A DNA stretch of 64,000 nucleotides from Halosimplex litoreum (GTDB taxonomy: Archaea > Halobacteriota > Halobacteria > Halobacteriales > Haloarculaceae), in the NCBI RefSeq assembly GCF_016065055.1, contig NZ_CP065856.1:62001-126000 (forward strand), written 5' to 3'. The notes beneath the pieces were generated by a model. The model was not told the DNA's origin. It saw only the letters and a list, made by a program, of their open reading frames with translations, and made no database searches. This document shows, piece by piece, positions 1 to 64,000 of this stretch (positions are counted from its first letter, which is position 1; each line of letters starts with the position of its first letter). Made by a program: the position numbers and the translations under genes.

Positions 1-2
1 TT

Positions 3-317
3 GACACGTCCGACGACGCCGTCGAGCACGGCGACGCGGACCGCGTGGTGGACGACGCGTCCGCCGAGCGCGACCTCGTCGTCCGTGTCGGTGACTGCGA
101 CGGCGGCTTCTACGTCGCCGACGACGGGCGGGGGATCCGTGAGGACGTGCGCGGCGACGTGTTCGACTCCGGATTCTCGACGCGGTCGGACAACACCGGC
201 TTCGGCCTGGCCATCGTCGAGCGGATCGCCGAGGCCCACGGCTGGCGCGTCGACGTGACCGACGACGAGGCGGGCGGTGCGCGCTTCGAGGTGACCGGCG
301 TCGAGTCCGTCGAGTGA
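3..317 (+). CDS. Histidine kinase, C-terminal ATPase fragment (5' end outside window)
   Basis: The frame is open from the window edge to TGA at 315-317, giving about 104 residues. It shows the end of a GHKL ATPase domain: a G1-type DDGRGI motif, an STRSDNTGFGLAIV G2 box that closes on the nucleotide, and the usual final strands. Family knowledge: such domains autophosphorylate a His in a preceding dimerisation domain, which lies outside the window here. The last codons (VE, stop) form the start of a 42-bp tandem repeat that continues downstream. Membership in the kinase family is clear; the signal sensed is unknown. Confidence 0.88.
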   Translation, partial: DTSDDAVEHGDADRVVDDASAERDLVVRVGDCDGGFYVADDGRGIREDVRGDVFDSGFSTRSDNTGFGLAIVERIAEAHGWRVDVTDDEAGGARFEVTGVESVE

Positions 318-405
318 GGGCCCCCCGGTCGAGAGCGACCCCGACCTCTCGTCGAGTGAGGGCCCCCCGGTCGAGAGCGACCCCGACCTCTCGTCGAGCG
401 AGGGC
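308..405. repeat. 42-bp tandem repeat, two full copies plus a partial third
   Basis: Two copies (308-349 and 350-391) are identical over 42 bases, followed by a diverged partial third (392-405). Each copy begins with the CGTCGAGTGAG that encodes the end of the kinase. The array therefore duplicates the kinase 3' end together with its stop codon, and it fills most of the gap before the hydrolase gene. Slippage or unequal recombination is the simplest origin. Confidence 0.9.
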
Positions 406-451
406 GTCGACGGGGAGTGCCCGCCGAAAGCTTCGAGGTGCCGACCGACGA

Positions 452-1099
452 ATGTCGGTCGTGAGCGAGCCAGTGGCGGTCCCCGGCGGTCGCGACGTGC
501 GCGGGTCGCTGGACGAACCGGACGACCGCGCCGAGCCGACGGCCTGCGTCGTCGCCTGTCCGCCCCATCCGCAGCTGGGCGGGTCGCGCTCGGACCGCCG
601 GCTGACCGCGGTCGCCGACGCGCTGACCGACCGCGACACCGCCTGCCTGCGCTTCGATTACGGCGAGTGGGGCGAGGGTCGGGGTGAACTCCGGGACACC
701 CGGGCGGCCGTCGCGTGGGCCGCGGAACGCTACGGCACGGTCGGCCTGTTCGGCTACAGCTTCGGCGGCTGTCTCGCACTCGTCGCGGCGGCCGAGCGTG
801 AAGACCGAGAGACCGAAGGTTCGACCGAGTCTCTCGCGGCCGTCTCGGCGCTGGCACCCGCGTCGCGGGTCGGCGACGGCACGGAGGCGGTCGACGCCGT
901 CGTGGCCGTCGAGCGGATCGACTGCCCCGGCCAGGTCGTCTACGGGAGCCGGGACGACACCGTCGACTGGGCGCCGGTCGTCGAGCGGGCGCGCGAGCGG
1001 GGGCTCGAAGTGGCGGAACTGACCGCAGACCACCACTTCGTCGGGCAGGCGGGGAAGGCGGCACGGGTCGTCGCGGACTTCCTCGACGGCCGGGTCTGA
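452..1099 (+). CDS. Alpha/beta hydrolase (COG2945-like dienelactone hydrolase/acylpeptidase fold)
   Basis: 215 residues from ATG 452; the longer open frame upstream only reads through the 42-bp tandem repeat. The nucleophile elbow is GYSFGG around residue 105. A likely acid Asp lies in GSRDDTVDW, and the likely catalytic His is in the C-terminal DHHF. The early CPPHPQLGGS and RFDYGEWGEG segments match the compact soluble hydrolases of COG2945. No signal peptide or membrane segment is seen, so it should be cytoplasmic. The substrate cannot be told; an esterase or thioesterase is equally possible. It stands between the kinase tail and pyrG with its own upstream gap. Confidence 0.82.
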   Translation: MSVVSEPVAVPGGRDVRGSLDEPDDRAEPTACVVACPPHPQLGGSRSDRRLTAVADALTDRDTACLRFDYGEWGEGRGELRDTRAAVAWAAERYGTVGLFGYSFGGCLALVAAAEREDRETEGSTESLAAVSALAPASRVGDGTEAVDAVVAVERIDCPGQVVYGSRDDTVDWAPVVERARERGLEVAELTADHHFVGQAGKAARVVADFLDGRV

Positions 1100-1222
1100 C
1101 CGGGTCGTCGACGGATCAACGAACCGACCGGATCGGCGGTCCGCGGCCGTCACACGTTGACAAACGACCGGATCTGAAACGGCTCCCGAAACGGTTTTCA
1201 GGTCCCACCGCGCACGGTCGGT

Positions 1223-2899
1223 ATGCCGACGGAACCGGAGACAGGGTACGACGAAACTCTGGGGAACAAGTTCGTTTTCGTCACCGGGGGCGTCATGTCC
1301 GGGCTGGGCAAGGGTATCACGGCCGCCAGCACCGGGCGACTCCTCTCGAACGCCGGCTTCGACGTGACCGCGGTCAAGGTCGACCCGTATCTCAACGTCG
1401 ACGCCGGGACGATGAACCCCTTCCAGCACGGGGAGGTGTACGTCCTCAAGGACGGCGGCGAGGTCGACCTCGATCTCGGGAACTACGAACGATTCCTCGA
1501 CATCGACATGACCTCGAAGCACAACGTGACCACGGGCAAGGTCTATCAGTCCGTCATCGAGAAGGAACGCTCGGGCGACTACCTGGGCAAGACCGTCCAG
1601 GTCATCCCACACGTCACCGACGACATCAAGCGGCGCATCCGCGAGGTCGCCGAGGGCAGCGACGTGTGCATCATCGAGGTCGGCGGCACTGTCGGGGACA
1701 TCGAGGGGATGCCCTACCTCGAAGCGCTCCGGCAGTTCGCCCACGAGGAAGACGAGGAGGACATCCAGTTCGTCCACGTTACCCTCGTGCCCTACTCGAA
1801 GAACGGCGAGCAGAAGACCAAGCCGACCCAGCACAGCGTCAAGGAGCTGCGCTCGATCGGCCTCCAGCCCGACATCCTTGTCGGCCGCGCCGACGACCGG
1901 CTCGACCCCGAGACCAAGGAGAAGATCGCCCTCTTTTGCGACGTGCCGACCGAGGCCGTCTTCTCGAACCCCGACGTGCCCGACATCTACCAGGTGCCGC
2001 TGATGGTCGAGGACGAGGGCCTCGACGAGTACGTCATGGAACGGCTCGGCCTCGCCGACCGCGCCTTGCCCGAATCGGAGCGCCACAACGAGTGGCGCGA
2101 GCTGGTCACGCAGGAACAGACCGGAACCGTCAACGTCGCGCTGGTCGGCAAGTACGGTCTCGAAGACGCCTATCTCTCCATCTACGAGTCGCTGAAACAC
2201 GCCGGGCTGGCCCACAACGTCAACGTCGAGACCGAGTGGATCCACGCCGAGGAACTGGCCGACGGCACGGACGGGCAGCTCGACGGCATGGACGCCGTCG
2301 TCGTCCCCGGCGGGTTCGGGTCGCGGGGCACCGAGGGCAAGATGGAAGCGGTCCGCTACGCCCGCGAGAACGACCTCCCCTACCTGGGCCTCTGTCTGGG
2401 CTTCCAGCTCGCGGTCGTCGAGTACGCCCGGAACGTCCTCGGGCTGGAAGGCGCTCACTCCGCCGAACTCGACGAGGAGACGGCCTACCCGGTCATCGAC
2501 ATCCTCCCCGAGCAGGAGGGCGTCGACGACATGGGCGGGACGATGCGCCTCGGTGCGCACGTCACCGAGATCGAGGCAGACACGCTCGCGGCGGAGATCT
2601 ACGGCGACGACAGCTGCACGGAACGGCACCGCCACCGCTACGAGGTCAACCCCGAGTACATCGACGACCTGGAAGCCGCTGGGCTGCGCTTCTCGGGCAA
2701 GTCCGGCCGCCGGATGGAGATCCTCGAACTCCCCGACCACCCCTACTTCGTCGGGACGCAGTTCCACCCCGAGTTCCGCTCGCGCCCCGGCCGGGCGAGC
2801 CCGCCGTTCGTCGGTCTGCTCGACGCGGCGCTGGATCTGCAGGAGGGGTCCGGTGAGGACGATGCGACCGTCGCGGAGACCGAGGAGGTGGAGGTCTGA
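1223..2899 (+). CDS. pyrG: CTP synthase (glutamine-hydrolysing)
   Basis: 558 residues, full length for the family. It converts UTP to CTP using ATP and glutamine, the last step of pyrimidine nucleotide synthesis. The N-terminal synthetase domain opens with [10 protein letters not shown] (residues about 21-30), followed by KVDPYLNVD and [13 protein letters not shown]. The C-terminal class I glutaminase domain has the nucleophile Cys391 in GLCLGFQ and the His515/Glu517 pair in FHPEF. Its TGA overlaps the ATG of the next gene by one base, so CTP and GMP synthesis genes are translationally coupled. Glutamine-amidotransferase genes recur here: carA and carB lie 17-24 kb downstream. Confidence 0.98.
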
Positions 2900-3816
2900 T
2901 GGTCGACGTCGACTCGTTCATCGACGAGAAGCTGACGGAGATCGCGGAGGAGATCGGCGACGCTAACGCCGTCATCGGCCTCTCGGGCGGCGTCGACTCC
3001 TCGACGGCCGCCGCGCTGGCCTACGAGGCCATCGGCGACCAGCTCACCGCCGTCTACGTCGACACCGGCCTCATGCGCAAGGGCGAGACCGACCAGATCC
3101 GCGAGACCTTCGACTACATGGACTCGCTGCGTATCGTCGAGGCCCAGGACCGGTTCGTCGAGGCGCTCGAAGGCGAGACCGACCCCGAAGAGAAACGCCA
3201 CATCATCGGCGAGCAGTTCATTCGGGAGTTCGAGGAGGTCGCCCGCGAGGTCGACGCCGACTACCTCGTCCAGGGGACCATCTACCCCGACCGCATCGAG
3301 AGCGAGGGGACCATCAAATCCCACCACAACGTCGGCGGGCTCCCCGAGCGCATCGACTTCGACGGCATCGTCGAGCCCATGCGGGACCTCTACAAGGACG
3401 AAGTACGGGAAGTCGCCCGCGAACTCGACCTCGAAGAGATCATCTCCGAGCGGATGCCGTTCCCCGGCCCCGGTCTCGCAGTGCGGATCATCGGCGAGGT
3501 CACCGAGGAGAAACTGGAGGTCGCCCGCGAGGCCAACCACGTCGTCGAGGAGGAACTCAAAGACCACGACCCGTGGCAGGCGCTCGCGGCGGTGCTGGGC
3601 AAGGCCACCGGCGTCAAGGGCGACAACCGCGTCCACGGCTGGGTCGTCGCCGTCCGTTCCGTCGAGAGCCGCGACGGCATGACCGCCCGCGCACAGGACG
3701 TCGACTGGGACACCCTCCAGCGCATCCAGTCGCGGATCACCGGCGAGAACGACAACGTCGCTCGCGTGCTGTACGACGTGACCCACAAGCCGCCGGCGAC
3801 GATCGAATACGAGTAA
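2899..3816 (+). CDS. guaAB: GMP synthase (glutamine-hydrolysing), ATP-pyrophosphatase subunit B
   Basis: 305 residues. The PP-loop SGGVDS (about residues 29-34) marks the ATP pyrophosphatase that adenylates [13 protein letters not shown] and the C-terminal dimerisation segment KPPATIEYE are also present. Archaea split GMP synthetase into a separate glutaminase and this subunit. The glutaminase subunit is not in the window, so it must be encoded elsewhere. The start codon overlaps the pyrG stop (TGATG), implying one mRNA. Confidence 0.97.
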
Positions 3817-3841
3817 GCAGTTCGCCGCGGATCGCAGATTT

Positions 3842-5176
3842 TCAGTTCCGCCCGAACGCCGCGAGCCCTTCGTCCGTCGCGACGACGTAGTACTCGCCGG
3901 CGACGGCCTGGGGGCCGACTCGCGGATTCTCCCACTGCGCTACCGTCGCGGAGCCGACCCGTTCGTCGGCCGCCGGGTCGACCGCGCTCGCGGTCAGTTG
4001 CCCGTCCTCGACGGTGGCCCCGTAGAGGAAGCCGTCGGCCGCGACGAGGCCGCCGTCGGTGTCCATCCGCTCGACGGAGCCGTCGCCGGTGTCGACGGCG
4101 AAAAATCCCCACTCGCCGCGTCCCATGCCCTGGACGTAGACGGTGTCGTCGAGGACGAGCGCCATTCCGTAGAAGGCGGCCTGTTCGAACTCGTCGTCTT
4201 CGCCCTCGTAGTTCGCGGGGTCGTCGCCCTCCGGGATCGCCGTCCACAGCTCCGAGCCGTCCTCGATATCGACGGCGACCATCCCGCCGGTGTCACGGTT
4301 GGCGACGCGCCCGCAGACCGCGTAGGCGACGCCGTCGACGACGACCGGCGAGTTGAACGGCGCGCCCCGTTCCTGATAGAGAACGGTGTAGAAGTCGTTG
4401 CTCAACCTCCAGCGCCGTTCGCCGCTCTCGCGGTCGACGGCGTGGATCTCGTCGTGCGCGGTCGCGAATATCGTGTCACCGGTCACCGTCGGCGGGTATC
4501 GATTGCGCCAGAGCGGGTCCTCGCCCGGCGCGTAGCGGGACTCGCGGCTCCCGTCGTCCGCGTCGTACGTCGCCAGGAGCCGGTCGCCGACGACCAGCGA
4601 GCCGCCCTCGGCCGTGACCGGCGACTCGTACGGCGTCTCCAGCGACGCCTCCCACTCGGTCTCGCCGTCGGCCGGCGAGAGCGCCGCGAAGCCGGGGCCG
4701 TCCGAGAACGTTCCGACGACGAGACGCTCGCCGTCCGAGCCGAGCGTCCGCGCCGGCGAGGTCTCCCCCTCGCCGTCCGCGTCGGACACCGGGAGCGACC
4801 GCTCCCACTGGCGCTCGCCGGTGGCCAGATCGAACGCCGAGACGACAGTCTCCCAGCCGGAGTCGTCGTTGACGTCCGCGGCGGCGAAGACCGTCCCGTC
4901 GAGGACGACCGGCGAGGACGTGGCGCCCACTCTCGCGGACGCGTCGGACTCCTCGCGGTAGCCAGCCGTCCACGCCACCGAGAGGTCGCCGCCCGGCCCG
5001 GGTGCGGAGGGGTGGACGGCCGCGTTGCGGGGACCGAAGCGAGCGCTCGGCCAGTCGGTCTCGCCGGGTTCGAACGCGGCCGACTGGCCGATACCCGCGG
5101 GACAGCCGGCGAGGGCGGCACCGCCGGCGACACCGAGCGCGCGGAGGAGCGAGCGTCGTCGGAGGGACGTGTCCAT
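3842..5176 (-). CDS. Tat-exported lipoprotein with PQQ-type beta-propeller repeats
   Basis: 444 residues. The N-terminus has a twin-arginine signal (RRRSLLRALG) followed by a short hydrophobic stretch and a lipobox-like ALAGC, so it is probably exported folded and lipid-anchored at the cell surface. The body contains repeated WETVVSAFDLATGERQWE-type blades (AVDRESGERRWRL, AVDIEDGSELWT), the pattern of PQQ/BamB-like propellers. These folds bind quinones or act as scaffolds, and no cofactor residue can be assigned here. It converges on guaAB with a 25-base gap and starts about 120 bases from the divergent small gene at 5296. Confidence 0.85.
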   Translation of the reverse strand: MDTSLRRRSLLRALGVAGGAALAGCPAGIGQSAAFEPGETDWPSARFGPRNAAVHPSAPGPGGDLSVAWTAGYREESDASARVGATSSPVVLDGTVFAAADVNDDSGWETVVSAFDLATGERQWERSLPVSDADGEGETSPARTLGSDGERLVVGTFSDGPGFAALSPADGETEWEASLETPYESPVTAEGGSLVVGDRLLATYDADDGSRESRYAPGEDPLWRNRYPPTVTGDTIFATAHDEIHAVDRESGERRWRLSNDFYTVLYQERGAPFNSPVVVDGVAYAVCGRVANRDTGGMVAVDIEDGSELWTAIPEGDDPANYEGEDDEFEQAAFYGMALVLDDTVYVQGMGRGEWGFFAVDTGDGSVERMDTDGGLVAADGFLYGATVEDGQLTASAVDPAADERVGSATVAQWENPRVGPQAVAGEYYVVATDEGLAAFGRN

Positions 5177-5295
5177 GTCGGGCGTTCCGGAGGGACTGGT
5201 AAGTGTTTTTTCCTGTTCGCGTGACCGGTTTCCGGACCCGCGGCTTGGCTGTCGGAAACGTGAGACACAAGCCCCCGGGTGTCGTGGCTGTCCGT

Positions 5296-5634
5296 ATGAA
5301 CGCAGTTTTCGCAGGCAGCGACACCGAAGGGTTGGCCGACGAGTTGCGCGAACGGGGGGCGACCGTCGGGATCGTCGACGGCGTCGCCAACCGACCCGCG
5401 CTCGAAGACGCCGGCGTCGTGGACGCCGACGTGTTCGTCCTCACCGACGTGGGCCAGGCAACTTCGATCGTCGTCGCGAGGGATCTCAACCCCGACATCC
5501 GGGTCGTCGCCTACACCCCCGACTCGCTCCCGGAGTTCGTCAGCGGCCAGCAGGTCCTCGCGATGGACCCCGCGCTGTTCGACGCCGACACCGTCGCCGA
5601 GGAGCTGATCGACGCCGGTGACGACAGGGAGTAA
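5296..5634 (+). CDS. Small TrkA-N/Rossmann-like haloarchaeal protein
   Basis: 112 residues from ATG 5296; the longer upstream frame is out of keeping with an acidic haloarchaeal protein. It reads as a half Rossmann fold. It opens with the strand MNAVFAGSD. A second strand, GIVDG, precedes an alternating pattern ending in ADVFVLTD. A later IRVVAYTPDSLPEFVSGQQ segment resembles the nucleotide-binding N-terminal half of TrkA/KtrA subunits, but the dinucleotide GxGxxG is absent. Similar short proteins in related genomes are sometimes labelled CTP synthetase, which this is not. Cytosolic; function unknown. Confidence 0.7.
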   Translation: MNAVFAGSDTEGLADELRERGATVGIVDGVANRPALEDAGVVDADVFVLTDVGQATSIVVARDLNPDIRVVAYTPDSLPEFVSGQQVLAMDPALFDADTVAEELIDAGDDRE

Positions 5635-5718
5635 CGCCGGCGTCGGCCGCTCCGACGGTACCCGGTCGTGTCGGACCCGGGGCAACACTAATGTCCGTCC
5701 GCGGTATATTCTATTGAC

Positions 5719-6501
5719 ATGACCGAACTATCGACCGGCCCCGCGGTGAACGCGTCGGCGACGGCGGCGGCGCTCTCCGCGTGGCGCGAGGGCGTGGGCG
5801 CCCTGGTCGGCGGCGCGCTCCTCGGTGGCGCCCTCCGGTCGCTGCTCGCGATCAACGGTGTCGCGGCGCCGTCCGCGGCCGCGTTCGTCGCCGGCGGCGC
5901 GCTGGCCGCGGTCGTCTGCGTCCTCGGCCTGATCGCGGTCGCCGCGGCCCGCCGGACCGTCCGATTCGGTCGCGACTCCCTCACCGTCGAAGGCGGACTC
6001 CGACCCGGTGCGACCGCGGTCGACTACGACGACATCGACCTCGCGATCCGCCGCGAGACCGCGAGCGACCGGCGGCTCGGGACGGCGAGCTACGAACTGG
6101 TCCGCTCGGGCCAACCGAACCGCTTCCTCGGCCACCTGCGCGAGCCCGACGAGTTCGAGCGGGCGCTCGACGCCCGCGTCCCCACTCCTCGGGAGCGGGT
6201 CGGTGCCGTCGACGAGGCGACGGTCCGCGAGGGGCTCCAGCGGAGCCGCGTCTTCTGGCGGGGCTGGCCGAGCGACGAACCGCTCCCTCGTTCGGCCGTC
6301 CTGCGCGACGAGACGCTCGTCGGGAAGCTCGACGGGGAGGGAACGGTGACGCCCGCTCGCGGCGGGGACGACGAACGACCGCGTCCCTCGACGCCCGGCG
6401 CTGACCGGCCGGCTACGCTCGACGGGATCGCTCGCAACGGGAACGTCAGCCAGGTCGAGGAGTTCTCCGGAGGGACCGGAGGCGACGGAGTCGCCGAGTA
6501 A
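5719..6501 (+). CDS. Membrane protein with PH-like domain, paralogue 1
   Basis: 260 residues. Two hydrophobic segments (about residues 25-47 and 52-78) form a membrane hairpin. A bacterial-PH-like beta domain follows (VRFGRDSLTVEGG, then DYDDIDLAIRRETASDRR) and then a disordered tail. From about residue 95 it aligns closely with the next gene: SYELVRSG, RERVGAVDEA, SDEPLPRSAV. This points to a tandem duplication. It probably sits at the cytoplasmic membrane with the PH-like part inside. No catalytic motif is seen and the function is unknown. Confidence 0.75.
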   Translation: MTELSTGPAVNASATAAALSAWREGVGALVGGALLGGALRSLLAINGVAAPSAAAFVAGGALAAVVCVLGLIAVAAARRTVRFGRDSLTVEGGLRPGATAVDYDDIDLAIRRETASDRRLGTASYELVRSGQPNRFLGHLREPDEFERALDARVPTPRERVGAVDEATVREGLQRSRVFWRGWPSDEPLPRSAVLRDETLVGKLDGEGTVTPARGGDDERPRPSTPGADRPATLDGIARNGNVSQVEEFSGGTGGDGVAE

Positions 6502-6579
6502 CCCCCGGGCGGCCGGAGCCGGCTCCCCGCCGTCCGCTCCGCCACGAAGCTTATCCCCGCTCGCCGAATAGTTAGCACG

Positions 6580-7245
6580 ATGACCGATCCGATCCCGAGC
6601 GAACGGTTCGCCGGCGCCGTTCCCGCACTTGGGTCAGAGCTGCGCGTCCATCGCGACCGGCTAGAGTACGACCCCGGTGGACTGCGCGGGCTCGTCAGGG
6701 GGCCGAAGACCGTCGATATCGCGGAGATCGATCTCGTCGTCCGCCGCGACACGCGGCTGGACCGGCTGGTCGGCGCCGGGAGTTACGACCTGATCCGCTC
6801 CGGGGAGCCGACGGTCAGGCTCTCCCACCTCGCAGATACCGAAGCGGTCGAGCGCACGCTGGGCGGCCGCGTGCCGGTGCCCCGGGACCGGGTCGGGGCG
6901 GTCGACGACGCGGAGACCCGTGCGGCGCTCCAGCGACGGCGGGTCGCCTGGCGGCGCTGGCCCGACGACGAGCCGCTCCCCCGTACGGCCGTCGTGACCG
7001 AGCCCGACCTGGTCGAGCGGCTCCACGTCGGGGTGGAGATCGAACGGCCCGAGGTCACCCGTGTCGAGGACGCCCGCCTCTCGGACGTCACCGCCGCCGA
7101 CTTCGAGAACGGGAACTTCCCCGGCGGCGGCGGAGGCGGGGACGCCGACTTCACCGGCGGTACCTCGCGTCACTCGCCGGGACTCGCCTCCAACGAGGCC
7201 GGTGCGGAGAAGAACGTCGGCAGCGAGTCCGGCGGCGAGATGTGA
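6580..7245 (+). CDS. PH-like domain protein, paralogue 2 (no membrane hairpin)
   Basis: 221 residues. It shares the conserved core of the preceding gene (RRDTRLDRLVGAGSYDLIRSG, RDRVGAVDDAETR, DDEPLPRTAV) but lacks its N-terminal membrane pair. The tail is glycine-rich (GGGGGG near residue 185). The soluble/membrane pairing suggests divergence after duplication. A TATA-like run (CGAATAGTTAG) lies about 20-30 bases before the start, so it may have its own leaderless promoter. No enzymatic motif is seen; the role is unknown. Confidence 0.72.
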   Translation: MTDPIPSERFAGAVPALGSELRVHRDRLEYDPGGLRGLVRGPKTVDIAEIDLVVRRDTRLDRLVGAGSYDLIRSGEPTVRLSHLADTEAVERTLGGRVPVPRDRVGAVDDAETRAALQRRRVAWRRWPDDEPLPRTAVVTEPDLVERLHVGVEIERPEVTRVEDARLSDVTAADFENGNFPGGGGGGDADFTGGTSRHSPGLASNEAGAEKNVGSESGGEM

Positions 7246-7272
7246 GCCGTCGACCCGTCCGGTGAGCCGAGA

Positions 7273-7947
7273 TCAGAGTCGTCCCGCGAGGTCGACCAGA
7301 CGGTCGCGACCCCCTCGTTCGAACGGGACGCCGTGACCGACGGCCGCGACTTCGAACGCAGTGGCTTCCTCGCTCAGCTCGCGGATGCTCCGCCGGACCT
7401 CGCTCGTGTCGGCCGAGATGATCCACGGCGAGGGGGCGAGATCGCCGTCGGACTCGCGGACCAGATCGCCCAGGACCGCGATGCCGAGGGCTTCACTCAC
7501 GTAGGCGACGTGGCCCGGCGTGTGGCCGGGCGTCTCGCGGACGGTGAACGAGCCGACCTCGTCGCCGTCGGCCAGCGGGACGACGTCGTGTTCCGGCGGT
7601 GTGACCAGCGGACCGACCAGCCGCTGGAACGCGCCCTTGGGGACCGAGAACGGCGGCGTCTCGCGGCCGGCCACCAGCGGTGCGTCCCCTCGGCCCGCGT
7701 ATATCGTGACGTCGAGGCCGTCGAGACGCGCGATGCCGCCGACGTGGTCCAGATCGTAGTGGGTGACCAGCACCCGGTCGAGGTCGGCGAGCGCGAACCC
7801 CGCGTCGACGACGGCGTCGAGCACGCGACCGCCGTGCCAGGGCATACCCGCGTCGACGAGCGTCAGCGTCCCACCGTCGTCGACCAGATAGGCGTTGACG
7901 CCGCCGAGTTCGATCCACCAGGCGTCCTCGGAGAGTCGCGTGACCAT
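7273..7947 (-). CDS. MBL-fold metallo-hydrolase
   Basis: 224 residues. The metal-binding signature THYDLDHVGG (HxxxDH) is intact, with a further His in TPGHTPGH, an Asp in VLGDL and a late His in AAVGHG, enough for a dinuclear metal centre. This is the compact one-domain layout shared by glyoxalase II-like and quorum-lactonase-like enzymes, and the substrate is not readable. No export signal is seen. It is transcribed in the same direction as the GH3 gene that lies upstream of it, with a gap of about 130 bases. Confidence 0.87.
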   Translation of the reverse strand: MVTRLSEDAWWIELGGVNAYLVDDGGTLTLVDAGMPWHGGRVLDAVVDAGFALADLDRVLVTHYDLDHVGGIARLDGLDVTIYAGRGDAPLVAGRETPPFSVPKGAFQRLVGPLVTPPEHDVVPLADGDEVGSFTVRETPGHTPGHVAYVSEALGIAVLGDLVRESDGDLAPSPWIISADTSEVRRSIRELSEEATAFEVAAVGHGVPFERGGRDRLVDLAGRL

Positions 7948-8077
7948 GCGGTCGTGTACGGCCGTCGATGGGATAAAGCAGCGGTCGCGGATACACCGGC
8001 GGTCGCGGCGCGAGCACTCGTGATCGGAATTCCCGGCGCGACGGCCCGCGACCCGCTTTCGGCCGTCGAGACGGCCG

Positions 8078-10249
8078 TTACCGTTCGATCGTCACGTCGA
8101 GGGGGCGGTCCCGCGAGGACGAGCCGAGCGAGACGACGTGGTCGCCCGAGTCGACGGTCCAGCCCGATTCGGCGTCGTAACGGCCGAACGCCCGCTCGTC
8201 GACGTCGACGGTGACGCGCCGGGACTCGCCGGCGTCGAGCGCCAACGAACGGAATCCGCCGAGCTCCCGCGGCGGCCGCTCCAGGTCGTCGGGCGCCGTC
8301 GGCGAGTCGACGTACGCCTGGACGACCGTCCGGCCGGCGCGGTCGGCGGTGTTCTCGACGGTCAGTTCGACCGTCGAGTCGTCGACGGCCTCGGCGTCGC
8401 GGTACTGGAAGGTCGCGTACGAGCGGCCGTGGCCGAACGGGTAGGTCGGTTCGGCGTCGGCCGCGTCGAAGTATCGGTAGCCGACGAGCAGGCCCTCGTC
8501 GTAGTGGACCTCTCCGTCGACGCCGGGGTACCGGTGCTCGGCGGCGGTGGGATAGGCGTCTTCGGGGGCGAACGTCACCGGGAGCCGCCCGCCTGGGTCG
8601 CTGTCGCCGTAGAGGACGGCCGCGGCGGCCGAGCCGTGTGCCTGGCCGGGGTACCAGCTCGCGACGACGGCGGCCACGTCCTCGCGCCAGGGCGTCTCGA
8701 ACGGGCCGCTCGTGTTCGCGACGACCACCGTCCGGTCGTTCGCGGCGGCGACCGCCTCGATCAGGTCGTCCTGGTCGCCGGGGAGCGCGAGCGTCTCGCG
8801 GTCGGCGGCCTCGGTCGCCTGATCGCGGACGAACACGAGGGCCACGTCCGCGTCCTCGGCGGCTGCGACGGCGTCGTCGACGGACACGTCGGCGCCACTC
8901 TCGTCGCCGCTCTCCTCCCCGTCGTCGCGTTCGAACGCGTCGAACAGCGAGATGTCCTCGACTCGGGGGTGGCCGCGGGCGACCGAGACCGGCCCCGCCG
9001 CGCGGGCCTCGATCCCCTCGACGGGGCTCGTCTCGGTGAACGGCGTGGTCTCCGAGGAGCCGCCGCCGCCGAGGATCGCCTCGTCGACGTTCGGGCCGAT
9101 CACGGCCACGTCGGCGTCGTCCGCCAGGGGCAGGACGCCGTCGTTGTCCAGCAGGACCGTCCCGCGGGTCGCGATCCGCTCGGCGAGGTCGCGGTGGTCG
9201 GGCGTGTCGACCGCGCCCTCGGGTTCGCCCGCGTCGGCGCTTCCGTCGAGCAGGTCGTGGCGCTCCAGCTGCGTGAGCAACCGGCGGACCATGTCGTCGA
9301 GCCGCGATTCGGGCACCTCACCGGCTTCGACGGCGTCGGCCAACTCCTCGCCGTAGAGCCCGCCGGTCGTCGGGTCCGGCATCCCGTCGGCGTAGTCGGA
9401 GCCCCCCTGGGCGTCGAAGTCTTCGTCTCCGTCCTCGGGCCCGCTCGCCCCGCCGTCGTCGCCGTCGTCGCCCGGCGCGCCCATCGACTCCATCAGCTCC
9501 TCGGCGGAGATGCCGGGCATCTGGAGGTCCAGCCCGCCGTTGGCGGTGCCGACCACGCTCTCGGTGCCGAACCAGTCCGACATGACGACGCCTTCGAAGC
9601 CCCACTCGCCCTTCAGCGTGTCCGTGAGGAGCCCCCCGTGTTCGCTCATGTACGTCCCGTCGACGCGGTTGTACGAGGACATCACCGCGCCGGCGCCGGC
9701 CCCGACGGCGTCGCGGAAGCCCGGCAGATACAGTTCCCGGAGAACCCGCTCGTCGATCTCGGCGCTGACGGTCGCGCGGGCTGTCTCCTGGTTGTTCGCG
9801 ACGAAGTGCTTCGGCGTCGCGACCACGCCCGTCGACTCGATGCCGTCGACGACCGCGGCCGCGAACCGCCCCGTCACGACCGGATCCTCGGCGTAGTACT
9901 CGAAGTTACGCCCGCAGTGGGGGACCCGGATCAGGTTCAGTCCCGGCCCGAGCAGTACGTCCTGGTTTCGGCCCTGCGCCTCGCGGCCGAGCGCCCGAGC
10001 GAACTCGCGAGCCAGTTCCGGGTCGAACGACGACGAGAGCGCCGTCGACGCCGGGAACGCCGTCGCCGGCTCGTCCGTGCGGACGCCCAGCGGGCCGTCC
10101 GAGAACCTGACCGCGGGGACGTCCAGACGTTCGACGCCAGGGACGAACCCCGTCGCCGTCCCCTCGGTGTCCGTCGCACCGTGGGTCAGCCGTACTTTCT
10201 CCGCCAGCGTGAGTTCCGAGAGCAACTGCTCCACTGTGTCCGATGGCAT
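8078..10249 (-). CDS. Glycoside hydrolase family 3 beta-glucosidase-like enzyme
   Basis: 723 residues with the usual GH3 order. The N-terminal TIM barrel carries FSDGPLGVR, HCGRNFEYYAEDP and KHFVANNQE (about 147-155), with the nucleophile Asp225 in MSDWFG. Next comes the alpha/beta sandwich, with VIGPN and GGGGSS. A C-terminal fibronectin-III-like domain starts with VELTVENTADRAG. An acidic Gly/Asp insertion sits near residues 255-295. There is no signal peptide, so it would act inside the cell on imported oligosaccharides or glycosides. It removes non-reducing-end sugars, beta-glucose by family preference. A palindrome lies directly before the start codon. Confidence 0.93.
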   Translation of the reverse strand: MPSDTVEQLLSELTLAEKVRLTHGATDTEGTATGFVPGVERLDVPAVRFSDGPLGVRTDEPATAFPASTALSSSFDPELAREFARALGREAQGRNQDVLLGPGLNLIRVPHCGRNFEYYAEDPVVTGRFAAAVVDGIESTGVVATPKHFVANNQETARATVSAEIDERVLRELYLPGFRDAVGAGAGAVMSSYNRVDGTYMSEHGGLLTDTLKGEWGFEGVVMSDWFGTESVVGTANGGLDLQMPGISAEELMESMGAPGDDGDDGGASGPEDGDEDFDAQGGSDYADGMPDPTTGGLYGEELADAVEAGEVPESRLDDMVRRLLTQLERHDLLDGSADAGEPEGAVDTPDHRDLAERIATRGTVLLDNDGVLPLADDADVAVIGPNVDEAILGGGGSSETTPFTETSPVEGIEARAAGPVSVARGHPRVEDISLFDAFERDDGEESGDESGADVSVDDAVAAAEDADVALVFVRDQATEAADRETLALPGDQDDLIEAVAAANDRTVVVANTSGPFETPWREDVAAVVASWYPGQAHGSAAAAVLYGDSDPGGRLPVTFAPEDAYPTAAEHRYPGVDGEVHYDEGLLVGYRYFDAADAEPTYPFGHGRSYATFQYRDAEAVDDSTVELTVENTADRAGRTVVQAYVDSPTAPDDLERPPRELGGFRSLALDAGESRRVTVDVDERAFGRYDAESGWTVDSGDHVVSLGSSSRDRPLDVTIER

Positions 10250-10268
10250 TGACTGGACGTTCAGTCAG
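10250..10268. promoter_or_regulatory. Imperfect palindrome at the GH3 gene start
   Basis: TGACTGGA and TTCAGTCA form 8-base arms (7 of 8 pair) around a CGT centre, immediately before the ATG. A TATA-like ATTAAG lies about 28 bases upstream on the same strand. The palindrome would therefore overlap the transcription start of a leaderless mRNA, a typical place for a repressor site. The binding protein is unknown. Confidence 0.4.
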
Positions 10269-10302
10269 GATCGGCTTAATCGTTACGCCACCATCTTTTT
10301 CC

Positions 10303-10350
10303 CGGTGGGGTTTCCTCGCCCGCTTCGCTCGCTGCGGGAACCCCACCGGC
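10303..10350. repeat. Inverted repeat, 14-base arms
   Basis: CCGGTGGGGTTTCC (10303-10316) pairs with GGGAACCCCACCGG (10337-10350), with at least 11 contiguous bases perfect. It is flanked by T-rich and A-rich runs (CTTTTTC before, CAAAAAC after), so in either direction a U-rich stretch follows the stem. It could be a terminator-like or cruciform element. Confidence 0.7.
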
Positions 10351-10371
10351 AAAAACATGGGTGAAAAAGGC

Positions 10372-10396
10372 CGCTCGCGCCGCCGGCGCGAGCGGT
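10372..10396. repeat. Perfect 11-bp hairpin
   Basis: CCGCTCGCGCC (10372-10382) and GGCGCGAGCGG (10386-10396) are exact complements around a 3-base loop. It is the second of a run of stems that leads into the dispersed repeat. Confidence 0.75.
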
Positions 10397-10424
10397 GAAC
10401 CGCGCTCACTGCGTTCGCGCGGAT

Positions 10425-10726
10425 GCTCAGTACAGCTGAGAGACTGATCAATCCACCGTGGCGCGCGCTGTCGCGACTCTTGTGTCGCGACAGCATCGTG
10501 CGAGGGATGAGCGAACGGAGTGAGCGAATCGGCTGGGGAGGCTCGTGGCCGTCTGCGGTGCTGTGCCTGGCGGACTGAAAGGGCGAGGCGCGCTCGCGCC
10601 GTGAGTCGCCTGAGCGGGCACTATCCGCGCGGGCGGTGCCGAGAGCGCGGATATCCCGTCTCAGCGACCGCGAGCGCGCCTCGCCCTTTCATCGCTTGCT
10701 GTCACCAGCGAGTGCGGTTGCTGTCG
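10425..10726 (+). repeat. Dispersed structured repeat, copy A
   Basis: About 300 bp, matching the reverse complement of 23530-23949. Identical blocks are 10449-10476 (28 bases) and 10497-10563 (67 bases). Copy A contains a 10-bp stem (10467-10476 with 10485-10494). It also has a large palindrome whose 23-base outer arms pair perfectly (10576-10598 with 10669-10691), enclosing further stems: CTGAG/CTCAG, CGGG/CCCG and ATCCGCGC/GCGCGGAT. It is either a structured RNA or a palindromic mobile repeat; see findings. Confidence 0.85.
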
Positions 10727-10859
10727 TGTCTGTTTCTTTCACGAGGTATTTGACTGGAACGATAGCTCAACTCACACAAAAAACCGACCAACACAGACGT
10801 CTACCGAGGACCGAATGCGGGGGGTTGGAGCCAAGATAGGCCCCAGCGTCGTAGTCGAG

Positions 10860-11819
10860 TCAGTGTTCGAGGATCGCGCCGCCGGCGCCGATGGCGATCT
10901 CGACGTCGCCCCTCCGGCAGACGGCCTTCAGGTTCTGTCCAGTCGGGGTGGCGTCGGACTCCCAGGCCTCGCTCTCGCGGTCGTAGACGTTCCCGCCGCC
11001 GCCGACGGCGAGGCCCGCACCGCCTTCGACCTCGATGTCGCGGAGGCCGGCGTCGCCGGTGTCGGTGGGGACCCAGCGCGACCCGGTCCAGTGGAACACC
11101 ATGCCGCCGCCGCCGGAGACCCACACGTCGTCGGCCCCGTCGGAGTCGACGCCGTAGAAGTTGACGTTGGCGTCGGCCAGTCCGATCGCGTCCCAGGTCG
11201 CGCCGTCCCGGGTGGCGAAGACGGACTTGTTGCCGTCGACGATGTGGCCCTTGCGGTCGTCGTAGAAGTCGACGGCGTTGATGGCCGACCCGGAGCCGGG
11301 CGTGACGTAGTCCCAGGTCTGGGTGGCGCCGTTCTCGAAGCTGTAGTACATTTTCCCGGAGTCGCCGGCGACGTAGACGTTGGCCTCGCCGGCCGCGCCC
11401 GTGACCGACACGTCGTTGAAGTTGTTGGTCACGTCCATCGGCGCCGAGTGGTCGTTCAGGTTGCCCGTCGTCACGTCGTACTCGCCGATGGCGCCCGAGG
11501 AGCCGACGAACCACAGTCGCTCGCCGTCGTCGGTCACGTCCGCGCCGTAGAGGTTGTTGCCGTTGCCGGTCGGCCCGCCATCGAGGATCTTCTGCCAGCC
11601 CCGCTCCGTTCGGTCGAGGACGACCCCGGCGTCGCCGACCGCGTACGCGCCCTCGCTCGTCTCCTCGACGTCGTAGAGCGTGCCCCCCGTCGGCGACTCG
11701 ACGGCGGTCCACTCCGAGTCGTCGGTCGACGCGGCCGCGGCCGTCGGGATCGCCGCCGCGCCCAGCGCCGCGCCGGCTGCCTTCAGCACGTTGCGTCGGG
11801 TGGAGGTGCGTTCGGACAT
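10860..11819 (-). CDS. Tat-exported beta-propeller protein (Ycf48/sialidase-like fold)
   Basis: 319 residues from ATG 11819, chosen because it gives a complete twin-arginine signal (STRRNVLKAAGAALG, then an AAA run as cleavage region). The mature part is built of repeated blades with GDAGVVLDRT, FVGSSGAIGEYD, AGDSGKMYYS, SGGGGMVFHWTGSRW and VGGGGNVYDRE. This is the aspartate/glycine pattern of photosystem-assembly-type and sialidase-like propellers. There is no Asp-box series strong enough to call a sialidase. It acts outside the membrane; the ligand is unknown. It ends just beyond repeat copy A. Confidence 0.8.
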   Translation of the reverse strand: MSERTSTRRNVLKAAGAALGAAAIPTAAAASTDDSEWTAVESPTGGTLYDVEETSEGAYAVGDAGVVLDRTERGWQKILDGGPTGNGNNLYGADVTDDGERLWFVGSSGAIGEYDVTTGNLNDHSAPMDVTNNFNDVSVTGAAGEANVYVAGDSGKMYYSFENGATQTWDYVTPGSGSAINAVDFYDDRKGHIVDGNKSVFATRDGATWDAIGLADANVNFYGVDSDGADDVWVSGGGGMVFHWTGSRWVPTDTGDAGLRDIEVEGGAGLAVGGGGNVYDRESEAWESDATPTGQNLKAVCRRGDVEIAIGAGGAILEH

Positions 11820-12140
11820 TGCATCCGGGACATGCGACCGGTTACACTTAATGCGAGGTCGCATTTAGCGCCGATTTACGGCATTTTAGAGCCTAAAGAG
11901 ACGTATTTCGATCCGCTCGGTCCGACGAACCGACGGATTCCGGTTCTGGGGCGTCGCGCCGCTAGCCCGCGTTAACAGACGTGAAACGCCGAAAGGTTGA
12001 ACTTGGGGAAAGCGAACCGGCCGACGGCGACCCGAATCGGACCGAATACGCTCTCGTCTCGGGAGGACGGATCGGTACCCGAACGCTGTGGTGAATTGGC
12101 GGCCCGACGGACGGCGGGCGACGAGCCCAAGGCCAGGTGG

Positions 12141-13331
12141 TCAGTCGTCGCGGCGGGCCAGCGAGACGAGGTGGGCCATCTCCTCGACGACGAGTTCCTC
12201 AGTGCCCAGCCGGGCGGCGGCCTCGCTCCCGGGGAGACAGAAGACCGGGACACCGTCGACCATGCCGGCGGTGGCCCGGGAGACCATCGCACGGGTGCCG
12301 ATCTCCTCGTAGGAGAGGATGCGGAACAGCTCGCCGAAGCCGGGGAGTTCGCGGTCGAAGAGGGGCCGGGCGCCCTCGACGGTCACGTCGTCGGGCGTGA
12401 CGCCCGTGCCGCCGGTCGTGACGACGACGTCCACGTCGTCGCGTCCGGTGAGGTTCAACAGTGCAGTCTGGACGCCGTCGAGGTCGTCACGGAGGATCTC
12501 GCGGGTGACCACTTCGTGGTCGGCGGCCTCGATCACCGCCTCGATCACGTCGCCGCTCGCGTCGTCCTCGCGTGTGCGCGTGGAGGAGACCGTGACGACC
12601 GCGACACCGAGCAAGTCCACCGCTGCGCCGTGGGCGTGACCGTGAGCGTGGCCGCCCGAATCGTGCGCGTGGTCGTCGCTGTCGTGGGAGTGACCGCCGG
12701 ACCCGTGGGCGTGCTCGTCGGGCTCGTGCGAGCGGCCGGCATCGGACTCGACGGCGGCCTCCGCGTCGGTCTCGTCGTCGGCGAACGGGTGGTCCCCGGG
12801 GTCGTCTGCTTCCTCGGGGGTCCGATCCGACTCGCCCGCCTGCGACAGCGGGTCGTCCGCCGACGGGTCGACGCCGCGGCCGTCGTCGGTCGGTTCTCGT
12901 CCGCTTTCGTGGACCGACCGGTCCTCGGCGTCGTCGGTCGACAGATCCGTGCCGACGTCGCTCTCCGAGGAATCCGTTCCGGCGTCGCCCGTGTCGGGCG
13001 CAAGCGGGTCGGCACTCGGTCCCCCGGACGAACTGGCGAGTGGGTCCGTACCCGAGTCGAACGCATCGGCATCGCTCTCATCGTCGGACGCCTCCGGGAC
13101 GGATTCGGCGGTGTCCCCGCTCTCGGACGTGCTCGCGTCGTCCGCTTCTGAGTCGACGGCCGATTCGTCCGCGGGTTCGGACTCGGTCGACTCCGCTGCC
13201 GGTTCCCCGTCGACCGGCTCGTCCGTCGGCTCTCCTTCGGCGCCCTCCGTCTCGTCCCCCTCTGCGTCGGCCGCCTCGTCCTCGTCGTCGCCGTACCCGC
13301 GGCTGGTGTCGCGGGACTGGAAATCGACCAT
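12141..13331 (-). CDS. moaB: MoaB/MogA-type molybdopterin-binding protein with long acidic, His-rich N-terminal extension
   Basis: 396 residues, more than twice the usual length. The C-terminal domain (about residues 236-396) is a standard MoaB fold: VAVVTVSSTR, TTGGTGVTPDD, LPGFGELFR and the FCLPGSE loop. It adenylates molybdopterin or otherwise takes part in molybdenum cofactor synthesis. The preceding 200 or so residues are Asp/Glu/Ser low-complexity sequence. They end in a linker (about 195-235) with around a dozen His in HAHGSGGHSHDSDDHAHD-like repeats, a likely metal-binding or buffering segment. No other molybdenum cofactor gene is nearby. Confidence 0.88.
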   Translation of the reverse strand: MVDFQSRDTSRGYGDDEDEAADAEGDETEGAEGEPTDEPVDGEPAAESTESEPADESAVDSEADDASTSESGDTAESVPEASDDESDADAFDSGTDPLASSSGGPSADPLAPDTGDAGTDSSESDVGTDLSTDDAEDRSVHESGREPTDDGRGVDPSADDPLSQAGESDRTPEEADDPGDHPFADDETDAEAAVESDAGRSHEPDEHAHGSGGHSHDSDDHAHDSGGHAHGHAHGAAVDLLGVAVVTVSSTRTREDDASGDVIEAVIEAADHEVVTREILRDDLDGVQTALLNLTGRDDVDVVVTTGGTGVTPDDVTVEGARPLFDRELPGFGELFRILSYEEIGTRAMVSRATAGMVDGVPVFCLPGSEAAARLGTEELVVEEMAHLVSLARRDD

Positions 13332-13469
13332 GCCGTCGTTACCCGGCAGCGAACCAAAAAGGCCAGCATGCCGACCGGAAGAGCGGAGCGCCCCGAGCGG
13401 CGTGGCCGAGGCGATGCGGGCGGCGCCGATCGGGAGGATGCGACGGCGGTCGCGAGCGCGCGGCGGCAG

Positions 13470-14651
13470 TCAGGACAGCGCCGTGACCACGGTGTCCGCG
13501 GCGGCGTCGGCGTCGCGGTCCTGGAGGAACGTGGCGACGGCGTCTTTGAGCTGGACGACCTGCTCGGGCTGGACCGCCAGCCCGTGACACATCGACGGGA
13601 GCTGGGTCGCGCGGCCGCCGAAGGCATCGTGCAGCTCGCGGCTCATCGGGTGCAGCTCGGCGACCGACACGTCGCTGCGCGGCGGGACCGAGCCGCTGAT
13701 CGTGTTGAACCGCTCGATCGTCTCGGCGGAACCGAGGTACTCGACGAAGTCCATCACCTCGTCGTCGCCCTCGGTGTGGGCGGCCGGGACGATCGCGTTC
13801 GTATTGACGATGTGGGTTCCGTCCGTGCCGGGGAACGGGACGCAGTCCCAGTCGTGACCGAACTCCATGTCCGTCCCGGCCATGTGGCCGGTCGACCACG
13901 AGCCGTTGTTGATGCAGGCCGCCTCGCCGTCGGAAAAGGCGAACTCGAGGTCGCTGGAGTCCATGAACTCGGGGTTGTCCGGCCCGGCGGCGAGGTACTT
14001 GCCGAGCGTGTCGAACCCCGCGCGGATGCCCGCTCGATGGGGCGAGGGTCGGCCGTCGGCCGCTTCCCTGTAGCCGCTCGGCCCCTCGTGGGCGAGGAAC
14101 AGGGTCTCCCACAGCTGGAGGAGCCCGAACGGGTTGCGCCCGAAGACGGCGATCGGCTGGTCGGCCTGCTCGGCCAGCGCCGGCAGTGCCTCGGCGAGTT
14201 CGGTCGGGCCGGAGAGCCGCGCGGGATCGACTCCCGCCGCCTCGAACAGCTCGACGTTGTAGTAGAGGTTGCTGATACGATGCATATCCAGCGGGACGGC
14301 GTGGTACTCGCCGTCGAAGCGGGCCACGTCGACCATCCCGTCGAAGTACGCCCGGTCCATATCGGTGCGCTCCCACAGCTCGGTGATGTCGGCGGTCGCG
14401 CCGGCCTCGACGGTCGGTCGGAGGTTCGCGCCCGGCCACTCGTCCCACACGTCCGGCGGGTCCTCGCGCAGGATCCGGCTCTTGATCATCAGCCGGAGCG
14501 CGTTGATGACCGTCTGCTCCTCGGCGACCGACACGTTCGGGTTGCGGTCGGTGTACTCCGCCAGGACCGCGTCCATCGCCTCCTGCTCGCTCCCCCACAC
14601 GAAGTGGTGGTGGATCTCTATCTCGCGCTGTCCGCCCACGGCCGTTGACAT
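13470..14651 (-). CDS. Family 1 extracellular solute-binding protein-like, without export signal
   Basis: 393 residues. The fold signature is clear: an N-terminal EIEIHHHFVWGSE strand, then AVLAEYTDRNPN, PPDVWDEWPG, YYNVELFEAAGVDP, AACINNGSWSTGHM and TNAIVPAAHTEGDDEV. These features match carbohydrate-binding lipoproteins of ABC importers. Unusually, the protein begins directly with the mature domain. No signal peptide, twin-arginine motif or lipobox is seen, and no ATG extends it upstream. There are also no permease or ATPase genes next to it. It may be a cytoplasmic sugar sensor or a relic, or an upstream exon-like start was lost. Confidence 0.8.
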   Translation of the reverse strand: MSTAVGGQREIEIHHHFVWGSEQEAMDAVLAEYTDRNPNVSVAEEQTVINALRLMIKSRILREDPPDVWDEWPGANLRPTVEAGATADITELWERTDMDRAYFDGMVDVARFDGEYHAVPLDMHRISNLYYNVELFEAAGVDPARLSGPTELAEALPALAEQADQPIAVFGRNPFGLLQLWETLFLAHEGPSGYREAADGRPSPHRAGIRAGFDTLGKYLAAGPDNPEFMDSSDLEFAFSDGEAACINNGSWSTGHMAGTDMEFGHDWDCVPFPGTDGTHIVNTNAIVPAAHTEGDDEVMDFVEYLGSAETIERFNTISGSVPPRSDVSVAELHPMSRELHDAFGGRATQLPSMCHGLAVQPEQVVQLKDAVATFLQDRDADAAADTVVTALS

Positions 14652-14794
14652 ACGTTCCCATCTGTCCGACCCCCATAATGAGCTTACCCCCGAATTATCC
14701 GAACTGAGAATCGGTCTGGGCCGTCCGCCGCTCGCTGGCGCGGCGGGTTCGTCGGGTTCGTCACCGTTTTGACACCGCGCGAACGAGTACGAGT

Positions 14795-15841
14795 ATGTAC
14801 GCAGTCCAGTACGCGGACCACGGCGACCGCGACGTGGTCGAGTACGCCGAGCGGTCCGACCCCGAGGTGGGCCGGGGGGACGTGCTCGTCGACGTGAAGG
14901 CGGGCGCGCTGAACCACCTCGACGTGTGGACCCGGAAGGGTCTGCCCGGGGTCGACCTGGAGATGCCCCACGTCCCCGGCTGCGACGCCGCGGGCGTCGT
15001 CGAATCGGTCGGCGCGGACGTGACCCGCTTCGAACCCGGCGACCGCGTGGCGGTCACCGCGGGCGTCAGCTGCGGCGAGTGCGAGTTCTGCCGGGCGGGC
15101 GAGGAATCGATGTGCGTCGACTACCACATCGTCGGCGAGCACGTCCCCGGGGTCCACGGCGAACTCGCCGCCGTCCCCGAGGACAACCTCGTCGCCGTCC
15201 CCGAAGGCGTCGACTGGGAAACCGCCGCCGCGGCGCCGCTGGTCTTCCAGACGGCCTGGCGGATGCTCGTCACCCGCGCCGACGTCGACCCCGGGGAGTC
15301 GGTCCTCGTCCTCGGCGCCTCGGGCGGCGTCGGCCACGCCGCCGTCCAGATCGCCGACTACGCCGGCGCCGAGGTGTTCGCGACGGCCAGCACCGACGAG
15401 AAGCTAGAGTACGCCCGGGAAGTCGGCGCCGACCACGCGATCGACTACACCGAGGACGATTTCGCCGCACGGGTTCGCGAACTGACGGACGGCCGGGGCG
15501 TCGACGTAGTGGTCGACCACGTCGCCGGCGAGACGTGGGACGACTCGCTGCAGAGCCTCGCGAAGGGCGGCCGACTGGTCACCTGCGGTGCGACCGCCGG
15601 CGGCCGGCCACAGACCAACGTCAACCGGGTGTTCTGGAATCAGCTGTCGATCCTCGGCTCGACGATGGCGACCCCCGGCGAGGTCGACGACGTCCTCGCG
15701 AAGGTGTGGGACGGAACCTTCGAAGTACGGGTGCGCGACCGTCTGCGGATGAGCGAGACGGCCCGCGCCCACGAACTGCTGGAGGACCGCGAAGGGTTCG
15801 GGAAGGTCGTCGTGGTCCCGGACAGTGAGTACGATGAGTGA
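14795..15841 (+). CDS. Zinc-containing medium-chain dehydrogenase/quinone oxidoreductase
   Basis: 348 residues. The GroES-like N-terminal half has NHLDVWTRKG in place of the catalytic Cys region of alcohol dehydrogenases, then GCDAAGVV. A structural-zinc Cys cluster reads CGECEFCRAGEESMC. The Rossmann half has the nucleotide loop VLGASGGVGHAAVQIA. This combination matches the NADPH:quinone-reductase-like branch with a retained structural zinc. Cytosolic; the substrate is unknown. The next gene starts eight bases before its stop, so the two are translated together. Confidence 0.88.
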   Translation: MYAVQYADHGDRDVVEYAERSDPEVGRGDVLVDVKAGALNHLDVWTRKGLPGVDLEMPHVPGCDAAGVVESVGADVTRFEPGDRVAVTAGVSCGECEFCRAGEESMCVDYHIVGEHVPGVHGELAAVPEDNLVAVPEGVDWETAAAAPLVFQTAWRMLVTRADVDPGESVLVLGASGGVGHAAVQIADYAGAEVFATASTDEKLEYAREVGADHAIDYTEDDFAARVRELTDGRGVDVVVDHVAGETWDDSLQSLAKGGRLVTCGATAGGRPQTNVNRVFWNQLSILGSTMATPGEVDDVLAKVWDGTFEVRVRDRLRMSETARAHELLEDREGFGKVVVVPDSEYDE

Positions 15842-16196
15842 GACGCCAGCTACGGACGACGACGAACGCGCGGACGCTCGCGGACGGCGTGGGAACTCGG
15901 ACGACGGAGCCGGAACGGAATCGGACGCGAGCGTCCCGCCAGTGGACCCTGGGGGTTACGACGTGCCCGACCCCGAATCGCGCGAGTTCGGACTCCGCGG
16001 CTGGGGGCTCGTCGTCGCGCTCGTCGTCGCGCTCGTCGTGATCCCCTGGACGATCATCGGGATCCCACAGGCCCAGGGGCTGCTCGAGACGCTCCCGCTG
16101 GGGTATCGGGACGCCTACCTTGTCCTGCCGTTCGTCCCCGCGGTCTTCCTCGGCGCGCTCGGCGTCTGGACGGCGCTCGCGAACCGGCGCGCCTGA
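15834..16196 (+). CDS. Small two-helix membrane protein
   Basis: 120 residues from ATG 15834 (a GTG at 15825 is also possible). An acidic disordered N-terminus ends in YDVPDPESREFGLRGWG. Two hydrophobic helices follow (GLVVALVVALVVIPWTIIGI, and AYLVLPFVPAVFLGALGVW). Overlap with the oxidoreductase gene suggests an operon. The helix hairpin resembles small partner proteins of transporters, but none is adjacent. Function unknown. Confidence 0.72.
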   Translation: MSETPATDDDERADARGRRGNSDDGAGTESDASVPPVDPGGYDVPDPESREFGLRGWGLVVALVVALVVIPWTIIGIPQAQGLLETLPLGYRDAYLVLPFVPAVFLGALGVWTALANRRA

Positions 16197-16312
16197 CCGA
16201 CCGAATCACTCGCCGTCACCGGTTTCGCCCGGTCCGTCGCGACCGCTCCGATCCAATTTTGATATCGGGCCATATACACTTATCTCGGGGACGGCGAAAA
16301 GCTCCCGTATCG

Positions 16313-18130
16313 ATGGCGACGCCGGCGTTTGCGCCCTTCGTCCTGCTCGCGGCTATCGTCGGGAGCGGCGTCGCTACGTTCGTGTGGGCGTTTCGCGACA
16401 CGCCGGGCGCGAAACCGCTGTCGGCGTTCGTCGCGGGGGCGAGCCTGTTCGCGCTCGCCCAGGGGATGGCGCTGGCGTCGCCGGGACTGGCCGGGAAGCT
16501 CCAGTGGTCGAGCGTCGCCGCGACCGTCTCGGTGGTCCTCCCGGCCGCCTGGCTGCTGACCGTCCTCGCCTACACCGAGAGCGACCGGTCGCTGGAACGG
16601 AGGGCGCTCGCGTTGTTGCTCGTCGAACCTCTCGTGTTCGCATCGCTGGTCTGGACGAACGACGCCCACAACCTCGTCTGGGCCGACCGCTGGATCGAGA
16701 CGGCCGGCGCGAGCGCGTATCTGACCCGGGAGTTCGGCCCCGGGATGTGGGCCCACGTCGGCTACTCCTACCTGCTCATCGCCGTCGGTGGGCTCGAACT
16801 CGTCCGGCTGAACTTCCGCACGACGGACTTCTTCCGCAGCCAGGGGACGGCACTGCTGGCCGCGATGTTCGTCGCCGCGTCGCTGTGGGCCGGGTCGCTG
16901 TTCGGCCTCGTCCCCAGACAGTACGACCTGGGCGGCGTCGGGTTCGTCTTCGGCGGTCTCGTCATGACCGCCACCCTGTTCCGCGGTCGGCTGCTGTCTA
17001 TCACCCCCGCGACCCGCCAGCTCGGCCGCGAGGCCGTCGTCGACGAGATGGACGACCGGATCGTCATCCTCGACGACGAGGACCGCGTCGTCGACGTGAA
17101 CCCCGCGGCCGCACAGCTCCTCGACGTCGACCCACAGGGGGTCGTCGGAACGCCGATCGGAACTGTCGCGCCAAGACTCGCGTCGGCGATCGACGGCGAC
17201 TCGACGGGGCAGACCGACCTGGAACTCGACGGCCCCGACGGACGCCAGTACTACGACGTGCGTGTCTCGCCGCTCTACCGCAGTTACGGCGGCGTCGCCG
17301 GCCGCGTCGTCAGTTTCCGTGACGTGACCGACCGCCGCCAGCACGAGCAGCGACTCGACGTGCTCAACCGCGTCCTCAGGCACAATCTCCGCAACGAGTT
17401 GAACGTCGTCGCCGGCAACGCCGAACTGCTCCGCCAGGACGTCGAGGAGACCGAGGACGTGCGTCGGCGACTCGACCGCATCGAGGAGACCGTCGACGGT
17501 ATCGTCGCCCGCAGCGAGAAGATCGGCCACGTCTCCAGAATGGTCGACGAGGAGTGCGACCAGGCGTTCGCCGCCGCCGAGCGGGTCGATAGCCTCGCCG
17601 ACGGCGTCGAATCCGCTCACGACGGCGTGACCGTCACCGTCGACCTGCCCGAGGGGCTGACAGTGGTCGGCGGCCCCTGTCTGGAGCGGGCCTTCGAGGA
17701 ACTGCTCGAGAACGCGGCCGAACACGCCGGCGACGACCCCGGGGTCAAGGTGCGAGCGCCGGACCGTCGGGGCGAGTTCGTCGAGATCCGGGTCGCCGAC
17801 GACGGGCCCGGGATCGAAGACCAGGAACGGACCGTCATCGAAGCGGGCCGCGAGTCGGCACTCGAGCACGGCAGCGGTGTCGGCCTCTGGCTCGTCAACT
17901 GGGTCGTTCGCGAATGCGGCGGATCCGTCGAGTTCGTCGACGAGGGCAGCGGTTGCACCGTCGCGCTCAGACTTCAGCGGGTCGACGCTGCCGACGGCGT
18001 CGGACCCGGTTCCGGCGGGGATTCGAACGGCGAGTCGGACGCGAACTCGGACCCGGGCTCTGCAGCCGATCCGACCGGTGAGGGAAGCACCGACGGTCGC
18101 GACCGGACGGAACTCGAAGCGGACGACTGA
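16313..18130 (+). CDS. Membrane sensor histidine kinase (7TM-PAS-HisKA-HATPase)
   Basis: 605 residues from ATG 16313. A TATA-like CATATACACTTATC lies about 30 bases upstream, implying a leaderless start there rather than at the earlier in-frame ATG. Seven hydrophobic helices fill residues 1-230. A PAS domain follows (IVILDDEDRVVDVNPAA), then an H-box (LRHNLRNELN) with the phosphorylated His. The ATPase has an N-box (LLENAAEHA), DDGPGIE and a GSGVGLWLVN lid. The last 40 or so residues are acidic and disordered. It is an orphan kinase with no receiver gene next to it. It is a paralogue of the kinase at 34522. Confidence 0.93.
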   Translation: MATPAFAPFVLLAAIVGSGVATFVWAFRDTPGAKPLSAFVAGASLFALAQGMALASPGLAGKLQWSSVAATVSVVLPAAWLLTVLAYTESDRSLERRALALLLVEPLVFASLVWTNDAHNLVWADRWIETAGASAYLTREFGPGMWAHVGYSYLLIAVGGLELVRLNFRTTDFFRSQGTALLAAMFVAASLWAGSLFGLVPRQYDLGGVGFVFGGLVMTATLFRGRLLSITPATRQLGREAVVDEMDDRIVILDDEDRVVDVNPAAAQLLDVDPQGVVGTPIGTVAPRLASAIDGDSTGQTDLELDGPDGRQYYDVRVSPLYRSYGGVAGRVVSFRDVTDRRQHEQRLDVLNRVLRHNLRNELNVVAGNAELLRQDVEETEDVRRRLDRIEETVDGIVARSEKIGHVSRMVDEECDQAFAAAERVDSLADGVESAHDGVTVTVDLPEGLTVVGGPCLERAFEELLENAAEHAGDDPGVKVRAPDRRGEFVEIRVADDGPGIEDQERTVIEAGRESALEHGSGVGLWLVNWVVRECGGSVEFVDEGSGCTVALRLQRVDAADGVGPGSGGDSNGESDANSDPGSAADPTGEGSTDGRDRTELEADD

Positions 18131-18431
18131 CGCCCGCCGACCCCCGTCCGGGAGTCGGTCCGCGCCCGAACCCGCGCTCACCGTCGGTGTGGCGCCGCTG
18201 GGTGTCCGTTTCACGCCGTGTCGGGTCCCGACGGTCGCTCGGCGGCCCGTCGCAATCGTACCGTTCACGACGCCGAAACGTGAACGGAGGCTCGCGTCCG
18301 ACGCCGTCGAGGGCGACGAGGAGAGCGCGACACGGTCCGACGGGGGACCGGCCGGAGAACGGGGTGACGAGAGGCGACGGCTCTAGTGAGAAGCGAGGGG
18401 GCACTCGCGGGAGAACGGCGGGTCGACCGCC

Positions 18432-19034
18432 TTACTCGAAGTCCCGGCGCATCGCGATCTCGAACCAGGGACAGAGCCGCAGTTGCCGGTACCAGCGCGG
18501 ATGCTCGTGCAGCCGCTCGTAGGGGACCCACATGTAGCCGCCGACCTCCTCGGGGTCGGGGTCGAGGGAAGTGTCGAGCAGCGTGGCCTTCAGTACCGCA
18601 CAGACCTCGTGTTCGAGGCCCTCGTCCATGTAGTAGCGCTTGTACTCGAAGCGGTCGGTCACCCGGAGGTTGTCGTACTGCTCGGGCGTGACGCCGAGTT
18701 CCTCCTCCAGGCGCTGGCGGGTCGCTTCGACCTGCGTCTGTCCCTCGACCGGGTGGGAGGCGACGGTGCCGTCCCAGTAGGTGTCCCAGAGCCGTTTCTT
18801 CGGGCTGCGCTGGGCGAGCAAGATGCGGTCGTCCTCGTCGAACAGCAGCGCGGTGAACGCGCGGTGGCGAGTGCCGTCGCCGGTGTGAGCGTCGAGGCGG
18901 TTGACCAGCCCCTGTTCCTCGTCGTTCTCGTCGACGGCGATCACCGACTGCTCGGCGTTCTCGTGGTAGTCGTCGGCTCCGTCGGCCGACGGCGCGCCGT
19001 CGCCTCCGGGAGCCCCCTCGTCGTCCGTACTCAT
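18432..19034 (-). CDS. idi: Type I isopentenyl-diphosphate isomerase-like Nudix protein (active-site Cys replaced)
   Basis: 200 residues from ATG 19034. A Nudix fold with TALLFDEDDRILLAQRSPKKRLWDTYW matches type I Idi, which interconverts IPP and DMAPP for isoprenoid lipids. The Nudix segment continues as SHPVEGQTQVEATRQRLEEELG, and the Glu-rich LEHEVCAVL keeps the metal/catalytic Glu region. In Escherichia coli Idi the catalytic Cys67 lies in NSVCGHP; the aligned segment here reads GTVASHP, with Ala at that position. The N-terminal 40 residues are acidic. Family assignment is good; isomerase activity is uncertain. Confidence 0.78.
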   Translation of the reverse strand: MSTDDEGAPGGDGAPSADGADDYHENAEQSVIAVDENDEEQGLVNRLDAHTGDGTRHRAFTALLFDEDDRILLAQRSPKKRLWDTYWDGTVASHPVEGQTQVEATRQRLEEELGVTPEQYDNLRVTDRFEYKRYYMDEGLEHEVCAVLKATLLDTSLDPDPEEVGGYMWVPYERLHEHPRWYRQLRLCPWFEIAMRRDFE

Positions 19035-19122
19035 GGGAGTCACGTGGGAGAGCGGGTTCAAACAGTCTTCGACTCGCGTCGGTGGTCGCTCCCGTCCGCG
19101 TCCGCCGGTTCGCGATATACGC

Positions 19123-19536
19123 TCACCCGACGCGCTCGTCCAGAATCAACCTCGTCTTCGTACTCACGACCTCGTCCAGCTCGCGGGTCTGGGTGATGAT
19201 CTCGTTGACCCGCTCGGTGTCCTGGGCGTCGACGACGAAGACGATGTCCTCCTCGCCGGAGACCTGCCAGACGAAGTCGACCTCGGTCCAGTCGGCGACG
19301 CGCTCGCTGATGTCGTGGGTGTCGACGCTCACGTCGACCCCGACCTCGATCATCGCTTTGACGTTCCCCGTCCGCGTCGCCACGGTGAAGCGCTCGATGA
19401 CGCCGTCCTCGACGAGCGACTCCACGCGGTTGCGGACCGTCCCTTCGGAGGTCCCCACGTCGTCGGCGATCTCCGTATACGGCGTGCGTGCGTCCCTGCG
19501 GAGGATGTTCAGGATCGCCCGGTCGAGGTCGTCCAT
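19123..19536 (-). CDS. Lrp/AsnC-family transcription regulator
   Basis: 137 residues from ATG 19536. The winged-helix HTH covers residues 1-55 (LDRAILNILRRDARTPYTEIA, then GTSEGTVRNRVESL). The ligand-binding RAM domain follows, with VSGEEDIVFVV and a final VVSTKTRLILDERVG. Proteins of this family bind amino acids and palindromic DNA as octamers. It is divergent from carA, with only about 100 bases between starts. A perfect 17-base palindrome sits in that gap, so control of carA and of itself is likely. In this genus Lrp-type regulators often act on nitrogen metabolism genes. Confidence 0.93.
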   Translation of the reverse strand: MDDLDRAILNILRRDARTPYTEIADDVGTSEGTVRNRVESLVEDGVIERFTVATRTGNVKAMIEVGVDVSVDTHDISERVADWTEVDFVWQVSGEEDIVFVVDAQDTERVNEIITQTRELDEVVSTKTRLILDERVG

Positions 19537-19572
19537 CGAATATCTCCACCTTCCGCACCACCCCACTTGACC

Positions 19573-19589
19573 GTTACGAAATTCGTAAC
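19573..19589. promoter_or_regulatory. Perfect palindrome between lrp-type gene and carA
   Basis: GTTACGAA and TTCGTAAC are exact complements around a central A, 17 bases in all. It lies 37 bases upstream of the Lrp gene start and 51 upstream of the carA start. It sits just outside a TATA-like GCTTATGC that precedes carA by about 30 bases. Size, symmetry and position fit an Lrp-type operator, an inference from context. Confidence 0.6.
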
Positions 19590-19639
19590 CTGGCTTCGAA
19601 AGCAAGGCTTATGCACGGAGGTGGTATACGCATCTCGTA

Positions 19640-20707
19640 ATGACGGACGCCTACGTGGCACTGGAGGGCGGACGCGTCGTCGAGGCGCGCGCTCGCTCGC
19701 CGGGCACGACTCGCGGGGAACTGGTATTCACCACAGCGTACACGGGCTACGAGGAGAGTCTCACCGACCCCTCCTACGAGGAGCAGATCCTCACCTTCTC
19801 CTATCCGCTGATCGGTAACTACGGGGTCCGAGAGGAGCGCTTCGAGTCCGACCGCGTCCACCCGCGCGGCGTCGTCGCACGCGACCTGACCGACGACGTG
19901 GTCGAGTGGCTCGAAGAGGAGGGCGTCCCGGCCGTCGACAAGCTCGACACCCGCGACCTCGTGACGGAGATCCGCGACTCCGGCGCGATGAAGTGCGGCA
20001 TCGCCGCGGGCGAAGACGTGACCGAGCAGGACGCGCTGGACGAACTCGACCAGTGCGAGCACATGAGCGACCACACGGAGATCGGCGACCAGGTCACCAC
20101 GCCCGACACCGTCGTGTACAACGAGGACGGTGACGGCGCGGACGTGGCGCTGATCGACTGCGGCGCCAAGGGCTCGATCGTCGACTCGCTCGTCGAGCGC
20201 GACGCGACGGTCCACCTCATGCCCCACGACACCACCGAGGCGGAGGTCGCCGAGCTGGACCCCGACGTGCTGTTCATCTCCAACGGCCCGGGCGACCCGG
20301 AGAACTTCGAGGAAGCAAACGAACTCGTCGACGACTTCGTCGGCGAGACGCCGATCGCGGGCATCTGCCTGGGCCAGCAGGTCGTCGCCAACGCGCTGGG
20401 CGGCGAGACCGAGAAGATGGAGTTCGGCCACCGCGGCGTCAACCAGCCCGTCCGTGACCTGCGGACCGACCGCGTCGTCATGACCACTCAGAACCACGGC
20501 TACACCGTCGCAGACCCCGGCGACAACCTCGAAGTCACCCAGATCAACGTCAACGACGACACGCCCGAAGGCCTGGAGAACGACGACCTCGACATCCTCA
20601 CCCGCCAGTACCACCCCGAGGCCAACCCGGGCCCGAACGACTCGAAGAGCTTCTTCGACGAGGTCCTGGCGATGGCCGACGACGAGCCCGTCACGACGAC
20701 GAACTGA
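19640..20707 (+). CDS. carA: Carbamoyl-phosphate synthase small (glutaminase) subunit
   Basis: 355 residues, normal length. The N-terminal domain has TGYEESLTDPSYEEQILTF. The class I glutaminase domain carries the nucleophile Cys243 in GICLGQQ, plus SNGPGDP and a His/Glu pair in QYHPEANPGP. It releases ammonia from glutamine for CarB, feeding both arginine and pyrimidine synthesis. Here carA and carB are not an operon: carB lies 3.35 kb away on the opposite strand. The palindrome upstream suggests control by the divergent Lrp-type regulator. Confidence 0.97.
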   Translation: MTDAYVALEGGRVVEARARSPGTTRGELVFTTAYTGYEESLTDPSYEEQILTFSYPLIGNYGVREERFESDRVHPRGVVARDLTDDVVEWLEEEGVPAVDKLDTRDLVTEIRDSGAMKCGIAAGEDVTEQDALDELDQCEHMSDHTEIGDQVTTPDTVVYNEDGDGADVALIDCGAKGSIVDSLVERDATVHLMPHDTTEAEVAELDPDVLFISNGPGDPENFEEANELVDDFVGETPIAGICLGQQVVANALGGETEKMEFGHRGVNQPVRDLRTDRVVMTTQNHGYTVADPGDNLEVTQINVNDDTPEGLENDDLDILTRQYHPEANPGPNDSKSFFDEVLAMADDEPVTTTN

Positions 20708-20739
20708 AGGCGTCTCTTCTCCGACCGCGCCGCCTCGTC

Positions 20740-21447
20740 TCACTCGGACCGGTCGACTGGTTTCCCGCGGTACTGGATCTCCGAGTCCGACCCGTCCGCT
20801 CCGCGAGCGGTGTCGCTCTCGACTCCGGCCTCGTCGGGCCCGTCACCACCGGCCGACCCGGAGTCCGACGGCGGCTCGTCGGGGACGCCCGGGTGGGCCT
20901 CGCGGCTGATCGGCTGGCCGCGGTAGGTTAGCTGGTTCGCACCGTCGTCTATCTCGATCTCCTCGGGCGACTCCGACGTGCGCTCCTCGACGTACTCCGC
21001 CGCTGCGGCGAGCAGCGACTCGCTCGTCGACCGCTTGGCCCAGCAGTGGTACTGCTTGCGCGGCGTCCGGAGGACGAATCGGTTTGCGAGCAGCCCGGTG
21101 TGATACGAGGCCGCGACGACCGAATCGTGGGGGACCTCGACCACGCTGTCTTCCTCGTCGCCACCGACCAGACAGAGCGTCCGACGGTCCGTGACGACGA
21201 CCGCCGTCCCGCGGTCGCCGGCCGGTTTCGTCGTGTTGCGCTTGGTTCCCAGGCCGATACCGCGTTTCGCGTTGGTCAGGACGTACGCCGGCGCCTCGGT
21301 CCCGTCGAGGCGCGTGACCGGGGGCCGGTGCAGTCGTCCCTCGGGGAACGCCTCCTCGCGTCCCGCGAGGACACCGACGGTCACCGATGGGTGTGGCGCC
21401 ATCTCCGCGAGTGTCATCGCCCTGTCGAGGGCGCTGCCCTCGGTCAT
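20740..21447 (-). CDS. PH-like domain protein with two C-terminal YRG motifs
   Basis: 235 residues. The first 150 residues form a beta-rich domain (AYVLTNAKRGIGLG, TAVVVTDRRTLCLVGG, NRFVLRTPRKQYHCWA) that resembles bacterial PH/GRAM-like folds. Two copies of a short motif follow, LTYRGQPISRE and IQYRGKPVDRSE, separated by an acidic linker. This resembles the YRG repeat of DUF4278-type proteins. No signal peptide or membrane helix is seen. The gene converges on carA with a gap of about 30 bases. Function unknown. Confidence 0.72.
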   Translation of the reverse strand: MTEGSALDRAMTLAEMAPHPSVTVGVLAGREEAFPEGRLHRPPVTRLDGTEAPAYVLTNAKRGIGLGTKRNTTKPAGDRGTAVVVTDRRTLCLVGGDEEDSVVEVPHDSVVAASYHTGLLANRFVLRTPRKQYHCWAKRSTSESLLAAAAEYVEERTSESPEEIEIDDGANQLTYRGQPISREAHPGVPDEPPSDSGSAGGDGPDEAGVESDTARGADGSDSEIQYRGKPVDRSE

Positions 21448-21598
21448 CGACTCCCTCCGGGCGGCGTCGCGGGCGACTCGCCAGTCATCGACCGGTCGTT
21501 GACACCGAGCTCATATCAGCATACGCCTACGATTCCTTTGGGTGGGGGTACGTCCTAATACGCTCGGATGTCAGCCGTCCGAACCCAGGTAGCACGGG

Positions 21599-21763
21599 CT
21601 AGCGTTCCCACTCGTAGAACCACCACGACGCGCCGAACAACAGGAGTCCGGCGCCAAGCGCCGACGTGGCCGGCTCCGGGAAGACGAACAGCACGAACCC
21701 GACCAGGATGAGGAGGCCCGGCTCGATCTCGTTCCAGTACTCGGAGTAGCTCGGGAGTGCCAT
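21599..21763 (-). CDS. Small membrane protein (54 residues)
   Basis: Starts at ATG 21763 (MALPSYSEYWNE). Hydrophobic residues 14-47 include PGLLILVGFVLFVFPEPATS and ALGAGLLLFGASWWFY, enough for one long or two short helices joined by a Pro. Such small membrane proteins are common between larger haloarchaeal genes. No partner is evident. Codon use and a hydrophobic start make it likely real. Confidence 0.6.
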   Translation of the reverse strand: MALPSYSEYWNEIEPGLLILVGFVLFVFPEPATSALGAGLLLFGASWWFYEWER

Positions 21764-21830
21764 GTGCCGTCGTTGGACGCCGACGGGCAAATACGTTGAC
21801 CAGCCGGTCGAGGCGGTCCGGACTCGTCCG

Positions 21831-22145
21831 CTATGCCGTGCCCGAGTCGTCCACCCGAACCAGCTTGACGTTGCCCCGCTGGTCGATCGTGACTCTGTAG
21901 CCCGAGTACGAGAAGGCGACCTCCATCTGCGCGGCCGACGACGGCGGCGTTTTGAACAGGTTCTCGATAGTGTGGTTGACCTCGCGGTACAGCGAGGGGA
22001 GTTCGGTCGTGTCTACTCCTTCGAGTCGCGCGACCAGTTCGAGAAACTCGTTGTCGGCCGTCTCCGACCGCGGCTCGATCTGTGCTCGCACGATCCCCGG
22101 GGGATCCCCCCGCTGCTCGTCGTCGTCGGACGGCTCCCGTGGCAT
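21831..22145 (-). CDS. HalOD1 output domain protein
   Basis: 104 residues from ATG 22145. After a disordered acidic start, the segment LVARLEGVDTTELPSLYREVN leads into VAFSYSGYRVTIDQRGNVKLV. That is the layout of the haloarchaeal HalOD1 output domain, found alone or attached to sensors and receivers. The usual proposal is a role in signal output, but its biochemical activity is not known. It stands alone, 67 bases from the small membrane protein gene. Confidence 0.82.
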   Translation of the reverse strand: MPREPSDDDEQRGDPPGIVRAQIEPRSETADNEFLELVARLEGVDTTELPSLYREVNHTIENLFKTPPSSAAQMEVAFSYSGYRVTIDQRGNVKLVRVDDSGTA

Positions 22146-22367
22146 ATACCGTACGATACGGAGCAAACGAGACAAGTGTAGTTGCCAGCTTTCGACGGGC
22201 TACCCACCGAGAACCGTTCGATCGACGGTACGATGACACCGTCGGGTTGCGAGTTCGAGGCCACCGGGCCACCGGGAACGCCGCCGCTCGCGGCCGGGAC
22301 GCTCCCGATCCAGCGGTGGCTCTCCAGTCGCCGAGCGGTGACGGAGAGGGAGACGGAGCGCCCGCGG

Positions 22368-22772
22368 TCAGGCCGGCGACGGCGTCTGCACGCTGGAGAT
22401 GTAGCCGGCCAGGTCGGTCGTCGAGATCATCCCGATGACACCTTCCTCGTCGTCGATCACGGGCAGGTGGTGGATCCCGTGTTCGATCATCAGGTCGGCG
22501 GCGTCGACGATGGAGGTCTGGGCGTCCGTCGTCACCACGTCGGTCGTCATGTAGCGCTCGACCGTGGTCTGGGCCTTCGGCTTGGACTTGGCGACGATGT
22601 CGACGAAGTCCGTCGTCGTGAGGATGCCCAGCAGCTGGTTGTCCTCGTCGACGACGACCAGCGACCCGACGCCGTTGTCCTGCATCTGGGTGGCGGCGTC
22701 CTCGACCAGCGTGTCGGGGCCGACGGCCTGGAGGTCCGAACTCATCAACCGCGCGACGAAGATGTCTTCCAT
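22368..22772 (-). CDS. Two-CBS-domain protein
   Basis: 134 residues from ATG 22772. Two CBS motifs are evident: TLVEDAATQMQDNGVGSLVVVDEDNQLLGILTTTD, and the second with SIVDAADLMIEHGIHHLPVID ending in GMISTTDL. CBS pairs bind adenine nucleotides and report energy state. Free-standing two-CBS proteins are regulatory partners whose target is usually unknown. Nothing adjacent suggests the target. Confidence 0.92.
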   Translation of the reverse strand: MEDIFVARLMSSDLQAVGPDTLVEDAATQMQDNGVGSLVVVDEDNQLLGILTTTDFVDIVAKSKPKAQTTVERYMTTDVVTTDAQTSIVDAADLMIEHGIHHLPVIDDEEGVIGMISTTDLAGYISSVQTPSPA

Positions 22773-22912
22773 AGACACCCCTACACATATCCAGCGTATA
22801 AACGTCGGCGGTCCCGGCAGAGCGGTCGGGCGAGCGGCCCCGCGCCGCGACCTCGGCCTGCCGGGGGGCTCGAACCGCAAGTCACAGGCACCCCCTCACG
22901 AAAGGGGGCCTC

Positions 22913-23236
22913 ATGGCGTGGTACCTCCTCCTCGTCGCCGGCCTGTTCGAGATCGCGTGGGCGATCGGCCTGGAGTACTCCGAGGGACTCAGCCGCCCGG
23001 CCCCGACCGCCGCGACCGGCGTCGCGATGCTGATCAGCGTCGTCCTGCTCGCGAAGGCCGTCGAGACCCTGCCGGTCGGCACCGCCTACGCCGTCTGGAC
23101 CGGTATCGGCGCCGTCGGCACCGCCGCGCTCGGGATCGTCCTCTTCGACGAACCGCTGAGCCCCGCCCGCGTCGCGTTCGTCGGCCTCATCGTCGTCGGC
23201 ATCGTCGGGCTGAACCTCACCGCGAGCGCGTCCTGA
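22913..23236 (+). CDS. SMR-family transporter, Gdx/SugE-like
   Basis: 107 residues with four transmembrane helices. The proton-coupling Glu in helix 1 is present (LFEIAWAIGLEYSEG). Helix 3 carries LPVGTAYAVWTGIGAVGT, the signature of the Gdx (formerly SugE) branch, whose characterised members export guanidinium. Function as an antiparallel dimer in the membrane is family knowledge. Export of guanidinium is therefore the best guess, with quaternary-amine efflux as the alternative. No second SMR gene is adjacent, so a homodimer is expected. Confidence 0.88.
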   Translation: MAWYLLLVAGLFEIAWAIGLEYSEGLSRPAPTAATGVAMLISVVLLAKAVETLPVGTAYAVWTGIGAVGTAALGIVLFDEPLSPARVAFVGLIVVGIVGLNLTASAS

Positions 23237-23269
23237 GGCGGGGCTGGCGCGTCGCGCGTCGACGGCGTG

Positions 23270-23416
23270 TCAGGTCTGCCGATACAGCAGCGTCGCGACG
23301 CCGACGGCGAGGAGGAGCAACCCCCACATCAGGTCGCCGCCGGGGAGGACGCCCAGTAGCAGGGTGACGATACCCGAAGAGATCAGCGACCAGCCGAGCG
23401 TGGTTCGGAAGGCCAT
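23270..23416 (-). CDS. Small membrane protein (48 residues)
   Basis: An open frame of 49 codons including the TGA stop, from ATG 23416. It encodes MAFRTTLGWSLISSGIVTLL, then a Gly-rich turn (GVLPGGDLMWG) and LLLLAVGVATLLYRQT. The two predicted helices and the positive C-terminus resemble other tiny haloarchaeal membrane proteins. It converges on the SMR transporter gene with a 33-base gap. Too short for certainty, but composition and frame use are gene-like. Confidence 0.55.
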   Translation of the reverse strand: MAFRTTLGWSLISSGIVTLLLGVLPGGDLMWGLLLLAVGVATLLYRQT

Positions 23417-23529
23417 GGGATCGGTTGGTGGTCCGAACGGAAAGGTGTCGGGTCGAGGTTCGCGAGCGGTCAGTTCGCGTGCTCACTTATCGGTTGGTTC
23501 CGGTTGTACTGGAGCGAAACGAAGTCGAG

Positions 23530-23949
23530 CGACAGCGACCGCACTCACCGGGGACAGCAGGCGATGGCCGCCCTCGACGCGCTCGCGGTCGCTGCGGCGG
23601 ATATTCTCGCTCCGCTCGAATAGTGCCGCCGCAGACGACTGAACTGCACGCGAGCGCACCTCGCCCGTTCAGTCCACCAGGAGAGCAAGCTCCGCTGAGC
23701 CCTCGTTCGCTCCACTCACGAGGACGCCAGGACCGCACAGCACCATGACCGCCGCGCGCAGCACCGCAGACGGCCACGAGCCTCCCCAGCCGATTCGCTC
23801 ACTCCGTTCGCTCATCCCTCGCACGGTGCTGGCGCGTCTGGCGAGATCGAAGCTCTCGCTAACCCTCGTTCGCTGCGCTCACGAGAAAGACGAGACTCGC
23901 GACAGCGCGCGCCACGGTGGATTGCTATCTCTCTCACCTGTACTGAGCA
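23530..23949 (-). repeat. Dispersed structured repeat, copy B
   Basis: Reverse-strand match to 10425-10726. The 67-base core (23759-23825) and the 28-base block (23897-23924) are identical to copy A. It is about 118 bp longer because two related hairpin inserts (23850-23885 and 23687-23723) enlarge positions that are short loops in copy A. The inner stem differs from copy A but still pairs: CTGCGGCGG at 23592-23600 with CCGCCGCAG at 23626-23634. Confidence 0.85.
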
Positions 23950-23980
23950 CGATCGACATCACCGCAGCTCGTGGCGGGTC

Positions 23981-24030
23981 GAAACGGAGAAAGAAAGCGG
24001 AGAAAGAAAAGGGAGAAAGAAAGCGGAGCA
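23981..24030 (-). terminator. Pyrimidine-rich tract after carB (possible terminator)
   Basis: Read on the carB strand this is a tandem CTTTCTTTCTCCG-like tract about 30 bases beyond the stop, with four near-repeats. Archaeal RNA polymerase terminates at U-rich runs without needing a stem, so it is a reasonable carB terminator. The repeats could also be simple slippage. Confidence 0.45.
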
Positions 24031-24059
24031 GTGGGAGGGGTCGAACCGGGGTCGACCGC

Positions 24060-27347
<3,288 letters not shown>

Positions 27348-27611
27348 TACTCGGGGGGAGTCCGCTCGTCGTAATAAACCCGGCGAAAGAATGCGGAAAT
27401 CGAAACGCAGTTTCGAAAATCGTATCTGGGCGGTGACGTCGCGGTTCGTCGACGGATCGCGTAGGACGGGTCGATTCGGAGGGCTCGCGTCGGTCGGATA
27501 TCACCGCGTGGGCGCGGCCGGCGGTCTACCGGAGCCACGACGAGGGAACGTAAATGAGCGACGATACGGCGACGACTACCAGCGGCGCGACTCCGTCCTC
27601 GAAGGACGGTC

Positions 27612-27842
27612 TCAGTTGGTCCGCTCGGTGAACTCGTAGCGGTAGGGCTGGTCGCGAATGACTTCGACCTCGCCGGTCTGTGCGTGGCGACCGAGAACGG
27701 TCGCCACGCGGTGGGCGCTGTCGAACTCCTCGCCGTGCTCGTCGAGGAGGTCCAGGATCTCCCTGGCCGTCAGCGGCTCCTCCGCGTCGGCCTCCTCCAG
27801 CACGGCGCGGATCCGCTCGAAGTCGCGCTGCCGTACGCGCAT
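27612..27842 (-). CDS. Small winged-helix DNA-binding-like protein
   Basis: 76 residues from ATG 27842. I prefer this to ATG 27869 because a TATA-like GTTTAATG lies about 27 bases upstream of it, fitting a leaderless mRNA. The sequence RDFERIRAVLEEADAEEPLTAREILDLLDEHG, with SAHRVATVLGRHAQTGEV and a beta wing (VIRDQPYRYEF), is a compact winged helix. A transcription regulator is likely, but no target is evident. Confidence 0.75.
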   Translation of the reverse strand: MRVRQRDFERIRAVLEEADAEEPLTAREILDLLDEHGEEFDSAHRVATVLGRHAQTGEVEVIRDQPYRYEFTERTN

Positions 27843-28081
27843 ACACTTCCGTATACTCTCCTCTACCATTAAACGCCGTCAGACAGCCGTCAGACGGCCG
27901 ATCTCCGCAGATCGCAGGACGGCACGGCCGCACGTCTGTCGTCGGTCGTCATACGTATCTGTCACCCGCGTGCAGCCAATCGAAAAGCTACCCGACTCTG
28001 TTCGGTATCGTAGAACTGTCGTTCGATCGGACTGCCCTCGGATCCGGACGAGTGCGGTCGATCGACCGGTTCGCGGCGCGC

Positions 28082-28615
28082 TCAGACCGCCGAGTCGTGT
28101 TCGGTTTCGAACTCGCGCTCCTCGCGGTACTGGTCGACGAACTCGCTCACGTCGAACTCGTGGAGCCACTCCTCGAACTGCGCGGTGGCCGCGTCGTCGT
28201 CGGCGTGGCTGACTGCGTGGTCCATCAGCTCGACGACGAGTTCGACGACGACCTCGTGGAGTCGTCGGGCGTCGAAGTCGGTGAGCCACAGCATGGAGTA
28301 GCCGACCTCGCCCTGCTCGGAGAGGTCCTCGCTGACCACGGCCTCGGGGAACTCTTCCATCACGATGCCCATGACGTGAGCGGTCGTGAACTCGGGGAAC
28401 TCGTCGGCGGTCTCGATACTCTCGGTGAGCACCTCGACGAGGAACTCGGGGACGAACCGGCCCAGCGGATGTACGTCCATCACGACCGCGTGCGCGTCGC
28501 CACAGTCACAGTCGTACTCCCGCAACCCCATGTCCAGGTCGTGGACGGCGACCGTCTCCCCGCAGGGTAACTCGACGTCCGCCCTCTCGCTCCCGGGCAC
28601 GCGCGGCTCTGCCAT
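28082..28615 (-). CDS. Conserved haloarchaeal protein (resembles DUF5815)
   Basis: 177 residues from ATG 28615; the longer frame upstream reads as Arg-rich noise. It has a metal-ligand-like GLREYDCDCGDAHAVVMDVHP segment (two Cys, one His) near residue 40. Two helical regions follow (LVEVLTESIETADEFPEFTTAH, and LHEVVVELVVELMDHAVSHADDD). It is soluble and strongly acidic. The family name is from memory and its function is not known. Same strand as the next two genes, which may be co-transcribed. Confidence 0.78.
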   Translation of the reverse strand: MAEPRVPGSERADVELPCGETVAVHDLDMGLREYDCDCGDAHAVVMDVHPLGRFVPEFLVEVLTESIETADEFPEFTTAHVMGIVMEEFPEAVVSEDLSEQGEVGYSMLWLTDFDARRLHEVVVELVVELMDHAVSHADDDAATAQFEEWLHEFDVSEFVDQYREEREFETEHDSAV

Positions 28616-28680
28616 TGGCGGATCTATCCCCGTCAGCCGTTTAAACGCCGCGGTACCCGACGAGCGAGCGCCACGAGGCC

Positions 28681-29097
28681 TCAGGGCCAGTCGTCGCGTT
28701 CGTCGTCGCCCGCGTCTTCCGCCGGGGCCTCCGGCTCGCCTAGCTCCCACTCGGCGGCCTCGGCCGCGTTCTCGACCGGGAGGAACTCCCAGCCGACTTC
28801 CTCCGCGAGTTCGGCGTCCTCGTCGTCGGTTCCGACGAAGACGTGCCGCTCGGTCCCGAACTGCTGGGCGACGTTCTCGAGGCTCTCGGCGCGGCTGCGC
28901 GGCCCCGAGAAGAAGTCCTGGCGGATACGGTGTTTGCGCGTGAAGTTCGTCACCACGTAGGTCGGCTGCTCGGAGACGACGCCGACGTACTCGCTCCACT
29001 TGCGCGCGTCCTGGAACACCCGGTCGGGGTATGCCAGGGCCTTCAGCGCGTCCAGGTCGAAGGCGAGAGTCATGTCGTTGCTGCCGCCGCTGTCCAT
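28681..29097 (-). CDS. Conserved haloarchaeal protein of unknown function
   Basis: 138 residues from ATG 29097. It begins MDSGGSNDMTLAFDLDALK, contains FTRKHRIRQDFFSGPRSRAE, and ends in a Pro/Glu/Asp-rich tail. An alternating pattern with HVFVGTDDEDAELAEEVGWEF looks like half of a Rossmann-like fold. No catalytic motif or membrane segment is visible. It lies 65 bases upstream of the DUF5815-like gene on the same strand. Confidence 0.7.
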   Translation of the reverse strand: MDSGGSNDMTLAFDLDALKALAYPDRVFQDARKWSEYVGVVSEQPTYVVTNFTRKHRIRQDFFSGPRSRAESLENVAQQFGTERHVFVGTDDEDAELAEEVGWEFLPVENAAEAAEWELGEPEAPAEDAGDDERDDWP

Positions 29098-29226
29098 ACT
29101 CGATAGGGGTACTGGCCCGGGGAAAACGGCTTCGATCAGGCTCCGAACGACCAATCTGGTTCGGGGAGCGAGCCGCGGAGCGCTCGCGGCGGTCGTCGAC
29201 GAGCGGACGAACGGAGTCGGTCCGCG

Positions 29227-30507
29227 TTACTCGGGTTTCGGGGTCGCTTCCTCGAGCTTGTCCATGTCGACGTCCTCCTCGAGGAGCAGGTCCTTGTGCT
29301 GGGCCACCTCGCGCTCCTCGCGCATGAGCTTCTTGAACTTGGACTGCTGGGAGAGGTCACCGATGAGGACGCCGCCGACGATCTTGCCGTCGTTGAACGC
29401 GAGACAGCGATACTCCGTGTCGCTGTACTTGCGAGCGGCCTCGTCGTCGCCCTCTGTCGGGTGCCCGAACGAGAGGAACGGGAAGTCGAAGTGCGTGATC
29501 GAATACGAGGAGACCCAGCGGAACTCCTCGGGCTCGTCGGTCTCGCCGCCCGCTTTCAGGTCCTCGACCATGTTCTGGCCGGCGATCGAACCCTGCTCTT
29601 TCGCCGAGCCCCACGAGCCGTTCTGGCCCATCTCGCCCAGGATCGTGTCGTAGAACCAGGTCAGGTCGCCGGCTGCGTACACGTCGTCGACGTTCGTGCG
29701 CATGTACTCGTCGGTGACGACGCCGTCGTCGTTGGTCTCGACCGCCGTGTCCTGGAGGAACTCCGTGTTGAAGCTCAGACCGATGGCGACGCCGGCCCAG
29801 TCGCCCTCGAAGCGCTCGCCGTTGGGGTCGACGGCGGCCCGAATCTGTCCGTCCTCGTCGGTCTCGAACTCGTCGACGCCCGAGTCGAACACCGGCGTGA
29901 CGCCGCGCTCGCGCATGGCGTCGTGGAGGATCTCCGCGCCCTCCTCGTCCAGCGCGTAGCGCCACCAGCACTCGCCGCGCATGAGGTAGTTGGCCTCGAG
30001 CTCCTGGGCGCCACAGATGGCCGCCAGGTCGATCCCCAGCAGGCCCGCGCCGACGATGATACCCTGGTCGGCCGCCTCGACGTTCTCCTTGATCGAGCGG
30101 GCGTCCTGGAACGTCCAGAAGTGGTCGATACCGTCGGCGTCGGCGTTTTCGATGCCGAAACTCGCCAGGCTGGCGGGCGTCCCGCCGGTCGCGACGAGCA
30201 GTTTGTCGTACTCGTAGACCGTCCCCTCGTGGGTGAGGACCTCGTTGTCCTCCGTGTCGATCGTCGTGACGTGTGTGTCGAGTTGGAGGTCGATGTCCCG
30301 CTCATCGTACCACTCGGGCTCGTGGATCGAGATGGGCGCTTCGGGCAGCTTGCCCTTGGCGAACTCCTTGATCAGGATGCGGTTGTACAGCGCCTCACCC
30401 TCGTCGGTGATGACGGTGATGTCCGCGTCGGGGTCCTCCTCGCGAATCGTCTCCGCTGCCGAACTCCCCGCGATGCCATCACCGATGATGACGTGGGATG
30501 CGCTCAT
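29227..30507 (-). CDS. FAD/NAD(P)-dependent oxidoreductase (NirB/rubredoxin-reductase-like)
   Basis: 426 residues. The FAD loop HVIIGDGIAGSSAAE opens the protein. KLLVATGGTP and a second dinucleotide loop IIVGAGLLGIDLA follow, then VYAAGDLTWFYD, the Asp that contacts FAD. A C-terminal domain of about 90 residues (FDFPFLSFGHP, CLAFNDGKIVGGVLIGD) is typical of pyridine-nucleotide-disulfide-like reductases acting on ferredoxin, rubredoxin or nitrite reductase. There are no redox-active Cys pairs. No electron partner is adjacent; the nearest ferredoxin gene is at 52682. Confidence 0.9.
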   Translation of the reverse strand: MSASHVIIGDGIAGSSAAETIREEDPDADITVITDEGEALYNRILIKEFAKGKLPEAPISIHEPEWYDERDIDLQLDTHVTTIDTEDNEVLTHEGTVYEYDKLLVATGGTPASLASFGIENADADGIDHFWTFQDARSIKENVEAADQGIIVGAGLLGIDLAAICGAQELEANYLMRGECWWRYALDEEGAEILHDAMRERGVTPVFDSGVDEFETDEDGQIRAAVDPNGERFEGDWAGVAIGLSFNTEFLQDTAVETNDDGVVTDEYMRTNVDDVYAAGDLTWFYDTILGEMGQNGSWGSAKEQGSIAGQNMVEDLKAGGETDEPEEFRWVSSYSITHFDFPFLSFGHPTEGDDEAARKYSDTEYRCLAFNDGKIVGGVLIGDLSQQSKFKKLMREEREVAQHKDLLLEEDVDMDKLEEATPKPE

Positions 30508-30732
30508 GCCCAGGGTGTTCGCAAGCGTGGTTAATGTGGGTTGCTATCTCTCCATGCGGATGATTGGCAAACACATTCCCTCGAACGAAATAGTTGATCG
30601 TTCCGGCATGACGAACGGCCACGGGAACCGAAACCGGTAGCGGATCGCCGCTCCGGTCGGCGTTCGGGCGTGGCGTCGGTCGGTGGCCACCCGAGACGTT
30701 GAATACGGTAGGGGCCAAACCGTCTGGCAACG

Positions 30733-31326
30733 ATGAAGATCCGCCAGAACGTCCGTCACTTCGCCGCCAAGCAGGCGCTGACGCTCCCGGTCGTCGGGGA
30801 GAAGGTCAACGACCGACTCGTCGGGATGCACACGGACATCTTCGCCGAGAAGGCCGACGCGGGCCGGCGCGAGGAGCGACGGGACCACCTCGACGACTTC
30901 TTCGACGCGACGATGGACACGTACGTGGCGGCGCTCGAAGCGGGACTCCCCGAGGCCGAGGCCCGCGAGATCACCCACGTCCAGGCGAACTTCGACTTCT
31001 ACAACCACGGCTGGACCGAGATGATGGAGTTCCCGAGCGACGAACTCGGCGACCACTACGACCGCTACAGCGAGTTCTTCGAACGCTACGGCATCGCCAT
31101 CGAGGACCCGCTCGGGCAGTTCACGCCGGCCGACGGCGTCGCCGACGCCCCCTCGACGCCAGAGAAGCTCGACGACCCCGAACACCCCTACGCAGAGGGC
31201 GGCTTCGCCGACGACGTGTACGTCGAGACCGCCGACGGCGAGCTGGTTGTCGGCGGTGAGGAAGAGCCCGAGGACGTGTCCGTCGAGGAAGCGCCCGGTG
31301 TGGACGGCGACGAAGTCGACGCCTGA
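30733..31326 (+). CDS. Conserved haloarchaeal helical protein (resembles DUF6149)
   Basis: 197 residues. A largely helical core has MKIRQNVRHFAAKQALTLP, FFDATMDTYVAALEAG and ITHVQANFDFYNHGWTEMMEF, followed by an acidic tail with VYVETADGELVVGG. The conserved aromatic/His cluster FDFYNHGW may bind a cofactor, but that is speculative. Soluble. The family label is from memory. It converges on the coiled-coil gene with an 8-base gap. Confidence 0.75.
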   Translation: MKIRQNVRHFAAKQALTLPVVGEKVNDRLVGMHTDIFAEKADAGRREERRDHLDDFFDATMDTYVAALEAGLPEAEAREITHVQANFDFYNHGWTEMMEFPSDELGDHYDRYSEFFERYGIAIEDPLGQFTPADGVADAPSTPEKLDDPEHPYAEGGFADDVYVETADGELVVGGEEEPEDVSVEEAPGVDGDEVDA

Positions 31327-31334
31327 GCGGCCGG

Positions 31335-32828
31335 TCAGTCCGCGCCTGACTCGCCCGTCTCGGACGCCGCGCCCGATAGCGCGTCGACGACGGTCGCGCG
31401 CCACTGCTCGACCGACTCCATCTCCTCGCCGAGTCGCGCGAGTTCCGACTCCACCTCGTCCACGGCGTCGGTCAGCTCCGCGCGCGTCTCGCTGACGCTC
31501 TCGTCGAGGTCCTCCACGTCACCGACGCGTTCGTCGAGCGCCTCGAGTTCGGCTTCGACCGACGTCAGGCGCGCTTCGAGCCCCGACTGGGCGGACTCGG
31601 CGGCATCGAGCCGCTCGGCCACGTCCTCCGTGCGCGCCTCGACGCGGTCGATGTCGTCACGGAAGTCCGTGAGCAGCTGTCGGGCCGTCCCCTCGTCGCC
31701 GAGGAACGCCTCCAGCGCGTCGACGTAGGCGTCGAGTTCGCCGATCCGCCGCAGGCAGTGGTCGAGTTTCGCGTCGACGCTGCCGGTGGTGTCGGGCCGG
31801 AGTTGACTCCGGAGCGTCGCTACCGTCTCTTCCGGGGGGTCGTCGCGCCGGAGCTCGAAGGCGACCCGTTCCGCGACCGTCTCCTCGTCTCCGAGGTCGT
31901 CCGGGAACGAATCACCGCCGCTCCGGTCGGTCTCTGGCGACTCCGGTTCGATCCGTGACCCGTCCGCGTCGGCCGCGTTCGAACCGCCGCCGGTGTCGGT
32001 CGGAGTCGAACCGCACTCGTCCTCGTCCCTGGTCGCACCGTCGTCTTCGACCTCCGAGACGGATCCGTCGTCCGTTCTCCCGCTCTCTCCAGCCGGATCC
32101 GGTGTCGTCGATGGGTCGGTGTGGCCGTTCGTCGCCCGAGCGGCCCCGCTCCCGCCCCGATAGAGGACTTCCTCGTCGGAGTCGGTCGTCTCTGAGGCGC
32201 CGGGGCCGGTTGGCTCCGGGTTGGGGTCGCCCTCGCCGCTCGGTTCATCGTCCTGTGCGTCGTCGGTAGGTGTGTCCTGATTCATCGTGGTGTCCGAACC
32301 GTCCCAATCTCCGCCCCTCGGACTAGTCTGTCGGTCCGCGGCGCGAATCTCCGTCCCGTCCGCGTCGAGGATCGTCACGTCGATCCGGTCGTCGTCGAGC
32401 GTCGCTCGGTCGTCCCCGACGATCGTCCAGTCGTCGTCGAGCGTCGCCGCCCGGTCGTCGAGCGCTGCCCGGTCGCACTCGAGTGCTGCTCGGTCGTAGA
32501 CCGGTGCGGCCACGACTGTCGGCGGGTCCAGGGACGCCGACAGCCGCTCGGGGTCGACGGCGATCCCGTAGAGCGTCGAGACCGATTCGCTCGCTTCGAC
32601 GACGTTCTCGTAGACGATCCGACGCTCGTCGGCCACGGCCCAGTGTTCGTACCCTTCGTCCGCGTGGAACCCCACGGCGGTCGCGTCCACACCCGGTGGG
32701 AGCGACTCGACGAGTCGAACGGCGACCGGGCCGGACCCGTTCACCGTGATACGTATCACGACGGACGGATACGCGTAGCCGTCTACGTCGAGTCGCTTCG
32801 AGACCGCCAGGGAACGATCGGCGTGCAT
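31335..32828 (-). CDS. Three-part protein: beta domain, acidic disordered middle, long coiled coil
   Basis: 497 residues. Residues 1-120 form a beta-rich domain (YPSVVIRITVNGSGPVAVRL, VGFHADEGYEHWAV) that is well structured and probably binds something. About 150-300 is Asp/Glu/Ser/Thr low complexity. About 360-497 is a heptad-like coiled coil (ARTEDVAERLDAAESAQSG, then VSETRAELTDAVDEVESELARLGEEME). There is no membrane helix or signal. The layout suggests a scaffold or chromosome/cell-organisation protein; no function is proven. The gene ends eight bases from the convergent neighbour. Confidence 0.75.
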   Translation of the reverse strand: MHADRSLAVSKRLDVDGYAYPSVVIRITVNGSGPVAVRLVESLPPGVDATAVGFHADEGYEHWAVADERRIVYENVVEASESVSTLYGIAVDPERLSASLDPPTVVAAPVYDRAALECDRAALDDRAATLDDDWTIVGDDRATLDDDRIDVTILDADGTEIRAADRQTSPRGGDWDGSDTTMNQDTPTDDAQDDEPSGEGDPNPEPTGPGASETTDSDEEVLYRGGSGAARATNGHTDPSTTPDPAGESGRTDDGSVSEVEDDGATRDEDECGSTPTDTGGGSNAADADGSRIEPESPETDRSGGDSFPDDLGDEETVAERVAFELRRDDPPEETVATLRSQLRPDTTGSVDAKLDHCLRRIGELDAYVDALEAFLGDEGTARQLLTDFRDDIDRVEARTEDVAERLDAAESAQSGLEARLTSVEAELEALDERVGDVEDLDESVSETRAELTDAVDEVESELARLGEEMESVEQWRATVVDALSGAASETGESGAD

Positions 32829-33052
32829 TCGTTACCGCCACCAATACGATATCGAAGCGTATCACTTCGGTATGAGCCGAATACGTGCGTTCTCACGAGC
32901 TAAGAATACCGAACGCGATCACTCGATCATCGGTTCGTTAGAAATACTTGCGGGCCGGATGCGAAGGAACCGAACGCGAACGGTTCAGGCGACGCCGTCA
33001 CGACAACTCCCGTCGTCGTCCACCGCCGACCGCGTCGTCGGTCGCAGCCGTG

Positions 33053-34438
33053 TCATCGGTTCGCGATGAGATCCGCACAGGCGTAGCCCGCTTCGATCCC
33101 GCCGTCGAGCGAGCGCTCGGGGTACTGCGCACGCGAGGCCATCCCGGCGTAGTAGACCCCCTCCGCGACCTCCGCCCCGAGGTCGTAGGGGACGACCATG
33201 TCGAGGTAGCCCCGCTCGTAGATGGGCGCGGTGCGGGGATTGCGGGCGGTCTGCACCCAGTTGACGCTCTCGCGGTCGAAGTGGGGAAACATGTCGCCGA
33301 TCCCCTCGGCCCAGTGGTCTTCGACCTCGTCGTCGGACATCCCCCACAGATCCTCCTCGGGGTCCTGAATGTAGCTGGCCGTGTAGTAGAGGTGTTCGCC
33401 GCCGTAGCGCTCGGGCGGCACGAAGTTGGTGTGTTCGATGAACACGCCGAACGGGGCCTCGTCCTTGATGTTCAGCCAGTAGGTGTCCGAGAGCGACCGG
33501 TCCATGCTCCAGACCGAGCAGACCGTCCCCTGGAAGTCGATCTCGCAGGGGTAGCCCGTCAGGTCCTCCAGCACGTTCGGCATCGCCGCGACGACGACGG
33601 CGTCCACGTCGTGAGTCTCGGTCTCGCCGTCCCGCTCGACGGTGATCGACTCGACCGTCGTGTCGGTGCCGGTCGTCGACGTCGCGCCCGCGACCGCTGC
33701 ACCACCGTCGGCCGCCGTGCCGGTACTCGTCGCGCCGTCGCCCGTCCCGATCTCTGTCACGCGCGCCCCGGTCGTAACGTTCGCCTCGCCGACCGCCGCG
33801 AGCAGCTCGTCCAGCAGGACGCCGAACCCACCCGCCAGATAGCCCAGCTGCTCGCCCTTGATCGGATCGCGCTCGCCGCGGAACTTCACGCGGCCGAGCA
33901 GCCACGCCGCCGACACGTCCTCCTTTCGCGAGCCGAACTTGGCGTCCAGCAGCGGCTCCCAGAAGGACTCGTAGACGTGGCGGGTGGTGTGGTCGAGCAG
34001 GAACTGCTTGATCGGCACGTCCTCGAAGTCGGTGATGTCGTCGTAGGTGTCGAACGTCGGGACGCCGCCGCGCACGTCGATCTCCTTGACGAGCATCGCG
34101 AGGCGGAACTTGTCGTAGATAGAGAGGTGGGGGTAGGCGAGGATCTCCCACGCTTTCTCCATGGGGTGGACGACGCCGTCGACGTAGTAGGAGTCGGTCT
34201 TGTAGCGCCACTCCAGAGCCTCGCCGAGGCCCAGGTCGTCGATCAGCTCGACGATGGTCTCCTCGGAGGCCGAGAGGTGGTGGTAGAACTTCTCGATTGG
34301 GTCGCCCGCGGTCTCGTAGACGGCGGCCAGCCCGCCCACGTCGTCGCTCGCTTCGAACACCTGAACCTCGCGACCGCGTTGCTGGAGGCGATACGCGGCC
34401 GCGAGGCCGGCGACGCCGCCGCCGACGACTCCGATCAT
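33053..34438 (-). CDS. FAD-dependent amine-oxidase/protoporphyrinogen-oxidase-like oxidoreductase
   Basis: 461 residues from ATG 34438, where the dinucleotide-binding loop begins directly (MIGVVGGGVAGLAAAYRLQQ). The longer upstream frame lies over the kinase gene and is rejected. The FAD-binding core continues with FEASDDVGGL, a substrate domain with HHLSASEETIVELI, and a late AGMASRAQYPERSLDGGIEAG that closes on FAD. This matches the family that includes protoporphyrinogen oxidases, phytoene desaturase-like and UDP-galactopyranose-mutase-like enzymes, and the substrate is open. A Thr/Gly/Ala low-complexity insert lies near residues 225-250. Confidence 0.88.
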   Translation of the reverse strand: MIGVVGGGVAGLAAAYRLQQRGREVQVFEASDDVGGLAAVYETAGDPIEKFYHHLSASEETIVELIDDLGLGEALEWRYKTDSYYVDGVVHPMEKAWEILAYPHLSIYDKFRLAMLVKEIDVRGGVPTFDTYDDITDFEDVPIKQFLLDHTTRHVYESFWEPLLDAKFGSRKEDVSAAWLLGRVKFRGERDPIKGEQLGYLAGGFGVLLDELLAAVGEANVTTGARVTEIGTGDGATSTGTAADGGAAVAGATSTTGTDTTVESITVERDGETETHDVDAVVVAAMPNVLEDLTGYPCEIDFQGTVCSVWSMDRSLSDTYWLNIKDEAPFGVFIEHTNFVPPERYGGEHLYYTASYIQDPEEDLWGMSDDEVEDHWAEGIGDMFPHFDRESVNWVQTARNPRTAPIYERGYLDMVVPYDLGAEVAEGVYYAGMASRAQYPERSLDGGIEAGYACADLIANR

Positions 34439-34521
34439 ACGCCACGTTCCGCCGTGATCGGAAAAGCCCTTTCGCTCGGTCGACCCTCGTCGGGGCTCGG
34501 CGGTGGGCGACCCACGAACGG

Positions 34522-36774
34522 TCACTCGTCGGGGGACAGTTCGGGAGCGGTCTCGGCGAGCCGGAACTCCAGTACGACGACGGTCCCGCGAGACCGGTCG
34601 CTGGATCCCGTCGAGTCGATCGACGGGGACAGCTCCGCACTCTCCTCGAACCAGACGTTGCCGCTGTAGAGGTCCATCATCACCGAGACGAAGTAGAGAC
34701 CGAACCCGTGGGCGGTCTGGCTGGTGGCCATCTCCCGCTGGAAGACCTGCGTCTGCATCTCCTCCGAGAGGCCGGGTCCGTTGTCGGCGATCCGGACCTG
34801 GATCCACTCGCCCATCGGCTCGGTGGAGACCCGGACCCGCGGCTGAGCGCTGTCGTTGTGTTCGACCGCGTTCGAGAGGACCCCCTCGACCACGTCCGCC
34901 ACGAGCTCGTTCGCGGCGACGGTCAGGTCGTCGCAGACGTCGAACTCGATGGCGACGTCGTAGCGCTCCGAGAGGGCGAGGACCTCCTCGTGGAGGATTC
35001 CCGAGAGGTCGACGCGTTCGAGTCGCTCGTCCTCCGTGGCGGTCACGGTGTCGTTGACCGCCCGGATCTTCTCGGTCATCTCCGTCAGATCCGAACACCA
35101 CGTCCGGATCGTCCCCAGTTTCTCGGCGTCGCCCTCGTCGACGCGCGACTGGAGGTGGTGAGCGTGGCCGTCGATGACCAGCATCGCGTTGCGGATGTTG
35201 TGCCGGAGGACCCCGTTGAAGAACTCGATCTGCTTGTTGCGCCGCTCGACGGCGGCCCGGCTGGCGCGCAGTTCCTCCTCGTACTCGACGCGCGTCAGCG
35301 CCGTCTCGGTCGTCCGCGCGAGGATCTGGCCCAGCTGTTCGTCGGTCTCGGTGTAGCCCTCGCCCTCGTCGGTCCCGATGACGAGGACGCCGCGCTCGCC
35401 GAGCGGCAGGAACAGCGCGACCGCCGAAGCGAACGCGTACGGGCCGATGACGAGGTCGCGCTCGCCTTCGAAAGCCGCGAGTTCGCCGCTCTCGAAGGTC
35501 TCCCAGAGCGGTCCCGACCCGCGTGGGACCCGGATCGACTCGTCGGGCTCGACGCGCAGTTCCGCCGCCAGCCGGTCGGTGACCGCTTCCGAGACGAGCG
35601 CGTCCGTCGTCTCGTCGTAGCGCAGCAGCGCCGCGTAGGGCTGGTCGTGGACGTCGCTGGCGAACCGGACCGCGATGTCGGCGACCTCGGCCGCGGTCCG
35701 CGCACCGATGAACTGCCGGGTGGCCGCCTGCATCGCCGTCAGCTGGTCGAGCCGCCGCTGCTGGTGAGTCACGTCCCGCAGGTGGACGAGCCGTCCCTTC
35801 GCGACCCCGTACTGGTCCTCGACGGCGGTCACGCCGAGCGAGAACGAGGACACGTCTCGGTCGTCACCGGGCGCGTCGACGGTGACAGCCGCGCCGTCTG
35901 CCAGCCGGTCCGCGAACCCGTCGGTGACCGCGTCCGCGTGGCGCCCCGTGAGGTCGCCGTCGTCGACGAGTCGCTCCGCGGCCGGGTTGTGATCGATCAC
36001 CACGTCGTCGTCGTCGAGGACCACCACCGGGTCCGCGAGTTCCTCGGCGAGCAGATCCGTCGCGACGGGCGCGACGGACTGGAAGTCGTATCGAAAGAGG
36101 ACGAGCCCCGCCACGACGCCGTGGACGGCGAACATCGCCGGTGCGACCGAGACACCCGGATGGACCCCGCCAGCGACGGAGACCACGACGGTCCCCGCGG
36201 TCGGGAACAGCCCTCCGAGGACGAGCGCGCCCGTCTCCGCCCGATAGACGTTCCGCGAGTCCAGCAGGAACGCGACGAGGAGGAGGTAGCCGACGAGTAT
36301 CAGACCGTAGGCGACCAGCGACTGGGCGGCGAGCGCGACCGTCTCCGTCGGGGCCGGCGCGGCGATCCCGTTCTCGGTGACGACCCGTACCGGGGCGAGC
36401 GCGACCCCGTGGACCGGCGCGGTCAGGCGGACGAGCGAGTACGCCGACAGCGGCGTCCAGAGCGCGACCAGCCGACCGCGAGTGAGCCACTCGCGGTGGC
36501 CCGTGTAGACGACGGTAAAGACGAGCCAGAGCATCGGGATCTGCGACGAGACGGCGTCGCCGAGGAGGGCGGCGCCGCTCGCGACCTCGGTCGAGGGTGC
36601 CAGCAGGACGATCACCTGCAGGACCGCCCAGCCACCGGCCGCGAGCGACAGCCACCCGAACGGTCGCGCGCCCTGCCGCTCCCGGTGGTGGTAGGCCACC
36701 GCCGCGAGGGAGAACTGAACGACACCCCCGACCGCGGTCGCGACGACCACCGGACCGAGCGCCTCACCAGCCAT
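34522..36774 (-). CDS. Membrane sensor histidine kinase (7TM-PAS-GAF-HisKA-HATPase)
   Basis: 750 residues. Seven hydrophobic helices occupy residues 1-230, then a PAS domain (VVVLDDDDVVIDHNPAAERL). A GAF domain follows (about 330-490, with PYAALLRYDETTD and ALFLPLGERGVLVIG). The H-box is VLRHNIRNAMLVIDGH. The ATPase has an N-box (GVLSNAVEHND), ADNGPGL and GFGLYFVSVMM. Compared with the kinase at 16313 it adds the GAF module, so it probably senses a second, soluble signal. No receiver gene is adjacent. A perfect inverted repeat lies four bases before its start. Confidence 0.93.
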   Translation of the reverse strand: MAGEALGPVVVATAVGGVVQFSLAAVAYHHRERQGARPFGWLSLAAGGWAVLQVIVLLAPSTEVASGAALLGDAVSSQIPMLWLVFTVVYTGHREWLTRGRLVALWTPLSAYSLVRLTAPVHGVALAPVRVVTENGIAAPAPTETVALAAQSLVAYGLILVGYLLLVAFLLDSRNVYRAETGALVLGGLFPTAGTVVVSVAGGVHPGVSVAPAMFAVHGVVAGLVLFRYDFQSVAPVATDLLAEELADPVVVLDDDDVVIDHNPAAERLVDDGDLTGRHADAVTDGFADRLADGAAVTVDAPGDDRDVSSFSLGVTAVEDQYGVAKGRLVHLRDVTHQQRRLDQLTAMQAATRQFIGARTAAEVADIAVRFASDVHDQPYAALLRYDETTDALVSEAVTDRLAAELRVEPDESIRVPRGSGPLWETFESGELAAFEGERDLVIGPYAFASAVALFLPLGERGVLVIGTDEGEGYTETDEQLGQILARTTETALTRVEYEEELRASRAAVERRNKQIEFFNGVLRHNIRNAMLVIDGHAHHLQSRVDEGDAEKLGTIRTWCSDLTEMTEKIRAVNDTVTATEDERLERVDLSGILHEEVLALSERYDVAIEFDVCDDLTVAANELVADVVEGVLSNAVEHNDSAQPRVRVSTEPMGEWIQVRIADNGPGLSEEMQTQVFQREMATSQTAHGFGLYFVSVMMDLYSGNVWFEESAELSPSIDSTGSSDRSRGTVVVLEFRLAETAPELSPDE

Positions 36775-36777
36775 CTG

Positions 36778-36795
36778 ACGGGTTCACGAACCCGT
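36778..36795. promoter_or_regulatory. Perfect inverted repeat upstream of the kinase gene
   Basis: ACGGGTTC and GAACCCGT pair exactly around AC, 4-21 bases upstream of the kinase ATG. A TATA-like TATAATA (kinase strand) lies about 35-47 bases before the start, so the repeat would fall at or just after transcription initiation. It could be an operator or a 5' hairpin in the mRNA. Confidence 0.45.
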
Positions 36796-36953
36796 AATTT
36801 CAACTTGTCCGTATTATAGATTGTGTCGCATTATCGTCGGAGACAACGCGGCGGTCGGGTCCCGATGCGGTGTCCCCGCTGGGGTCGGCACCGTTCGGGC
36901 TCCGTCCCCGCACTCCGCTACCTTTTTGCCCGCAGTCGCGGAAATCGCTGGAT

Positions 36954-37829
36954 ATGGTGACGGTGCGGGCGCCGGCGACGAGCGCGAACCTGGGGAGTGG
37001 CTTCGACGTGTTCGGTGTGGCGCTGGACAGACCGGCCGACGTGGTCCGGGTTCGGCGGGCCCCCGAGACCACCATCGACGTGACCGGTGCCGGGAGCCAG
37101 TTCATCCCCGAGGACCCCGCGGACAACACCGTCGGCGCCGTCGCGGAGGCGCTCGACGCCCCCGCACACATCGAGATCGACAAAGGCGTCCGCCCCGCCT
37201 CGGGGCTGGGCTCGTCGGCCGCCTCCGCGGCCGCGGCCGCGGTCGCGCTCAACGAGCTCTACGACCGCGGGCTCACCCGCAAGGAACTCGTGCCCATCGC
37301 GGCGGAGGGCGAGGCGGTCGTCTCCGGCGACGCCCACGACGACAACGTCGCCCCCGCGATCCTCGGTGGGTTCACGATCGCGACGCCGAGCGGCATCGCG
37401 ACGGTCGACGCCGACATCTCGCTCGTGACCTGCCTCCCCGACATCGTCGTCTCCACCCGCGACGCTCGCGAGGTCGTCCCCGAGGGCGCACGCGTCGCGG
37501 ACATGGTCGAGACCGTCGGCAACGCCGCGACCCTGACCACGGGCATGCACCGTTCGGACCCCGAACTCGTCGGCCGCGGCATGGAGGACTCCGTGGTCAC
37601 CCCGGCCCGCGCCGAACTCATCGACGGCTACAGCGAGGTCCGCCAGGCCGCCTTCGACGCCGGCGCCACCGGCGTCACCATCAGCGGCGCCGGACCGAGC
37701 GTCATCGCCGCCTGCTACGAGACCGACCGGCGGTCCATCGCCTCCGCCATGGTCGACGCCTTCGACGAGGCGGGCGTCGAATCCCGTGTCTATCAGACGG
37801 AGATCGGCGAGGGCGCGACGTTTCACTGA
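36954..37829 (+). CDS. thrB: Homoserine kinase
   Basis: 291 residues from ATG 36954. A T-rich CCTTTTTGCC about 26-35 bases upstream serves as the likely TATA/BRE region, and the start gives MVTVRAPATSANLGSGFDVFG. A GHMP kinase: the ATP loop is PASGLGSSAASAAAA, followed by DNVAPAILGGF and a C-terminal GVTISGAGPSVIA. It phosphorylates homoserine for threonine synthesis in the cytosol. It stands alone, not with other threonine genes. Confidence 0.95.
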   Translation: MVTVRAPATSANLGSGFDVFGVALDRPADVVRVRRAPETTIDVTGAGSQFIPEDPADNTVGAVAEALDAPAHIEIDKGVRPASGLGSSAASAAAAAVALNELYDRGLTRKELVPIAAEGEAVVSGDAHDDNVAPAILGGFTIATPSGIATVDADISLVTCLPDIVVSTRDAREVVPEGARVADMVETVGNAATLTTGMHRSDPELVGRGMEDSVVTPARAELIDGYSEVRQAAFDAGATGVTISGAGPSVIAACYETDRRSIASAMVDAFDEAGVESRVYQTEIGEGATFH

Positions 37830-38000
37830 GCGATAGCGTCACGTTCCACCGAGCGGGCGCGTGACGGTCGAACGCTCGCGTCTTTGCCAAGGTACTTGAC
37901 CCGAGAGCCACTGAGTACGGACACGCGTGTCTTCTTTCCCATCTCGTCGACAGCGTATCGCTCCCCCATCCCAACGGCCCCGGGACAGGGCCGGTAACCG

Positions 38001-38780
38001 ATGAACCCGAGCCGCGTCGACTCGATCGTCGACCTGTCCTACGGGCTGCTGATCGCCGTCTCGGTCGGACTCATCATGGTCGCCGGCAACACCGTCGGCC
38101 TGGCGTTCGGGTTCGGCGTCCTCATCTCGTATCTGATCCACGTGGTCTGGAAGATGGCCCGGTTCGACCCCGACTGGATGACCACCGCGGTCAAAGAGAC
38201 GGTCGAGGAGACCGTCGACGAGACCGTGGAAGCGAAAGTCGGCGAGACCGTCGAAGAGACCGTCGAGGAGACGGTGGACGAGACCGTCGGCAGCTCCGTC
38301 GACGAAACCGTCGAGAAAACCGTCGAAGCGACTGTCGGTGAAACGGTCGAAGAGACGGTGGGCGAAACCGTCGAGGAGACCGTCGGCGAAACCGTCGAGG
38401 AGACCGTCGAGGAGACCGTAGAAGCGAAAGTCGGCGAGACCGTCGAAGAGACCGTCGAGAAGACGGTCACCGATACCGTCGAGGAGACCGTCGGCGAAAC
38501 GGTCGAGGAGACCGTCGAAGAGAAGGTCGGCGAAACGGTCGAAGAGAAGGTCGGCGAAACGGTCGAAGAGACTGTCGAGGAGACAGTCGAGGAAACGGTC
38601 GAAGAGAAGGTCGGAGAGACCGTGGAGGAGACCGTCGGTGAAACCGTCGAGGAGACCGTCGGTGATACCGTCGAGGAGACGGTCGAAGAGACCCTGGAGG
38701 AACGGCTCGAGGCGGTCGAGAGCGAGGGCGATGAATCCGACAAGGAGTCGGAGCGATCGGCCGACGACGGGGATCGCTGA
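38001..38780 (+). CDS. Membrane-anchored protein with strict four-residue (xxTV) repeats
   Basis: 259 residues. Residues 12-52 hold two hydrophobic helices (LSYGLLIAVSVGLIMVAG, and LAFGFGVLISYLIHVVW). From residue 64 to 228 a Val occurs at every fourth position without exception (42 in a row), then Leu at 232 and 236. Spacer residues are nearly always Glu-Thr, Gly-Glu-Thr or Glu-Glu-Thr. An acidic tail ends the protein. The DNA is a degenerate 12-bp repeat with varied synonymous codons, so the protein pattern is selected or ancient. Its stop overlaps the next start (TGATG), coupling it to the PiT phosphate transporter. Function unknown; a cytoplasmic stalk or lid for the transporter is an inference. 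Confidence 0.85.
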   Translation: MNPSRVDSIVDLSYGLLIAVSVGLIMVAGNTVGLAFGFGVLISYLIHVVWKMARFDPDWMTTAVKETVEETVDETVEAKVGETVEETVEETVDETVGSSVDETVEKTVEATVGETVEETVGETVEETVGETVEETVEETVEAKVGETVEETVEKTVTDTVEETVGETVEETVEEKVGETVEEKVGETVEETVEETVEETVEEKVGETVEETVGETVEETVGDTVEETVEETLEERLEAVESEGDESDKESERSADDGDR

Positions 38781-39958
38781 TGGTCGAACTCCTGCTCGTC
38801 GTCGGCGTCCTCGTCTCGATGTTCGTCGCGTACAACATCGGCGGGTCGACGACGGGGCCGGCGTTCGGCCCGGCCGTCGGCGCGGACGCCATCTCGAAGA
38901 CGACCGCAGCGGCGCTGATGGGCCTGTTCTTCTTCGTCGGCGCCTGGACCATCGGCCGGAACGTCGTGACGAAACTCGGGTCGGAGCTGGTCACAGACGT
39001 CGGCGTGTTCACGCTGGAGACGTCTATCGTCGTCCTCTTTTTCATCGGCGTCGCGCTGCTCCTGGGCAACGTCTTCGGGGTACCGGCCTCGACCTCGATG
39101 ACCGCGGTCGGTTCGATCGCGGGGCTCGGGCTCGCGGGCGGGGCGCTGGACCTCGCCGTCATGGGCGAGATCGTCACCTGGTGGGTCGTCTCGCCGATCA
39201 TCGGCTTCTGGGTGTCGCTCGTCATCGGCCGGTACTTCTACGCGCGGCTCAACCGGTTCGTCGCGATGGAGCGCAGCACCGGCCCCCTGTTCGACGTGGA
39301 CCGCTCGGGGTCGATACCGGGCGTGAGCGTCCACCGAACGACCAATCGTCGAGAGCTGGCCGGCGTGGTCACGGTCGTCGCCATCGGCTGTCTGATGGCC
39401 TTTAGCTCGGGGACCTCGAACATCGCCAACGCCGTCGCGCCGCTGGTCGGGAGCGACGAACTGGCGATGGATCCGGCCATCATCTTCGGCGGGATCGGCG
39501 TCACCATCGGCGCGTTCACGATCGCTCGACGGACCCTGGAGACGATGGGGAGCGACATCACGGAGCTGCCGCTGACGGCCGCGATCGTCGTCGCCGCGGT
39601 CAGTTCTACGCTGGTCGTCTTCCTCTCGGCGCTGGGGATCCCCGCGAGTTTCGTCATCATCGCGACGATGTCGATCGTCGGGCTGGGGTGGGGCCGGGCG
39701 ACCCGGCCGGTGACCGTCCCCGAGGCCGTCTCCGCCGAGGAGGCCCCGCCAGTCAGCGTCGACGCGCTCGCCGCGGACGAACCCGGCGAGGAATTGCCGC
39801 CCATCGGCGAAGAGGACGCCGCGGACATCCCCGAGCCCGGTGACCTGTTCAATCCCGCGACGACCGCGCGCGTCGTCCTGATGCAGAACGTCGTGCCGGC
39901 CATCGCCACCGCCGGCGCGTACCTCACCTTTCGATTCGTCCCGGTGTTCGGGTTCTGA
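38780..39958 (+). CDS. pitA: Inorganic phosphate transporter, PiT family
   Basis: 392 residues with about ten transmembrane helices. Both PiT signatures are present as inverted halves: YNIGGSTTGPAFGPAVGADAISKTTA near the N-terminus and FSSGTSNIANAVAPLVGS in the second half. A cytoplasmic acidic loop (ADEPGEELPPIGEEDAADIPEP) separates the last helices. It imports phosphate with a cation. Haloarchaeal PiT genes often travel with PhoU/DUF47 regulators; here the upstream partner is instead the repeat protein. Confidence 0.92.
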   Translation: MVELLLVVGVLVSMFVAYNIGGSTTGPAFGPAVGADAISKTTAAALMGLFFFVGAWTIGRNVVTKLGSELVTDVGVFTLETSIVVLFFIGVALLLGNVFGVPASTSMTAVGSIAGLGLAGGALDLAVMGEIVTWWVVSPIIGFWVSLVIGRYFYARLNRFVAMERSTGPLFDVDRSGSIPGVSVHRTTNRRELAGVVTVVAIGCLMAFSSGTSNIANAVAPLVGSDELAMDPAIIFGGIGVTIGAFTIARRTLETMGSDITELPLTAAIVVAAVSSTLVVFLSALGIPASFVIIATMSIVGLGWGRATRPVTVPEAVSAEEAPPVSVDALAADEPGEELPPIGEEDAADIPEPGDLFNPATTARVVLMQNVVPAIATAGAYLTFRFVPVFGF

Positions 39959-40007
39959 TCGAGGCTCGGGTTCCGATCGTGGACTCGCGGGCGGCGGCGT
40001 GAGCCGC

Positions 40008-40622
40008 CTACCGGCCGAACCGCCGCTGGCGGTTCTGATAGTCCCGCAGCGCCCGCAGGTAGTCGCGACGGCGGAAGTCCCGCCAGTTCACGTCGGTGAA
40101 GTACAGCTCCGAGTAGACGGACTGCCAGATCATGAAATCAGAGAGCCGCTCGGCGCCGGTCTTGACGACGAGATCCGGCTGGACTGGGAAGACGAGTTCC
40201 CCCTCGATAGCGGCCTCGTCGATGTCTTCGGGCGCCAGCTCGCCGGCCTCGACCGCCTCGGCGAGGCTTTGGACGGCGGCTGCGAACTCGTGTTTGCCGC
40301 CCAGCCCGATACCGATCTGGATCGGCGCGTCGGCCTGCTCGTCGTCCTCGGGGCCGCGGACGGCGAGCGCCCGTGGGGCGTCCACGTCCGCGAGCTCGTG
40401 ACGGATGGTGTCGACGACCTCGGTGTCGAGGACGCTGACGTAGACGACGACGCGGTCGGCGCCGAACTCGAACGCCCACTCGAGACAGGCCTCCAGCGTC
40501 TCGTAGGCGCCGGTTTCGAGCAGGTCCCGCTCGGTGACGATGACCGCGACCGTCTCGGGGAGGGCGGCGTCGCTGGAACGCAGACGGAGGGCGAGATATC
40601 GGTCGTAGAGTCCCACGCCCAC
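40008..40622 (-). CDS. Degenerate cis-prenyltransferase (UppS-like) paralogue
   Basis: 204 residues. The C-terminal half is a recognisable UPP-synthase fold: PDLVVKTGAERLSDFMIWQ, then SELYFTDVNWRDF. That region keeps the pyrophosphate-binding Arg after GAE and the metal Glu in SELYF, but the usual RTGG is KTGA. The N-terminal catalytic motif HxxMDGNxR, whose Asp starts the reaction, reads AVIVTERDL, with no matching Asp. The canonical enzyme is encoded at 61228-62154. This may be an inactive partner subunit, comparable to the NgBR half of heteromeric enzymes. It is divergent from the DUF92 gene. Confidence 0.82.
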   Translation of the reverse strand: MGVGLYDRYLALRLRSSDAALPETVAVIVTERDLLETGAYETLEACLEWAFEFGADRVVVYVSVLDTEVVDTIRHELADVDAPRALAVRGPEDDEQADAPIQIGIGLGGKHEFAAAVQSLAEAVEAGELAPEDIDEAAIEGELVFPVQPDLVVKTGAERLSDFMIWQSVYSELYFTDVNWRDFRRRDYLRALRDYQNRQRRFGR

Positions 40623-40793
40623 GCTTTTCCCGGACGCGTCCTAAACCTCACGCTCGGTCGCCACGGCTACCGCGGGTCGGCCGGCGGTCGGGAATCGGCG
40701 TCTAGCTGGCGGAGCGCGAACGTGTCACCCCGGGGCCACGGGGCGAAGTGGTTCGGAAACGGTAAGTAGCTCACCGGGGATACCGGAGATAGC

Positions 40794-42140
40794 GTGACAA
40801 CGACAGTCCGGCGTGCGGGCGCGTTCGCCCTCGTCGGGACGCTGGCGCTCGCCGTCCCGCCGATCGCCAGCCGAACGAGCCGGGCGCTCGCGACCGTCGC
40901 CGCACCGGGCCCGTTCCTCCTCGTCGCCGCCCTCGCGCTGTACGTCGTCGACGAGGGGACGATCTTCGAACTGTTCGCCAGACCGGGCGACCGCCGCGAC
41001 GGTCGCCTGTACGGTCTCGCGGGCTTCTCACTGGCCGCCGCGGCGCTTGCCCTGCTATCCGTGCGATTCACCCTCCCCCCGACGGTCTTCGTCGGGACCG
41101 TCTTCCTGCTCGCGTGGGGCAACCTCGGTGGCCACCTCGTCCGAACCGTGCGCGACGAACCGTTCGCCGCGACCGCCGGGTTCGTCCTCGGGGGCTTTCT
41201 CGCCGGGAGCGTCGGCCAGTTCGCCGCCGCACGCCTGGTCGGGACCACGGTCGAGTGGCCGCTCGTGGCGTTCCTCTCCGCCAGCGGTGCTCTGCTGGGC
41301 GCGCTGTTGCGCGCCGTGCTCTTCGAACGCGACGACCCGCTCGTGATGGTCTCGATCGGCCTGTTGCTGTGGCTGTTCGCCGACCTACCGCTGTCGATCG
41401 AACCGACCGTCGTCGGCGCCGCGCTGGCCCTGGCGTTCCTGTTCGGCTATCTCGCCTACGCCCTGGAGACGGCGTCGCTCCCGGGCATGATCACCGGCGT
41501 CTTCCTCTGTCTGCAGACGATCGTCCTCGGCGACTTCGGCTGGTTCGTCCTGCTGGTGACCTTCTTCGGCGTCGGCGGCCTCTCGACGAAGTTCCGCTAC
41601 GAGGAGAAAGAACGGCGCGGCATCGCCGAGGAGAACGAGGGCGCCCGCGGCAGCGGGAACGTTCTCGCCAACTCGCTGGTCGGCCTGTTCGCCGTCCTCG
41701 GGTGGTCGGCGAGCCCGACGCTGACGGGGCTGGACCCGGAGCTGTTCCTCTTCGCGTTCGCCGGCTCGATCGCCGCCGCGATGAGCGACACGCTCTCCAG
41801 CGAGATCGGCGGCGTCTTCGACAACCCGCGGTTGATCACCACCTTCGAGCGCGTCGAACCCGGCACGGACGGCGCCGTCACCTGGCAGGGCGAGGTCGCC
41901 GGACTGGCCGGCGCCGTCCTCATCGCGGTCATCGCGCTCGGCGCGTTCGGCCGCGTGGACGCGCTCGGTGCCGGCATCGTCGTCTTCGGCGGCGTCGTCG
42001 GCATGACCGTCGACAGCCTGTTGGGCGCCACGGTCGAGGACGTCTTCCTGGAGAACGAGGGGGTCAACTTCTTCGCGACGCTCGCGGCCGGGATCGCGGC
42101 CGCCCTCGCCGCCGTGGGCGTCGGTTTCGTCGCGATATGA
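40794..42140 (+). CDS. DUF92-family integral membrane protein (phytyl/polyprenyl-phosphate kinase-like)
   Basis: 448 residues starting at GTG 40794, with 11-13 hydrophobic helices. The conserved tail has FAFAGSIAAAMSDTLSSEIGG, then TWQGEVAGLAGA and MTVDSLLGATVED. That is the signature of the family containing plant VTE6, a phytyl-phosphate kinase, and related CTP-dependent lipid kinases. The first 200 residues are an extra hydrophobic region not seen in the shortest members. Acting on isoprenoid phosphates in the membrane is the best guess. Its ATGA overlap links it to the acetyltransferase gene; the degenerate UppS paralogue is divergent next door. Confidence 0.82.
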   Translation: MTTTVRRAGAFALVGTLALAVPPIASRTSRALATVAAPGPFLLVAALALYVVDEGTIFELFARPGDRRDGRLYGLAGFSLAAAALALLSVRFTLPPTVFVGTVFLLAWGNLGGHLVRTVRDEPFAATAGFVLGGFLAGSVGQFAAARLVGTTVEWPLVAFLSASGALLGALLRAVLFERDDPLVMVSIGLLLWLFADLPLSIEPTVVGAALALAFLFGYLAYALETASLPGMITGVFLCLQTIVLGDFGWFVLLVTFFGVGGLSTKFRYEEKERRGIAEENEGARGSGNVLANSLVGLFAVLGWSASPTLTGLDPELFLFAFAGSIAAAMSDTLSSEIGGVFDNPRLITTFERVEPGTDGAVTWQGEVAGLAGAVLIAVIALGAFGRVDALGAGIVVFGGVVGMTVDSLLGATVEDVFLENEGVNFFATLAAGIAAALAAVGVGFVAI

Positions 42141-42610
42141 CCGACAGCCGTCGGGTCCGCGAGGGGCGGTCGACCGACCTCCCTGCGCTCCGGGCGATCC
42201 AGGCCGCCGTCCTCGCCGAACCCTGGGAGGAGCTACTGGCGGTCGCCCCCGACGGCCCGCCGATACTGCTGGTCGCGACACCGAGAGGGCCGGCTACCGC
42301 GACCGAGGACACGGCGACACCGGTCGGCTACGCGCTGGCGGTCACCGACGGCGACGACGACGCCGGCTATCTCGCCGAACTCGCGGTCGCGCCCGACGCC
42401 CAGGACGAGGGCCACGGCTCGGCGCTGCTTGCCGCGCTCGTCGAACGACTCCGCGAGTCCGGCGCGACAGAACTCCGTGTGACGGTCCGCGAGGTCGACG
42501 AGGCCGCTCACGCGTTCTATCGCGACCGCGGCTTCGAGCGCCGCGAACGGCTCCCCGAGCGCTACGAACGCGGGGACGGGTTCCTGCTGGCGCGGTCACT
42601 CGACGATTGA
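42137..42610 (+). CDS. GNAT-family N-acetyltransferase
   Basis: 157 residues, overlapping the DUF92 stop by four bases (ATGA). The acetyl-CoA-binding segment AELAVAPDAQDEGHGSALLAALVERL (motif A, Q/RxxGxG/A) and the final FYRDRGFERRERLPERYERGD are typical of GNAT enzymes. Whether the acceptor is a protein N-terminus, lysine or small amine is unknown. Position suggests co-expression with the membrane kinase-like protein. Confidence 0.88.
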   Translation: MTDSRRVREGRSTDLPALRAIQAAVLAEPWEELLAVAPDGPPILLVATPRGPATATEDTATPVGYALAVTDGDDDAGYLAELAVAPDAQDEGHGSALLAALVERLRESGATELRVTVREVDEAAHAFYRDRGFERRERLPERYERGDGFLLARSLDD

Positions 42611-42666
42611 GAGACGAGTCGGCCGCCGAACGAGGGGACGGCCACCGAGAAAGTGACGGCCGCTGG

Positions 42667-44115
42667 TCAGACCTCGTCGGCCGTGACGATGCGGACGTTG
42701 ACCGGCTGTTTGACGTACTCACCCTTCCCGCGGGGGACCACGAGGTCGACGCCGCGCTGGGCGGCCACGTCGAGGACGCGCTGGGAGAGGTCGCCGTCGA
42801 GGACGACCGACGCCGGCACCGGCTCGGCGGACTCGACCAGGTCGAACGCCTCGTCGGCTTCGCCCTCACCGATCGTCTCGTATGCGGCGTCGAGGAGTCG
42901 CACGCGCCCGGTCTCGCTTCCGACGACCGCGTCGACGTGGCTCGCGAGCGTCGCCGGCCCAGACTCGTCGGGCGAGTCGGTGGCGGACGAACCGGTGTCG
43001 GCCGACGTCTCGGTCGAGGGCGACACTTCGGCGTCGGCCTCAGGTTCGGCGTGGTCCGCGGCGGGTGATTCTGACGCGCCCTCCGCGTCCGAATCGGTGG
43101 AAGCGGTCGACTCGGCTTTCGTCGACGCTTCGACGGTGCCGCCGGGCGCGTCCGGGCCGTCCGGTTCGGTCGGCGACTCCGTGTCGACCGTCGTCACGTC
43201 GCCGTCCGGCGGCGAAGGCTGGCTCGACCCGTCGGTGGCGGCGAGCCCGCGCGCGTCGTCGGTGTCGGCTCCCTCGGTGGCCGACGACGGGTCGGTCGTC
43301 GCCGTCCCGTCGCCGGTCGAGACCGTCTCGAAGGGGACCTTGTCCCGGAGCGCGTCCATGACGGGGCCGCGGGGGAGATCCTCGACGGAGCGGCCGGTCG
43401 GCGCGAGGGCGACGTAGTCCACGTCGCCGACCTGCGACAGTTCCTTCAGGATGAGGTCGCCCCCGCGGTCGCCGTCGAGGAACGCGGTGACGGTCCGGTC
43501 GTCGGTCAACTCGGCGACGGCGTCGGGCACGTCGGTCCCTTCGACCGCGATCGCGTTCTTGATGCCGTACTTGAGCAACTGGAGCACGTCGGCGCGGCCC
43601 TCGACGACGATGATCGCGTCGCTGTCGGCGACGCGCGGGCCGGCGGGCAGGCCGGCGAACTCCGTGATGTCCTCGACGCGGACGCTCCGGCGGACCTCCT
43701 CGACGAGGTCCTCGCTGGACATCGTCGTCGCGTCGAACTCGGCGAGCAACTCCGTGGCCCGTTCGACGACGCGACGGCGCTTCGCCGAACGCACGTCCTC
43801 GATGTCGCGTATCTCGACGTCGGCCGTCGACGGGCCGACGCGCTCGATGCTCTCCAGCGCGGCCGCGAGGATCGCCGTCTCGACGCGGTCGAGTCCGCTG
43901 GCGATCGTGACCTCGCCGAACGAACTCCCGCGTTCGGAGTCGACCTCGACGTCGATGCGGCCGAGCTTTCCCGACTCCTGGAGGTCCCGGAGGTCGAGCT
44001 CGTCGCCGAGCAGGCCTTCGGTCTGCCCGAAGACCGCGCCGACCACGTCACTCCGCTCGACCACCCCGCTGGTCCTGATGTCCGCGTGGATCAGATACTT
44101 CGCTGAATCGTACAT
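42667..44115 (-). CDS. dnaG: Archaeal DnaG primase-like protein
   Basis: 482 residues. The N-terminal domain has YDSAKYLIHADIRTSGVVE and a DLRDLQESGKLGRI segment. The Toprim domain carries the catalytic Glu in AIIVVEGRADVLQL and the Asp pair in TAFLDGDRGGDL. About residues 270-385 are an acidic Ser/Thr/Asp-rich insert. The C-terminal piece ends in GVDLVVPRGKGEYVKQPVNVR. In archaea this protein makes RNA primers in vitro and is a subunit of the RNA exosome. Its start is about 250 bases from the divergent symporter operon. Confidence 0.96.
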   Translation of the reverse strand: MYDSAKYLIHADIRTSGVVERSDVVGAVFGQTEGLLGDELDLRDLQESGKLGRIDVEVDSERGSSFGEVTIASGLDRVETAILAAALESIERVGPSTADVEIRDIEDVRSAKRRRVVERATELLAEFDATTMSSEDLVEEVRRSVRVEDITEFAGLPAGPRVADSDAIIVVEGRADVLQLLKYGIKNAIAVEGTDVPDAVAELTDDRTVTAFLDGDRGGDLILKELSQVGDVDYVALAPTGRSVEDLPRGPVMDALRDKVPFETVSTGDGTATTDPSSATEGADTDDARGLAATDGSSQPSPPDGDVTTVDTESPTEPDGPDAPGGTVEASTKAESTASTDSDAEGASESPAADHAEPEADAEVSPSTETSADTGSSATDSPDESGPATLASHVDAVVGSETGRVRLLDAAYETIGEGEADEAFDLVESAEPVPASVVLDGDLSQRVLDVAAQRGVDLVVPRGKGEYVKQPVNVRIVTADEV

Positions 44116-44368
44116 TGGTGAACTGCCCCGGTTCGGGGCGTGCTGTGAATGCTGTGGGTGATGGTGAACCGCCGTCCATGAACGCGTCCACTGAACAACC
44201 CGTAACTTGTCACTCGACGACTGTAATATCTGCCGATGCCCCGGTTACCTCCGCGTTCCGGAGCGACCAACCGCTCCGTCCACCACGAATGAAGAGAAAT
44301 ATTCTTCGAACTCATTCTTCGTAGGCGTTCGACGAAAGGTTAAGGGACGAGTAGCCGAACGGTCGTGT

Positions 44369-44590
44369 ATGAACGAGCGCACGCGGTTGGTCGGCTGGGC
44401 GGCGATCGCGGTCGCGCTGGCGGCGCTGTCGGTGCCGTGGTTCCTCTGGGGCGCCGACGGCGTCGTCGCGGGGCTGCCGGTGTGGGTGGTCTATCACGTC
44501 GGCTGGCTCTGTTTGGTCGCCGTCGTCTTCTGGGTGTTCACGAAGCGGGCGTGGGGCCTGGGCGTCGAGGAGGTGAGTCGCGATGGCTGA
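44369..44590 (+). CDS. Small DUF3311-like membrane protein, symporter partner
   Basis: 73 residues from ATG 44369, two helices (VGWAAIAVALAALSVPWFLWG, and VWVVYHVGWLCLVAVVFWVF). Small proteins of this type typically precede sodium/solute symporter genes. Here the stop lies eight bases inside the symporter gene, so the two are translated together. A TATA-like GGTTAAGGG is about 30 bases upstream of the start. Confidence 0.85.
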   Translation: MNERTRLVGWAAIAVALAALSVPWFLWGADGVVAGLPVWVVYHVGWLCLVAVVFWVFTKRAWGLGVEEVSRDG

Positions 44591-46088
44591 CACAGCGCTG
44601 CAGGTCGGGATCGTCGCCGGCTACATGCTCGTCGCACTGGCGATCGGCGTCGTCGCCTACCGCCTGACCGAGCGCACGGCCGAGGACTACTACCTCGCCT
44701 CCCGGACGCTGGGAACCGTCGTTCTCCTCTTCACGACGTTCGCGACGCTGCTGTCGGCGTTTACCTTCTTCGCCGGGCCGAACATCAGCTACGGCGCCGG
44801 TCCGGAGTGGATCCTCGTCATGGGCCTGATGGACGGCGTCATCTTCGGGATCCTGTGGTACGTCCTGGGCTACAAGCAGTGGCTCGTCGGGAAGGCGAAC
44901 GGCTATCTCACCCTGGGGGAGATGCTCGGTGACCGGTTCGGGTCGCTTCGCCTGCGCCTGCTCGTCGCCGGCGTCAGCATCTTCTGGTTGTTCCCGTACG
45001 TGATGCTCCAGCAGCAGGGTGCCGGCACCGCCATCGAGGCGCTGACCGGCGGCGCGGTCCCCTACTGGGCCGGCGCCGGGGCGATCACCCTCTTCATGAT
45101 CGGCTACGTCGCCCTCTCGGGGATGCGCGGCGTCGCCTGGACGGACACGCTCCAGGGCGCGTTCATGCTCGTGATCGTCTGGGCGGCGTTCGTCTGGGTC
45201 GGGTCGGCCGCGGGGGGTATCGGCTCGGCGACCGCGACGCTGGGCGACGTGGACGGCAACTTCCTCGCGCTCGGCGGCGGCACCTACACGCCCGAGTACG
45301 TCCTCTCGACGGCGATCTCGATCGCGTTCGGCGTCACGATGTTCCCCCAGGTCAACCAGCGCTTTTTCGTCGCCGAGTCGAAGGCCGTCATCAAGCGCAC
45401 GCTCCCGCTGTGGCCCGTCCTCGTCGTCCTCCTGTTCGTCCCGGCGTTCATGATGGGGTCGTGGGCGCGGGGCCTCGGCATCCAGGCCGGCGCCAACGAG
45501 AACGTCCTTCCCCTGCTGCTGGCCGAGTACACGCCCGCGTGGTTCGCGGCGCTCGTCGTCGCGGGGGCGATGGCCGCGATGATGTCCTCCAGCGACTCGA
45601 TGCTGCTGTCGGGCTCGTCGTACTTCACTCGCGACATCTACCGGCCGCTGGTCGAGGAGGCAAGCGAGGAGCGCGAGGCGTTCCTGGGTCGGGTCGGCGT
45701 CGCCGTCTTCGCGACTCTATCCTTCGTCGCCAGCCTGTTCCAGCCCGCGACGCTGCTCGAGATCGGCGACACCGCGTTCGGCGGGTTCGCCCAGCTGGCG
45801 CTGCCCGTGGGCGTGGCGCTGTACTGGCGAGCCACGACGAAGTGGGGCATGTTCGTCGGGATCGGCGGGAGTCAGATCGTCTACATCGCGGGCGTCCTGT
45901 TCCCGGTGGTGTCCGTCTCGCTACCGCTCGTCGGGACGGTCCCGTTCGGCGTCCCCGGCTCGCTGCTGGGCTGGAGCATCTCCGTCTGGTGTATGCTCCT
46001 CGGCCTCGTCCTGACCGTCGGCGCCTCGCTGGTGACGAACGCGAGTCCCGAGGAAGACGCGTCCGTCTACGCCACCGGCGCGGACTGA
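44583..46088 (+). CDS. Sodium/solute symporter (SSS family)
   Basis: 501 residues, about 13 transmembrane helices. SSS features include an early DYYLASRTLGTVVLLFTTFATLLSAFTFF, GYVALSGMRGVAWTD and SSDSMLLSGSSYFTRDIY. The last is the conserved SSxDS-type sodium-site region of helix 8. It imports an organic solute with Na+. The substrate is not readable. It ends 104 bases upstream of the dihydroxyacetone kinase operon on the same strand, so dihydroxyacetone, glycerol-related solutes or pyruvate are candidates by context only. Confidence 0.9.
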   Translation: MADTALQVGIVAGYMLVALAIGVVAYRLTERTAEDYYLASRTLGTVVLLFTTFATLLSAFTFFAGPNISYGAGPEWILVMGLMDGVIFGILWYVLGYKQWLVGKANGYLTLGEMLGDRFGSLRLRLLVAGVSIFWLFPYVMLQQQGAGTAIEALTGGAVPYWAGAGAITLFMIGYVALSGMRGVAWTDTLQGAFMLVIVWAAFVWVGSAAGGIGSATATLGDVDGNFLALGGGTYTPEYVLSTAISIAFGVTMFPQVNQRFFVAESKAVIKRTLPLWPVLVVLLFVPAFMMGSWARGLGIQAGANENVLPLLLAEYTPAWFAALVVAGAMAAMMSSSDSMLLSGSSYFTRDIYRPLVEEASEEREAFLGRVGVAVFATLSFVASLFQPATLLEIGDTAFGGFAQLALPVGVALYWRATTKWGMFVGIGGSQIVYIAGVLFPVVSVSLPLVGTVPFGVPGSLLGWSISVWCMLLGLVLTVGASLVTNASPEEDASVYATGAD

Positions 46089-46160
46089 CGGGGCCGAAAC
46101 CCGCGACTCGCCGCTCCGGAACGAGCTCGTCCGGCCGGTCGGCGTCGTCCGGCTCAACAC

Positions 46161-46166
46161 TTATTT
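46161..46166 (+). promoter_or_regulatory. Probable TATA box of dhaKLM
   Basis: TTATTT lies 27-32 bases before the dhaK ATG in an AT-rich patch that stands out from the flanking GC-rich DNA. The spacing matches a leaderless haloarchaeal transcript, so dhaKLM can be expressed separately from the symporter upstream. Confidence 0.5.
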
Positions 46167-46192
46167 CTTCACGATTCATTATTACGTACGGG

Positions 46193-47188
46193 ATGAAGAA
46201 ACTGATCAACGACCCGGACGACGTCGTCGACGAGATGCTCGACGGGATGGTCGCGGCCCATCCCGACCGGCTCCGTCGGCTCTCCGACACGCAGGTCGTG
46301 GTCCGGACCGACGCGCCGCTCGACGAGGTCGGTGTCGTCAGCGGCGGCGGCAGCGGACACGAGCCGACACACGCCGGCTACATCGGTGACGGAATGCTCG
46401 ACGGCGCCGCGGCGGGCGACGTGTTCTCCTCGCCCACCGCCGACGAGTTCGAGGCACTCGTCGACGCCTGCGACGGCGGCGAAGGGGTCCTCGCGGTCGT
46501 CAAGAACTACGAGGGGGACGTGATGAACTTCGAGACGGCGATCGAGCTCGCCGAGATGGAGGGGGCCGAGGTCGCGACGGTCGTCGTGAACGACGACGTG
46601 GCGGTCGAGGACTCGCTGTACACCTCCGGTCGCCGCGGCGTCTGCGGGACCATCCTCGTCCACAAGGCCGCGGGAGCGAAGGCCGCCGAGGGCGCCGACC
46701 TCGCGGACGTCCAGCGCGTCGGTCAGAAGGTGGTCGACAACGTCGGGACGATGGGCATGGCGCTCACCTCCTGTGTCACGCCCGAGAAGGGCGAACCGAC
46801 CTTCGACCTCGGCGACGAGGAGATCGAACTCGGGATCGGCATCCACGGCGAACCCGGCACCGAACGGACGGGGACGATGTCCGCCGACGAGGTCACCGAC
46901 GAGCTGACCGAGTCGGTCCTCGCGGACCTGGACCTCGACGAGGACCAGGAGGTGCTCACGATCGTCAACGGGATGGGTGGGACGCCCCAGATGGAGCTGT
47001 TCGTCGTCAACCGCCGGCTCCAGGAACTGCTCGACGAGCGCGGGCTCGACACCTGGGACGCCTGGGTCGGCGACTACATGACCTCGCTGGACATGGCAGG
47101 GTGTTCGATCACCGTCTGTGCCGTCGACGACGAACTGAAAGAGCTACTCGCCGCGCCGGCAGACACGCCAGCGCTGACGGTGCGATGA
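46193..47188 (+). CDS. dhaK: PTS-type dihydroxyacetone kinase, subunit DhaK
   Basis: 331 residues from ATG 46193. DhaK binds dihydroxyacetone covalently through a His: GIHGEPGTERTG places it at residue 218. Also present are the Gly loop VVSGGGSGHEPTHAGY and AVVKNYEGDVMNFE, with the Lys and Asp that contact substrate. It passes no phosphate itself; DhaL supplies the phosphate from its bound ADP/ATP. The stop overlaps dhaL by four bases (ATGA). Together with DhaL, DhaM, EI and HPr it makes dihydroxyacetone phosphate from PEP. Confidence 0.97.
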   Translation: MKKLINDPDDVVDEMLDGMVAAHPDRLRRLSDTQVVVRTDAPLDEVGVVSGGGSGHEPTHAGYIGDGMLDGAAAGDVFSSPTADEFEALVDACDGGEGVLAVVKNYEGDVMNFETAIELAEMEGAEVATVVVNDDVAVEDSLYTSGRRGVCGTILVHKAAGAKAAEGADLADVQRVGQKVVDNVGTMGMALTSCVTPEKGEPTFDLGDEEIELGIGIHGEPGTERTGTMSADEVTDELTESVLADLDLDEDQEVLTIVNGMGGTPQMELFVVNRRLQELLDERGLDTWDAWVGDYMTSLDMAGCSITVCAVDDELKELLAAPADTPALTVR

Positions 47189-47889
47189 GCGCGGACGGTG
47201 AAGCGGCCGTCGCCGCGGTCGAACGGGTCGCCGAGCGCCTCGAACGCGAGCGCGACTACCTCACGGAGCTGGACTCCGCGATCGGCGACGCCGACCACGG
47301 CGGGAACATGGCCCGCGGCTGGGCCAGCGCCGCCGAGGCCGTCCGCGAGCTGGACGACCCCGACCCTGCGACGGTCGCGAAGGCGACCGGGCGGACGCTC
47401 ATGTCCGAAGTCGGCGGAGCTTCGGGCCCGCTGTACGGCGGGTCGCTCGTCTTCGCCAGCGTCGAACTCGACGACGGGCTCACCCCGGAGTCCGCCGTCG
47501 CGTTCGCCGAGACGTACCTGGAGAAGGTACGGGACCGCGGCGACGCCAGCGTCGGGGATCAGACGATGGTCGACGCGCTCGTCCCGCTGGTCCACACGTT
47601 CAAGAAGTCGATCGAGGTCGACGGCCTGCCGCCGGTGGTGGCGCTCGCGAAGGCCGTCGACGCCGCCGAGCGCGGCGCCGCCTTCACCGTCCCGATCCGA
47701 GCGAGGAAGGGGCGCGCGTCGTATCTCGGCTGGCGTTCGGTGGGCCACAAGGACCCGGGCGCGACGAGCACGCTGTTCGTCGCGGAGTCGCTGCTTGAGA
47801 CCGCCCGCGACCGCCTCGACGCGACCGTCGCCCCAGACCTCGACGCCACGTCACCGACGGTCCCCGAGGAGGGGGCCACGGAGGGGTGA
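47185..47889 (+). CDS. dhaL: PTS-type dihydroxyacetone kinase, subunit DhaL
   Basis: 234 residues. The metal/ADP-binding signature SAIGDADHGGNM (three Asp), GGASGPLYGG and VGDQTMVDALVP are all present. An eight-helix barrel holding a permanently bound ADP that is re-phosphorylated by DhaM is family knowledge. The ATG overlaps the dhaK TGA and its own TGA overlaps the dhaM ATG, so the three subunits are made in stoichiometric order. A C-terminal acidic tail follows the core. Confidence 0.95.
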   Translation: MSADGEAAVAAVERVAERLERERDYLTELDSAIGDADHGGNMARGWASAAEAVRELDDPDPATVAKATGRTLMSEVGGASGPLYGGSLVFASVELDDGLTPESAVAFAETYLEKVRDRGDASVGDQTMVDALVPLVHTFKKSIEVDGLPPVVALAKAVDAAERGAAFTVPIRARKGRASYLGWRSVGHKDPGATSTLFVAESLLETARDRLDATVAPDLDATSPTVPEEGATEG

Positions 47890-48269
47890 TGATCGGCCTC
47901 GTCGTCGTCTCCCACAGCGAGCGGGCGGCCGACGGGATCGCCGAAGTCGCCGCCGAGATGGGCGGCGAGACCCACATCGAACCGGTCGGCGGCGACGGTC
48001 GGGGCGGTATCGGGACCGTCCCCGACGACATCGAGGCGGCACTCGCGGCGGTGGACGACGGCGAGGGCGTCGTCGTCCTCGTCGACCTCGGCAGTGCCGT
48101 GATGAACGCCGAAGTGGCCATCGAGATGGCGGACACGGAAGCGGTCGTCGCCGACGCGCCCGTCCTCGAAGGCGCGGTCAACGCCGCCGTCGCCGCGACG
48201 AGTCCGACGGCGACGCTCGACACCGTCCGCGAACGGGCCGAGGCCGCCCGCGAGATCGACAAGCTGTAG
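47889..48269 (+). CDS. dhaM: PTS-type dihydroxyacetone kinase, subunit DhaM (EIIA-Dha)
   Basis: 126 residues from ATG 47889 (a GTG three bases earlier is possible). The EIIA domain begins MIGLVVVSHSERAADG, with the phosphorylated His9, and contains VVVLVDLGSAVMNAE. Only the EIIA domain is present: unlike the Escherichia coli protein it has no fused HPr or EI domain, so it must be phosphorylated by the separate HPr encoded at 50024. It hands the phosphate to DhaL. It is the last gene of dhaKLM and converges on ptsI. Confidence 0.93.
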   Translation: MIGLVVVSHSERAADGIAEVAAEMGGETHIEPVGGDGRGGIGTVPDDIEAALAAVDDGEGVVVLVDLGSAVMNAEVAIEMADTEAVVADAPVLEGAVNAAVAATSPTATLDTVRERAEAAREIDKL

Positions 48270-48335
48270 ACTCGCCTGCCACCGGAGCTCGGCCGCGGTA
48301 GTCGGCCGCCGGGGATCGCCTCGCTCCGGCCGGCC

Positions 48336-50027
48336 TCACGACCGGTCGAGCACGTCGAGGACGCCTTCGCGGGTCTGACAGGCCAGCGCACGCTCGGCGA
48401 GGGCGGCCGCGTCGTCGGCGTCGGTCTCACGCACCCGCGCTTTCACCGCGGGCACCGTCACCGAGCTCGCGCTGAGTTCGTCCAGACCCAGGCCGACGAG
48501 CAGTTCCGTCAGCGCCGGGTCACCCGCCATCTCACCGCACATCCCGATCCACGCGTCCGTCCTGCCGGTGGCCTCCGCAGTGCGGTCGATCGCCCGCAGA
48601 ACCGCCGGGTGGAGCGGATCGTGGAGGGTCGCGACGCCCTCGTTCTCCCGGTCGGCGGCCATCACGTACTGCGTGAGGTCGTTCGTCCCGATGCTGAGGA
48701 AATCGAGGCGGTCGGCCAGTTCGTCCGCGAGGAACGCCGCCGCCGGCGTCTCGACCATCGCGCCCAGTTCCGGCATCGCGTGGTCGATCCCCGCCGCATC
48801 GAGGTCCTCCGCGACGGCCTCTATCCGGTCGAGGGCAGCCTCGACTTCCTCGACGCGGGCCACCATCGGGAACATCACCGCCAGACCGTCGCCGTGGTCG
48901 CTCGCGGTCGCGCGCAACAGCACTCGCAGTTGCGTCTCGAACAGGTCGGCGTGTTCGTCCAGCGAGGGCCGGATCCCTCGCCGGCCCAGGAACGGGTTCG
49001 TCTCCGTCGGCGTGTCGAGATAGGGGACCGGCTTGTCGCCCCCGACGTCCAGCGTCCGCACGACGACCCGGTCGTCGGGGAACGCCGCCAGCGCGGCGGT
49101 GATAGCCTCGTACTGCTCGTCCTCGTCCGGCGGCGTCGCGCGGTCGAGGAAGAGGAACTCCGTCCGGAACAGCCCGACGCCGTCGGCCCCCCGCTCGGCC
49201 GCCGGGCCGAGTTCCGCGACGCGCCCGACGTTGGCGGCCACTTCGACCGCGCGACCGTCGGCCGTGTGCACCCGCTCGGTACGGACCGGTGCCTCGACGC
49301 CGCCCGCGCTCGCCCGTCTGCGCTCGTCGGGGTCGACGACGACCTCCCCGGCCTCACCGTCGACGAGTACGTCGACGCCCTCGTCGACGGTCGCGAGTCC
49401 GTCGCCGACGCCGACGACGGCCGGGATCGACAGCGCGCGAGCGATGATCGCCGCGTGGGCCGTCCGGCCGCCGGTCGCGGTCACGATGCCCGCGACGGCG
49501 TCGGGGTCGAGTTCGGCCGTGTCGCTCGGCGTCAGCCGCTCGGCCAGCAGGACGGTCTCCGACGGCAGGGCCGCGAGGTCGACCGCATCGATGCCCAGCA
49601 GCGCGCGCAGGAGCCGGTCGCGTACGTCGCGCAGGTCGTCCGCGCGCTCGGCCATTCGCCCCTCTAGCCCCTCGAACTGCGCGACGGCCTCGGCGAAGCG
49701 GTCGGCGACGGCGTGTTCGGCGAGCGTCCCGTCGGCGACGGCGTCCTCGATATCCCCGACCAGTTGCGGGTCGTCGAGGAACTGCCGGTGGGCCTCGAAG
49801 ACGGCGGCCTCGTCCGCGCCGACACGGTCGGCGGTTCGGTCGCGCGCGACGGCGAGCGCTTCACGCGCTTCGTCGCGGGCACGCTCGACGCGTTCCACTT
49901 CCGCTTCGGGGTCGACCGTTTCTGGGTCGGGTCGTTCCGGGAGCGAGAGGGCGGCCTCGGGGCGGTACCAGCGTGCGCGCCCGACGCCCGACAGCGGCGT
50001 GGTTCCCACGCCCGAGAGCGTTCTCAC
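48336..50027 (-). CDS. ptsI: PEP-protein phosphotransferase (PTS enzyme I)
   Basis: 563 residues. The N-terminal domain carries the phosphorylated His in GGRTAHAAIIAR. The C-terminal TIM barrel shows GVGLFRTEFLFLDR, VRTLDVGGDKPVPYL, FLSIGTNDLTQYVMA and the catalytic Cys in IGMCGEMAGDP. It takes phosphate from PEP and gives it to HPr. Its ATG overlaps the ptsH stop by four bases. The pair is convergent with dhaKLM, so in this locus the general PTS enzymes appear dedicated to dihydroxyacetone. A shared use by a sugar EII elsewhere cannot be excluded. Confidence 0.96.
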   Translation of the reverse strand: MRTLSGVGTTPLSGVGRARWYRPEAALSLPERPDPETVDPEAEVERVERARDEAREALAVARDRTADRVGADEAAVFEAHRQFLDDPQLVGDIEDAVADGTLAEHAVADRFAEAVAQFEGLEGRMAERADDLRDVRDRLLRALLGIDAVDLAALPSETVLLAERLTPSDTAELDPDAVAGIVTATGGRTAHAAIIARALSIPAVVGVGDGLATVDEGVDVLVDGEAGEVVVDPDERRRASAGGVEAPVRTERVHTADGRAVEVAANVGRVAELGPAAERGADGVGLFRTEFLFLDRATPPDEDEQYEAITAALAAFPDDRVVVRTLDVGGDKPVPYLDTPTETNPFLGRRGIRPSLDEHADLFETQLRVLLRATASDHGDGLAVMFPMVARVEEVEAALDRIEAVAEDLDAAGIDHAMPELGAMVETPAAAFLADELADRLDFLSIGTNDLTQYVMAADRENEGVATLHDPLHPAVLRAIDRTAEATGRTDAWIGMCGEMAGDPALTELLVGLGLDELSASSVTVPAVKARVRETDADDAAALAERALACQTREGVLDVLDRS

Positions 50028-50344
50028 GGCGGTTCACCCCCGCCGCTGTCGGTCGCGGGTTCGCTATCGCTCTCGCCGTTCTTGCCCTCTACGGGGGTCG
50101 TCAGGACCGCTTCGAGCGCGTCGAGCGCCTCCGCGGCGTCGTCACCCTCGGCGACGATGCGCACCGTCTCGCCGTTGCGGACGTTGAGACCGGTGACGGC
50201 GAGCATACTGTTCGCACCGACCCCCTCCTCGCCGGGACGGCCGACCGTCAGTTCTGCTTCGAACTCGTTCGCCGCCCGGACGAACGCGGCGGCGGGGCGG
50301 GCGTGCAGCCCCGCGTCCGGGACGACCTCGACGGTTCGTTCCAT
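50024..50344 (-). CDS. ptsH: HPr phosphocarrier protein
   Basis: 106 residues from ATG 50344. GLHARPAAAF places the phosphorylated His at residue 14. GANSMLAVTGL gives the helix-2 region with a Ser at the position used for regulatory phosphorylation in bacteria; no HPr kinase is seen here. A Glu/Ser/Pro tail of about 20 residues extends the usual 85. It relays phosphate from enzyme I to DhaM. First gene of the ptsHI pair, divergent from the CARF-like regulator 109 bases away. Confidence 0.95.
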   Translation of the reverse strand: MERTVEVVPDAGLHARPAAAFVRAANEFEAELTVGRPGEEGVGANSMLAVTGLNVRNGETVRIVAEGDDAAEALDALEAVLTTPVEGKNGESDSEPATDSGGGEPP

Positions 50345-50453
50345 AGTGATCGATCGTGTTTGATAGGCATGACGCTGTCGTCGGTGGTTCCGTCGTACCT
50401 CGCCGCCGGGTCGAGACTGGCCTTTTTTACCCACACCGGTCGTCCGTTCGCGT

Positions 50454-51356
50454 ATGCAGACCCACATCGTCCCGGTCGGCTTCGACTACGACCGGTTGAT
50501 CGCGCCGCTGGTGCGCGACAGACTCGACGTGGACCGCGTCGTCCTGCTGGAGGGCGCGGTCGGCAGCGAGGCCAACGTCGAGTACTCCCGGAACCTCGCC
50601 GCCAAGCTGGAGAAGGACTACCGCAACCTCCTCGGGGCGACGACCGAACGGTTCGTCGTCGAAGACGTCTACGACTACGACGAGGCCTTCGAACAGGCGT
50701 TCGAACTCATCAACGCCGAACTCGACCGCGAGGACGACGCGAAGGTGTGGGTCAACATCTCCGCGATGCCCCGGACGGTGTCCTTTGCCTTCGCCACGGC
50801 CGCCCACTCCATCATGGTCGAGCGCGAGGAGGACCGCCAGCGCATCCACACCTACTACACCGTCCCCGAGAAGTACCTCGAGACCGAACTCGCCGAGGAG
50901 CTCCACCGCGGGATCGACCTCCTCTCGGACCTGGAGGGCGCCGTCGACGACCCCGACCTCGCCGAGCGCGTCGACGAGCGGCTGGCCGCCGCCGAGGAAC
51001 TGCTCTCGGAGTTCGACGAGCGCGGGACGACCATCGGCGCCAAGGAGTTCGACGGCCAGCACATCCTCGAACTCCCCGTCGCCTCCTTCTCGAACGTCAA
51101 GCCGTTCGAGGAGCTGATCCTCTTCACCCTCGGCGAACACGGCGAGTTCGAGTCCGTCTCCGAGCTGGCCCAGGAACTCGCGCGCGAGCTCGGCGAGGAG
51201 TACACCGACAGCTTCCGCTCGAAGGTCATCTACAACGTCGACCGCCTCGGACCGGGGGGGAAGGGCTACATCGAACAGGAGGAACAGGGCAAGTCCTACC
51301 GTACGCGACTGTCGCGCATCGGCGAGCTGTGGGTCCGCGCGCACTCGGACGACTGA
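50454..51356 (+). CDS. HFX_2341/DUF6293-like regulator (CARF-like sensor plus winged helix)
   Basis: 300 residues. Residues 1-150 form a Rossmann-type sensor (THIVPVGFDYDRLIAPLV, DRVVLLEG, VWVNISAMPRTVSFAFATAAHSI) of the CARF-like kind that binds nucleotide-like ligands in Csa3 regulators. The C-terminal 110 residues are a winged helix (LILFTLGEHGEFESVSELAQEL, then SFRSKVIYNVDRLGPGG). The family label is from memory. Divergence from ptsH by 109 bases suggests control of the PTS/Dha genes. Confidence 0.8.
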   Translation: MQTHIVPVGFDYDRLIAPLVRDRLDVDRVVLLEGAVGSEANVEYSRNLAAKLEKDYRNLLGATTERFVVEDVYDYDEAFEQAFELINAELDREDDAKVWVNISAMPRTVSFAFATAAHSIMVEREEDRQRIHTYYTVPEKYLETELAEELHRGIDLLSDLEGAVDDPDLAERVDERLAAAEELLSEFDERGTTIGAKEFDGQHILELPVASFSNVKPFEELILFTLGEHGEFESVSELAQELARELGEEYTDSFRSKVIYNVDRLGPGGKGYIEQEEQGKSYRTRLSRIGELWVRAHSDD

Positions 51357-51528
51357 GGTGAGCCAGGATGGATCGAACGCGGGTCACGCTCGGGTCGGCC
51401 TCGTCGGGTTCGCACTCGTGGCGCTCGGGTTCGCGGTGACGCCGGGACTGGTCTCGAAGACCGCCGTCGCGTGCTCGTCGCACGAACCGGCCGCCTTCCA
51501 CGGGTTCGACGGCTGCTCGGAGAGAGTC

Positions 51529-52569
51529 TTACGGTGTGATGACGGCGCGGCCGTCGATCTCGCCGTGTTCGAGCCGCTCGGCGACGGTGTTGATGTCACC
51601 GAGGTCGTAGCGACTGGTCGTCAGTTCCACGTCGCCGCGGTCGACGAGCGCGACGAGTTCCTGCAGTTCGGTGTAGCGGCCGACGATGTTGCCCTGGAAC
51701 GAGAACTCGCCGTTGACGAGCGCCTGGGCTGGCTCGTGGACGTGGCCGCCGTAGCCGATTATCTGGTGGTCGCCGCCGGCGGCGACGATGTCCGGGGCCA
51801 GGGCCGTCGTCTCGTCGGCGCCGACGAAATCGAGCACCTGCGCGGCGCCGGTGCCGTCGGTGAAGTCGTCGACGACTGCCGCCACGTCCTCGCTCTCGGG
51901 GTCGACTGTGAGCTGGGCGCCCAGGTCGGTCGCGAGCTCGCGAGCGGATTCCTTGAGGTCGACGGCGACGACGTCGGCGGCGGACATCGCGTCGAGACAC
52001 TGGAGCCCGATGTGGCCGAGCCCGCCGACGCCGATGACGACGGCGGTGTCGCCGGGGGCCAGGTCGCGGACAGACCGCTTCGCGGCGTGGTAGGCGGTGA
52101 TCCCGGCGTCTGCGTGGGGTGCGATATCGACCGGGTCGACGCCCCCCGGGAGCGGGACGATCGAGCGCTCGCCGGTCAGCAGGTAGTCGGCGAAGCCGCC
52201 GTCGACGGTGAGCCCGTTGAAAGACTGGTTCTCGCAGTACATCGTCTCGCCCTCGCGACAGGCTCGGCAGACGCCGCAGGTCTGGACCGGGTGACAGACC
52301 ACCCGGTCGCCCGGTTCGACCGTCCGCACGTCGTCGCCGACCTCGACGACGGTGCCGGCGTTCTCGTGGCCAAGGGTCATCGGGAGGTCCTGGTCGACGT
52401 AGTCGGTCCACATGCCCTCGACGATGTGGTTGTCCGTCTGGCACCAGCCGGCGCCTTCGACCTCGACAAGGACGCCGTCCCCGGAGCCGATCTCGGGGCG
52501 GTCGACCTCCTCGACGGTGAGCCCGTTCGCCATGTCGTCGGTGTACTCGTGGAGTCGGGCAGCGCGCAT
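51529..52569 (-). CDS. Zinc-dependent alcohol dehydrogenase
   Basis: 346 residues from ATG 52569. The catalytic zinc site is provided by Cys in GAGWCQTDNHIVEG and His in LGHENAG. The structural zinc Cys set is CGVCRACREGETMYC. The Rossmann loop is VIGVGGLGHIGLQCLDAM, and the Asp ending strand 2 (VVAVDLKES) favours NAD. It oxidises an alcohol or polyol or reduces an aldehyde; the substrate is unreadable. Near the Dha kinase genes, a polyol-to-ketone role such as glycerol or sugar-alcohol oxidation is a reasonable but unproven idea. Confidence 0.92.
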   Translation of the reverse strand: MRAARLHEYTDDMANGLTVEEVDRPEIGSGDGVLVEVEGAGWCQTDNHIVEGMWTDYVDQDLPMTLGHENAGTVVEVGDDVRTVEPGDRVVCHPVQTCGVCRACREGETMYCENQSFNGLTVDGGFADYLLTGERSIVPLPGGVDPVDIAPHADAGITAYHAAKRSVRDLAPGDTAVVIGVGGLGHIGLQCLDAMSAADVVAVDLKESARELATDLGAQLTVDPESEDVAAVVDDFTDGTGAAQVLDFVGADETTALAPDIVAAGGDHQIIGYGGHVHEPAQALVNGEFSFQGNIVGRYTELQELVALVDRGDVELTTSRYDLGDINTVAERLEHGEIDGRAVITP

Positions 52570-52681
52570 GTCTCGCGGTTGGGCGCTCGAAAGGTTAAAT
52601 CCACAGTCGGCGAGCGCTACCCGGTCCGAGCGCGACGCTCCGGTCCGAACGGGTAAGCCGGTCGCGCCCCAACGGCGATCC

Positions 52682-53023
52682 ATGCCTACGGTCCGCTACG
52701 GCGACCGCGAGATCGACTGCGAGCGGGGCGACGCGCTCCGGGACGTGCTGCTGGACGCGGGGATCGTGCCGCACAACGGCGCCTCGAAACGGGTCAACTG
52801 CGGCGGTCACGGCACGTGCGGCACCTGCGCCGTCGCGGTCGACGGCCCGACGAGCGCGCCGACGGCCCGGGAACGCTGGCGGCTGGACTTCCCGCCGCAC
52901 GACGCGACAGCGGACCTCAGACTCGCCTGTCAGACCCGCGTCGAGGGCGACCTGACTGTCGTGAAGTTTCCGGGCTTCTGGGGACAACACGCGGACGAAC
53001 CGCCGGTGAGCGAGGGGGACTGA
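52682..53023 (+). CDS. Plant-type [2Fe-2S] ferredoxin
   Basis: 113 residues from ATG 52682. The cluster Cys lie in RVNCGGHGTCGTCAV (three) and LACQTRV (the fourth), the spacing of plant-type ferredoxins. It lacks the acidic insertion of the main haloarchaeal ferredoxins and is shorter, so it is probably an accessory electron carrier. Cytosolic. It is divergent from the alcohol dehydrogenase and lies upstream of valS. Confidence 0.92.
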   Translation: MPTVRYGDREIDCERGDALRDVLLDAGIVPHNGASKRVNCGGHGTCGTCAVAVDGPTSAPTARERWRLDFPPHDATADLRLACQTRVEGDLTVVKFPGFWGQHADEPPVSEGD

Positions 53024-53107
53024 ACGGGGCCGCGGCGGACGCGACGCCGCCGAGCAGCCGACGCGATGACGTAAGCGTTATGTTGGCGCCTCGTCCACTC
53101 TCTACCG

Positions 53108-53197
53108 ATGACAGGGCCGTTCGACGGGATCGACGCTCGCGTCGCGAACGAGCCCCGGCTCTCGGTAGCCGTCGCCGTACGTGTAGGGGCCCCCTAG
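53108..53197 (+). CDS. Putative Val-rich leader peptide of valS (29 residues)
   Basis: Reads MTGPFDGIDARVANEPRLS and ends VAVAVRVGAP, stop TAG. Five of 29 residues are Val, four within seven positions, and three of those four use GTA, a rare Val codon in this GC-rich DNA. Position relative to the TATA-like box fits a leaderless start. The Val codons lie just ahead of and within the 5' arm of a hairpin. Existence as a translated peptide is an inference. Confidence 0.45.
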   Translation: MTGPFDGIDARVANEPRLSVAVAVRVGAP

Positions 53198-53206
53198 CCC
53201 CGACAC
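53181..53206 (+). promoter_or_regulatory. Hairpin at the end of the valS leader frame
   Basis: GTGTAGGGGC (53181-53190) pairs with GCCCCGACAC (53197-53206) at nine of ten positions around a six-base loop. The upstream GCCCC at 53152-53156, inside the leader frame, can pair with the same GGGGC, giving a mutually exclusive alternative. No U-run follows. The core TAGGGG-C-CCCCTA is also a perfect DNA palindrome, so a protein operator is a rival reading. Confidence 0.45.
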
Positions 53207-53355
53207 ATCTCCATTCTGACCGCGTTCGAACCGCTCGACGACCAGCCGCCAGACACACCGATGTACGATACACCGACACCGACCGACGACACGCATCGAC
53301 CGACAGCCGCCGCGCTCGGAGCGCGAGCGCGACAGACTCCCGGGAGCGAGTCCCG

Positions 53356-56088
53356 ATGAGCACCGACAGCGACACCGGAGCGACCGACGCCGCGGGAGGC
53401 GAGTCCGAGTCCACCGAAACCGAAGAGACGCTCCCCGGAGAGTACGACCCCGCCGACGTCGAGACCAAGTGGCAACAGCGCTGGGTCGAGGCGGACACGT
53501 ACGCCTACGACCGCGAGGCCGCCGTCGACGCCGACACGGCCTTCAGCATCGATACGCCGCCGCCGACGGTCTCCGGCGACCTCCACATGGGCCACCTCTA
53601 CCAGTTCACCCTCCAGGACTTCGTCGCCCGCTACCACCGAATGGCCGACCCGGCGGTCTACTTCCCGTTCGGTTACGACGACAACGGCATCGCCTCCGAG
53701 CGGCTGACCGAGCGCGAGCTCGGCATCCGTCACCAGAACTTCACCCGCCGCGAGTTCCAGGAGAAGTGTCGCGAGGTCTGCGCCGACTACGAGGACGCCT
53801 TCACCGAGGACGTCCAGTCGCTGGCGGTCTCGGTCGACTGGGACAACACCTACAAGACCATCGAGCCGCGCGTCCAGCGCATCTCCCAGCTCTCCTTCAT
53901 CGATCTGTACGAGCAGGGCCGGGAGTATCGCCAGCGCGCCCCGACGATCTGGTGTCCCGACTGCGAGACGGCCATCTCCCAGGTCGAACAGGAGGACGAG
54001 CACAAACACACGAAGTTCAACGACATCGACTTCGAGCTCGTCGAGACGGGCGAGGGCGAAGCCGAGGACGATGCGACGTTCACCATCTCGACGACCCGTC
54101 CGGAGCTCCTGCCGGCCTGCGTCTCCGTCTTCGTCCACCCCGACGACGAGGACAACGCCGACCTCGTCGGCGGCACGGCGCGGGTCCCCATCTTCGGTCA
54201 GGAGGTCCCCATCATCGAGGACGAGCGGGTCGACCTGGAGACCGGCAGCGGCCTCGTCATGTGCTGTACCTTCGGCGACCAGACCGACATCGAGTGGTAC
54301 CAGGCCCACGACCTCCCGCTGCGGATCGCCATCGACGAGTCGGGCACGATGACCGACCTCGCCGGCGACTACGAGGGCATGTCCACCGTCGACGCCCGCG
54401 CGGCCATCATCGAGGATCTGGACGACGCCGGCGCGCTCGTCGAGAGCCGCGACCACGACCACACCGTCCAGGTCCACGAGCGCTGCGAGACCGAAGTCGA
54501 GTACCTCGTCACCGAGCAGTGGTACGTCGAGATGCTCGACAAGACCGACGAGTACCTCGATGCGGGCGAGGCGATGGACTGGTACCCCGAGAAGATGTTC
54601 AGCCGCTACCAGCACTGGATCGAGGGCCTGGAGTGGGACTGGTGTATCTCCCGCCAGCGCGACTCCGGCATCCCCATCCCCGTCTGGTACTGCGACGACT
54701 GCGGCGAGACGATCATGGCCGCCAAGGAGGATCTCCCGGTCGACCCGCTCGCCGACGACCCGCCGGTCGACGCCTGTCCCGACTGTGGGTCCGCGGAGTT
54801 GCGCCCCGAGGAGGACGTCTTCGACACCTGGGCCACCTCGTCGCTGACCCCGCTGGTCAACGCCGGCTGGGACTGGGACGCCGAGGCGGAGGAGTACACG
54901 ATGGAGCGCCCGGAGCTCTACCAGTACGACCTGCGCCCGCAGGGCCACGACATCATCTCCTTCTGGCTGTTCCACACCGTCGTCAAGTGCTACGAGCACA
55001 CCGGCGAGGTCCCCTTCGAGAGCGTCATGATCAACGGGATGGTCTTAGACGAGAACCGCGAGGCCATGTCCAAATCGAAGGGCAACGTCATCCCGCCCTC
55101 GGAGGTGACCGAGAACTTCCCGGTCGACGCCGCCCGCTACTGGGCCGCCGGCACCTCCATCGGCGACGACTTCCCCTACAAGGAAGGGGACCTCGAAGCC
55201 GGCGAGCGCCTGCTCCAGAAGCTCTGGAACGCCTCGCGGCTGATCGACCAGCTCACGCCGGAGCCGGACGCGGTCGAGGAGCCCGACGAATCGGATCTGG
55301 CCGCCGTCGACCGCTGGATGCTCGCCGAACTCGACGACGCGGTCGAGTCGCTCACCGAGCAGTTCGAGGCCTACGAGTTCTCGAAGGCGCGCAACGAACT
55401 CCGCTCCTTTTTCTGGAACAGCTTCTGCGACGACTACCTGGAGATCGCGAAGCAGCGACTCGACGACGCCGACGGCGGCGCCGACGCCCGCTCGACCGAG
55501 TACGCGCTGCTGACGGCCCACCGAACCTTCTTGAAGCTGTTCGCCCCGTTCCTCCCGCACGTCACCGAGGAACTGTGGCAGCGCCTCTACGCGGACGACG
55601 GTGAGGATCTGGACTCCATCCACACCACCGACTGGCCGGAGACCCGCGGCTACGAGGCGGATCTGGCGGCCGGCGAGACGGCGATGGAGGTCATCGCCGC
55701 GCTGCGCCGCTACAAGACCGACAACGGACTGCCGCTCAACGCCGATCTGGACCGCGTTCAGGTCTACGGCGGGATCGCCGGCTTCGAGAACGCCGTCGCC
55801 GAGGCGATGCACGTCGCGGATCTGGAGACGCTGGCGGAGCCGCCCGAGGTCACCACCGAGGTCACCGGCGTCGACCTCGACTACTCGCTGGTCGGCCCCG
55901 AATACGGGAGTGAAGTCGGCGACATCGACGCCGCCATCGAGAGCGGTGAGTTCGAAGAAGTCGACGGGAAGTTGCAGGTCGCCGGCGTCGAACTGGACTC
56001 GGAGATGTACGAGATCGAAGAGGCGCGGACGTACTCCGGCGACGGCGAGATGATCGAGACCGAGTCGGCCATCCTGATCGTCGGCTGA
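53356..56088 (+). CDS. valS: Valyl-tRNA synthetase
   Basis: 910 residues from ATG 53356; the open frame upstream is Arg-rich and unlike the family. The class I HIGH motif is GDLHMGH (about residue 74-80). KMSKS appears as MSKSKGN (residue 571). The anticodon-binding region has AVDRWMLAELDDAVESL, and zinc-like Cys pairs are at CPDCETAIS, CDDCGE and CPDCGS. The editing domain includes TISTTRPELLPACV. It charges tRNA-Val and edits threonine. A long leader with a Val-rich mini-frame precedes it. Confidence 0.97.
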   Translation: MSTDSDTGATDAAGGESESTETEETLPGEYDPADVETKWQQRWVEADTYAYDREAAVDADTAFSIDTPPPTVSGDLHMGHLYQFTLQDFVARYHRMADPAVYFPFGYDDNGIASERLTERELGIRHQNFTRREFQEKCREVCADYEDAFTEDVQSLAVSVDWDNTYKTIEPRVQRISQLSFIDLYEQGREYRQRAPTIWCPDCETAISQVEQEDEHKHTKFNDIDFELVETGEGEAEDDATFTISTTRPELLPACVSVFVHPDDEDNADLVGGTARVPIFGQEVPIIEDERVDLETGSGLVMCCTFGDQTDIEWYQAHDLPLRIAIDESGTMTDLAGDYEGMSTVDARAAIIEDLDDAGALVESRDHDHTVQVHERCETEVEYLVTEQWYVEMLDKTDEYLDAGEAMDWYPEKMFSRYQHWIEGLEWDWCISRQRDSGIPIPVWYCDDCGETIMAAKEDLPVDPLADDPPVDACPDCGSAELRPEEDVFDTWATSSLTPLVNAGWDWDAEAEEYTMERPELYQYDLRPQGHDIISFWLFHTVVKCYEHTGEVPFESVMINGMVLDENREAMSKSKGNVIPPSEVTENFPVDAARYWAAGTSIGDDFPYKEGDLEAGERLLQKLWNASRLIDQLTPEPDAVEEPDESDLAAVDRWMLAELDDAVESLTEQFEAYEFSKARNELRSFFWNSFCDDYLEIAKQRLDDADGGADARSTEYALLTAHRTFLKLFAPFLPHVTEELWQRLYADDGEDLDSIHTTDWPETRGYEADLAAGETAMEVIAALRRYKTDNGLPLNADLDRVQVYGGIAGFENAVAEAMHVADLETLAEPPEVTTEVTGVDLDYSLVGPEYGSEVGDIDAAIESGEFEEVDGKLQVAGVELDSEMYEIEEARTYSGDGEMIETESAILIVG

Positions 56089-56119
56089 CTACGGGTATTT
56101 CGCTTTCCCGTGCGTGGTA

Positions 56120-56965
56120 CTATCTCTTCGAAACGATCGGCTCACTACCCTCGACGAACGGAACGCCGGCCATGGCGGGCCAGTACTCGAAGAGGTTCGC
56201 GGCGGCGTCCCGACGAACGTCCTCGACGTCCTCGCGGGCGAAGCGCTCGATGCCGGCCATCCGGACGCGCTCGCCGGTGTTGATCCCGGCCGTGTGGGTC
56301 AACAGGCCGTGCCAGAGGACGACCGTGCCGGCCGGCCCCGAGATCTCGTAGGGGTCCCACTGGTCGTGGAGCCGGCGGTCGTAGTCCCACTCGCCCGGTT
56401 CCTCCCCCGTCGCGGGCAACTGGGAGTTGTTCGGCTTCCCACCCACGGACTCCAGCGCGTGGTCGGCGAAGTACGCGGCCGCTGCCCGATGCGAGCCGGG
56501 CCAGACGGTGAACCCGCCGCCGCGGGGGCCCACGTCGTCGAAGTAGACGGCGGCGCCGAGCTGGAAGGTCGTTACTTCGGGGTTCTCGTCGAAGGCGGCG
56601 TAGCCGTCGAGGTGGCCCTCGGCGCGCTTGGGGCCGTGGACCGGGTCGGCCGTGTCCGCGTCGGGGAACTCTAGCGCGACCTGCATCCCGGGGCCGGGCG
56701 GTTCGAGGACGCCCTGGCCGACGAGGGCCTCTGCGGCCGGGAACAACGCGTCGGCGAGCGCGGTCAACGGCGCTTCGTCGACGCCTTCCAGAGCCACCTC
56801 GTATCCGGCGCCGATCAGCGCCTGGGGGTCGTCGGGGTCGGCGTCCATCGCGTCGACGACCGCCGCGCGAGCGTCGTCGACGGCCTCGGTCGACAGCAGG
56901 TCCTCGCGCACGAGGAAGCCGTCGCGCGCGAAGGCCCTGCGCTCCGAGTCGGTGAACGATACCAT
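56120..56965 (-). CDS. Phytanoyl-CoA dioxygenase (PhyH)-family Fe(II)/2-oxoglutarate enzyme
   Basis: 281 residues. The double-stranded beta helix carries the metal triad: HLDG (HxD) after RAEG, and a distal His in LLTHTAGINTGERVRM, with Arg after it for 2-oxoglutarate. GFTVWPGSHRAAAAYF is the usual family landmark. It hydroxylates a small molecule; possible substrates range from lipid side chains to ectoine-like solutes, and neither can be chosen here. It converges on valS with a 31-base gap. Confidence 0.88.
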   Translation of the reverse strand: MVSFTDSERRAFARDGFLVREDLLSTEAVDDARAAVVDAMDADPDDPQALIGAGYEVALEGVDEAPLTALADALFPAAEALVGQGVLEPPGPGMQVALEFPDADTADPVHGPKRAEGHLDGYAAFDENPEVTTFQLGAAVYFDDVGPRGGGFTVWPGSHRAAAAYFADHALESVGGKPNNSQLPATGEEPGEWDYDRRLHDQWDPYEISGPAGTVVLWHGLLTHTAGINTGERVRMAGIERFAREDVEDVRRDAAANLFEYWPAMAGVPFVEGSEPIVSKR

Positions 56966-57058
56966 ATCCCAGACAGGGCCGACCCGGGGGAATAGCTTCG
57001 GACCGCGGAAGCACGTTCCCGGAGTTCGGGGCGAACGCCCATGCCAGCGGCGGGTCGG

Positions 57059-57832
57059 TCAGGCCGCGTCGCGTTTGACCTTCTCGACGCGGGTCGCCAG
57101 CGCGAGGAAGGTCGCGAGCAGCGTGAGGACGACCGCCCAGGCCGCGGCCAGGTCGTGGGCGGGGACGCTGTGGTCGGGGACCCCGGCCGCGAGGAACGGT
57201 TCCGCCCGGAGCCAGGTGTGGTGTGGGCCTTCCAGGATCGGCCAGAAGTAGTCGACCACGTCGTTGAAGCCGTACCACGCGAGCGCGAGTGCGACCGATC
57301 CAACCGTGAATCGGGCGTAGCGGTGGATCAGGAACGCCTCGACGGCCATCGCGACGTGGCTGAGGATGAGGAACCAGTAGAGCCAGGCGGCGATGCCGCC
57401 GGGGCCGTTGAGCACGAGCTGGACGAACGGCGTCCACAGCCCGAGCTTGATACAGCCGAAGAAGGCCAGCATGTGTAGCGGCCCGGCGTCGATATCGAGC
57501 TTCCAGGCGACCAGCGAGAGTCCGATGAACATCGTCGCGACGGGTGAGTCGGGGATGAGCGGGTAGGCGGCCAGCGGCGCGGCGCCGAGTTGCCCCCCGA
57601 GCAGCGGCGGGGCGAGGTCGACGGGTTGCCCGGCGTAGTACCAGAAGCCGAAGAGGGTGCCGACGAGGTTGACCAGCGCGATGGGCCACGCGAGTCGGAG
57701 GCCCAGGTCCTCCAGCCAGTCGGGCAGCGGCGCGACGTAGGCGGGGAGCCCCTGGGACTCGGGAAGGGCTCCGTCGAAGTAGCGGGCGACGACCCGCTCG
57801 ATGCGGCGACCCGCGCGGCTGACGGCTGACAT
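57059..57832 (-). CDS. DUF1405-family membrane protein
   Basis: 257 residues from ATG 57832, seven hydrophobic helices (IALVNLVGTLFGFWYYAGQ, MLAFFGCIKLGLWTPFVQLV, WLYWFLILSHVAMAVEAFLI). A conserved GFNDVVDYFW segment and HHTW follow in the last third. The family is found in Bacillus (YpjA) and haloarchaea; no role is established. Conserved His, Asp and Trp at membrane edges hint at an enzyme or carrier. About 95 bases upstream of the PhyH gene on the same strand. Confidence 0.82.
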   Translation of the reverse strand: MSAVSRAGRRIERVVARYFDGALPESQGLPAYVAPLPDWLEDLGLRLAWPIALVNLVGTLFGFWYYAGQPVDLAPPLLGGQLGAAPLAAYPLIPDSPVATMFIGLSLVAWKLDIDAGPLHMLAFFGCIKLGLWTPFVQLVLNGPGGIAAWLYWFLILSHVAMAVEAFLIHRYARFTVGSVALALAWYGFNDVVDYFWPILEGPHHTWLRAEPFLAAGVPDHSVPAHDLAAAWAVVLTLLATFLALATRVEKVKRDAA

Positions 57833-57904
57833 GCCCGACCCTGTGGCCCCCGCGCGCAAAACGGTAGCGGTCGGGTCGTCGACGGCTGGGTCCCGTCGGT
57901 CGTC

Positions 57905-58264
57905 TCAGCGGACCTCCGTTCGCAGGTTTCGGACCCGCTCGACTTCGACGTCCAGTTCGTCGAGGGCGTATTCGATCTCCGAGACCGCCGCGCGGAGTAT
58001 CTTCGTCTCCGACCCGGCGGTGAACTGGAAGATCCCGGTGGCACCGCCGCCGACGAACACCTCGATGCGACAGCCGTCACCGGTCCCGTCGACGATAACG
58101 GTCACCTGCATGTTCGAGTTCGTCCGCCAGAACTCGTACTCCTCGGCGACGAGCACGTCGAACCCGCGGCCGTCGTACCGGTGATCCGGTTCGAGCCGGT
58201 CGACGACCGCCGTCGCGAGATCCGTCGCGTCCGCGTCCTCGATCTCGTAAGTCCTCCCTTCCAT
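57905..58264 (-). CDS. Conserved small alpha/beta protein of unknown function
   Basis: 119 residues. It has two parts: MEGRTYEIEDADATDLATAVV, and a beta-rich core with WRTNSNMQVTVIVDG and CRIEVFVGGGATGIFQFTAG, then a helix SEIEYALDEL. It resembles a small single-domain ligand-binding fold. No metal or catalytic motif is seen. Same strand as the DUF1405 and PhyH genes, with a 72-base gap. Confidence 0.68.
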   Translation of the reverse strand: MEGRTYEIEDADATDLATAVVDRLEPDHRYDGRGFDVLVAEEYEFWRTNSNMQVTVIVDGTGDGCRIEVFVGGGATGIFQFTAGSETKILRAAVSEIEYALDELDVEVERVRNLRTEVR

Positions 58265-58388
58265 ACCCGGAGTTGTTGCACGTGGAACATAACGGTGGTC
58301 CCCCGTGTCCGCCCCGCGAGGCCGCCGGCTGGCGTCGGTCTGGGGACGAACGATACTCGTTAAGTGAGTCCGACGCTAAGGCCGGAAC

Positions 58389-59297
58389 ATGACCGACGAA
58401 ACGGACCTGGAGGAACTCCGCCGCGGGACCGACCTGGTCAAGCGCGGGTTCGCCAAGATGCAGAAGGGCGGCGTCATCATGGACGTCGTGAATCGCGAGC
58501 AGGCCCGCATCGCCGAGGACGTGGGCGCCGTCGCGGTGATGAACCTCGAAGCCGTCCCCGCCGACATCCGCAAACGCGGCGGCGTCGCCCGCATGGCCGA
58601 CCCCGCCTCGCTCGAAGCCATCATCGACGAGGTCTCCATCCCCGTCATGGGCAAGTCCCGTATCGGCCACACGAAGGAGGCCCAGATCCTCGAAGCCGCC
58701 GGCGCCGACATGGTCGACGAGAGCGAGGTGCTCACGCCGGCCGACGACCGCTATCACATCGACAAGCGCGACTTCACCGCGCCGTTCGTCTGCGGCGCGC
58801 GCAACCTCGGCGAGGCGCTCCGGCGTATCGACGAGGGCGCGGCGATGATCCGGACCAAGGGCGAGGCCGGCACGGGCGACGTGAACCAGGCCGTCCACCA
58901 CCAGCGCAACATCAAGGGTGCCATCCGCAAACTCGAGGGGATGGCCCACGAGGAACGCGAGAAGTGGGCCCGCGAACACGAAGCCCCCGCCGAACTCGTC
59001 CACGAGACCGCCGAGATGGGCCGCCTGCCCGTCGTGAACTTCGCCGCCGGTGGTATCGCGACGCCCGCCGACGCCGCGCTGATGATGCACCACGGCTGCG
59101 ACGGCATCTTCGTCGGCTCTGGTATCTTCGGCGCCGAGGACCCCGAAGCGATGGGGACCGCCGTCGTCGAGGCAGTCAACAACTGGGACGACCCCGAGAC
59201 GCTCGTCGAGATCACCTCGAACATCGGCGCCGGGATGAAGGGCGACGCCAACGTCGACCTGCCCGAAGAAGAGAAGATGCAAGACCGCGGCGTCTGA
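58389..59297 (+). CDS. pdxS: Pyridoxal 5'-phosphate synthase, PdxS lyase subunit
   Basis: 302 residues. A TIM barrel with the family motifs [18 protein letters not shown] and [15 protein letters not shown] (the Schiff-base Lys). [12 protein letters not shown] and the phosphate-binding [14 protein letters not shown] are also present. It condenses ribose 5-phosphate, glyceraldehyde 3-phosphate and ammonia into pyridoxal phosphate. The glutaminase PdxT that supplies ammonia is not in the window. A typical leaderless start follows a TATA-like ACTCGTTAAG. Confidence 0.97.
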
Positions 59298-59522
59298 ACG
59301 GCCACGTCCCCCTACTGATTCTCTTCCGACTTCTCGAACCGTTCGAGCGGCCGCGTCGTCGGTCGATCGCAGGTGGAGTCCGACCAGTCCACGGGTCCGC
59401 CCGCCGGGGCACCGGGCGCGGCGCTCGACCGACGGCAGGGGTATCCGACCCCGACGTCGGGCCACCACTCGACGGACCGACAAGCGCAACGCCCAAGACT
59501 GTCGACTCACGAGTCCCGACGT

Positions 59523-60686
59523 ATGCTACAGGCGACGCCGGTCGACGCCGCCCGGTCGTTCCTCACGGGGTTCGAGACGCTCGGCGCCCGGGTCGGCGTC
59601 ACCGCGTTGCTCGTCGTCGTCGTCACGGCCTTCGGCTGGCTGCTCCTCCCCCGACTGATCGAGGGAGTCCAGAACTCCGCCCTGCAGTGGGCCGTCAGCG
59701 GCGCGATCCTGCGCGCCGCTCAGCTCTCGTTGCTCGTCGGCGGTGGGCTCTCGCTGCTGTACCTCTGGGGGTTCGGCCCGACCCTCTCGACTCTCTCCGA
59801 AGAGGTGACCAGCGACTCGGAACTCCGGACGCTCGGGCGAACGCTGGGTTCGGTGGCCGTCTTCTTCGCCGCCTACGCGGTCGCGCGATACCTCTCGAAC
59901 GCCGTCGCGAACCTCGGTCGACACGCCGACTGGCTGACCGACCACCAGGAGGAGATCCTCTTGCGGACCGCCCAGCTGTTCCTGTTCGGGTTCGCCGGGA
60001 TCGTCATCCTCGGGATCTGGGACACCAACCTCGGGGGCCTCCTCGTCGGCGCCGGCTTCCTCGGCATCGTCGTCGGCTTCGCCGCCCGCCAGACTCTCGG
60101 CTCGCTCATCGCTGGATTCGTCCTCATGTTCTCTCGTCCCTTTACCATCGGCGACTGGGTCGAGATCGGCGGCGAAGAGGGTATCGTCACCGACATCACA
60201 ATCTTTCACACCAGACTGGAGAACTTCGACGGCGAGTTCGTCATCATCCCCAACGACCGCGTCTCCGACCGACCGATCACGAACCGGAGTCAGAAGGGCC
60301 TGTTGCGTATCCGCGTCGACGTGAGCGTCGATTACGAGGCCGACCCCGACCGCGCCAAACAGGTTGCCATCGAGGCCATCTCGAACTGCAGCGAAGTCGT
60401 CGACGCTCCGCCGCCGCAGGTGTTCCCCAAGGAGTTCGGCGACTCCGCGGTCGTCCTCGAGATGCGCTTCTGGATCGACCACCCCACCCCGCCGCGCAAG
60501 TGGAAGGCCGTCTCGGCGGTCGTCAGCGCCGTCAAGTCCGCCTTCGAAGAGGAGGGGATCAAGATCCCATTCCCCCAGCGGGAACTCACTGGCCGCGCCG
60601 AGGCCGGCGGCTTCGACGTTCGCGGCCAACCCGGTTCGAACGGCGCCTCGGAGGACCAACAGGCGGAAGCGCACGGAAACGACTGA
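59523..60686 (+). CDS. MscS-family mechanosensitive channel
   Basis: 387 residues from ATG 59523. Four to five helices precede the pore helix, which lies in AGFLGIVVGFAARQTLGSLIAGFV. The cytoplasmic beta domain begins RPFTIGDWVEIGGEEGIVTDITIFHTRL. NFDGEFVIIPNDRVSD and a C-terminal alpha/beta domain with VDVSVDYEADPDRA follow. It opens under membrane tension to release solutes after osmotic downshock. A 60-residue disordered acidic end is present. Confidence 0.94.
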   Translation: MLQATPVDAARSFLTGFETLGARVGVTALLVVVVTAFGWLLLPRLIEGVQNSALQWAVSGAILRAAQLSLLVGGGLSLLYLWGFGPTLSTLSEEVTSDSELRTLGRTLGSVAVFFAAYAVARYLSNAVANLGRHADWLTDHQEEILLRTAQLFLFGFAGIVILGIWDTNLGGLLVGAGFLGIVVGFAARQTLGSLIAGFVLMFSRPFTIGDWVEIGGEEGIVTDITIFHTRLENFDGEFVIIPNDRVSDRPITNRSQKGLLRIRVDVSVDYEADPDRAKQVAIEAISNCSEVVDAPPPQVFPKEFGDSAVVLEMRFWIDHPTPPRKWKAVSAVVSAVKSAFEEEGIKIPFPQRELTGRAEAGGFDVRGQPGSNGASEDQQAEAHGND

Positions 60687-60765
60687 TACGTCTCGGTCGA
60701 GACGGTCGGTCACTGTGGCGCGACAAAACGTTTTCCGACCGAATCGCCCGAAAGCGCAACGGCCG

Positions 60766-61083
60766 CTAGTCGACGCCGAAGTAGCCTTCGACGACGAGCG
60801 CGAAGCCGACGATCCACAGGCCCGCGAGGCCAGTGACCGCGGCCACGTGGAACGCCCACGCGAGGCCGGCCCCGCCGACCAGCGGCGTCGCCATCGCCTC
60901 GCCGACCCAGGCGAGCGGCCCTCCCGTCCCCGGCCGAGTCACCGCGACCAGCAACGCCGTCACTACCGCCGGCCCCGCCGCGCCGAGGAGCGCGAGCCCT
61001 AACCGGCGACTCGCGCGCGCGACGCTGTGCGGCCGCCTGCCGTGCGTCACGAACGCGTCGGCGTCCGACCCCGAATGTGCCAT
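60766..61083 (-). CDS. Small membrane protein of unknown function
   Basis: 105 residues from ATG 61083. Two or three hydrophobic helices (LGLALLGAAGPAVVTALLVAV, and WAFHVAAVTGLAGLWIVGFAL) follow a hydrophilic N-terminus. The conserved length and two-helix layout match other uncharacterised haloarchaeal membrane proteins. It converges on the MscS gene with an 80-base gap. Confidence 0.7.
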   Translation of the reverse strand: MAHSGSDADAFVTHGRRPHSVARASRRLGLALLGAAGPAVVTALLVAVTRPGTGGPLAWVGEAMATPLVGGAGLAWAFHVAAVTGLAGLWIVGFALVVEGYFGVD

Positions 61084-61227
61084 GATAGATGATGTCACAC
61101 GTCTGCTCTACTTAAACGTATCGTCACGTGGGTGCGAGTGGCATACGGTCGAATCCGACTGGGGACTACTGGATAGGACGGGTCCGTGAGGTCAGAGAGC
61201 GGGACTTTCGGTCGGCGGTTCGTTCGG

Positions 61228-62154
61228 TCAGTCGGCGGTTCGTTCGAACTCGGCGTCGGTCTCCGACTCGATCGCTTCGCGTTCGGCGCTCGGGAGCGCG
61301 TCCTTGAACCGCCGGAGGACGCGTCGGGCGTCGTGTCCCTCGGCGCCGCCGAGCGCCCGTACCAACGCGAGCGCCCGCCGCGCGCGGGTCTTGCGCCAGG
61401 ACTCCTCGCGGTGTTCGTAGGTCCGGATCGCCCGCAGGAAGTCGACCTTCCGGAACTCCGGCCAGTACGGCGTACAGAAGTAGACCGCCGCCTCGTTGCC
61501 GTTGGCGTGCCACGGCAGGAAGTTCGACGTGCGCTCGTCGCCACCGGTTCGGACGATCAGGTCCACGTCGCGGCTCGGTCCCTCGTAGAGCCGCTGTTCG
61601 ACGGTCTCGACGTCGATTTCCTCGGCGTCGAGTTCGTCTGCGTCGACCGCTCCCGTCACGTCCCGGGCGGCCGAGAGCAACTCCGCGCGACCACCGTACG
61701 CCAGCGCGATGTTCAGCTGGAGGTCGTCGTATCCCCCGGTCCGGCGCTCGGCGTAGTCGATCGCTTCGCGGACACGCTCGGGGAGTTTGCCCGTCTCACC
61801 GATCGCCCGAATGCACACCTCGGAGTCGTGGACCCGGTCGGCGTCAGCGAACTCCCGAAGCTTCTCACAGAGCAGATCGAACAGCGCTTCGTTCTCCTCC
61901 TCGGGCCGCTCGAAGTTCTCCGTCGAGAAAGTGTACAGCGTCAGCTCGTCGACGCCGGTCTCCCGACACCACTCGAGCACTTGCTCTGTCGTCTCTGCGC
62001 CCGCGCGATGGCCCTCGGATGCGTCGTCGCCCCGCTGTCGCGCGTATCGCCGGTTGCCGTCCTGGATGACGGCGACGTGACTGGGCGTACCCGACAGCTC
62101 CAGTTCGAGCAACCGCTCGTACGCACCGCGTGCCAGCTGCCCCAGTCTCTCCAT
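61228..62154 (-). CDS. uppS: Di-trans,poly-cis-polyprenyl diphosphate synthase (UppS-type)
   Basis: 308 residues from ATG 62154. The catalytic motif HVAVIQDGNRRYAR is intact (Asp that binds the diphosphate), with TLYTFSTENFERPEEE next. The C-terminal RTGGDERTSNFLPWH and VYFCTPYWPEF are also present. It extends an allylic diphosphate with IPP in cis, giving the polyprenyl (dolichol-type) carrier for surface glycosylation. The C-terminal 70 residues are an acidic helical extension (GGAEGHDARRVLRRF). A second, degenerate copy lies at 40008. Confidence 0.95.
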   Translation of the reverse strand: MERLGQLARGAYERLLELELSGTPSHVAVIQDGNRRYARQRGDDASEGHRAGAETTEQVLEWCRETGVDELTLYTFSTENFERPEEENEALFDLLCEKLREFADADRVHDSEVCIRAIGETGKLPERVREAIDYAERRTGGYDDLQLNIALAYGGRAELLSAARDVTGAVDADELDAEEIDVETVEQRLYEGPSRDVDLIVRTGGDERTSNFLPWHANGNEAAVYFCTPYWPEFRKVDFLRAIRTYEHREESWRKTRARRALALVRALGGAEGHDARRVLRRFKDALPSAEREAIESETDAEFERTAD

Positions 62155-62279
62155 CTGCTTATGTTCTTTCAGGCCGACGATATGAGTTTTGTGTTTAGAA
62201 CGAACGGAAGATCCCTCCGAAGCCGTTTTGATGCCCTGTGGTGTATCCATCGGTTGACAGACCGTCGGTCCCGTCCGCC

Positions 62280-63203
62280 ATGATAGACCTCACTCCCGAC
62301 CACGACGACCCGATGCCTCGCGCCGCACGCGACGGCGTCGGCGCGCTCGACGCCGACAGCCCCCGTATCGTCAGTATCAGCGACATCCACGGCTACCTCG
62401 ACGCCGCCCGCGCGGCGCTCACAGTCGTCGGCGACCACCCCGACTTCGCCCCGCTCGTCGACGCCGACGAGGACGGCCGGCTCCACTGGGCCGGCGACGA
62501 CGAGTCGGTACTCGTGTTCAACGGCGATCTGGTCGACCGCGGCCCCGACAACGCCGCCGTGGTCGCCCTCGTCGAACGCCTCGCTCGCGAGGCCCCGCCC
62601 GGCCACGTCCGCGTCACGCTCGGCAACCACGAGTGGGGCGTCCTCTTCCGAGACCTGGTCAACTGGGACGCCTGGTTCTCCGGCAGTCGGTCCGACGTGG
62701 AGCGCCGACAGCTCTGTGAAGCGATCGTCGACGGCCACCTCGTCGCCGCCTACGACGGCTACGCGTTCACGTACGCCCACGCCGGCCGCGTCAGCGACTA
62801 CGACACCGCACGGTTGAACGACCGGTTCGCCGAAGCGGCCGGTGATCTCCTCGACGCGATCGGGACCGACGACGACGAGTCGACCCAGAAACGGTTGGTC
62901 GAAGACTACCGGGAAGTGCTCGGCATCGGCCGTCGTGGCGGCCGTGCCTTCGGTGCCGGCATCGCCTGGCTCGACTTCAAGTTCCTGAGCGATACGGCGC
63001 CACTCCAGGTCGTCGGCCATACACGCCAGGACGAGATCGTCCAGAAGGGTAACGTGATCTGCGAGAACGTGATCCGGGCGAACCTGGAGAACGCGGGTGG
63101 GGAGGCTGTGATGGTGGAGACCGAGTCGGAGTTGGTGGCGCTGGAGCGACGTGGGAACGGGAGCGTCCGGAAGCGGACGTTCGAGATCCCCGACGGAGAC
63201 TGA
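62280..63203 (+). CDS. Metallophosphoesterase (PP2A/Ap4A-phosphatase-like)
   Basis: 307 residues from ATG 62280. The five calcineurin-type motifs are present: SISDIHGY, FNGDLVDRGPDN, LGNHEWG, YAHAG and VVGHTRQDE. This places it in the serine/threonine-phosphatase or symmetrical Ap4A-hydrolase branch. A late RVSDYDTARLN is also present. Cytosolic; substrate unknown. It is the last conventional chromosomal gene before the integrated element. Confidence 0.92.
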   Translation: MIDLTPDHDDPMPRAARDGVGALDADSPRIVSISDIHGYLDAARAALTVVGDHPDFAPLVDADEDGRLHWAGDDESVLVFNGDLVDRGPDNAAVVALVERLAREAPPGHVRVTLGNHEWGVLFRDLVNWDAWFSGSRSDVERRQLCEAIVDGHLVAAYDGYAFTYAHAGRVSDYDTARLNDRFAEAAGDLLDAIGTDDDESTQKRLVEDYREVLGIGRRGGRAFGAGIAWLDFKFLSDTAPLQVVGHTRQDEIVQKGNVICENVIRANLENAGGEAVMVETESELVALERRGNGSVRKRTFEIPDGD

Positions 63204-63386
63204 TCGGTCGCGTCGTCGGTCTCGAGTGCCTGCGCTCGACCGGGGCAATGCGGGTCGTCGTGAGTGAACCCCCTCACGACCAAAGCGATAGAACGGAAGG
63301 TGACACCGCGCTCGGGCGCGCCGGTTGGATAAGACTCCTCGAGAGAGCGAAACCCTACGGAGAAGCCGCTAGTGGGTATAATGAAG

Positions 63387-63399
63387 TGGGACCGCCGAG
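63387..63399 (-). other. Possible tRNA-3'-end-like attachment site remnant
   Basis: The reverse complement ends CTCGGCGGTCCCA, the form of a T-arm plus acceptor 3' end of a tRNA. No complete tRNA is present around it. It lies between the phosphoesterase and the integrase gene, the expected place for an att half-site left by tRNA-targeted integration. The match is short, so this is tentative. Confidence 0.25.
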
Positions 63400-63463
63400 G
63401 TGAGCGAGTCGCTTTCGGAGGGAGTCATCCCAACGGTCACAGTGGTGTTCCTGTTCCAGTGGT

Positions 63464-64000
63464 TCATTCGAGGTAGCTACGTCGCGTTTCCATCCGCTTC
63501 AGCAGATCAGGCTGATCGTAGTGAGTGCGAATGACCTCTGGCGTGGCATTCACGCGCTCAGCGAGTACCTCAGGTGGCCAACCTTCGTCACGATGATTTG
63601 TGATCGAGCCTGTCCGTATCCGGTGGGGTGAACGAGCTGACGGACAGCGCGACTCATAGCCATGTTCACGGGCTTCGCAATCTTCCGGGTCACGATCGTG
63701 CGGGCAAACTCCATATCGGCACGGTTGGGTGATGATATTGAACCGGGAGCGAATCGCTCCCTTCGACATTCGACCCGTTCCCTTCTGACTGGAGAAGAGA
63801 GGTTTCCGGCCGAATTCATCTTCTACGTCCGGTCGAGAAACTTCGATGTATTCCCGAAGTAGCTCACCGATCTCTTCGGAAAGGCCAACCGGTCGCTCAC
63901 CATCTTCCTGATTCTTTAGAGGAGTATCTGAATCCGGACGGTGCCGGAAGTAGATAAACGGAACTTCAACGCTTTCCAGCTCTTCCGGATCGATGTCGTC
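63464..64000 (-). CDS. Tyrosine recombinase/integrase, C-terminal part (5' end outside window)
   Basis: 178 residues are visible, continuing past the window edge. The catalytic domain has PLFSSQKGTGRMSKGAIRSR and SPHRIRTGSITN (HxxR box), and the nucleophile Tyr in RTHYDQPDLLKRMETRR. Between them lies a Cys-rich insert (PCRYGVCPHD, DCEAREHGYESRC) that could bind zinc, seen in haloarchaeal phage/element integrases. GC content is clearly lower than in the rest of the window. It marks the end of an integrated virus or genomic island that continues beyond 64000. Confidence 0.88.
   Translation of the reverse strand, partial: DDIDPEELESVEVPFIYFRHRPDSDTPLKNQEDGERPVGLSEEIGELLREYIEVSRPDVEDEFGRKPLFSSQKGTGRMSKGAIRSRFNIITQPCRYGVCPHDRDPEDCEAREHGYESRCPSARSPHRIRTGSITNHRDEGWPPEVLAERVNATPEVIRTHYDQPDLLKRMETRRSYLE

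Follow-up and report, generated by a model that had tools for sequence, protein, structure and literature searches.

To our knowledge, few structured RNA families of the haloarchaea display class-wide covariation other than rRNA, tRNA, SRP RNA, RNase P RNA and the omega-RNAs. The HEARO RNA is both structured and mobile, and many of its copies lack an ORF, and in the BOX repeats of bacteria the boxB module is reiterated in tandem. Haloarchaeal MITEs and small mobile repeats have been described in Haloquadratum walsbyi, where distinct families are defined by their terminal repeats (PMC3119063), and the omega-RNAs of IS200/IS605 elements have a haloarchaeal representative in the sotRNA (RF02656 and RF02657; PMC12558985). 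Here we report on two related intergenic repeats, copies A and B, located in a 64,000-nucleotide stretch of the Halosimplex litoreum genome (hereafter the window). The original prediction offered two alternatives, namely that of a structured RNA and that of a mobile element of palindromic make-up; the evidence supports both at once, with covariation and strand specificity pointing to the former and site turnover and the IS6-type ends of relatives to the latter. On the strength of sequence comparisons, we consider it probable (roughly 60%) that A and B belong to a haloarchaea-wide family of non-autonomous intergenic mobile repeats, in the body of which one strand is under selection for an RNA-like fold.

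Like the MITEs of H. walsbyi, the elements are short, non-coding, present in multiple copies, devoid of a transposase and subject to turnover between related genomes, and in some relatives they carry inverted-repeat ends with an 8-bp duplication; unlike these MITEs, their interior is a class-wide, strand-specific covarying fold and their ends have decayed in Halosimplex. With the bacterial BOX, ERIC and REP repeats they share an intergenic, dispersed and modular organisation, the formation of stem-loops and the tandem reiteration of one module, whereas they differ in being archaeal, about 350–470 nt in size, subject to class-wide compensatory evolution and wholesale hairpin exchange, and without any sequence relation to these repeats. 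As in the case of the IS200/IS605 omega-RNAs, a putative structured RNA is tied to haloarchaeal mobile DNA; in contrast to the omega-RNAs, the copies have neither an Rfam match nor a tnpB neighbour, and their ends are not IS605-like. In its workings the family may resemble the HEARO RNA, in that a structured RNA would itself be the dispersed mobile unit, although an Rfam match and a recurrent protein gene nearby are both lacking. By analogy, the elements may operate in the manner of MITEs or BOX repeats whose body is an RNA, without clear membership in any named family.

Copies A and B share identical blocks of 28 nt (10449–10476 in A, 23924–23897 in B) and 67 nt (10497–10563 in A, 23825–23759 in B), and both contain the CACTAT motif (position 10619 of copy A; position 23625, minus strand, of copy B). 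In copy A the outer stem (10576–10598 with 10669–10691) is perfectly paired (23/23 bp), as is a small stem formed by 10467–10476 and 10485–10494 (10/10 bp). All the measurable claims of the original prediction regarding these blocks and stems hold to the base; the end given for copy A (10726) was too short, as the related sequence spans approximately 10425–10777, and the perfect 23-bp outer stem is peculiar to A rather than a feature of the family. The similarity between the two copies, which reaches 94% across 88 nt, 88% across 60 nt and 79% across 71 nt, is far beyond chance. As predicted, neither is protein-coding: both are intergenic, and the family as a whole has no conserved frame, its anchor-to-anchor length ranging from 215 to 413 nt with differences that are not divisible by 3.

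Copy A lies on the plus strand, its approximate ends being GCTCAGTACAG (5′) and CTCAACTCACAC (3′). Its 5′ end (10425–10459, starting CTCAGTACAG) is a diverged, terminal-repeat-like sequence found in many, not all, copies. It is followed by P1 (10462–10502), in which 10462–10467 pairs with 10497–10502; in 28 copies all of the P1 cells (100%) are paired, and one-sided changes lead only to G-U. P1 encloses hairpin H1 (10467–10494), a 10-bp stem in A that is replaced by several unrelated hairpins in other copies. The conserved sequence TGCGAGGGAT (10499–10508) precedes hairpin H2 (10509–10530, GAGCGAACGGAGTGAGCGAATC), which is likewise swapped wholesale elsewhere, and the conserved GGCTGGGGAGG block then leads into a G/GCGGT-rich linker of variable length ending in CCTGGCGGAC (10531–10575 together). 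The 3′ rod domain (10576–10691), the part modelled as R1 and on which the class-wide matches rest, comprises the outer stem and an inner stem CTGAGCGGG/CCCGTCTCAG around CACTAT..ATAT; the 3′ tail occupies 10692–10777. In copy B (23480–23949, minus strand) both H1 and the linker have gained additional hairpins, and its rod domain (23582–23671, minus strand) holds a different inner stem, CTGCGGCGG/CCGCCGCAG, around the same CACTAT..ATAT. A second dispersed repeat abuts copy A directly on its 5′ side (window 10290–10430) and reads CCATCTTTTT-hairpin-AAAAACATGGGTGAAAAAGG-hairpin-GTGAACCG-hairpin-CGGATGCT; this CCATCTTTTT..CGGATGCT module also precedes L044, L045, L053, both copies in L054, and L093.

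Reading of some 60 copies revealed a common anatomy. The 5′ half consists of an optional end (TCAGTACAGGTGA..), GGCGCGYGCTG, H1, YGCGAGGGAT and H2, the middle of AATCGGYTGGGGAGG..CGTGGCYGTCTGCGG, the G-rich linker of variable length and CCTGGYGGACTGAAAGGGCGAGG. From the outside in, the rod is built of CGCGCTCGCG/CGCGAGCGCG, GTCG/CGAC, CTGAGCGGG/CCCGCTCAG, CACTAT/ATAT and an apical hairpin, and downstream of it follow YCGAGGGCTTTC and the tail. Copies from across the class fill the frame CCTGGYGGACTGAAAGGGCGAG..CGAGGGCTTTC with either the type I apex found here or a type II apex, GAACCCCGACGACGCAAGCACYGCAG..CGCGCAGCGAGTCGCGGGA. H1 and H2 each come in several sequence types that are unrelated to one another and that mostly pair well, and some copies harbour further inserted hairpins; even at orthologous sites of congeners, such as L060 and L086, unrelated hairpins may sit on a retained core. 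The common fold, that is P1 with H1, H2 and the long rod with its conserved internal loops, is kept by compensation and by wholesale hairpin replacement. The family 3′ arm, together with the stretch that follows it, makes up a unit of about 57 nt (57–60 nt) that is often reiterated in tandem, as observed at L054, L063, L066, L061, L168 and L112, which belong to different genera. In other genera the element often occurs as divergent pairs at a spacing of no more than a few hundred nt, so that the two together make up a larger composite palindrome (L109, L154, L165, L172, L182, L183, L189, L193, L194, L201 and L204), and a CGGGGAAGGGCAGG motif lies near some of these pairs.

The window belongs to a genome assembled as a single contig of 4,158,049 bases, in which BLAST and pattern searches detected about 45 copies. 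With a covariance model built on the 3′ domain the number rises to about 62, the opposite-strand match of copy A being excluded. The proposed search of haloarchaeal genomes for further copies, using this model, confirmed a dispersed family: relatives were found in 98 of 146 genomes (16 of 22 genera) of a family-level sample and in 119 of 391 genomes (43 of 86 genera) of a class-level sample, with carriers including Haloparvum, Halonotius, Halorussus, Natronolimnohabitans, Halomicrococcus, Halobacterium, Halapricum and Natronomonas. In a phylum-wide sample of 295 genomes, matches were restricted to 16 genomes of the one haloarchaeal order, and none occurred outside of it. Some genera have only 1–6 copies. 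An exact-pattern scan of the IMG/VR viral contigs gave no match, phage records gave none either, and only nine haloarchaeal plasmids carry partial matches; a virus-borne repeat was rejected on these grounds. The low-copy genus g6 (L122–L131) was considered as a source of a single-copy ancestral RNA, a candidate that was rejected because its copies, few per genome, form a related but different sub-family with another 5′ half (GTGAGCCAGCATCCCGCGCGGCC...GGGACTGAAAGGGGCACGCCGCTGGCG).

The claim that the stems change in sequence and yet continue to pair was borne out beyond both shuffled and slid-structure controls. For 28 Halosimplex copies aligned with plain MAFFT without structural guidance (alignment A1), the structure predicted from that alignment pairs 97.3% of cells over 66 pairs, compared to 26–45% when the structure is slid, and 14 pairs show two-sided changes versus 4.5 in shuffles. 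For 112 distinct copies from across the class (alignment A3), which were fitted to the model and thus lean towards the structure, 95.2% of cells are paired (slid controls 29–43%), two-sided changes occur in 35 of 39 pairs and 390 cells are changed on both sides versus 60.6 in shuffles; none of 500 shuffles reached the observed value on any measure. For copies with the type II apex, in the same frame, 19 of the 33 pairs in a structure predicted from their own alignment (A4), which leans towards structure for that reason, are compensated on both sides. The shuffles do not keep relatedness, and these counts are therefore not to be read as probabilities. An alternative stem, GACTGAA/..AGTC, gave no covariation signal (z −1.6).

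The mispairs that do occur are strongly asymmetric. On the element strand of the other genera, G·T mispairs outnumber A·C mispairs by 43 to 5 (p = 1.4e-8), and the ratio is 33:4 both in A1 (P1, H1 and rod of Halosimplex) and in A4 (type II). A palindrome acting as double-stranded DNA would be expected to accumulate both in equal numbers, hence it is one strand that folds, either as RNA or as one DNA strand whose polarity is fixed. Consensus folding is likewise stronger for the element strand than for its complement, and the non-complementary bases of the internal loops (GG/GG, GA/GA and CAC/T) are kept class-wide while the surrounding stems change. So, selection acts on one strand, as it would for an RNA, with the proviso that folding of single-stranded DNA would equally favour G-T over A-C.

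These observations bear directly on the notion that the family is a DNA-level repeat of the REP/BOX/ERIC type, in which intergenic cruciforms act as DNA, by nucleoid or topoisomerase binding or by recombination, and the arms are kept complementary mainly by hairpin-templated mutation and gene conversion, not by RNA selection. This proposal accounts for an oddity of copy A, the 3′ arm of which (10669–10691, GCGCGCCTCGCCCTTTC) is unlike the family arm GCGCGYCGAGGGCTTTC and is the exact complement of the 5′ arm of A, as if by hairpin-templated (quasi-palindrome) correction. The hairpins are moreover of the GNA-loop type common in haloarchaea, the copies have no preferred orientation relative to neighbouring genes (codirectional 13 versus 11, convergent 22, divergent 13), and the cores of orthologous copies are no closer to each other than those of paralogous copies (ranks 5–14 of 17), which indicates homogenisation by gene conversion, or replacement. 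The family arm GCGCGYCGAGGGCTTTC leaves a conserved GG/GG and tandem-GA internal loop, however, and templated correction would erase such mismatched loops instead of conserving them across the class; the strand-specific excess of G-T over A-C and the weaker fold of the complement also argue against this proposal, and we regard a purely DNA-level repeat as unlikely. The absence of an orientation bias also led us to reject a 3′UTR element of the neighbouring genes.

Evidence for mobility comes from a comparison of sites between species. Ten Halosimplex loci were placed by both of their flanks in 1.6 Mb of a congener (G006); the element is present at four of them (decayed at one) and absent from six, one of which retains a remnant of the 5′ end, GGTCAGTACAGGTGGTGT. 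Direct comparison of species showed six additional pairs of sites that are wholly or partly orthologous. Among the copies of distant relatives, several end in IS6-type terminal inverted repeats, GGNNNTGTTCAGATA, flanked by 8-bp target duplications that match at 8/8 positions in L213 and at 7/8 in L155, L185 and L211, a flank total that was matched by only 1 of 5000 shuffles. Both IS6-type ends are present in only 9 of 141 scanned frames, not all of them convincing. The GGNNNTGTTCAGATA termini are identical to the ends of Halosimplex IS6 elements, while some of the Halosimplex copies possess only diverged inverted ends, TGTTCAGTACAGG / TGTTCGGTACGG, and no convincing target duplications were found beside the Halosimplex copies, the intergenic flanks of which have diverged. 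The mobile-element signature that had been called for is seen in some distant relatives, as duplications and IS6-type ends; in the Halosimplex copies only its diverged inverted ends were found, and these in some copies.

The genome that contains the window has no match to PF13610 (IS6), whereas four congeners have 13, 8, 5 and 4. The Halosimplex congeners studied overall include H. pelagicum R2 (G003), H. salinum (G004), H. aquaticum (G005) and H. carlsbadense (G007). A Y1 transposase is found once in the window genome and 0–2 times per genome overall. Given the decayed ends, the lack of duplications in Halosimplex and the lack of IS6 in this genome, the resident copies are probably old. Mobilisation by an IS200/IS605 (Y1) enzyme was rejected because copies occur in H. 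aquaticum, which has no Y1_Tnp match. The same absence, together with the inverted ends and target duplications of relatives, speaks against a PATE or other IS605-derived repeat, and, with an element size of about 350–470 nt, against REP/BIME sequences, which are palindromes of 20–40 nt linked to the Y1-type RAYT. Ordinary MITEs, that is internal remnants of known insertion sequences whose structure is a by-product, could explain the IS6-type ends and 8-bp duplications of some relatives; since the interior is common to 43 genera while the ends differ, shows no similarity to a transposase gene and contains 390 two-sided compensated cells that chance structure would not be expected to yield, we consider this reading very improbable.

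No transposase gene and no recurrent protein neighbour accompanies the copies at 60 loci, from which 1803 ORFs were clustered: the two large clusters comprise spurious frames inside the element, and the others are small and cover at most 5 loci. The outcomes named beforehand as contrary to the original prediction did not occur, as the arms do not vary at random and the copies have no transposase gene beside them. No Rfam 15 family matches the copies, and a scan of the window at gathering thresholds returned nothing; permissive scans gave weak matches only, mostly of microRNA type. The sot/omega-RNA models RF02656 and RF02657 matched no copy, the lone match of this type being weak and about 2.4 kb away from the copy in L213, and in the light of this and of the missing protein neighbour the copies do not fit a haloarchaeal omega-RNA. 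No tRNA was found, and box C/D, bulge-helix-bulge and kink-turn motifs, judged by eye, do not fit, GATGA being absent from many copies and the loop geometry unsuitable. A search of Rfam and of open-licence literature found no description of the repeat family.

The strongly conserved single-stranded blocks, the class-wide covariation and the restriction to 1–6 copies in some genera are also what one would anticipate of a functional RNA, encoded by the cell or by an element, with a protein partner acting in trans, of which the copies would be RNA-only members (compare HEARO and the IscB/TnpB omega-RNAs). Since no protein gene recurs beside the copies at the 60 loci, no Rfam family matches (RF02656 and RF02657 included) and the 5′ halves are divergent, such an RNA seems rather improbable. 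A broader proposal, which we put forward only tentatively, is that of a new class of archaeal mobile structured RNA, in which the fold would be the functional unit, selfish or domesticated, distributed class-wide with exchangeable hairpins and possibly served by a protein in trans.

Returning to the reading of the family as mobile repeats with an RNA-like body, a DDE transposase from IS6-type insertion sequences would insert the copies in trans, or would once have done so, and gene conversion would homogenise them. The folding strand would most likely be transcribed, by read-through or from a start of its own, and the target of selection would be a compact rod-and-hairpin domain of the transcript. 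Such a self-contained domain might make insertions tolerable to neighbouring transcripts, or it might be bound by a protein of the host or of the element. Against this reading, the window genome lacks an IS6 match and has a single Y1 transposase, such that no present mobiliser is visible, and in Halosimplex the termini amount to no more than diverged inverted repeats that lack target duplications.

The family numbers dozens of copies per genome, combines a single frame with two types of apex and is without a counterpart in Rfam 15. It readily lends itself to testing whether selection can act on the RNA fold of a mobile repeat. The orthologues of congeners, with unrelated hairpins on the same core, furthermore amount to a natural experiment in module exchange, and the family would explain a part of the 'palindromic' intergenic sequence in the haloarchaeal genomes that carry it. 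Elsewhere in the window, positions 38140–38730 contain an array of 12-bp-periodic repeats (TCGAGGAGACCG), which probably codes for a repetitive acidic protein segment.
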